Shown: positions 1 to 32,759 of the stretch, in pieces
Layout of the letters: every line of letters starts with the position of its first letter
How positions within the stretch are numbered: the stretch's first letter is position 1
Assembly (NCBI GenBank): GCA_903831305.1
Contig: CAIKXE010000012.1
Location: 1-32,759, forward strand
Source of the DNA: an uncultured bacterium
GTDB taxonomy: Bacteria; Patescibacteriota; Minisyncoccia; Phycocordibacterales; GWA1-40-21
DNA length: 32,759 bases
Direction: 5' to 3'
Translations under genes and position numbers: made by a program
The notes under the pieces: model-generated
The model's database searches: none
Seen by the model: the letters and a program-made list of their open reading frames with translations, nothing else
Told to the model about the DNA's origin: nothing

Positions 1-90
1 AAACTAATAATTTTTACGACCTTTGATATTTACCCATATATTATAACTTTTATATAAAAAACAAGCAAATGCTTATCCACAAAATAAAAC

Positions 91-507
91 TTAAATTGTC
101 TGATTCGGAAAGGCGGGGGAAGAGGCGGGGGCAGCAGGGGTGGGGCTAGTTGCAGAAGGAACGTTGATCTGAATTTGGGGGACGTTTTGGTTAAGGTTGA
201 ATGTTTCTTTTATCAAATTTACCAAACCCCAAACCGAGACCATCACAAAGATGCCGATGACACCCCAAAACATATACTGCTTGCCTTCGTTCTTTTTTTC
301 TCCACCTTCAGATAGGACAAAAATAATGATACCGTAAAAGAAAACCACGATAGCCAAGCCAATAAGGAGTGGTATGAGTGGCTTTAAAATACCAGCAATC
401 AACAGGTCATTTATCAGTCCCTTAAAGGTGGTCACCGTGGCAGCCAGAGCCGGGACAGCCACCACTGAGAACAAAGCGATAAAAAAGGTATAAATTATTT
501 TTTTCAT
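91..507 (-). CDS. T4SS pilin-like small membrane protein (signal peptide + 2 TM)
   Basis: ORF 138 aa; N-terminal signal-like segment MKKIIYTFFIALFSVVAVPALA, two hydrophobic segments; first of three similarly built neighbouring ORFs. Confidence 0.65.
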   Translation of the reverse strand: MKKIIYTFFIALFSVVAVPALAATVTTFKGLINDLLIAGILKPLIPLLIGLAIVVFFYGIIIFVLSEGGEKKNEGKQYMFWGVIGIFVMVSVWGLVNLIKETFNLNQNVPQIQINVPSATSPTPAAPASSPAFPNQTI

Positions 508-538
508 TATTTTTTTAAATTAATAAACATTTTATTAC

Positions 539-916
539 TTATGGTGCGGTGGTATCGACGGTGGTCTTTACGGTATTGATAACTACATTAGCAATAATAT
601 CCGCCCCGAGGAGAATAGCCCCACCAATAACGGTAGCAAGTAGCATATCCTTGGCCTTGGTCATCTCACCAGGGTTACCCCGAGCCATCACCAGCTTATA
701 GCCAGACCAAATTATGAAAAACACGACAACGATGGAACCCACAACAGCCACCAAATCCAAAATACTTTCTAAAATACCGGTTACGCTGTCTGATTTCAGG
801 GGGTTATTAATAGTAGCTCCACTTCCAGCAGGTTGAGCAAAAATAAACAAAGGAACCGTAAGTATTAACAAAGAAAGGGTAAAACCGAGACTTTTCTTAT
901 AATTAATTTTATTCAT
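539..916 (-). CDS. T4SS pilin-like small membrane protein (TrbC/VirB2-like topology)
   Basis: ORF 125 aa; signal peptide plus two TM segments, motif IIWSGYKLVMARGNPGEMTKAKDMLLATVIGGAILLGA typical of pilin-like conjugal transfer proteins. Confidence 0.75.
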   Translation of the reverse strand: MNKINYKKSLGFTLSLLILTVPLFIFAQPAGSGATINNPLKSDSVTGILESILDLVAVVGSIVVVFFIIWSGYKLVMARGNPGEMTKAKDMLLATVIGGAILLGADIIANVVINTVKTTVDTTAP

Positions 917-942
917 ATTTATTTATAATTTTATACCACAAA

Positions 943-1404
943 TTATGATTCCAAACCATCAGTACGTATGGTAGCATTGGTGTCATCACCACCTCTAATA
1001 AATCTAAAAATTGTACTGTCCGAGGGAACCAGATAAGTTAGCAAAGTATAGACGATCAACCAGGCCGTAAGCATTATAACAAATCCTAGGAGAGTATTCC
1101 AGAGCAAACTCTTGGCTTTGGCTTTATTACCGGGATTAATGCCTGAAGTCATGTAGAGGAAACCACCATAGACAAAAGAAATGGTAAAAATCACTCCCGC
1201 CAGACCAATAATCCAGTTAATAGTACCATTGATCATAAAAACAGCATCATCAAAACCGCAAGAGTTTGGTATGGTAGTCACTCCGTCAGTGCCAACTACA
1301 GAGTTTCCACAGTTGACCAAAGCCGCAAAAGAGATAGATGGTAAAATAATGGCCACTAGAGAAAAAATAAAAAGGAGAGCATATTTTATATTTGTTTTTT
1401 TCAT
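943..1404 (-). CDS. T4SS pilin-like small membrane protein
   Basis: ORF 153 aa; same topology; FVYGGFLYMTSGINPGNKAKAKSLLWNTLLGFVIMLTAWLIV. Confidence 0.75.
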   Translation of the reverse strand: MKKTNIKYALLFIFSLVAIILPSISFAALVNCGNSVVGTDGVTTIPNSCGFDDAVFMINGTINWIIGLAGVIFTISFVYGGFLYMTSGINPGNKAKAKSLLWNTLLGFVIMLTAWLIVYTLLTYLVPSDSTIFRFIRGGDDTNATIRTDGLES

Positions 1405-1406
1405 AT

Positions 1407-2705
1407 TTATTTTAATAAACCATCTAGCTTGTCAGAAGCAATATTAATAGCACCGTCTAGGGTCTCTCGTCCAGTGGTATATGACTCCACCATCTCTTGA
1501 AAAACCGCACCACTTGATTCCTGACCAGGGTCTAGCCAGCCTTTGCTTATAATCGCTGATTTATTAAATACCGCCTTGGTGGCATTGGCTTCAAACTGAC
1601 TCAAAATGTCACGCCGAGTGGAAGGTAAATTGAAAATACTTTTCCAATATGGATAAGCCGTAGCACCGGTAAGCGCACTGAGGACAGTATAAGCCCCGGC
1701 TGGATTGGCTGACTTTTTCAAAATAGCAAAACCAAGCATGTTTCCATAAGTACCATAGACACTGGTGCCAACCGCCTGTGGCAAGGTGGCCACCTCAAAA
1801 TTCAAATTAGGGTTTTTATTCTTAATCTTCAAAAACTCTGACGCAAAGCCAAAATACATGGCCAAATCACCGTTAGTAAAGGCCTCGAGTGAATTTGGTA
1901 AAGAGCGGTTCCAGGAATAGTCAGACTTACTAGGGTTAGAAAAGTTTGTAAAAAATGCCAGAGCCGAGCGGGCTGGTGATACACTGTGCCCCAGATTCTG
2001 ATCAAGAATGTTCACGGGTAATCCATCCTTTCCCCAAGTGATGATAGAGGTACCAGCCTGAATAAGTAAAGCTGATAAAATATCCTTGGCATTATTTATA
2101 TTTCGAAACTCGCCCAGAGCCACCGTACTAGCCAAAATATTTTTAGCATTGTCTTTCTTTGTCATCTTGGGTATTAGGGTAGAAATCTCTGCCCAGGTTG
2201 CTGGTGGTTTAGTTACGCTATTATTATTAAAAATATCCCTATTCCAATACATCACCAGTGGATCAATGACAAAAGGCAGAGCTAATACACCGTCATTGGT
2301 CAAGTATAACTCCCCTTCCTGAATAAAATTCTGCTTAAAGGTGAGCGCTGGCAAGGTGGTATATGGTATATGATATATTTTATCTGTATAACGGATAATC
2401 AAATCTAATGGTAAAATAATAGTATCCGGACCCTTACCCACAGCTAAAGCTTCAATGAGTTCCTTATCAAAGGTAGCCTCATCTTTTTGAGAATATGAAA
2501 TATTATATTTTAGATTATTAGCACTAAAATAATTTGAATAAAATGAGGTAAATGAGGCTGAAGATAATGTTCCCCACATAGTAATACTTATATTACTAAC
2601 ACTGGACGTACTAGACTGATAGGTAGAAAATAAAATACCACCGACAACGATAAAAAGGACAAAAATTCCGATGACAATGTATTGAAAAAAGTTAGAGTTT
2701 TTCAT
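1407..2705 (-). CDS. Extracellular solute-binding protein (ABC family 1-like), N-terminally TM anchored
   Basis: ORF 432 aa; N-terminal TM, then ITMWGTLSSASFTSFYSNYF...LPFVIDPLVMYWNRDIF...GDLAMYFGFASEF, typical sugar-type SBP motifs. Confidence 0.8.
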   Translation of the reverse strand: MKNSNFFQYIVIGIFVLFIVVGGILFSTYQSSTSSVSNISITMWGTLSSASFTSFYSNYFSANNLKYNISYSQKDEATFDKELIEALAVGKGPDTIILPLDLIIRYTDKIYHIPYTTLPALTFKQNFIQEGELYLTNDGVLALPFVIDPLVMYWNRDIFNNNSVTKPPATWAEISTLIPKMTKKDNAKNILASTVALGEFRNINNAKDILSALLIQAGTSIITWGKDGLPVNILDQNLGHSVSPARSALAFFTNFSNPSKSDYSWNRSLPNSLEAFTNGDLAMYFGFASEFLKIKNKNPNLNFEVATLPQAVGTSVYGTYGNMLGFAILKKSANPAGAYTVLSALTGATAYPYWKSIFNLPSTRRDILSQFEANATKAVFNKSAIISKGWLDPGQESSGAVFQEMVESYTTGRETLDGAINIASDKLDGLLK

Positions 2706-2710
2706 TAAAA

Positions 2711-3247
2711 TTATTTTTTATTAGCTTTTCTAAAAATTAAACCATAATGATGAGCGCCGGCATCTATCTCCCGATCTAAAACAAAACCATGATCTTGAAA
2801 AATGGCTGCTAACTGCATCTTAGGTACAACATCGGCTTGTGCTGGTCCAATACCACCAAAGGAAGCATCCCAATCCACCACCAGAACCCGGCCGTTAGGG
2901 CGTAAAATACGTTTGACCTCTAGACATAAGCTGTCCTTATTTTCAATTTGAAAAAATAAATTGCACACCGTCACGGCATCAAGCGATCCTTCTCGGAGCT
3001 TGGTACCGCCGAGCTTTTCTAAATCCCCCCAGACAATTTCCACATTGCTCAGGTGATTATCCCGAAGGTTATTCTTCAGCTTTTGTAATAAATCCTTTTG
3101 AATATCCACCGCAAAAACTTTGCCGCTTGAACCGACGGCTCTCGCCTCCGCCATAGTATAAAAACCGGAACCAGAACCAAAATCAGCTACGAGCATACCA
3201 GGAGCTAGACCGAATTGCTTGATATTATTTTCGGGATCAGAGAACAT
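2711..3247 (-). CDS. SAM-dependent methyltransferase (class I)
   Basis: ORF 178 aa; motif I VADFGSGSGFYTMAEA, VFAVDIQ, LRPNGRVLVVDW. Confidence 0.85.
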   Translation of the reverse strand: MFSDPENNIKQFGLAPGMLVADFGSGSGFYTMAEARAVGSSGKVFAVDIQKDLLQKLKNNLRDNHLSNVEIVWGDLEKLGGTKLREGSLDAVTVCNLFFQIENKDSLCLEVKRILRPNGRVLVVDWDASFGGIGPAQADVVPKMQLAAIFQDHGFVLDREIDAGAHHYGLIFRKANKK

Positions 3248-3297
3248 GTTTATATTATATCAGATACAGTTTAAATGCCAAGCATTTATCCACTAAT

Positions 3298-3319
3298 CCC
3301 CACCTTAGTTAAGGCGGGG
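3298..3319. repeat. REP-like palindrome CCCCACCTTAGTTAAGGCGGGG
   Basis: Imperfect inverted repeat in the intergenic region; resembles the palindromes at 15227-15368. Confidence 0.5.
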
Positions 3320-3382
3320 TGGCCATTCTGATGGACGGGGCGGTGTGCTTAAATTACATTTGTGGATAAAATATCATTGTAA

Positions 3383-3409
3383 AACCGCTCCTTGCCAAAG
3401 GGAGCGGTT
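3383..3409 (-). terminator. Rho-independent terminator of the 3434-3844 gene
   Basis: AACCGCTCC ttgccaaag GGAGCGGTT with T run on the minus strand (GGAGCGGTTTT). Confidence 0.8.
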
Positions 3410-3433
3410 CAGATGGCTGGTAAGAGCCCGATT

Positions 3434-3844
3434 CTAGTCAATATCTCGGTAGAAGTGTCCCCGGAAACCGCCGATCAGTCGGGTGAGGCACACGGCTTCA
3501 CCAAGGATGATGATATCTTCGGCCGGCTTGCATAACACATACAGACTACCGATGAGATACAAGCCGGAAGCCAAGAGAATCAGCACCGAGGCCGTGGAGT
3601 TCATGATGATACCGGCGGTATCATAGCCGTGCATGGCCATCAGGTGAAAAGACTGTGACCGTAGATACACGGCCACGATAGCCAGAAGCAGTGACAGAAA
3701 CACCACCCCCGCCATAAGTGTCGGCCGAATCCAGCTTGGCACTCCAGCTACCCGAGCGTCCGCCTTTCCCCGGACATAAGAAAACAGGAGGTTGATCACG
3801 ACCAAGAAGCACAGCAACAGCAGATTCCAAAGAACAGTACCCAT
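3434..3844 (-). CDS. Small multi-pass membrane protein, paralogue of the 7519-7866 product
   Basis: ORF 136 aa; shared pattern RGKxD...GV..W.R..LM...HGY...P.EDI; SD-like GGAG upstream of ATG; own promoter and terminator. Confidence 0.75.
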   Translation of the reverse strand: MGTVLWNLLLLCFLVVINLLFSYVRGKADARVAGVPSWIRPTLMAGVVFLSLLLAIVAVYLRSQSFHLMAMHGYDTAGIIMNSTASVLILLASGLYLIGSLYVLCKPAEDIIILGEAVCLTRLIGGFRGHFYRDID

Positions 3845-3873
3845 GGTCTACTCCTCAGTTTGGTGTGGGTGTG

Positions 3874-3909
3874 AACCAGGCGAGACATAACTGCCTCAGC
3901 CATCTGATT
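3874..3909 (-). promoter_or_regulatory. 5'-UTR hairpin near the transcript start
   Basis: Minus strand AATCAG...CTGGTT outer stem with inner GGC(t)GAG/CTCGCC stem; counterpart at 7896-7930. Confidence 0.5.
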
Positions 3910-3919
3910 ATCTAATAAA

Positions 3920-3948
3920 ACTATACCACTAGTTATAATTATAAACAA
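3920..3948 (-). promoter_or_regulatory. Sigma70-type promoter TTGTTT-17-TATAGT
   Basis: Minus strand -35 at 3943-3948, -10 at 3920-3925, 17-bp spacer; near-identical to the promoter at 7942-7970. Confidence 0.7.
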
Positions 3949-6410
3949 GTAATAGAAGCCAGGAAATCCCCTTCCCGTAATTTCATAATACGGACCCCTT
4001 GCGTTTGACGACCTAGGGTCGGAATCTCTTTGGTTTCCACCCGAATCACCTGACTTTTTTTGGAAATAGCAGCTATCTCATCCATCTCCTCGGTCATCAC
4101 GCGGGCGGAGATAATATCACCAGTCTTAGCGGTCACCTTCATGGTCTTAATACCAGAACCACCGCGGTTTTGCACTTTATATTCCTTAAGGGCTGTTTTC
4201 TTGCCATAACCATTTGAGCTGATGACAAAGAAAGTGGGGTTCGTCATACTTTTCTTAATAATATCGGTACTGACCACAAAATCGGCTTTACCAAGCTTCA
4301 CTGCTCGCACCCCGGCTGCCCCTCGGCCCATCTCCCGGATATCACTTTCCTTAAAACGAATAGACTGCCCCTTGGCGGTAGCTAGAATCAGCTCATCAGT
4401 CGGCGCCACAAACTGCACGGAGGTGAGCTCATCCCCCTCATGTAAGGTGATGGCAATCAGACCACTACGTCTCACATCATGAAAGGCAGAAGCATCCACC
4501 TTTTTCACCACGCCTTGCTTGGTCACCATCATCAAAGCGAGTTTAGTATTTTTTAGCTCCTTTGGCATCGCCAAAACCGAGGTGACTTTTTCCTCATTAC
4601 TGATAGATAGATAATTCACCAGCGCCTTACCTTTAGTGGCCCGCTTGCCTTCTGGCAATTCATGCATCTTGACCTGATAAGCCTTGCCTTTATCACTGAA
4701 GAACAAAATATCATTGTGTGTATGCGCGGTGAGAAAATTCACCACAAAATCCTCATCCTTAGTATCCAGATCCACCACCCCTACCCCACCACGCTTTTGC
4801 TTTTTATAATCATCTGGATTTGTCCTCTTGATATAGCCACCGGTCGTAAGTACGAGCACATTTTCCTCATCGGGAATCAAGTCTTCATCAGACATATTAC
4901 CCACTCCTTGTTTTATAATCCGGGTCTTTCTCTCATCAGCATATTTCAAAGCGGTTTCTTGTAACTCACTTTTGACAATACCTAAAATCTTTTTAGCACT
5001 AGCTAAAACATCCCGGAGATATTTGATCAGAGTTTGAACTTCATTTAATTCATCCTCAATCTTTTGTCTCTCTAGACCGGTCAAACGGCCGATCTTCATA
5101 TCCACGATCGTCTGTGCTTGGATCTCCGAAAATTTGAAAACCTTCATCAGATTACGCTTGGCATCCTCCACATCCTTGGATTTCTTAATGAGCTTTATAA
5201 TCTCATCAATGTGGTCCAAAGCTTTTTTCAAGCCAAGTAAAATATGCTCACGGGCTTCCGCTTTTCTCAAGTCAAATTCTGTGCGTCTCTTCACTACGAT
5301 CTTGCGATGATCAATAAATTCATCTAAAAAGGACTTGATGGATAAAGTCTGAGGCACCCCACCCACCAGAGCCACCATATTGTAATTAAATGATTCCTCT
5401 AGCTGAGTATGTTTGTAAATAAAGTTTAAGACTTTCTGCGGTTGGGCACTAGGCTTTAGATCAATCACAATCCGCAAATCCTTGGCGCTCTCATCACGCA
5501 GACCCTTGATACCCTCTATTTTTTTCTCTCGTACCAAATCCGCGATCGCAATTATGAGCTCGGCTTTATTCACCCGGAAAGGAATAGAGGTAATAATAAT
5601 CTGAAAGTTACCCTTCTTGTCCTCTACTATTTCCGCCACCCCGCGCACCACCACCCCACCGCGCCCCGTGGCGCAAGCATGATTAATGTCTGCCTGATTA
5701 TAGGCAATACCGCCAGTCGGAAAATCTGGGCCCTTGATATAATGTAGCAGGTCTTCAGTGGTAGAATCAGGATTATCAATCAAATGTACGGTAGCATCTA
5801 CCACTTCTTTGAGATTGTGTGGAGGGATGTTTGTAGCCATACCCACAGCAATACCCAAAGTTCCATTTAAAAGTAAATTTGGCAGAGCAGCCGGCAACAC
5901 CTCCGGCTCTTTTCTGGTATTATCATAGTTCGGCTTCCACTCCACCGTCTCTTTATCTAAATCCTTTAAAAGCTCCCCGGCAATCTTGGACATTTTGGCT
6001 TCCGTATATCTCATGGCAGCCGCGGAGTCTCCGTCAATGTTTCCAAAGTTTCCCTGACCGATCACCGTGGGATAACGATAAGAAAAATCCTGAGCCATCT
6101 TGACCATAGCGTCATACACAGAAGCATCACCGTGCGGGTGATAGTTACCGAGCACCTCTCCCACCACCGCCGCGGACTTTCTGGTCCGGGCGCCAGCGGT
6201 CAAACCCATCTGAGACATCGCAAAAAGTATCCTTCTATGCACCGGCTTCAAACCGTCACGCACATCCGGCAAAGCTCGGTCGGTAATCACTGACATAGCA
6301 TAGTCAATAAATGACTCCTTCATCTCCGTGGTAATATTCCTTACTGAGACACCCCGGTCCGGCACTATTTTAACATTATTTTCCTCTTTATTATTTGAAT
6401 TCTTAGCCAT
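3939..6410 (-). CDS. gyrA: DNA gyrase/topoisomerase IV subunit A
   Basis: ORF 823 aa; [43 protein letters not shown] with catalytic Tyr, beta-pinwheel repeats in the C-terminal domain. Confidence 0.95.
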
Positions 6411-6418
6411 ATTATTTA

Positions 6419-6781
6419 TTAATTACTGGTACTGGTGCTAAGGCTGGTAACGGTGCTGGTACTAGCATCTGCTTCCAAAGTGACAACTTCGATCAAAACT
6501 GTGCTACTACTTATCTCAGAAGTGGTGCTACTCGTCAGGCCAGGTAGACTATTATTAATCCCAGAAAAAGCCTTGGAAAACTCTTCCTTGATTACCTGCC
6601 AAGGACTAACGGAAGATAATTTACTCTCACTAATAGCCGCAACTGAGTCATCAGAACCACGGTTGCTACCAAAAGAATACCAAACAAAAACAATCACCCC
6701 AGTAAGAACAATAGCTCCAATCAGAGCAAAGATTTTCTTCTGATTATCAGGCCCCTCACTGACTGTTTTCAAAATACTCAT
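6419..6781 (-). CDS. Hypothetical single-TM protein with Ser/Thr-rich C-terminus
   Basis: ORF 120 aa between gyrA and an MBL-fold gene; one TM ([21 protein letters not shown]). Confidence 0.55.
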
Positions 6782-6786
6782 AATGA

Positions 6787-7413
6787 TTAATTAGTTTGAG
6801 TTAAAATAATAACTTCGCCTTCCTTCCCCTCCAGATCTTTCTTCTTAAGTGTCAGCTTGTCTACTGGCTTGGCGCCCTCTTCACCAGCTTGTTTTAGAAA
6901 AGTTTTTAGATCTGCGGCTTCATAATGCATCGGGATGATTATCTTGGGTTCTAAAGTAACAGCCACCTTGTTAGCTTTACCAGCATCAAGCATACCATCA
7001 CCACCGATCGGCAAGAAAAGAATATCAATATCTTCAATCGCCTCTAGAAAATCGGCGGGTAGCTTTTCATCCACTAGGGCACCTAAGAAGCAGAGGGTCA
7101 TCCCCTCCAGAACCACAATATAGATGGTATTTATTTTTTCCTTACCGCCATAATTTGTTTTGGACTGAAAACCCTTGATAAAAACACCCTTGGTCTCATA
7201 TTCACCGGGACCAGAAATGACCAACGGATCCTTGCCATTATAAGATAAATTTTCTACCCCGTTAAAATCTGGGTGGTTTGCTGAGACCAAAGCGACATCC
7301 GAAAAGAAGCGGGTGGTTTTAGACTTGCTTTCCTTGGAAATAGGATTAAAAGCCAGGATCGTATCCCCAAACTGAACCTTAAAAAACTCCACCCCTTGAT
7401 AAGTGATAATCAT
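6787..7413 (-). CDS. MBL-fold metallohydrolase-like protein
   Basis: ORF 208 aa; ISGPGEYETKGVFIKG, ILFLPIGGDGMLDAGKA, IIPMHYE; the usual HxHxDH motif is degenerate (SANHPDFNGVE). Confidence 0.75.
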   Translation of the reverse strand: MIITYQGVEFFKVQFGDTILAFNPISKESKSKTTRFFSDVALVSANHPDFNGVENLSYNGKDPLVISGPGEYETKGVFIKGFQSKTNYGGKEKINTIYIVVLEGMTLCFLGALVDEKLPADFLEAIEDIDILFLPIGGDGMLDAGKANKVAVTLEPKIIIPMHYEAADLKTFLKQAGEEGAKPVDKLTLKKKDLEGKEGEVIILTQTN

Positions 7414-7456
7414 ACCTTACTATTATACCAAATTTATTTTAAAAAAACAAATGGAA

Positions 7457-7486
7457 AACCACCCGTCCAAGAAGGACAAGGTGGTT
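7457..7486 (-). terminator. Rho-independent terminator of the 7519-7866 gene
   Basis: AACCACC c GTCC aagaa GGAC aa GGTGGTT with T-rich tract on the minus strand. Confidence 0.75.
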
Positions 7487-7491
7487 AGTTT

Positions 7492-7516
7492 GTGACCCAA
7501 AAACAAAATGGGTCAC
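7492..7516. other. Hairpin GTGACCCA/TGGGTCAC immediately after the stop codon
   Basis: Perfect 8-bp inverted repeat around an A-rich loop. Confidence 0.6.
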
Positions 7517-7518
7517 CG

Positions 7519-7866
7519 TCACCGCGGGAAGAAGATGAGGGACAGCATGGCGATGTCCTCCGGTGGATCTAGCATGATGAAGAAACCCAAGATACCAAAG
7601 ACCAGGGTGCCCGCTCCCAATATGGCCCCGATAACGATAGGAAAGAGACTGAGAACAGCATACCCATGCTCGACTGAGACAGACATGGCCTGGAAGGCCA
7701 ATACGGTCAGAAGACCAAGTATGGACACCCCCAGGATCACGATGAACATGAGGCTGAGTCTAGCCCAGCGGAAAACCCCGGTTTCGAGGTTATCCTGCTT
7801 GCCACGGAGCGCCGAGACTATGAGAGCAACTACCACCACCGCGACCACTTGCCAATAGGACACCAT
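7519..7866 (-). CDS. Small multi-pass membrane protein, paralogue of the 3434-3844 product
   Basis: ORF 115 aa; S.LRGKQDNLETGVFRWARLSLM...HGY...PPEDI; strong SD AAGGAGGGG upstream of ATG. Confidence 0.75.
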   Translation of the reverse strand: MVSYWQVVAVVVVALIVSALRGKQDNLETGVFRWARLSLMFIVILGVSILGLLTVLAFQAMSVSVEHGYAVLSLFPIVIGAILGAGTLVFGILGFFIMLDPPEDIAMLSLIFFPR

Positions 7867-7895
7867 GACACACCCCTCCTTTTTTCAAGGTCCTA

Positions 7896-7930
7896 AATCA
7901 GACGGGATAAACAACCCCTATAATCTGATT
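7896..7930 (-). promoter_or_regulatory. 5'-UTR hairpin near the transcript start
   Basis: Minus strand AATCAGA ... TCTGATT stem with inner GGG/CCC pairing; structural match to 3874-3909. Confidence 0.55.
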
Positions 7931-7941
7931 ATCTGTTATAG

Positions 7942-7970
7942 AGTATAACACTAATTACAATTATGGTCAA
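7942..7970 (-). promoter_or_regulatory. Sigma70-type promoter TTGACC-17-TATACT
   Basis: Minus strand -35 at 7965-7970, -10 at 7942-7947, 17-bp spacer. Confidence 0.75.
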
Positions 7971-7988
7971 ATAAGAAGTATGAACGCA

Positions 7989-9002
7989 TTAGCGTTTGGC
8001 AATAATAGATTTTTTATAAACATCTAGATGCTCCAGGGCAATACCGGTGCCTTTGGCTACACAATACATTGGGTCCTTGGCTACCACGGCTTTTACTCCA
8101 GTGCGACGAAAAACTAATTCTGCCATATTACGAAGTTGCGATGAACCACCGGTCATAATGATACCCTGGTCAATAATATCCGCCGCCAATTCTGGTGGGG
8201 TTTCTTGCAAAACATCCTTGATGGCCTTTATCATATCCCGGAGTTCCTTGGCTATCGCCTTGACAATCTCATTAGTTTTTATTTCCGCGGTTCGTGGTAA
8301 TCCAGACAAGAAATCCCGCCCTTTGATGGTCATTGTGAGCTCCTCTTCCATCGGCACGGCAGAACCCACATTGATTTTTATCTCCTCCGCAGTTTTATCA
8401 CCGATCGCTAGGTTAAAAGTTTTCTTAATGTAGTCAGTGATCGCATAATCAATTTTATTACCGGCACACTTTACGGAAGTAGATGACACAATACCGCCAA
8501 GGGAAATCACCGCCACATCTGTTGTTCCACCACCTATGTCCACAATCATATGACCCATCGGCTCTTGAATCGGAATCCCCGCCCCAATCGCTGCTAGAAT
8601 AGGTTCCTTGACCACATAAGCATTTTTGGCCCCCGCTTTCATCGCTGCCTCAATCACCGCCCGGCGTTCGGTAGAGGTGACCCCGGCCGGCACAGATACC
8701 ATCACCTCCGGCTTAAACAGATTCCACCGGCCAAGCGCCTTATCTATAAAATAGCGAAGCATCGCCTCTGTCACACGATAATCAGCGATCACGCCGTCTT
8801 TCATCGGCTGATATGCAATGATACTATCTGGCGTCTTGCCCAACATCTTTTTAGCCTCAGTCCCCACCGCCAAAATCTTATTATCCTGCTCGGAGACGGC
8901 CACCACCGAAGGTTCAAAAAGTACCACCCCTTTGCCTGGCAAAAAAACCAGAGTATTAGCTGTACCAAGGTCAATTCCAATTTTTTTAACGAAAAACGAC
9001 AT
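7989..9002 (-). CDS. mreB: Rod shape-determining protein MreB (ORF open to 9038; start at MSFF preferred)
   Basis: KKIGIDLGTANTLVFLPGKGVV, VDIGGGTTDVAVISLGG, GIIMTGGSSQLRNM. Confidence 0.95.
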   Translation of the reverse strand: MSFFVKKIGIDLGTANTLVFLPGKGVVLFEPSVVAVSEQDNKILAVGTEAKKMLGKTPDSIIAYQPMKDGVIADYRVTEAMLRYFIDKALGRWNLFKPEVMVSVPAGVTSTERRAVIEAAMKAGAKNAYVVKEPILAAIGAGIPIQEPMGHMIVDIGGGTTDVAVISLGGIVSSTSVKCAGNKIDYAITDYIKKTFNLAIGDKTAEEIKINVGSAVPMEEELTMTIKGRDFLSGLPRTAEIKTNEIVKAIAKELRDMIKAIKDVLQETPPELAADIIDQGIIMTGGSSQLRNMAELVFRRTGVKAVVAKDPMYCVAKGTGIALEHLDVYKKSIIAKR

Positions 9003-9010
9003 ATAGTCAT

Positions 9011-9038
9011 ATATTAAACTTTTTATGACATTTTGCAA
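9011..9038 (-). promoter_or_regulatory. mreB promoter TTGCAA-16-TAATAT
   Basis: Minus strand -35 at 9033-9038, -10 at 9011-9016, 8 nt before the ATG (leaderless layout). Confidence 0.55.
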
Positions 9039-9046
9039 ATCAAACC

Positions 9047-9066
9047 CCGGTTTAGGGCTAAATCGG
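9047..9066. promoter_or_regulatory. Candidate operator dyad CCGGTTTAG-GG-CTAAATCGG
   Basis: 9-bp inverted repeat (one G/T mismatch) between the -35 boxes of two divergent promoters. Confidence 0.55.
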
Positions 9067-9069
9067 TCT

Positions 9070-9098
9070 TTGCAATCTTATAGCACATATGCTATACT
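9070..9098 (+). promoter_or_regulatory. HTH-murA promoter TTGCAA-17-TATACT
   Basis: -35 at 9070-9075, -10 at 9093-9098. Confidence 0.65.
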
Positions 9099-9118
9099 AT
9101 CATCCATATTAGTTTAAT

Positions 9119-10666
9119 TTGCCCCAAAGCGAATCAAAATTTGTTCGGGCTATAAAAATTATGCCGGATACATTATCAAACATTGGTCACCTGATTAAGG
9201 AACTTCGTGAGAGACGCAATATCACCCAAAGCGAATTTGCGGAAAAACTGGGTACTACCCAAAGCGCTATTGCCCGCATGGAGAGCGGAGAACAAAATCT
9301 GACGACAGAAATGATTTCCAAAATAAGTGAGGCTCTGGGGCGAGAGATAGTCAGTGTCTCTACCGGAGCTATAAATTTTCAGATTGACGGTGGTCACAAG
9401 CTCAGCGGTTCAGTTATAACCAAAACTTCTAAAAACGGGGCTATGGGGGTGATTTGTGCTTCCCTCTTAAATCAAGGCCAGACTATTATTAAAAATGTTC
9501 CCAAAATTGAGGAGGTCTACCGGATGATTGAGGTTTTACAGAGTATTAATGTCTCCGTCAAATGGGTAAACAATGATTTAGAGATTAACCCCGGAAAAAT
9601 AACTCTAAAAACAATAAATCGTGAATCGGCGGAAAAAACTAGAAGTATCATCATGTTGATTGGGCCACTGATTCACTTCTTAAAAAAGTTTTCTCTGCCA
9701 CAGTCCGGTGGTTGCAAATTAGGGGCCAGGACGCTTACTCCGCATTTTTTTGCTTTAGAAAACTTTGGCGTTAAAATTGAGACAAAATCAACTAGTTATG
9801 AGATTTCATCAGAAAAACTGGAACCAGCGGAGTTTCCTTTGTATGAATCTGGAGACACGGTGACGGAGAACACCATCATGGCCGCCGCCCTCATCCCTGG
9901 AAAGACGGTTATCAAATTTGCCTCAGCCAACTATATGGTCCAAGATGTTTGTTTTTTCCTAGAAAAATGTGGCGTTAAAATAGACGGCATTGGGACAACG
10001 ACCCTGACTGTTCACGGCATAGAAAGGATAAACATGCCAGTTACTTATTATCTCGCTGAGGACCCCATTGACTCCATGTTTTTTATTGCCGCCGGTATTG
10101 TCACCAATTCGGCGATGGAGATAAAAAGATGCCCGATCGACTTTTTGGAAATTGAATTATTAAAATTAGAAAAGATGGGGCTAAAATATAGACGGACTAA
10201 AACCTATAAAGCCTTAAATGGTCAGGCTAACCTTGTGGACCTAAAGTTATTTCCTTCAAAATTAAAGGCCCTAGAAGAAAAAATTGAGTGCCGGCCCTAC
10301 CCAGGACTAAACATGGATAATCTCCCCTTCTTTGGCATTATTGCCACCCAGGCCGAGGGCACCACCTTGCTACATGATTGGCCCTATGAAAAGCGCGCCA
10401 TCCATATCAAGGATATTGACAAACTGGGTGCAGATACAAACCTAGCTGATCCACATCGCCTTTTTATTACCGGTGTCACTAAATTAAAGCCAGCCGAGGT
10501 GATTTGTCCACCAGCGCTTCGTCCGGCGGCTATCCTTCTTATTGGGATGCTTGCCGCTAAAGGCAAATCTATCCTTCGAAATGTGTATAGTATAAACCGC
10601 GGTTATGAGGAAATTACCGAAAGATTAAATTCTCTTGGCGCAAAAATAAAAATCCTCCGCGACTAA
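9119..10666 (+). CDS. murA: N-terminal XRE-type HTH fused to UDP-N-acetylglucosamine 1-carboxyvinyltransferase (MurA-like); start TTG 9119 or ATG 9161
   Basis: HTH: LIKELRERRNITQSEFAEKLGTTQSAIARMESGEQNLT; MurA: TSKNGAM, SGGCKLGART (catalytic Cys), NMDNLPFFGIIATQAEGTT, EKRAIHI. Confidence 0.88.
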   Translation: MPQSESKFVRAIKIMPDTLSNIGHLIKELRERRNITQSEFAEKLGTTQSAIARMESGEQNLTTEMISKISEALGREIVSVSTGAINFQIDGGHKLSGSVITKTSKNGAMGVICASLLNQGQTIIKNVPKIEEVYRMIEVLQSINVSVKWVNNDLEINPGKITLKTINRESAEKTRSIIMLIGPLIHFLKKFSLPQSGGCKLGARTLTPHFFALENFGVKIETKSTSYEISSEKLEPAEFPLYESGDTVTENTIMAAALIPGKTVIKFASANYMVQDVCFFLEKCGVKIDGIGTTTLTVHGIERINMPVTYYLAEDPIDSMFFIAAGIVTNSAMEIKRCPIDFLEIELLKLEKMGLKYRRTKTYKALNGQANLVDLKLFPSKLKALEEKIECRPYPGLNMDNLPFFGIIATQAEGTTLLHDWPYEKRAIHIKDIDKLGADTNLADPHRLFITGVTKLKPAEVICPPALRPAAILLIGMLAAKGKSILRNVYSINRGYEEITERLNSLGAKIKILRD

Positions 10667-10691
10667 AAAATGTTGAAAAAATAGGCAAACT

Positions 10692-12620
10692 GTGCCAAGA
10701 TATAGGCAAATGAAAATGCTTCGGGTTATCCCCATATCACGCGGTATAAACAAGGAAAACCTGTCTTATTTTACCGGCTCAGAAGTAAAAATCGGCTCCG
10801 TGGTCAAGGTTCCCTTAAGAAAGAAAACTATTCCGGCTATCGTTATGTCAGCTGAAGAAGTGGCCGATGTCAAAGATGAGATCAAGAATGCTCCCTTTGA
10901 AACAAAAAAGGTAGAAAAAATAAAATCCTCCCCTCTCCTCTTACCAGAGTTTATGGAGGCGGTCGCTGAATCCGCCGTCTATTTTGCTGGCACCTCAGGT
11001 AGTATTATACATTCGGTCGTCCCCAAAAGCATCATTGACGAATCCGAAAAAATAAAAGTTCAAATCCAAAATTTAAGGAATAGCCGAGCCCATGAAAAAC
11101 TGGTAGTACAAAGTGATGATGAGGAAAGATACGCCACCTATAAGAGCCTGATCCGAGAGGAATTTGCCAAGGGTTACTCCGTTTTTTTCTGTTTACCTAC
11201 AATTCAGGACATCAAAAAGGCTCATGAAAAACTATCTAAGGGTATAGAGCAGTATACCTTTGTTTTACACAGCTTGCTTAATGCTAAAGAACAAATTGAG
11301 CTGTGGAATAAAGCTAGTACCGAGGAACACCCTTCTCTCATCATTTCCACTGGTGCTTTTTTAGGAATTCCCAGAAATGATATTGGTACCATAATTGTAG
11401 ACAAGGAAAACACTCGGTCTTATAAAAACCAGACACGACCCTTTATTGATATTCGAATTTTTGCAGAAATTCTAGCCAAAAAAATAAAAGCTAAAATAAT
11501 TTTTGGTGATTTACTTTTAAGGACGGAAACGGTCTGGCGACAAACTGAAAGTGAGATATTTGAGGTCGCCCCCCTAAAGTTTCGCTCCTTGACTACCGCC
11601 AGTTTCAAACTGATTGATATGAAAGAGGCTTTGCCTGAGGATGTGGACCGCAGTAAAGACGGCAAGGAACCAAAATTTAGACTATTCAGTCCAGAGTTTT
11701 TAAGTCTGGTCCAGCAAAACCGAGACAATGATGAAAACCTTTTTATCTTTGTCGCTCGACGCGGGCTTTTTCCCTCTACTGTTTGTGCGGACTGTGGTAA
11801 TTTAGTGAAATGTCATACCTGTGGTGCCCCCACCGTCCTGCACAAGGCCTCCACGGAAAACTTTTTCCTCTGCCATCGCTGTGGAGAACACCGTAGTGCC
11901 ATGGAAAAATGTGATAAATGTCAGAGTTGGAGACTGGGTGCCTTTGGTATTGGGATTGAAGGTGTAGAAGATGAGTTAAAGAAAAGATTTCCAGACATTA
12001 AAATATTTAAGATCGATTCAGACAGTGCGAGCACTCATAAAAAAGCTCTGGATATTGTTGCCAAGTTTTATACTTCTCCCGGCAGTGTTCTCCTTGGTAC
12101 AGAGATGGCCTTGCTATATCTAAAAGAAATGGTGGCTAATACGGCCGTGGTTTCTATTGACTCTTTTTTCTCCATCCCGGACTTTAGAGTCAATGAGAAG
12201 GTAATGAATATTCTATTGAAAATACGAGCCATGACTTCTCGGATTTTTCTGGTTCAGACCAGAGATATCAATCAAAAGATCCTCCGTTATTCTACCCAAG
12301 GTAATTTGGCAGACTTTTACCGAGATGAAATCAAAGAGCGAGAGACTTTAGCCTACCCTCCTTTTTCCGTGCCAATAAAAATCACCTTACAAGGTGACAA
12401 AAAGACGGTTCTGGCCGGCATGGAACAAATGCAAAAGGAGATGGCGCCTTATGAGGTGGATATTTTCCCCGCTTTTATTCCAATCAACAAAGGAAAGTTT
12501 AGTATGCATGGACTAATAAAAATCAAACGGAATGAATGGGTGGATAATGACCTTCTACACAAATTAAACTCCTTACCACCACAATATACTATAAATGTTG
12601 ACCCTGAGAGCCTTTTGTAA
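10692..12620 (+). CDS. priA: PriA-like primosomal protein N' with degenerate helicase motifs (likely start 10710)
   Basis: priA-def-fmt order; paired CxxC zinc motifs CADCGNLVKCHTC...CHRCGEH...CDKC; C-terminal RETLAYPPFSVPIKI; Walker A absent. Confidence 0.8.
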   Translation: MPRYRQMKMLRVIPISRGINKENLSYFTGSEVKIGSVVKVPLRKKTIPAIVMSAEEVADVKDEIKNAPFETKKVEKIKSSPLLLPEFMEAVAESAVYFAGTSGSIIHSVVPKSIIDESEKIKVQIQNLRNSRAHEKLVVQSDDEERYATYKSLIREEFAKGYSVFFCLPTIQDIKKAHEKLSKGIEQYTFVLHSLLNAKEQIELWNKASTEEHPSLIISTGAFLGIPRNDIGTIIVDKENTRSYKNQTRPFIDIRIFAEILAKKIKAKIIFGDLLLRTETVWRQTESEIFEVAPLKFRSLTTASFKLIDMKEALPEDVDRSKDGKEPKFRLFSPEFLSLVQQNRDNDENLFIFVARRGLFPSTVCADCGNLVKCHTCGAPTVLHKASTENFFLCHRCGEHRSAMEKCDKCQSWRLGAFGIGIEGVEDELKKRFPDIKIFKIDSDSASTHKKALDIVAKFYTSPGSVLLGTEMALLYLKEMVANTAVVSIDSFFSIPDFRVNEKVMNILLKIRAMTSRIFLVQTRDINQKILRYSTQGNLADFYRDEIKERETLAYPPFSVPIKITLQGDKKTVLAGMEQMQKEMAPYEVDIFPAFIPINKGKFSMHGLIKIKRNEWVDNDLLHKLNSLPPQYTINVDPESLL

Positions 12621-12629
12621 TACATTATA

Positions 12630-13190
12630 ATGGTGAAAAGAAAAATAGAAAAAGAAATAAAAATAGTTCAAAAAGGTGATACCGTCCTAAGAGAGCAGGC
12701 TCAGGTGGTACCCCTGGCAGAAATCAAAACAGCAAAGATCCAAAAGATTATTGCAAATATGAAGACCGCCTTGAAATCACAGCTTGACGGTGTGGCTATT
12801 GCTGCTCCACAGATTGGGGTTCCTCTACGTATTTTTATAGTTTCTAGACGCGTTGAAATAATAACCAAGGGCTTGGAAAATTTATCAGCCGAAGAGACTG
12901 ATAAACTGATAGACCCGGTCTATATCAACCCCGAGATCAAAAAAGTCTCACGACTAAAAAAACAACTTGATGAAGGCTGTCTCTCTGTGCGCTACTTGTA
13001 TGGCCAAGTAGAAAGAGCGGAAAAGGCTACGGTCACCGCCTATGATGAAAATGGCAAGAAGTTTACCAAAGGAGGGAGCGGTCTTCTGGCCCAGATCTTT
13101 CAACATGAGACTGACCATTTAAATGGTATACTATTTATTGACAAGGCAAAAAATATAAAAGAGGTCTTGCCTGAAGTCGCTAAATCTTAA
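12630..13190 (+). CDS. def: Peptide deformylase
   Basis: GVAIAAPQIG, DEGCLSV, FQHETDHLNGILFID. Confidence 0.95.
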   Translation: MVKRKIEKEIKIVQKGDTVLREQAQVVPLAEIKTAKIQKIIANMKTALKSQLDGVAIAAPQIGVPLRIFIVSRRVEIITKGLENLSAEETDKLIDPVYINPEIKKVSRLKKQLDEGCLSVRYLYGQVERAEKATVTAYDENGKKFTKGGSGLLAQIFQHETDHLNGILFIDKAKNIKEVLPEVAKS

Positions 13191-13196
13191 TTTCTT

Positions 13197-14063
13197 ATGA
13201 ATAATAATTCAAATATCAAATGGGCATTTTGGGGCAGTTCCCGTTTTTCCGTAATCAGCCTTGAAGAATTAAAAAGTCTTGGTCTGAGGCCCGAGCTAAT
13301 CATCACGACCCCAGATCAGCCCACTGGCCGAGGCCTAAAGCTCACGCCGACACCAGTAAAAATATGGGCGGAGACCAATCAGATTCAGTGTTTAACTCCG
13401 GACAAACTAGATTCTGATTTTACCTTAAAACTTTCTGCCTTTAAATTACCGCTTTTCTTGGTTGCTTCCTATGGCAAAATAATCCCCAAATTGATACTAG
13501 ATTTGCCTCAAAAAGGAACCCTAAATATTCATCCCTCACTTCTCCCTAAATACCGCGGGTCTTCTCCTCTACAAACACAAATTTTGAATGATGAAAAAGA
13601 AGTCGGCGTCACGATAATATTACTAGATGAAAAAATGGATCATGGACCAATAGTTGCCCAGAATAATATTGATTTGCCACTTTGTCCAATCAAATTTGAT
13701 GAATTAGAGGAAGTCATGGCAAAAGCCGGGGCTAAATTATTTGCAGAAAAATTAGATCTATTTTTAGAAGGTAAAATCACACCCCAGGAGCAGGATCATA
13801 CCCAAGCCACTTTTACTAAAAAAGTGGAGAAAGCTGACGGCTTGATTGATATCATAAATGGTGATCCGTATAAAAACCTTTTGAAGATCCAAGCCTACAG
13901 CACCTGGCCTCAAGTCTATTTCTTTGTAGAAAAAGGAACACAAAAAATCCGCATTATTGTAAAGGAAGCAAAATACGCTAATGGAAAATTAGAAATAATA
14001 AAAGTATTGCCCGAAGGCAAAAAGGAGATGAAATATGAGGATTTTCTCCGTGGTTTAAAATAA
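13197..14063 (+). CDS. fmt: Methionyl-tRNA formyltransferase
   Basis: LIITTPDQPTGRGLKLTPTPVK, LNIHPSLLPKYRGSSPLQTQ, GVTIILLDEKMDHGPI. Confidence 0.93.
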   Translation: MNNNSNIKWAFWGSSRFSVISLEELKSLGLRPELIITTPDQPTGRGLKLTPTPVKIWAETNQIQCLTPDKLDSDFTLKLSAFKLPLFLVASYGKIIPKLILDLPQKGTLNIHPSLLPKYRGSSPLQTQILNDEKEVGVTIILLDEKMDHGPIVAQNNIDLPLCPIKFDELEEVMAKAGAKLFAEKLDLFLEGKITPQEQDHTQATFTKKVEKADGLIDIINGDPYKNLLKIQAYSTWPQVYFFVEKGTQKIRIIVKEAKYANGKLEIIKVLPEGKKEMKYEDFLRGLK

Positions 14064-14065
14064 AG

Positions 14066-15175
14066 TTACGGCTTCTCGGTATTATAAATACTCAGTACCT
14101 CCTCGGCCGAGAGAGCCTTATTATAAATACGGACGTTGTCAATAGAACCATTAAAAGAACCACTTCTGTTGCCCCAGCAATAAGCACCGATATCTAGAGT
14201 TCCCCCAATAGGGGTATTTAAATTTTTTGGAGAACTAATAACAAGACCACCATTTTTATAAATCTTCATATTTGTAGAATCGTAAGTTCCTACGATATGA
14301 TACCAGGTATTATTAGTAGATATCTCATTTGTGGTAGTCACAAGATTATACCAAGAAACACCTGAGACATAAGAGCTTAATCTTATTTCATAGCCTTCGG
14401 TTAATAACATAAAGTCAACATTAGTACTAGAATGGGGAGACTTACATAAAATCCTCCCAGTAGCACTGGCATCTATTTGTTTTACCCACACACTCAGTGT
14501 GTAGTTTTGAACATTCAATGATCCAGCATTATTTACCATATTAATATATTTACTCGTCCCATCAAACGCATAAGCGGTATTAGCCAGTCCTTTCACTCCA
14601 GTAGTTGCCGTGGCACCAGTAACAGTCCCATTGTTACCGCCAATCAAGTCCAAAGCGGTCCCAGCTCCCGCATCATCAAAGCTCCAATAAGAGACTAGAC
14701 GATCAGGGAAGACTCCAGAAGAGTCACCAATAGTAGTGGTTTGAGAGAGTTCCGTATTATCAGACTTTAGATAGACCTTGTTAGCAGTGTTTTTAGCCAC
14801 TAGGTAGCCAGTGGAGGTACCAGAAGACTGGGGGTCAGTGGGGATAGAGACTAAATAGGTGGGCACGAGGGCCGAGAGATCAGCTTTGTTAGTACAGCTG
14901 AGACTATGACCGGTAGAAGTGGCTTCGGTATCACAGATTTCCGTGAGAGTGGTGGTGACGGAAGAAGGGTAAGTACCGTTATCTATATAATATTGGTATA
15001 AAGCTTTGTTGATTTCTGCTAGATTAGCCTTCCTTTGGGTATTACGGACTTGGGAGAACATCTTGATGGGGTTTAGGGCCAGGATGACGATACTGGCGAG
15101 GATGGCGATGATACCGATGACGAGGAGGATTTCGAGTAATGTAAAACCGGACTTTTGTGTGTTTCTAGCTGACAT
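14066..15175 (-). CDS. Type IV pilin-like protein with C-terminal LamG/concanavalin-like domain
   Basis: Prepilin motif SGFTLLEILLVIGIIAILASIVILA; LVSYWSFDDAGAGTALDLIGGNNGTVTGA...GSIDNVRIYNKALSAEEV. Confidence 0.88.
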   Translation of the reverse strand: MSARNTQKSGFTLLEILLVIGIIAILASIVILALNPIKMFSQVRNTQRKANLAEINKALYQYYIDNGTYPSSVTTTLTEICDTEATSTGHSLSCTNKADLSALVPTYLVSIPTDPQSSGTSTGYLVAKNTANKVYLKSDNTELSQTTTIGDSSGVFPDRLVSYWSFDDAGAGTALDLIGGNNGTVTGATATTGVKGLANTAYAFDGTSKYINMVNNAGSLNVQNYTLSVWVKQIDASATGRILCKSPHSSTNVDFMLLTEGYEIRLSSYVSGVSWYNLVTTTNEISTNNTWYHIVGTYDSTNMKIYKNGGLVISSPKNLNTPIGGTLDIGAYCWGNRSGSFNGSIDNVRIYNKALSAEEVLSIYNTEKP

Positions 15176-15226
15176 GGAGAAATAATAACATAATTTAGAG
15201 AAAGATTAAAACACAACTTCCCTCAG

Positions 15227-15248
15227 TCCCCTCTTAACTAAGAGGGGA
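15227..15248. repeat. REP-like palindrome TCCCCTCTTAACTAAGAGGGGA
   Basis: 10-bp perfect arms. Confidence 0.7.
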
Positions 15249-15278
15249 AGGTGAAAGAGAGAGACCAACCCCCTTAAT

Positions 15279-15294
15279 CCCCCTTGTCAGGGGG
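15279..15294. repeat. REP-like palindrome CCCCCTTGTCAGGGGG
   Basis: 6-bp perfect arms, 4-nt loop. Confidence 0.6.
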
Positions 15295-15307
15295 AAACTC
15301 GGAACAG

Positions 15308-15327
15308 CCTCCCTTGACAAGGGGAGG
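15308..15327. repeat. REP-like palindrome CCTCCCTTGACAAGGGGAGG
   Basis: Near-perfect inverted repeat. Confidence 0.6.
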
Positions 15328-15346
15328 TGGGAGGGGTTTTTCTCCT

Positions 15347-15368
15347 CCTCTCCTTGGATAAGGAGGGG
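15347..15368. repeat. REP-like palindrome CCTCTCCTTGGATAAGGAGGGG
   Basis: Inverted repeat around GGAT. Confidence 0.55.
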
Positions 15369-15401
15369 TTGGGGGCAGTTGAGTTTAAGTTAATATTTGT
15401 A

Positions 15402-15421
15402 AAGTAAGCCATGGCTTACTT
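15402..15421. repeat. 20-bp perfect palindrome AAGTAAGCCATGGCTTACTT
   Basis: Exact self reverse-complement. Confidence 0.8.
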
Positions 15422-15499
15422 GGGATAACATAATATGTTTCAATAAAGTACGGGGATCACAATATTGTATAAATTGACTTTGTGTATTAGTATATTTAA

Positions 15500-16114
15500 A
15501 TGGATGCTATAGACAAACTGACAGAAATATTTAAAGGCTTTCCGGGCATTGGGCCAAGGCAAGCCAAACGCTTTGTCTATTTTTTACTTACTAGAAATAA
15601 AACTTATATCACAGAATTTACTACCCTAGTAGAGGAATTACAAAAGGAAATTAAAATCTGCCCCGAATGTTTCCAATACTTTACTAGAAACAAGCTGACT
15701 ACTCCCCTTTGCGACATTTGCCAAAGTAAGAATCGTAATGAGAGCTCCCTGATGATTGTAGCGCGGGATATTGATCTAGAAAATATAGAAAAAAGTCATT
15801 GCTTTGATGGTAAATATTTTGTCTTGGGTGGCACCGTGCCGATATTAGATAAAAACCCAGAGAACAGAATTCATCTGAAAGAGCTTCTGGCGCTGATTGA
15901 AAGAAGATCAAATATAATAAAAGAAATCATTCTTGGCTTTAGCCTTAACCCTGAGAGTGAATACACCGCTCAATTTGTCACGGAAGCTCTCGTCCCCCTA
16001 ATCAGTAAATATAATCTAAAGGTCTCCCACTTGGGCCGTGGCCTATCCACCGGAACAGAACTAGAATACTCTGATGCGGACACTATCAAAAATGCTTTAA
16101 AAAATAGAGACTAG
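15500..16114 (+). CDS. recR: Recombination protein RecR
   Basis: FPGIGPRQAKRFVYFLL, CPEC...CDIC zinc finger, TOPRIM region, LGRGLSTGTELEYSDADTI. Confidence 0.94.
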   Translation: MDAIDKLTEIFKGFPGIGPRQAKRFVYFLLTRNKTYITEFTTLVEELQKEIKICPECFQYFTRNKLTTPLCDICQSKNRNESSLMIVARDIDLENIEKSHCFDGKYFVLGGTVPILDKNPENRIHLKELLALIERRSNIIKEIILGFSLNPESEYTAQFVTEALVPLISKYNLKVSHLGRGLSTGTELEYSDADTIKNALKNRD

Positions 16115-16147
16115 TATAAGGACTAAATCTTGACACTAGTCATAAAT

Positions 16148-16738
16148 TTAAATAATAAAATCAGCTTCCACCACATATCGCTCACTTTTAGCGCCAAAAG
16201 TATTACAAGTAGAAAGAGTCAACATATTTTTACGGCTATTAAACTCTACCAGAGCTTTAGTCTGATCCACCAAGATAACCGAGGTGACTTTATACTGATA
16301 CACTTTATTTTTACTGAATACTTTTATGATATCCCCCGAACTTAAATTTTTCAAACCATTAAAGGCTTTATAAGCCTGATTATTCACCACCTTTATTCCA
16401 GTGCTATGAGCAAAGAGAAACATATTGCCACTACCCAAGAATCCCGAACCAGGATAACGCACAGCTCCTTGCTTTAGATATTCGTCCAAAGTAGCCACAT
16501 TAGTAGTGTTTGGATTAGAAACTGCTACATCCACATCTATTTTATCTATCACAATACGTATTGGTTTTTCCTCAATAACAGCCTCTCCCTGAGCCTTGTC
16601 CCACAGCGTTCGCAGAGAATCACCCTGATTCAGCTTTATAGACTCAGGCACTAGACCGGCGGAATATAACAAAATAAAAACCACTCCAAAAATGACAATA
16701 AAATACCAGATAAATTTAACTTGACTTTCTTTTAGCAT
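16148..16738 (-). CDS. Sortase (ORF open to 16753)
   Basis: N-terminal TM; MFLFAHST (catalytic His), LTLSTC (catalytic Cys), downstream R. Confidence 0.88.
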   Translation of the reverse strand: MLKESQVKFIWYFIVIFGVVFILLYSAGLVPESIKLNQGDSLRTLWDKAQGEAVIEEKPIRIVIDKIDVDVAVSNPNTTNVATLDEYLKQGAVRYPGSGFLGSGNMFLFAHSTGIKVVNNQAYKAFNGLKNLSSGDIIKVFSKNKVYQYKVTSVILVDQTKALVEFNSRKNMLTLSTCNTFGAKSERYVVEADFII

Positions 16739-16807
16739 TATAGTATAATACAAGTATTAAGAAAAATAACAGCAAACACTTGTTAGTAATGATTATAACA
16801 TAAAAAT

Positions 16808-17551
16808 ATGGATAAAAAGGAAGAAAAAGGAATATTAAATAAAATTGCTAAACTGGGTTTAGAAAGGCTTCTTGCTGGTATTTTAATTTGCTTTATTGTT
16901 ATTATAATTTTACTCACAGTAACTTATCTTCCAAATCTTATGAATCAGATTTCCACTTCCATCTCGGGAGCTTTATATTCAGTGTTCCTACCAGCTAGCT
17001 CTACGCCTGAGACCATGGACCAAAAGACCGTCAGCTCTACTGAAGGTGAAGAAACAAACGTGACTAATAACTCAGCAGACTCGTCTACAAAAAATACTCC
17101 GGTAAACACCGTCATAACTGAAACCATCACAAACCCCGCCCTCTATTATGGTACCAGTAAGCCGGACTTGGCAATCCGTTTATTGCAGGTTGGTTTGATG
17201 ACGGACGGATCAGCGGCTCTAGTCAGTCAAAATCAATTCTTTCACAATGATATGGTCGGTATTAAATTTGTCATCAGAAATGATGGGGCTACGGTAACTG
17301 GTCCGTGGTATTTTACAGCTTTTTTGCCGTCCGCGAGCTCCCCAGTTTACACTTCAAATAATCAAGTATCTCTGAGGCCCGGTGAAAGCATTTTCTATAC
17401 CCTAGCCTTTACTGATCTGACAGATGAAAACATCGGCCAGATCAGGATTAATACGGACCCGCTAAACCAAGTGGGTGAAAGCAATGAAAGTAATAACACC
17501 TTAGTTTCAAATATTACTAACATAACTTATGACAATTGGACTGACAATTAA
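16808..17551 (+). CDS. TM-anchored protein with CARDB-like domain
   Basis: N-terminal TM; KPDLAIRLLQVG...VGESNESNNTLVSNI. Confidence 0.7.
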   Translation: MDKKEEKGILNKIAKLGLERLLAGILICFIVIIILLTVTYLPNLMNQISTSISGALYSVFLPASSTPETMDQKTVSSTEGEETNVTNNSADSSTKNTPVNTVITETITNPALYYGTSKPDLAIRLLQVGLMTDGSAALVSQNQFFHNDMVGIKFVIRNDGATVTGPWYFTAFLPSASSPVYTSNNQVSLRPGESIFYTLAFTDLTDENIGQIRINTDPLNQVGESNESNNTLVSNITNITYDNWTDN

Positions 17552-17585
17552 ACCACAGACATTTGCTCTGTGTAGTAGATTAAAC

Positions 17586-18203
17586 CTATTTCACACTAAT
17601 TTTAGTCACAATAACAGGAGTGGTCGGTAGGTTATTTGCACCAGTTTTAGTATTTTCTATTTTATCTACTGTCTCCATCCCAGAAATCACCCTACCAAAA
17701 ACGGTATGTTTGCCGACAAGCCATGGGGTCTCTGGCGCCGTAATAATGAAAAACTGGCTACCGTTTGTATCTGGACCGCTATTAGCCATAGCGAGCATCC
17801 CGCGAGTCATAGGCAGATCATTTGGTTCATCTGCAAATTCATAGCCCGGTCCTCCCCGGCCATACACACTGGTGTCTGCTCCCTTGGTATAAGGGTCCCC
17901 GCCTTGAATCATAAAATCTTTTATCACCCGATGAAACTTGGTATTATCATAAAAGCCACCCTTGGCTAGTTTGACAAAATTTTCTACGGTCACTGGTGCT
18001 CGGTCCGGATAAAGCTCTATATCAATATTTCCCAAGCTGGTTTCAATAGTCACATTTTCTTTATTTTCAATCATATTTTTTACAGTTTTAACTTCAATAT
18101 TTTGCTTACTCGGGCCACTCTTAGTGGCTACCCCCAGAAGTAAAACAATGATAATAATAATTATAATATATAAAATTGCTCCTGGATTAATAATCTTCTT
18201 CAT
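17586..18203 (-). CDS. Cyclophilin-type peptidylprolyl isomerase, TM anchored
   Basis: [39 protein letters not shown]. Confidence 0.95.
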
Positions 18204-18212
18204 AAATATTTA

Positions 18213-18584
18213 TTAATTCTTAATGGAAAGGTTCTTAGTAATATTTTTGACCTTGGCTCCCCCGCGTCGCACCTTACTCACTTTTTTATCTTTTGTCACT
18301 TGAAGCTCACGAACCATCTCATCTTTGGCTATATCTATGGCTGCATAAATATCCCCCATCTCTGCCTCCGCTCGCAGGCTCTTGCCCGGCATCTGGAGAT
18401 TTATTTCCGCTCGAAAGACATCACCACTTTTATGATGACGGGAGATCATGCCGAGCTCCACATCACACATCACACTTTCATCCTTTTTACTTAAGAACTT
18501 TTCTAAATAGGCGAGCTTTTTATACAAATAATCTTTGATTTCCGCGGTAATATTCATATTCGTCCCTTTTTCATTTATTCGCAT
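18213..18584 (-). CDS. hpf: Ribosome hibernation-promoting factor HPF/YfiA family (short form)
   Basis: ITAEIKDYLYKKLAYLEKFL...FRAEINLQMPGKSLRAEAEMGDIYAAIDIAKDEMVREL. Confidence 0.85.
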   Translation of the reverse strand: MRINEKGTNMNITAEIKDYLYKKLAYLEKFLSKKDESVMCDVELGMISRHHKSGDVFRAEINLQMPGKSLRAEAEMGDIYAAIDIAKDEMVRELQVTKDKKVSKVRRGGAKVKNITKNLSIKN

Positions 18585-18597
18585 AATAATTATGAAT

Positions 18598-19293
18598 TTA
18601 TTTTAATAAAGTATCAATCAGCTGTTTCACTTGAGCGTAAGGCAAAGCACCATTGATAGAGGTATTACCACCCTTGGAAATAACCACGCTCCATGGTGTA
18701 CCACTACCACCTGTCAATTGAGCATTCTGTAGATCCACCTCAATCTTAGAGTTATATTTACCACTGACCAAACAAGTATTAAACTTGGCAACATCAAGCC
18801 CCACAAAGGCGGCAATTTTAGGTAGTTCGGCTGGGTCTAAACCGTTGTTTGTCGGGGTGACAGCATATATCCGATCAGTATATTCCCAGAACTTTTCATT
18901 ACCACCGATTTCGGCCGCACACTCTAAAGCCACAGATTCGTTGCGCGCTTTGGAATGTAGCTGATCAAGCGGTGAGTGCCTATACACCCAGGCCACTTTT
19001 CCATCCTTACCATATTCGTTCATAATCTGCTTCATGGTCTCATGGAAACGACCACAAAAAGGACACTCAGTGTCAGAATACTCCACCACAATAACCGGAG
19101 CGTTTGGGTTACCACGGATATGATCATCGGCTGACACCGGGCGAACCTGATCTAAGCCTGAGACCGGTTTTACCGGGGTGATGGGCGCAGCCACCTTCTT
19201 ACCATCACTAAAATACATAGCTCCGGCAATGATGATACCCGCAAGCACAATAGCGATAGGGGTAGAAAAATTTGATTTAGTTTCTGTTTGCAT
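18598..19293 (-). CDS. DsbA-family thiol-disulfide oxidoreductase, TM anchored
   Basis: VVEYSDTECPFCGRFH, GSGTPWSVV cis-Pro region. Confidence 0.92.
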   Translation of the reverse strand: MQTETKSNFSTPIAIVLAGIIIAGAMYFSDGKKVAAPITPVKPVSGLDQVRPVSADDHIRGNPNAPVIVVEYSDTECPFCGRFHETMKQIMNEYGKDGKVAWVYRHSPLDQLHSKARNESVALECAAEIGGNEKFWEYTDRIYAVTPTNNGLDPAELPKIAAFVGLDVAKFNTCLVSGKYNSKIEVDLQNAQLTGGSGTPWSVVISKGGNTSINGALPYAQVKQLIDTLLK

Positions 19294-19344
19294 TATATTT
19301 TTTTAAATTATTTTTAATAAAGCCAGTATACCATAATAAAATTA

Positions 19345-20250
19345 TCAATCAAAAAATACACCTAAATAATTATTTATCACTCGCTGATCCAGGTCATAGA
19401 AATATTTATTTTCGCGGTGGAGCTTGTTAGCTAAATCCACCCCCACAAAACGCCAATGCCAAGGTTCATAGACATAGTAGGAATTATTCTTAGGGTAGGA
19501 CAGAGCAAAACCATATTTATAAGCATTGTCCTTGAGCCAGGTAAAGGCTTCTGTTTGATCAAAGGTGATATTATCATCCTTGAGTACGGTGGTCGTAAAG
19601 TCCACGGTGGTCCCGAGTTGGTGCTCCGAGTAACCCTGATCCGCCGAAAACTGGTTAGCTGTACCAGCCCCATAAATCACCTGGTAGGTAGATTTCAAAC
19701 TGGCCTGGGTACCAAAGGAGCGGTAAGCGGAAATCACTCGTAGATCTATATCGTCAGCAAAAGCATCTTTAAACATTTTATCTAGATAAGGGTAAACCAA
19801 ACCATGCATATCTAAATTATCACTTTTACCATAAGTATATTTACTTGGAATAGAAGTGATCTCCGATGGCTCATAATGCTCATTTAAGAAAAAAACTTTA
19901 GAATACTTTTGCAGAAGCTGAGTATCAGTTTTGCTTAGCTTGTCTAGGGCTACAGCGGTATCTGCCACTTGCTCCACTTGATCAGCTAAGGCTTCGTTCT
20001 TAACCAGCTCCGTCTGAACCACATTATTCAAAAGATTATTCTGAGAAACAATATTTTTAATTTGTTCTTGCAAAGTAAATACCTGAGTATCCGTAGTGGA
20101 GGCTAAGGCTAAAATTTGCTGATCAACTTGCTTGACTAGATCATAGCGCCGCATCTCCCCATAAGTGATGATAAGTAAAACCAAGACTAAAATACTAACT
20201 AATAACCACCTATTGTCCTTTACAAAGGCCTTTTTAATAAAATTTTGCAT
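19345..20250 (-). CDS. D-alanyl-D-alanine carboxypeptidase (VanY/LdcB-like)
   Basis: ISAYRSFGTQ, GYSEHQLGTTVDF, EPWHWRFVG. Confidence 0.92.
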   Translation of the reverse strand: MQNFIKKAFVKDNRWLLVSILVLVLLIITYGEMRRYDLVKQVDQQILALASTTDTQVFTLQEQIKNIVSQNNLLNNVVQTELVKNEALADQVEQVADTAVALDKLSKTDTQLLQKYSKVFFLNEHYEPSEITSIPSKYTYGKSDNLDMHGLVYPYLDKMFKDAFADDIDLRVISAYRSFGTQASLKSTYQVIYGAGTANQFSADQGYSEHQLGTTVDFTTTVLKDDNITFDQTEAFTWLKDNAYKYGFALSYPKNNSYYVYEPWHWRFVGVDLANKLHRENKYFYDLDQRVINNYLGVFFD

Positions 20251-20347
20251 AAAGACATTATAGCATTTTTCTTCTCCACTGCCTATTCACAGTATATACC
20301 CTTTTATGGTTTGTGGTTTAAAATTTAATTATGCTAGAATACCTCAC

Positions 20348-21742
20348 ATGAATACCAATATTAAAAAATCTGTCACCCGAATTCCACCAAATAATATTGA
20401 TTCGGAGCGCGCACTTCTGGGCTCCATCATGCTTCGGCCAGAAGCCATCCACGAGATTATGGATATCATCCGAGCCGATGCTTTTTATGCAGAAAAACAT
20501 CGGATTATTTTTCAATCTATGAGTGAGCTTTTTACCAAGAATGAACCGATTGATTTATTGACCCTTTCTGCCCGCCTAACAGAAAAAAACCAAAATGATC
20601 AGGTCGGCGGAACTAATTATTTGACCGAGCTCGTAAACCTCGTCCCCTCTTCCGCCAATGCTGAGCATTATGCCGAGATAGTCCAGAAAAAATATGTGAT
20701 GCGCCAGTTGATTGAAGCGTCTGAACATATTTCCTTGCTGGGATATGAAGAAGCTGAGGATTTAAGCACCCTGCTTGATCTGGCGGAGAAAAAGATTTAT
20801 GAAGTGACCCAAGGGAAAACCTCCAATAAATTTGTAGAGCTAAAAGACATTTTAGAGGAAGCCTGGGAGCGCGCGGACAAACTACATAAAAGCAAAGATG
20901 AAATCCGAGGTATTCCGACCGGCTTTCGGGATTTGGATGCCAAACTGTCTGGTTTGCAAAAATCAGATTTGATTATTCTTGCCGCTAGGCCTTCCATGGG
21001 TAAAACTTCCTTAGCTCTGGATATTGCCCGTCAAGCTGCTATCAAACATAATATACCAGTGGCGATTTTTTCCTTGGAAATGTCCAGCCAACAACTAGTG
21101 GACAGGATGATCGCCGCGGAAGCACGAGTGGATGCTTGGAAACTACGTACGGGTGGACTCAAGCTGGACAGTGAATTTGACCGCATCCGAGATTCGCTCG
21201 ATGTCCTATCCAAAGCCCCGATCTTTGTAGATGATCAGCCGGCTAATAATATTTTGAAAATGCGTGGGGTGGTTCGTCGCCTCAAGAATGAAAAAGGGAT
21301 AGGTCTCGTGGTGGTGGATTACTTACAACTGATGGCTCCCGTGCAGAGCAAAAATAATGATAATTTAGTTCAGCAAATCACAGAGATTTCTCGCTCACTA
21401 AAACATTTGGCTCGTGAATTTGATGTGCCGGTACTTGCCCTCTCTCAGCTCTCCCGTGCCGTGGAGCAACGCGGAGGCAAGCCCAGACTGTCAGACTTGC
21501 GTGATTCTGGATCCATTGAGCAGGATGCTGATGTGGTGATGTTTATCCACCGTGAGGACAAATATAAGGATGAGAGTGAAAAAAATAATATTGCGGAGAT
21601 TATGATAGAAAAGCATCGTAATGGCCCTACTGGTTCCGTCCAGCTATACTTTGACCAAACCAAAACCAGCTTTATGGATTTGGATAGAAATTCTGAATTT
21701 AAAGACTTTGAAGGAGCTGATAAAGGTGGCGGAGCATTCTAA
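20348..21742 (+). CDS. dnaB: Replicative DNA helicase DnaB (ORF open from 20306)
   Basis: PPNNIDSERALLGSIML, LAARPSMGKTSLALDIA, VVVDYLQLM, ALSQLSRAVEQR. Confidence 0.96.
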   Translation: MNTNIKKSVTRIPPNNIDSERALLGSIMLRPEAIHEIMDIIRADAFYAEKHRIIFQSMSELFTKNEPIDLLTLSARLTEKNQNDQVGGTNYLTELVNLVPSSANAEHYAEIVQKKYVMRQLIEASEHISLLGYEEAEDLSTLLDLAEKKIYEVTQGKTSNKFVELKDILEEAWERADKLHKSKDEIRGIPTGFRDLDAKLSGLQKSDLIILAARPSMGKTSLALDIARQAAIKHNIPVAIFSLEMSSQQLVDRMIAAEARVDAWKLRTGGLKLDSEFDRIRDSLDVLSKAPIFVDDQPANNILKMRGVVRRLKNEKGIGLVVVDYLQLMAPVQSKNNDNLVQQITEISRSLKHLAREFDVPVLALSQLSRAVEQRGGKPRLSDLRDSGSIEQDADVVMFIHREDKYKDESEKNNIAEIMIEKHRNGPTGSVQLYFDQTKTSFMDLDRNSEFKDFEGADKGGGAF

Positions 21743-21751
21743 ATTTAAAAA

Positions 21752-22909
21752 CTAATCCTCCAAACAACGCACCGAGAAACCAGAATTTTTACCAACCGTA
21801 TACCGGCCTACCGTGGCAAAACTCAAGGACAAATCCCTCCTCCAGGCATTTGAACTCAACTCAGACGATGTCCACATGCGCGTAACCAAACCCAATTCCA
21901 TAAAGGAACCATCGGTCCAGTAGCGGCCAGCTAAAAGGCCCTGAAAACCAGAAGTACCACAGGGAGTCCGGCCACCGCACAGGCCGGTATCCTTAAGCTG
22001 ATCACCCACCCTTGGTATAAGGCCACGCTCATTATTAGAGTCATCCGCACAAAGGTTTGGCTCACTACCACGGTCAGTACACATGCCTAATGCTACCTCT
22101 AGTGTTTTGTATTCCTCGTCAGTAGGAACGTGCCAACCAGTAAGACAAATACCTTGGGCTCCGGCGGTGGTTACATAATTCATCATCTCGTCCCACTGGT
22201 AGAGACCACCATAAGTGGTACAGTTAGCTTCCGAGTTATCATAACAATATTTTTCAATAACTGAGTTGTCTGTTTGAGTGGTGACGCCGGTGACTAAAGT
22301 ACCCACGTTTAGATTCTGTTGCATCCAACATTGAGTACCAATAAGGACGGTGGTGTAGGTTTTAGAGTCACGGGTATCAGTGAGAGTAGAGCCACAAACA
22401 AATGGTATAACGACGTTACCCAAAGACACAGTATCATTTGATTCCGCTTGGCCAGCATACAGAGCAATCTTGTTGGCTGTATCTTTCATCACACTATATT
22501 TAGTGGAACTAGCGGTAGACTGTGGATCAGTGGGTATAGCGACTAGATAGGTAGGGACAAGATATGAGAGATCCGCCAAACCAACACAGCTGAGACTATG
22601 GCCGGTGGTAGTAGCACCAGTATTACAGATTTCCGTCAGCGTAGAGGTGACAGAAACTGGGTAGCGGGAGTTATCAATATAATACTGATAGAGAGCTTTG
22701 TTTATCTCCGCTAAATTGCTTTTACGCTGGGTATTACGGACACTAGCCAGTTGCCTGTTCGGGTTAATAGCTAAAATGACGATACCGGCCAGGACGGCAA
22801 TGATACCGATGACGAGGAGGATTTCAAGTAATGTAAACCCGCTCACTAAGTTTTTTCTAGAAGTTAGTGTGTGGTTAAAACCTCTACCCCTTTTAGCCTT
22901 CGTTATCAT
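21752..22909 (-). CDS. Type IV pilin-like protein with C-terminal FISUMP (Fibrobacter succinogenes major paralogous) domain; ORF open to 22987
   Basis: SGFTLLEILLVIGIIAVLAGIVILA; YTTVLIGTQCWMQQNLNVG...LTGWHVPTDEEYKTLE...FSVRCLED. Confidence 0.88.
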   Translation of the reverse strand: MITKAKRGRGFNHTLTSRKNLVSGFTLLEILLVIGIIAVLAGIVILAINPNRQLASVRNTQRKSNLAEINKALYQYYIDNSRYPVSVTSTLTEICNTGATTTGHSLSCVGLADLSYLVPTYLVAIPTDPQSTASSTKYSVMKDTANKIALYAGQAESNDTVSLGNVVIPFVCGSTLTDTRDSKTYTTVLIGTQCWMQQNLNVGTLVTGVTTQTDNSVIEKYCYDNSEANCTTYGGLYQWDEMMNYVTTAGAQGICLTGWHVPTDEEYKTLEVALGMCTDRGSEPNLCADDSNNERGLIPRVGDQLKDTGLCGGRTPCGTSGFQGLLAGRYWTDGSFMELGLVTRMWTSSELSSNAWRRDLSLSFATVGRYTVGKNSGFSVRCLED

Positions 22910-22976
22910 AATACTAGATATTATAGCAAAAAGAATTTTGTTAGCAAAATCCCAATGGATAAAGTATAATACCGCC

Positions 22977-25900
22977 ATGCCAGCCAAATTTATCCATCTA
23001 CATAATCACTCCCACTATTCCCTGCTTAATGCCCTACCTAAAATACCCGAGCTGATTAGTGAAGCCAAAAAATATGAGATGCCCGCCCTGGCTCTGACGG
23101 ATAATGCCAACCTCTATGGGGCGATTGAATTTTATAAAGCCTGTAAGAAAGCAGAGATCAAACCCATCATCGGGGCGGATATGTATGTGGCCACCAGGAC
23201 CAGAAATGATAAGCAAGGTGGAGTGGACAATCGTCGGTCACGCTTGGTCTTATTGGTAAAGGACTTAACTGGCTATAAAAACTTAATCAAATTAGTCACC
23301 CAGGCCAACCTAGAGGGATTCTACTATAAGCCTCGTATAGACCGCGAGCTTATTGAAAAATATCATGAAGGATTAATCTGTATTTCTCCATCTTTTTCTG
23401 GTGCTACCACCCAAGCCTTGAAGAATGGAAACCGAGAGGAAGCCGAGAGACTGGTGGCTTGGTACAAGCAAGTATACGGAGCTGATAACTTTTATTTAGA
23501 ACTCACTCACCATCCGGAGATTGATGGTCACGAGGAAACAATGAAAAAGATTGTGGACCTGGCTAAGGAGACCAATACTCCACTGGTAGCCGCTCATGAT
23601 ACTTATTATTTGCATCAAGAAGATAAAAAAGCCCGGGACACCTTGCTCCTAGTAAACACCGCCGGAGATTTCTCAGACCGCAATTCGGAAAGTAATGAGG
23701 AAGATTTTTCTTTTATTTCACCAGACCGAGCTTTAGAACTTTTTAAAGACACACCAGAAGCGGTAGAGAATACTCTAAAGATTACTGACCAGTGTAATCT
23801 GGAGCTCAAACTCGGCACCTGGGTCTTCCCAGATTTCAAGGTGGAGAGTGGGCTCACTCCAGATGAAGAATTAAAAAGGCTGGCTTATGAAGGCTTCAAG
23901 GTGCGTGGCTTGGAACAGACCAAAGAATATTTGGACCGCCTGGAATACGAGCTTAAAGTGATTAAAGATAAGGGCTATGCACCATACTTTCTGGTGGTGG
24001 CCGATCTCCTCCGTTTTGCTCATGCCAATAAAATCCTGACCAACATCAGAGGATCCGTGGCTGGCTCCCTCACCACTTATCTTACCAAAATTACCAATGT
24101 AAACCCGATTGAGTTCAAGCTCCCCTTTGAGCGTTTTCTAAATCCCGAGCGCCCCTCGGCCCCCGATATTGATATGGACTATGCGGATAATAGACGAGAT
24201 GAGGTGATTGCCTATGCCAAAGGTAAATATGGAGCAGATAAAGTAGCGCAGATCGGTACCTTTGGTACCATGATGGCCAGAGGATCGGTGAAGGACGTGG
24301 CCCGGGCGATGGGCTTCCCTTACACTCTCGGTGACCGCATTTCCAAACTCATTCCCATGGGCGCCCAAGGCTTCCCGATGACCATTGACCGTGCCCTCGC
24401 TGAAGTGGCCGAGCTAAAGGAAATTTATGATAAAGAGGATGATGTCAAAACTATCATTGATATGGCCAAGAAGGTAGAAGGCTGTGCTCGTCACATCTCG
24501 GTGCATGCCGCCGGTGTGGTGATGGCCCCGGCACCACTGACAGATTTTACTCCGCTCCAGTTTGATACAAAGGGAGAAGAAAAAATCATCACCCAGTATG
24601 ATATGCATGCCGTGGAAGATGCTGGACTTTTAAAGTTTGATTTCTTGGGAATTAAAAATCTTGCCATTTTATCTAATGCCGTTTCTTTGGCTAAAAAGAT
24701 TGATGAAGTGGAGGTAGATATAGAAAATATTCCCATGGATGATCCCAAGACTTTTGATTTACTGGCCAAGGGTGAGACCACTGGTTTATTTCAGCTCAAT
24801 GGTTCGGGGATGACCAAATATTTAAAGGAACTTAAACCATCCACCATCCATGATATCAACGCCATGGTGGCCCTCTACCGCCCAGGCCCGATTGAATCTA
24901 TCCCAGAATATATAAAACGTAAACATAACCCGCGCACTATTCGTTTCCTAGACCCACGGATGAAAGATATTCTCTCCCAATCCTTTGGGGTGATCACCTA
25001 TCAGGATGACGTCATGCTCATTGCTATCAAGCTCGGTGGTTATTCTTGGCTGGAGGCGGATAAACTCCGTAAAGCCATGGGTAAAAAAATCCCCGCCGAG
25101 ATGGAAGCTCAAAAAAGCAAACTCAAAGAAGGCTTGCTCAAAAACGGTATGAGTCAGGAAAAGGCGGATGAGCTGTGGTCCTTGATTGAACCATTTGCCG
25201 CCTACGGATTTAACAAGGCGCATGCCGCAAGCTATGGCCGAGTAGCCTACCAGACTGCTTATATGAAAGCAAACTTCCCCGCCACCTATATGGCTTGTGT
25301 ACTGACCGCGGATTCTGGAGACGTGGAAAAGATTGCCGAATTTATCAATGATTGTAAAAAGATAGGCATCCCCGTCTTGCCACCAAATATTAATGAAAGC
25401 TTTCAAGCCTTCACCGTGGTCAAAGCGCCCAGCGTGCGAGATACCATCCGTTTTGGACTCACCACTATAAAAAACTTTGGTGAAGGGATAGCCAATACTA
25501 TCATTGAAGAGCGAAAGAAAAATGGAAAGTTTATTTCTCTCTCAAACTTTCTAGACCGGATTAAAGATAGAAATTTAAATAAAAAGTCGCTTGAAGCTCT
25601 TATCAAAGCTGGAGCCCTAGATGAATTTGGTGAACGCGGCCAGATGCTTGGCAACGTTGAAAATATGTTAGCTTACTCCAAGGAAGCAGGTAAGACATCT
25701 GAAAACCAAGACTCCCTTTTTGGAACATATGTAGCAGGCTTAAATGATGCAAATAATTTTCGTCTGCAGGATACTTTACCGGCCACGGCCACAGAGAGAC
25801 TAGCTTGGGAGAGAGAACTTCTGGGCTTATACTTGTCTGGCCACCCCTTGGATAAATTTAAAAAAACTATTGAGGAGAAAAATTATAATATCAAAAATGC

Positions 25901-26168
25901 CAAGGATAATCCCAAAGAAGGCAAGGAAGTGATGATTGCTGGTATTGTGGAGGATATCCGCGCTATTGTGACCAAGAAGGGTGACAACATGGCTTTTGTT
26001 AAACTCTCTGATTATGACAACACCATTGAAGCAGTGGTTTTCCCCCGCACGATGGTGGAGTATAAAAACCTCTTAGTGAAGGATAAGTGTATTGCCGTCA
26101 AAGGCAAAATATCTTTGCGTAATGGTGAGACTACTTTGATTATTGATAAGATAAAGGAATTGATTTAA
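22977..26168 (+). CDS. dnaE: DNA polymerase III subunit alpha (ORF open from 22698; true start likely 22977)
   Basis: FIHLHNHSHYSLL PHP domain, PDIDMDYADNRRDEVIAYAKGKYG, C-terminal OB domain; TATAAT at 22965-22970 just before ATG. Confidence 0.96.
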   Translation: MPAKFIHLHNHSHYSLLNALPKIPELISEAKKYEMPALALTDNANLYGAIEFYKACKKAEIKPIIGADMYVATRTRNDKQGGVDNRRSRLVLLVKDLTGYKNLIKLVTQANLEGFYYKPRIDRELIEKYHEGLICISPSFSGATTQALKNGNREEAERLVAWYKQVYGADNFYLELTHHPEIDGHEETMKKIVDLAKETNTPLVAAHDTYYLHQEDKKARDTLLLVNTAGDFSDRNSESNEEDFSFISPDRALELFKDTPEAVENTLKITDQCNLELKLGTWVFPDFKVESGLTPDEELKRLAYEGFKVRGLEQTKEYLDRLEYELKVIKDKGYAPYFLVVADLLRFAHANKILTNIRGSVAGSLTTYLTKITNVNPIEFKLPFERFLNPERPSAPDIDMDYADNRRDEVIAYAKGKYGADKVAQIGTFGTMMARGSVKDVARAMGFPYTLGDRISKLIPMGAQGFPMTIDRALAEVAELKEIYDKEDDVKTIIDMAKKVEGCARHISVHAAGVVMAPAPLTDFTPLQFDTKGEEKIITQYDMHAVEDAGLLKFDFLGIKNLAILSNAVSLAKKIDEVEVDIENIPMDDPKTFDLLAKGETTGLFQLNGSGMTKYLKELKPSTIHDINAMVALYRPGPIESIPEYIKRKHNPRTIRFLDPRMKDILSQSFGVITYQDDVMLIAIKLGGYSWLEADKLRKAMGKKIPAEMEAQKSKLKEGLLKNGMSQEKADELWSLIEPFAAYGFNKAHAASYGRVAYQTAYMKANFPATYMACVLTADSGDVEKIAEFINDCKKIGIPVLPPNINESFQAFTVVKAPSVRDTIRFGLTTIKNFGEGIANTIIEERKKNGKFISLSNFLDRIKDRNLNKKSLEALIKAGALDEFGERGQMLGNVENMLAYSKEAGKTSENQDSLFGTYVAGLNDANNFRLQDTLPATATERLAWERELLGLYLSGHPLDKFKKTIEEKNYNIKNAKDNPKEGKEVMIAGIVEDIRAIVTKKGDNMAFVKLSDYDNTIEAVVFPRTMVEYKNLLVKDKCIAVKGKISLRNGETTLIIDKIKELI

Positions 26169-26196
26169 AAATATCAAAATAATCTACAACAGAAAA

Positions 26197-26230
26197 CCGC
26201 CCTCCAACGGTTTCTGGCCGTGGAAGGCGG
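26197..26230 (-). terminator. Rho-independent terminator of the 26256-26816 gene (and possibly dnaE)
   Basis: CCGCCcTCCAACGG ... CCGTGGAaGGCGG, T tract on the minus strand. Confidence 0.75.
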
Positions 26231-26255
26231 GTGTGTGTTGTTTGTTTGAAGTGGT

Positions 26256-26816
26256 TCAGATCATGGCCATCCCAAAGTAGTGGTGAAATCCAAGGGTCTT
26301 ACCCCCAGTGACCCCGATTTCCTCGTGGCCTTGGAAGCCGGTAAAGCTACTCCCGATCGAGTCTAGCTCTACCCCTTGACGGGAGTGGTTCTCATAGGTG
26401 AGACCCTCCTCGATGTAGCGCTCAGGGCCACGACCACCACAAAATTCATGCCGACGGTAGGCGGTAGCGAGCGCGCTCTTCAAGAACGGGATCACTTCCT
26501 TGGGATACCGTCCGCCGTAACCCATCCCCCAGACTGGAGTCTCCACAAAAACCCCGTGGAGAATCTGGCTAAAGATGATCGTCGTTGCCCCGGTGGACGC
26601 GTCTGACTGGGGAGTCGTCCAGTATTCATCGACAACCCGAAAGGGGCCCTCAATGTACGTGATGATCGTGCGACCATCCGGGGTGGTGACCTTGGTGGAC
26701 TTCTGGCCCTTTCCGCCGACATACCCGTCAATCATCGCCCGGAAAAAGACTCCTTCCGCCAGGGTCAGAATCACTTGCCGCTCCTCAGCTGTCCACAGTT
26801 TGACACTCATCATCAT
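26256..26816 (-). CDS. DUF5680-like protein
   Basis: ORF 186 aa; FRAMIDGYVGGKGQ...VDEYWTTP...TPVWGMGYGGRYPKEVIPFLKSAL...GPERYIEEGLTYENHSRQ...FTGFQGHEEI; SD-like GAAAGGGGATG and own promoter. Confidence 0.65.
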   Translation of the reverse strand: MMMSVKLWTAEERQVILTLAEGVFFRAMIDGYVGGKGQKSTKVTTPDGRTIITYIEGPFRVVDEYWTTPQSDASTGATTIIFSQILHGVFVETPVWGMGYGGRYPKEVIPFLKSALATAYRRHEFCGGRGPERYIEEGLTYENHSRQGVELDSIGSSFTGFQGHEEIGVTGGKTLGFHHYFGMAMI

Positions 26817-26920
26817 CCCCTTTCAGTTGTTTTTCTGATCCTTCTTTCAAACCCGTATCTACTTGATATCATATACTAAATATAGGTGGTTTGTCAAGGC
26901 TAACCACGGCGGGTTTTCAA

Positions 26921-27514
26921 TTAAATAACTTCTTTTAGGTTAGCAATTGAATCAATGAGATATGTTGGATGTGCAATTTCTAACACTTCTTTGTCTTGAT
27001 ATCCATCCCCAACTGCAATAATAGTCCTGATACCTACTTCCCTTGCTTCCTCAATATCACCAACAGTATCAGTGATAAAAATCAGCTCCTTCGCATCGAG
27101 GTTATGTCTCTTAAGCAGTGTCTGGAATTTTATAACCTTACTTGCCTCAATATCATATCCAAGAATATCTCCAAAATACTGCAAAATATCACTAGTCTCA
27201 CAAAAATCTTTAATCGTTTGCGTGTAAGTACTTGAGATTATGTGAAAATTATATTTCTCGCTTAAATCTTCCAAAGCTTTTTTCTTTATTGGGGAGAGTT
27301 TTAAGGCTTTCATTTTCTTTGCGTATTCAACATGAAAATCAATCTTAATGTCACTTTCTGGCTCCGTAAATACCGCCTTGCCAATATTTGTTTTCCATTT
27401 ATCCTTATAGCTTTCTAAGGTCAACGTTGGGCGCTTCATTTTTGAAACCTCAAAAGCAATGTTAAAACTGTCTGCGACAACTCCATCAAAATCAAATATT
27501 ATAGTTTTCTTCAT
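26921..27514 (-). CDS. HAD-superfamily hydrolase
   Basis: IIFDFDGVVADS, ELIFITDTVGDIEEAREVGIRTI. Confidence 0.9.
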   Translation of the reverse strand: MKKTIIFDFDGVVADSFNIAFEVSKMKRPTLTLESYKDKWKTNIGKAVFTEPESDIKIDFHVEYAKKMKALKLSPIKKKALEDLSEKYNFHIISSTYTQTIKDFCETSDILQYFGDILGYDIEASKVIKFQTLLKRHNLDAKELIFITDTVGDIEEAREVGIRTIIAVGDGYQDKEVLEIAHPTYLIDSIANLKEVI

Positions 27515-27561
27515 TTTATAAATATATCACATTGTACCCAACACTTCCACAGGAATCTCTT

Positions 27562-27619
27562 AGTGTCCAGCAGGTGGATTTCAGAACTGATTAAGAGTCA
27601 TAGTTTGATTAGAGGGAGT
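27562..27619. repeat. Intergenic repeat R2, copy 1
   Basis: GTGGATTTCAGAACTGATTAAGAGTCATAGTTTGATTAGAGGGAGT, about 80% identical to copy at 28240-28299. Confidence 0.65.
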
Positions 27620-27642
27620 ATCAACGAGATACTACAAACAAT

Positions 27643-28155
27643 CTAATTACTTATACAATATAGAAGTTCTTCAATCTTTTCAAAATATTTACCTTTCATT
27701 GAATACCATTTTTTACTAGTAGCTAAATTAATGTCTCTAATTGTATTACTAGCAATTATCTCACTAGAAGTAATAATTTTTAATCCTCGTTTCAATGCAC
27801 CAATGGCAGTATCTTGAACACAACCACTCCCATTAATTCCTGCTAAAATAATTCTATTAATTTTTAATTTACTTAATAATTCTTCTAGATTTGTATCTCT
27901 AAAACCACTATTACTATTTTTAACTATAATATTAACTATTTTTAATTTTTGTAAGTATACCTTTAACGGCTTAGTTGTAGTTCCCCTTTTGTTATATTCT
28001 AAAACAAAAACAGGTATTTTGTTTTTACTACAATAACGCAAAAGTTTTACTTGATTTTTAATTAATAAACTAACTTTATTCTGTTCAAATTTCTTTAGAA
28101 AAAAATCCTGCATATCAACAATCACAAGACCAGTATCATTATTTTTTTTATTCAT
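27643..28155 (-). CDS. Isochorismatase-like cysteine hydrolase
   Basis: GLVIVDMQDFF, GFRDTNLEELL, ILAGINGSGCVQDTAIGALKRG. Confidence 0.88.
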   Translation of the reverse strand: MNKKNNDTGLVIVDMQDFFLKKFEQNKVSLLIKNQVKLLRYCSKNKIPVFVLEYNKRGTTTKPLKVYLQKLKIVNIIVKNSNSGFRDTNLEELLSKLKINRIILAGINGSGCVQDTAIGALKRGLKIITSSEIIASNTIRDINLATSKKWYSMKGKYFEKIEELLYCISN

Positions 28156-28180
28156 ATCTAGAGTATATCAAAATTAACGA

Positions 28181-28243
28181 TTTTGAACACCAGTCAGGTA
28201 CTCAAAATATCCTTTGAAATATAAGAATTAAAAAAACGTAGTG
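28181..28243. repeat. Intergenic repeat R1, copy 1
   Basis: TACTCAAAATATCCTTTGAAATATAAGAATTAAAAAAACGTAGTG matches 28707-28768. Confidence 0.7.
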
Positions 28244-28299
28244 AACACAGCGTGTGGCTTTCAGAACTGGTTAGAGGCCACAGTTTGATTAAAGAGAGT
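28240..28299. repeat. Intergenic repeat R2, copy 2
   Basis: GTGGCTTTCAGAACTGGTTAGAGGCCACAGTTTGATTAAAGAGAGT; contains hairpin TGTGGC/GCCACA. Confidence 0.65.
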
Positions 28300-28317
28300 T
28301 TGAAGGAAGTCAATGAA

Positions 28318-28677
28318 TTATTCAAATTTTCTCTTATTACTATTAAATAACAAAATTCCAAGCAGTAAACCAGAAGCAATAGATATAATATTACTTATCT
28401 GCGCATTAATAATTAAATTATTATGTTCATAAAACTTATATACTAACAGAGAAGAAGCGAAAATTATTAAAATCGCCACAATACGTGCATTATACTTATT
28501 TTTTATAAATCTTGGTTCTAATTCCTTATCCCAATTAAAATAGTTTGTAAATGTTCCTGTAATATCTTGGTTTATGTGTAATTTACCTTTTATTAAAGGA
28601 AAAAAAATGTGACCCACAATACATGAAAAAGATACTGAAAGAATAAAAAAGATTAAGCTAAATGGTTCCATATACAA
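28318..28677 (-). CDS. Hypothetical membrane protein
   Basis: ORF 119 aa; three hydrophobic segments; AT-rich; TGATATACT box about 8 nt before ATG. Confidence 0.55.
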   Translation of the reverse strand: MYMEPFSLIFFILSVSFSCIVGHIFFPLIKGKLHINQDITGTFTNYFNWDKELEPRFIKNKYNARIVAILIIFASSLLVYKFYEHNNLIINAQISNIISIASGLLLGILLFNSNKRKFE

Positions 28678-28706
28678 AGTATATCATTATTTATTAAGCA
28701 AAAAAA

Positions 28707-28768
28707 GTTCTGAACAGTATTTAGTTACTTAAAATATTCTTTGAATTATAAGAGTTAAAAAAGTAGTG
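28707..28768. repeat. Intergenic repeat R1, copy 2
   Basis: TACTTAAAATATTCTTTGAATTATAAGAGTTAAAAAAGTAGTG matches 28181-28243. Confidence 0.7.
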
Positions 28769-28903
28769 GACCCTACAGGAATCTCGGTTCTTACAGAACC
28801 AGTATTCCTTTCCCATTTTTTCACTTTCGGAAAAGTTCAGAAATATGGGAGAAGGGCTTCGAGTCCTGTACGGAAAGTATTCAAATACTTTCCTAGGGTC
28901 CAC
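28766..28903. repeat. 138-bp structured palindromic element with tRNA-Ala-derived arms
   Basis: Left arm GTGGACCCTACAGGA(at)CTCG; right arm CGAGTCCTGTA [hairpin GGAAAGTAT-TCAA-ATACTTTCC] GGGTCCAC; internal hairpins GGTTCT-TAC-AGAACC and TCCCAT...ATGGGA. Confidence 0.75.
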
Positions 28904-28907
28904 ACAA

Positions 28908-28935
28908 GAAAATAACCGTCCAGAAAGACGGTATT
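28908..28935 (-). terminator. Terminator-like hairpin after tRNA-Ala
   Basis: AAAATAACCGTC CAGAAA GACGGTATTTT. Confidence 0.6.
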
Positions 28936-28945
28936 TTCAAAAGCG

Positions 28946-29019
28946 TGGACCCTACAGGACTCGAACCTGCCACCTCCTCATTGCAAATGAGGCGCTCTAG
29001 CCAGATGAGCTAAGGGCCC
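28946..29019 (-). tRNA. tRNA-Ala (anticodon TGC)
   Basis: GGGCCCTTAGCTCATCTGGCTAGAGCGCCTCATTTGCAATGAGGAGGTGGCAGGTTCGAGTCCTGTAGGGTCCA; all four arms pair; 3' CCA not encoded. Confidence 0.95.
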
Positions 29020-29130
29020 AGTAATAAAAATACTAGCATATTATAGAAAACATTTCCACCCCTAATCTAAACATGATATACTTTAAAAAAGTAAGGTAAA
29101 ACATTTATTCAAATTTAATCAAAGAAAAAT

Positions 29131-29511
29131 ATGTCATCAAATTCAGCGTCAAATCTAGGTATAACCATTGAGCAACTCAAGACAGATATTAAAAAAGAGA
29201 CGGCTAATCTTTTGACAATGCAGGCAGAATTAGCTACTGCTACGGCAGAAAAACAGAGTCAGGAAGCTAGTGTAAAGGGAAAAGAAAGTGAAATTAAACA
29301 AAAGGAAACAGAAATTCAAAAATTAAAAGCTGATATATCACAGATCAAAACCAAGTTTTCAGAGTCTGACAAAAAGATTAGAGAACTGACAACGGGTATT
29401 GCTACGGCAAGACAACACCAAGCTTTAAAATCACGTGAGTTACAGCAAGTACAGTTAGACTTTGAAAAAATAGTCAGACAAAGCGCAGATGAGGCAAATA
29501 AAAAGAAATAG
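29131..29511 (+). CDS. Hypothetical coiled-coil protein
   Basis: ORF 126 aa; long K/E/Q-rich heptad-like helix; promoter-like TATACT upstream. Confidence 0.6.
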   Translation: MSSNSASNLGITIEQLKTDIKKETANLLTMQAELATATAEKQSQEASVKGKESEIKQKETEIQKLKADISQIKTKFSESDKKIRELTTGIATARQHQALKSRELQQVQLDFEKIVRQSADEANKKK

Positions 29512-29734
29512 TCTCTGTCACCATTTGACAAAAAACCTATATCTATTATTATGTACCTATAGAGATTGTGACGACTACCAACCGTCATCCGTCACCTTAA
29601 ATGACGTGATCGAGAGACTAATCTATAAATAATTAAGTGCCAGCCAAAATACTGGAAAATAGGTGGAACCACGGGAAATGATCCCCCGCCCTATTAAGAA
29701 CATAAGTAATTGTGTTTTTAATAGGGCGGTTTTT
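29510..29734 (+). ncRNA. T-box riboswitch leader of thrS
   Basis: Stem I closure AGTCTCT/AGAGACT; stem III CCAG-ccaaaata-CTGG; antiterminator AATAGG-TGGAACCAC-GGG...CCC...CCTATT; competing terminator CCGCCCTATTA/TAATAGGGCGG + T tract. Confidence 0.9.
29686..29734 (+). terminator. T-box intrinsic terminator
   Basis: 11-bp perfect stem 29686-29696/29719-29729 followed by TTTTT. Confidence 0.9.
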
Positions 29735-29756
29735 ATTATTAAGTAATATTAAACAT

Positions 29757-31496
29757 ATGGAAAAAGAAAATATTTATAAAATCAGACACTCCCTCTCCCA
29801 CCTCCTAGCCGGAGCGGTGTTATCATTTTATCCAGACGTAAAGATGGCGATCGGTCCAGCGGTAGATAATGGCTTTTATTACGACTTTGAATTTAGCGCA
29901 CCGATCAGTGATAAGGACTTGGGTAAGATTGAACAAAAAATGCGAGAACTATTAAAAAAATGGTCAACTTTTGATAAAAAGGAAATTTCTAGTGACGAGG
30001 CTAAAAAGCTTTTTGCAGATCAACCATACAAACTAGAACTTATTGAAGATATACTAAAAGAGGGAGCCAAACCAACCGTCTATACTTCTGGAGACTTCAC
30101 TGATCTTTGTGCCGGTCCACATGTGGCAAATACTAAGGAGATCCCGAAAGACGCTTTTAAACTAGAGCGTATCGCCGGGGCGTACTGGCGTGGTGATGAA
30201 AAGAATAAAATGCTTACTCGTATTTACGGCTTGGCTTTTGAGTCCAAAGCGGAACTTGATGCCTATTTGTTACAGCAGGAGGAGGCCAAAAAACGAGATC
30301 ACCGAAAACTGGGCAAAGAATTAAAACTATTTACTATTTCGGACTTAGTGGGTGCTGGTCTGCCTCTAATGCAACCCAAGGGAATGATCATCCGCAGGGC
30401 CATTGAAGATTACCTTTGGGATCTACATAAAGACAAAGGTTATGATCGGGTCTGGACACCACACATTACTAAAAAAAGTTTATATGAGACCTCCGGTCAC
30501 GCCGCCAAATTTGGTGAGGAGCTCTTCCGTGTAAAAGGTGGCGACGAGGAATTCTATATGAAGCCTATGAACTGCCCACACCATATGCAGATCTTTTGTG
30601 ATAACCAATTTTCTTACCGAGATATGCCCGTCCGTTATTTTGAGCCAGCCACTGTCTATCGTTATGAAAAAGCTGGCCAGCTATCTGGTCTGACTAGAGT
30701 CCGAGCCATTACTCAAGATGATGGTCACTTGTTCTGCCGGGTCTCCCAGATTGGTGACGAGGTTAGCACGATTGTGGATATCATTAAAAAGTTCTACACC
30801 ACCATGAATATGATGACCGGCTACTGGGTACGCCTGTCTGTCCGCGGGGATGATAAAAGCAAATATTTAGGTACGGACGAAGTTTGGAATAAAGCCGAGG
30901 ACGCCCTAGAAAAAGCAGCAAAAGATAACGAGTTAAATTATAAACGAGTGGAAGGTGAAGCGGCTTTCTATGGTCCAAAGTTAGACTTTATGTTTAAGGA
31001 CGCTATCGGCCGGGAATGGCAACTCGCCACTATCCAATGTGACTTTAATTTGCCAGAGCGGTTTGATTTAAGTTTTGTCAACGAAAAAGGTGAAAAGGAA
31101 AGACCAGTGGTGATACACCGCGCCATCTCCGGTTCACTTGAGAGATTTATGGGCGTGATGATTGAGCACTATGCCGGTAACTTTCCGGTCTGGCTCTCCC
31201 CAGTTCAAATCAAAGTTATTCCCGTTCGTGAGAATCATAATGATTATGCCAAGAAAATTGTGGACGAATTAAAAGCCATGAACGCGCGCGTGGAATTTGA
31301 TGATAGTGATGAAGGGATGGGTAAGAAAATCCGCGCCGGTAAAGTAAACAGGATCCCCTATATGCTGGTCATTGGTGATAAAGAAATAGAGTCTGGTGAG
31401 CTTGCCCTGGAGATTCGTGATGGTGAGAAAAAGGAAAATATCAGCCTAGAGAGTTTGAAGGCTAAATTATTGAAAGAAATTACAGAAAGGATATAA
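29757..31496 (+). CDS. thrS: Threonyl-tRNA synthetase (ORF open from 29712); no TGS domain
   Basis: IRHSLSHLLAGAVL, YMKPMNCPHHMQIF, RYEKAGQLSGLTRVRAITQDDGHLFC, IHRAISGSLERFMGVMIEHYAG. Confidence 0.96.
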   Translation: MEKENIYKIRHSLSHLLAGAVLSFYPDVKMAIGPAVDNGFYYDFEFSAPISDKDLGKIEQKMRELLKKWSTFDKKEISSDEAKKLFADQPYKLELIEDILKEGAKPTVYTSGDFTDLCAGPHVANTKEIPKDAFKLERIAGAYWRGDEKNKMLTRIYGLAFESKAELDAYLLQQEEAKKRDHRKLGKELKLFTISDLVGAGLPLMQPKGMIIRRAIEDYLWDLHKDKGYDRVWTPHITKKSLYETSGHAAKFGEELFRVKGGDEEFYMKPMNCPHHMQIFCDNQFSYRDMPVRYFEPATVYRYEKAGQLSGLTRVRAITQDDGHLFCRVSQIGDEVSTIVDIIKKFYTTMNMMTGYWVRLSVRGDDKSKYLGTDEVWNKAEDALEKAAKDNELNYKRVEGEAAFYGPKLDFMFKDAIGREWQLATIQCDFNLPERFDLSFVNEKGEKERPVVIHRAISGSLERFMGVMIEHYAGNFPVWLSPVQIKVIPVRENHNDYAKKIVDELKAMNARVEFDDSDEGMGKKIRAGKVNRIPYMLVIGDKEIESGELALEIRDGEKKENISLESLKAKLLKEITERI

Positions 31497-31502
31497 AGCC
31501 AA

Positions 31503-31573
31503 AAACCGTGGTAAAATACTTTTGAACGATTAGTTCTGACGTTAAGTGAAAAAGTATTTTACCACGGTTTTTT
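31503..31573. terminator. Bidirectional terminator between convergent genes
   Basis: AAAAACCGTGGTAAAATACTTTT ... AAAAAGTATTTTACCACGGTTTTTTT, about 22-bp stem. Confidence 0.9.
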
Positions 31574-31576
31574 TGA

Positions 31577-32759
31577 TTAGGCGTTATTCTTTTTATAAGA
31601 CATAACAACGTAAGCAATATAAGCGCTAATAGCAGCCAAGATACTTAAATAAATTACTAGTTTATAATTATCTGCCACACCAGTATAAGGCACCTGACTT
31701 AGGTAGACAGCCGCCGGCTGTACAGCACTTTGGTCTGAGTAGACTAGAGGATAAACGGGGGTCTGATATTCTTCAGTGTAGGCCAAGACAGAGCGCACAT
31801 TAGTAGACACTGTCTTTGAAACTCTCTCACCGCTACCATCACGAACCGTGACATAGGCACGCTTTGTACCAGCAGTTGTATATGACTTGTAAGGTGTCTT
31901 ACTTGAGCTATCTAGACCATCTGTACCAGTCCAATCATAAGTGTAATCACCATCTCCACCATCGACATTACAATACCATTTTACTCTTGTCCCAGTCTGT
32001 GGGTTTGAGGGGGTACTATAACAAGAAACTGACAAGGGGTCATTTTCAACAACTTCCTCATTCACTCTAGTGGTACAAGAAGCGTTAGCAATCTGACCAT
32101 TTGAGGTCACAGAAATATAAGCTCTTTTAGTTCCATTATTATCATAACTCCAAGAAACAGTTCTATTAGTACCGTCTAGGCCATCAGTACCACTCCAGTC
32201 ATAGCGGTAGGAACCATTGCCACCGGTAGCATTTGCACGCCAGGTCACATCTTCATCTACATCAACACTTGTTGGGCTAGCTGAGCAAGAGACAGACAGG
32301 TCATCATTTATATTTTCATTAATAACAGACGTACAGCTAGCGGTAATAGTTTGACCATCAGAGGTCACGGACACAGTGGCGCGTTTTGTTCCGGTATTAC
32401 TATAATTCCAAAACAGATTTTTACCATTTCCACTTAAGCCGTCATTTCCTGACCAACTATAAACATACTGGTTATTACCCCCACTAGCCGTTGCTTGCCA
32501 AGTAATATTATCGTTTACATTTGCACTCATAGGATTTGCTGAGCACGAAACCACCAAATTAGTATTAGTTATTTCATTAACAGTGGTGGAACAATTTTTT
32601 GTTATACTTTGATCATCTGAAGTCACGGTCACGGTACCAGACTTGGTGCCGGGAGTAGTATAGGCTTTGTAAATGTTTCGGCTACTACCAGTGAGACCAT
32701 CAGTCCCTGACCAGTTATAGGTATATTGATTTAAACCACCAGTGGCAGTGACGGTCCAA
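31577..32759 (-). CDS. PKD/Ig-like repeat surface protein with C-terminal VPYTG sorting signal (5' end beyond window)
   Basis: At least four repeats of the type Y.W.GTDGL....GTK.A.V.VTS; C-terminus SQVPYTGVADNYKLVIYLSILAAISAYIAYVVMSYKKNNA; frame stays open to the window end. Confidence 0.85.
   Translation of the reverse strand, partial: WTVTATGGLNQYTYNWSGTDGLTGSSRNIYKAYTTPGTKSGTVTVTSDDQSITKNCSTTVNEITNTNLVVSCSANPMSANVNDNITWQATASGGNNQYVYSWSGNDGLSGNGKNLFWNYSNTGTKRATVSVTSDGQTITASCTSVINENINDDLSVSCSASPTSVDVDEDVTWRANATGGNGSYRYDWSGTDGLDGTNRTVSWSYDNNGTKRAYISVTSNGQIANASCTTRVNEEVVENDPLSVSCYSTPSNPQTGTRVKWYCNVDGGDGDYTYDWTGTDGLDSSSKTPYKSYTTAGTKRAYVTVRDGSGERVSKTVSTNVRSVLAYTEEYQTPVYPLVYSDQSAVQPAAVYLSQVPYTGVADNYKLVIYLSILAAISAYIAYVVMSYKKNNA

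Follow-up and report, generated by a model that had tools for sequence, protein, structure and literature searches.

The described systems closest in design to the HTH-MurA protein analyzed here are enzymes that double as repressors: BirA, the group II biotin protein ligase, and the PutA-type trigger enzymes, in which an enzyme and a DNA-binding repressor share one chain (PMC6978683). Group I biotin ligases, which have no DNA-binding domain, offer a parallel to the HTH-less members of the MurA clade. However, BirA and HTH-MurA differ in enzyme, HTH type and pathway, and the target of BirA is the biotin operon, whereas HTH-MurA is predicted to act on the gene that encodes it and on a single small membrane ORF. 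Control by a ligand is established for BirA and is speculative for HTH-MurA. PutA belongs to proline catabolism, HTH-MurA to peptidoglycan synthesis. A further likeness is found in NCBIfam PRK08154, which represents a BoxR-type regulator composed of an XRE domain and a shikimate-kinase-like domain, a sensor-regulator of anaerobic benzoate catabolism. There too an XRE HTH is fused to an enzyme-like domain, and the HTH of HTH-MurA matches PRK08154 weakly, but the enzyme domain of HTH-MurA is the only MurA of its genome. HigA-like XRE antitoxins have an HTH related to that of HTH-MurA and a self-operator that belongs to the same class, although they are small stand-alone proteins with no enzyme fusion.

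On the enzyme side, MurA, which fosfomycin targets, carries out the committed step in making peptidoglycan; the transcriptional control of MurA levels is, to our knowledge, unclear in most bacteria. Canonical MurA shares its fold and most catalytic residues with HTH-MurA, which differs in its additional N-terminal HTH and in a changed Asp369 position. Streptomyces has a second MurA, unlike the genome studied here. No paper describing an HTH-MurA fusion was found in the open-licence literature; it may be that the architecture is already listed in domain databases.

The window, a stretch of 32,759 nucleotides, lies on contig C12 of a 760-kb genome (G000) from the Patescibacteria, a group that is mostly uncultured. 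The fusion gene occupies positions 9161-10666 of the plus strand and encodes 501 amino acids from an ATG at 9161. Translation from a TTG in the same frame (9119) is possible, but the conserved protein begins near 9161. An XRE-type HTH in frame with a MurA-like enzyme had been proposed in an earlier sequence-only reading, and both domains are borne out by Pfam: HTH_3 at residues 12-63 (9194-9349, plus strand; 2.4e-16, 59.9 bits against a curated cut-off of 23) and EPSP_synthase at residues 76-489 (9386-10627, plus strand; 1.3e-45). In the AlphaFold model (mean pLDDT 87, pTM 0.81), the HTH region forms four helices and the linker between the domains, near residues 64-68, is of low confidence. 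Solved MurA structures, at 25-30% identity, match the model with a TM-score reaching 0.94 (by target length). With an enzyme and a DNA-binding domain in a single chain, HTH-MurA has the composition of a trigger enzyme. Elsewhere in the window, on the minus strand, two proteins (14066-15175 and 21752-22987) have a pilin-like GFTLLEILLVIGIIA start followed by long, unrelated C-terminal parts.

Of 60 genomes, comprising G000 and its relatives, 32 encode a member of the HTH-MurA clade and 21 an ordinary MurA (27-33% identity). The two never occur together, and seven genomes lack both. The seven (G008, G012, G036, G044, G046, G055 and G056), some of them listed as 92-100% complete, yielded no MurA domain, and a loss of the first step of the peptidoglycan pathway is possible in these. 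The clade extends across the Patescibacteria, including Taylor-, Nomura-, Zambryski-, Kaiser-, Uhr-, Kerfeld-, Doudna- and Saccharibacteria, and beyond them to Streptomyces and Knoellia.

A promoter scan places a -35 box (TTGCAA, 9070-9075) and, after a 17-nt spacer, a -10 box with a TG extension (TATACT, 9093-9098) upstream of the fusion gene on the plus strand. Side-by-side comparison of upstream regions brought out a palindrome, TATAGCACATATGCTATA, at 9079-9096, which overlaps the extended -10 box and is where the HTH is predicted to bind. The sequence-only reading overlooked this inverted repeat, which is the conserved one in the region. Sites were scored against the consensus ATADCAYATRTGHTAT in the 200 bp upstream of 134 distinct HTH-bearing homologues, 29 HTH-less homologues and 20 ordinary murA genes. 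Counting the first ~50 upstream regions, after which the consensus was written and which are not an independent test, sites with at most one mismatch precede 76 of the 134 HTH-bearing genes and sites with at most two precede 99; the later sets (L090-L209) behave in the same way. The corresponding frequencies are 0.07% and 0.8% in dinucleotide shuffles, 0/29 and 2/29 among HTH-less clade members, and zero at either threshold among the ordinary murA genes (Fisher 1e-11 for HTH-bearing against HTH-less). Two of the genes scored as misses (L019 and L023) have perfect sites just past 200 bp. About a quarter of the HTH-bearing members have no site recognizable by this consensus, and none was found with it upstream of the genes of lineages L205-L209. 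One mark of an XRE transcription factor is a conserved palindromic operator close to the gene that encodes it, and HTH-MurA has one; the comparison strongly suggests that the protein binds TATAGCACATATGCTATA in its own promoter.

The fate of the site where the HTH has been lost points in the same direction. A tree built from 123 MurA domains shows ten changes of HTH state, and in eight independent contrasts drawn from that tree the site follows the HTH in 7.7 on average and never does the opposite (p ~0.008). Three HTH-less genomes, G001 (of the same genus), G003 and G020, have lost the left arm of the palindrome but keep the TATG(C/T)TATACT half that serves as the -10 box, as would be expected if HTH binding alone maintains the arm.

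The sequence of the site also varies with that of the protein. The recognition helix segment of the window protein is GTTQSAIAR (residues 31-39, 9251-9277, plus strand), and the Thr or Ser at residue 33 covaries with the operator. In counts that include related, non-independent sequences, helices of the TTQ type are paired with G at half-site position 4 (ATAGCA) in 59 of 62 half-sites, and helices of the TSQ type with T, C or A in 122 of 126; L012 and L136 are exceptions. Independent switches on the tree are too few for a sign test, but helix and half-site are seen to switch together at L027/L156, L016/L093 and L040. Across the homologues compared, whether the recognition helix has Thr or Ser goes with whether the half-site has G or T.

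The strict operator pattern occurs in 20 of 380 genomes across the phylum. Among 12 examined loci where it lies away from a fusion gene, the start of a stand-alone XRE gene is found within ~45 nt in five (L259, L260, L261, L268 and L271); the remainder are unexplained or due to chance. L073, outside these five, is a similar case. All six genes are HigA-like and have ATAACATATATGTTAT or ATAGCATATATGCTAT palindromes just upstream. Of these genes outside the clade, L261 has the same GTTQSAIAR helix and an exact ATAGCATATATGCTAT that lies 9 nt before its start. It is possible that such genes were the source of the MurA HTH.

Exactly two perfect sites are present in the G000 genome: the one in the fusion promoter and another at C2:46961-46976, 170 nt upstream of a membrane-protein ORF of 56-57 aa. 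In this second region (L065:1501-1857, equivalent to G000:C2:46961-47317), the operator is followed by the 170-nt leader, the small ORF, a tRNA-Thr and an ftsE-like gene. Above the cut-off, an Rfam scan of the leader returned the neighboring tRNA only, and a Pfam search with the ORF gave no reliable family. Sites also lie 165-320 nt ahead of homologous small ORFs: in G002, G007 and G010, where the site is of the AGC type and the fusion, where its helix is readable, is TTQ, and in G018 and G026, TSQ genomes where the site is of the ATC type. The promoter of the small ORF in HTH-less G001 reads GTCAAATATATGCTATATT, with the left arm lost and the -10 box kept, as at the murA locus of that genome. 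In G017, G019, G033 and G040 the small ORF lacks a full site, which means that not all genomes with the ORF share this second target. The proposal that the protein is a MurA enzyme-regulator acting on its own promoter is thus supported in four ways: the operator is conserved, it is lost together with the HTH, helix and half-site covary, and there is a second target. The dyad that had been chosen as the site, in contrast, does not hold up (see below).

On this evidence, HTH-MurA is very probably a working MurA whose N-terminal XRE domain acts as its own repressor at 9079-9096. Two HTH domains would bind the palindrome as a dimer. As the palindrome covers the extended -10 box, the bound protein would block RNA polymerase; this position fits repression best, rather than activation, without proving it. 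The amount of MurA would then limit its own transcription by negative feedback, and in this family the same HTH domain would also bind the promoter of the small membrane-protein gene.

Whether repression responds to the state of the enzyme is a separate matter. It may be that an antitoxin-type HTH was captured and simply binds the site, giving constitutive repression and gene-dosage homeostasis with no ligand effect or link to the cell wall. Such an arrangement, a sub-case of the enzyme-autorepressor reading minus sensing, is a serious contender, if somewhat short of an even chance. It fits with the stand-alone HigA-like XRE genes, whose palindromes immediately upstream closely resemble the operator, and with the low-confidence linker at the joint, since mechanical coupling between HTH and MurA is not assured with such a linker. 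However, the fusion and its site have been kept over phylum-wide distances, although a separate autorepressor would suffice for homeostasis, and the second target encodes a membrane protein that is conserved.

Ligand sensing by HTH-MurA is plausible, if speculative: occupancy of the MurA domain by a UDP-sugar or PEP, for example in a UDP-MurNAc-bound form, could tune DNA binding. Titles of MurA crystal entries describe UDP-MurNAc held with a covalent PEP adduct, and UDP-MurNAc is a possible, again speculative, feedback signal. The fullest version of the autorepressor reading is a one-protein peptidoglycan feedback loop in which UDP-GlcNAc/PEP or UDP-MurNAc in the active site would set the grip on DNA, and precursor flux would control murA and an envelope-acting small membrane protein, in Patescibacteria and, via gene exchange, in Actinobacteria. 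This version is offered tentatively, as rather less than probable.

A working enzyme is part of the preferred reading, and most of the sequence agrees with it. The fusion protein has the EPSP_synthase fold and MurA-level similarity by which MurA proteins are recognized, and it passes NCBIfam PRK09369 (UDP-GlcNAc 1-carboxyvinyltransferase; 318.6 against a cut-off of 297). The signatures SKNGAM, GGCKLGAR, NMDNL and EKRAIH, reported earlier, are all present. Its active-site residues are K91, N92, R161, C185, R190, D386, R412, R454 and R480, and the E. coli equivalents kept are Lys22, Asn23, Arg91, Cys115, Arg120, Asp305, Arg331, Arg371 and Arg397; the equivalents of Lys22, Arg91, Cys115, Arg120, Asp305, Arg331, Arg371 and Arg397 are found in the window protein and in 23 other compared rows. 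Across the whole clade, irrespective of HTH presence, the canonical TDLRA is replaced by CPPALRP (10505-10525, plus strand, in the window), with loss of E. coli Asp369, one of the MurA residues involved in ligand interaction (PMC4062475). The replacement may alter fosfomycin binding or catalysis. The murA equivalog model TIGR01072 is not reached (312.9 against 392.7), and given this shortfall and the clade-wide replacement of Asp369, catalysis of the MurA step is likely rather than demonstrated.

These two features could also indicate that the MurA domain is a dead UDP-sugar-binding sensor, a regulator only, comparable to the shikimate-kinase-like domain of BoxR. Several observations make this improbable. 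HTH-MurA is the only PF00275 protein encoded in its genome, where a search for a backup canonical murA found none, and no second MurA occurs in any of the 32 clade-bearing genomes, G000 included. HTH-less clade members persist as the sole MurA, and the eight widely shared catalytic-residue equivalents are kept. MurB and Mur ligase genes are present in G000, and since HTH-MurA is its sole PF00275 protein, it is probably the working MurA of the cell.

The sequence-only reading had placed the regulator elsewhere, on a 20-bp dyad, CCGGTTTAGGGCTAAATCGG, at 9047-9066, between two divergent TTGCAA promoters. The divergence itself is confirmed: mreB lies on the minus strand at 7989-9002, with its ATG at 9002, and is divergent from the fusion gene in many relatives of the same order. 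The plus-strand promoter stands, but the proposed minus-strand mreB promoter scores under the scanner's threshold. The dyad exists, and is probably no operator. When the 158-bp intergenic region is shuffled 500 times, inverted repeats as good as this one arise in 93 cases, and every relative with the mreB-murA arrangement shows at least 6 mismatches in 20 (9 in 20 in HTH-bearing G002, of the same genus). The intergenic comparison, set beforehand as the test that could refute the dyad, found it missing in all relatives with that arrangement; together with the shuffles, this is the ground for rejecting it. Nor is there a sign that mreB is a target. The conserved site stays a short distance from murA while the gap between mreB and murA varies from 48 to 995 bp, no site lies on the mreB side, and linkage is confined to part of the clade, most fusion genes not adjoining mreB. 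Co-repression of the fusion gene and mreB from the dyad is therefore extremely improbable, even though the dyad does lie midway between the promoters and the divergent pair recurs within the order, because the dyad is at chance level and absent from all relatives (G002 among them), the conserved site is instead at the murA -10 box, and most fusion genes have no mreB beside them.

Outside the Patescibacteria, in the fusions of Streptomyces and Knoellia, a ATCTCATATCTGAGAT-like site precedes the start by ~30 nt; the ATCTCATATCTGAGAT-type pattern occurs only once or twice per genome of 3.6-9.6 Mb. In the tree, the actinobacterial members (L160, L163-L166) nest inside a Saccharibacteria group (L161, L162), on a branch starred 98 by a quick method. 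Saccharibacteria live on actinobacterial hosts, and the actinobacterial HTH-MurA genes may thus reflect an exchange of genes between host and epibiont. In L249, the Streptomyces fusion is divergent from an aconitase gene. In Streptomyces coelicolor, SCO5998 (MurA2) adjoins acnA (SCO5999) (PMC12161575). Given this shared aconitase neighbor, Streptomyces MurA2 is probably a member of the HTH-MurA clade. A DmdR1 site and a SigB promoter are reported for SCO5998 in the passages available, and no mention of an HTH or of autoregulation was found there beside them.

A single protein here appears to combine the MurA enzyme with the repressor of its gene, and the operator is defined. The predicted operator is testable in culturable Streptomyces as well, where the orthologue is probably MurA2. 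The HTH has been lost repeatedly along with one arm of the operator, and helix and half-site have changed jointly; these events amount to a natural record of coevolution between a regulator and its operator.
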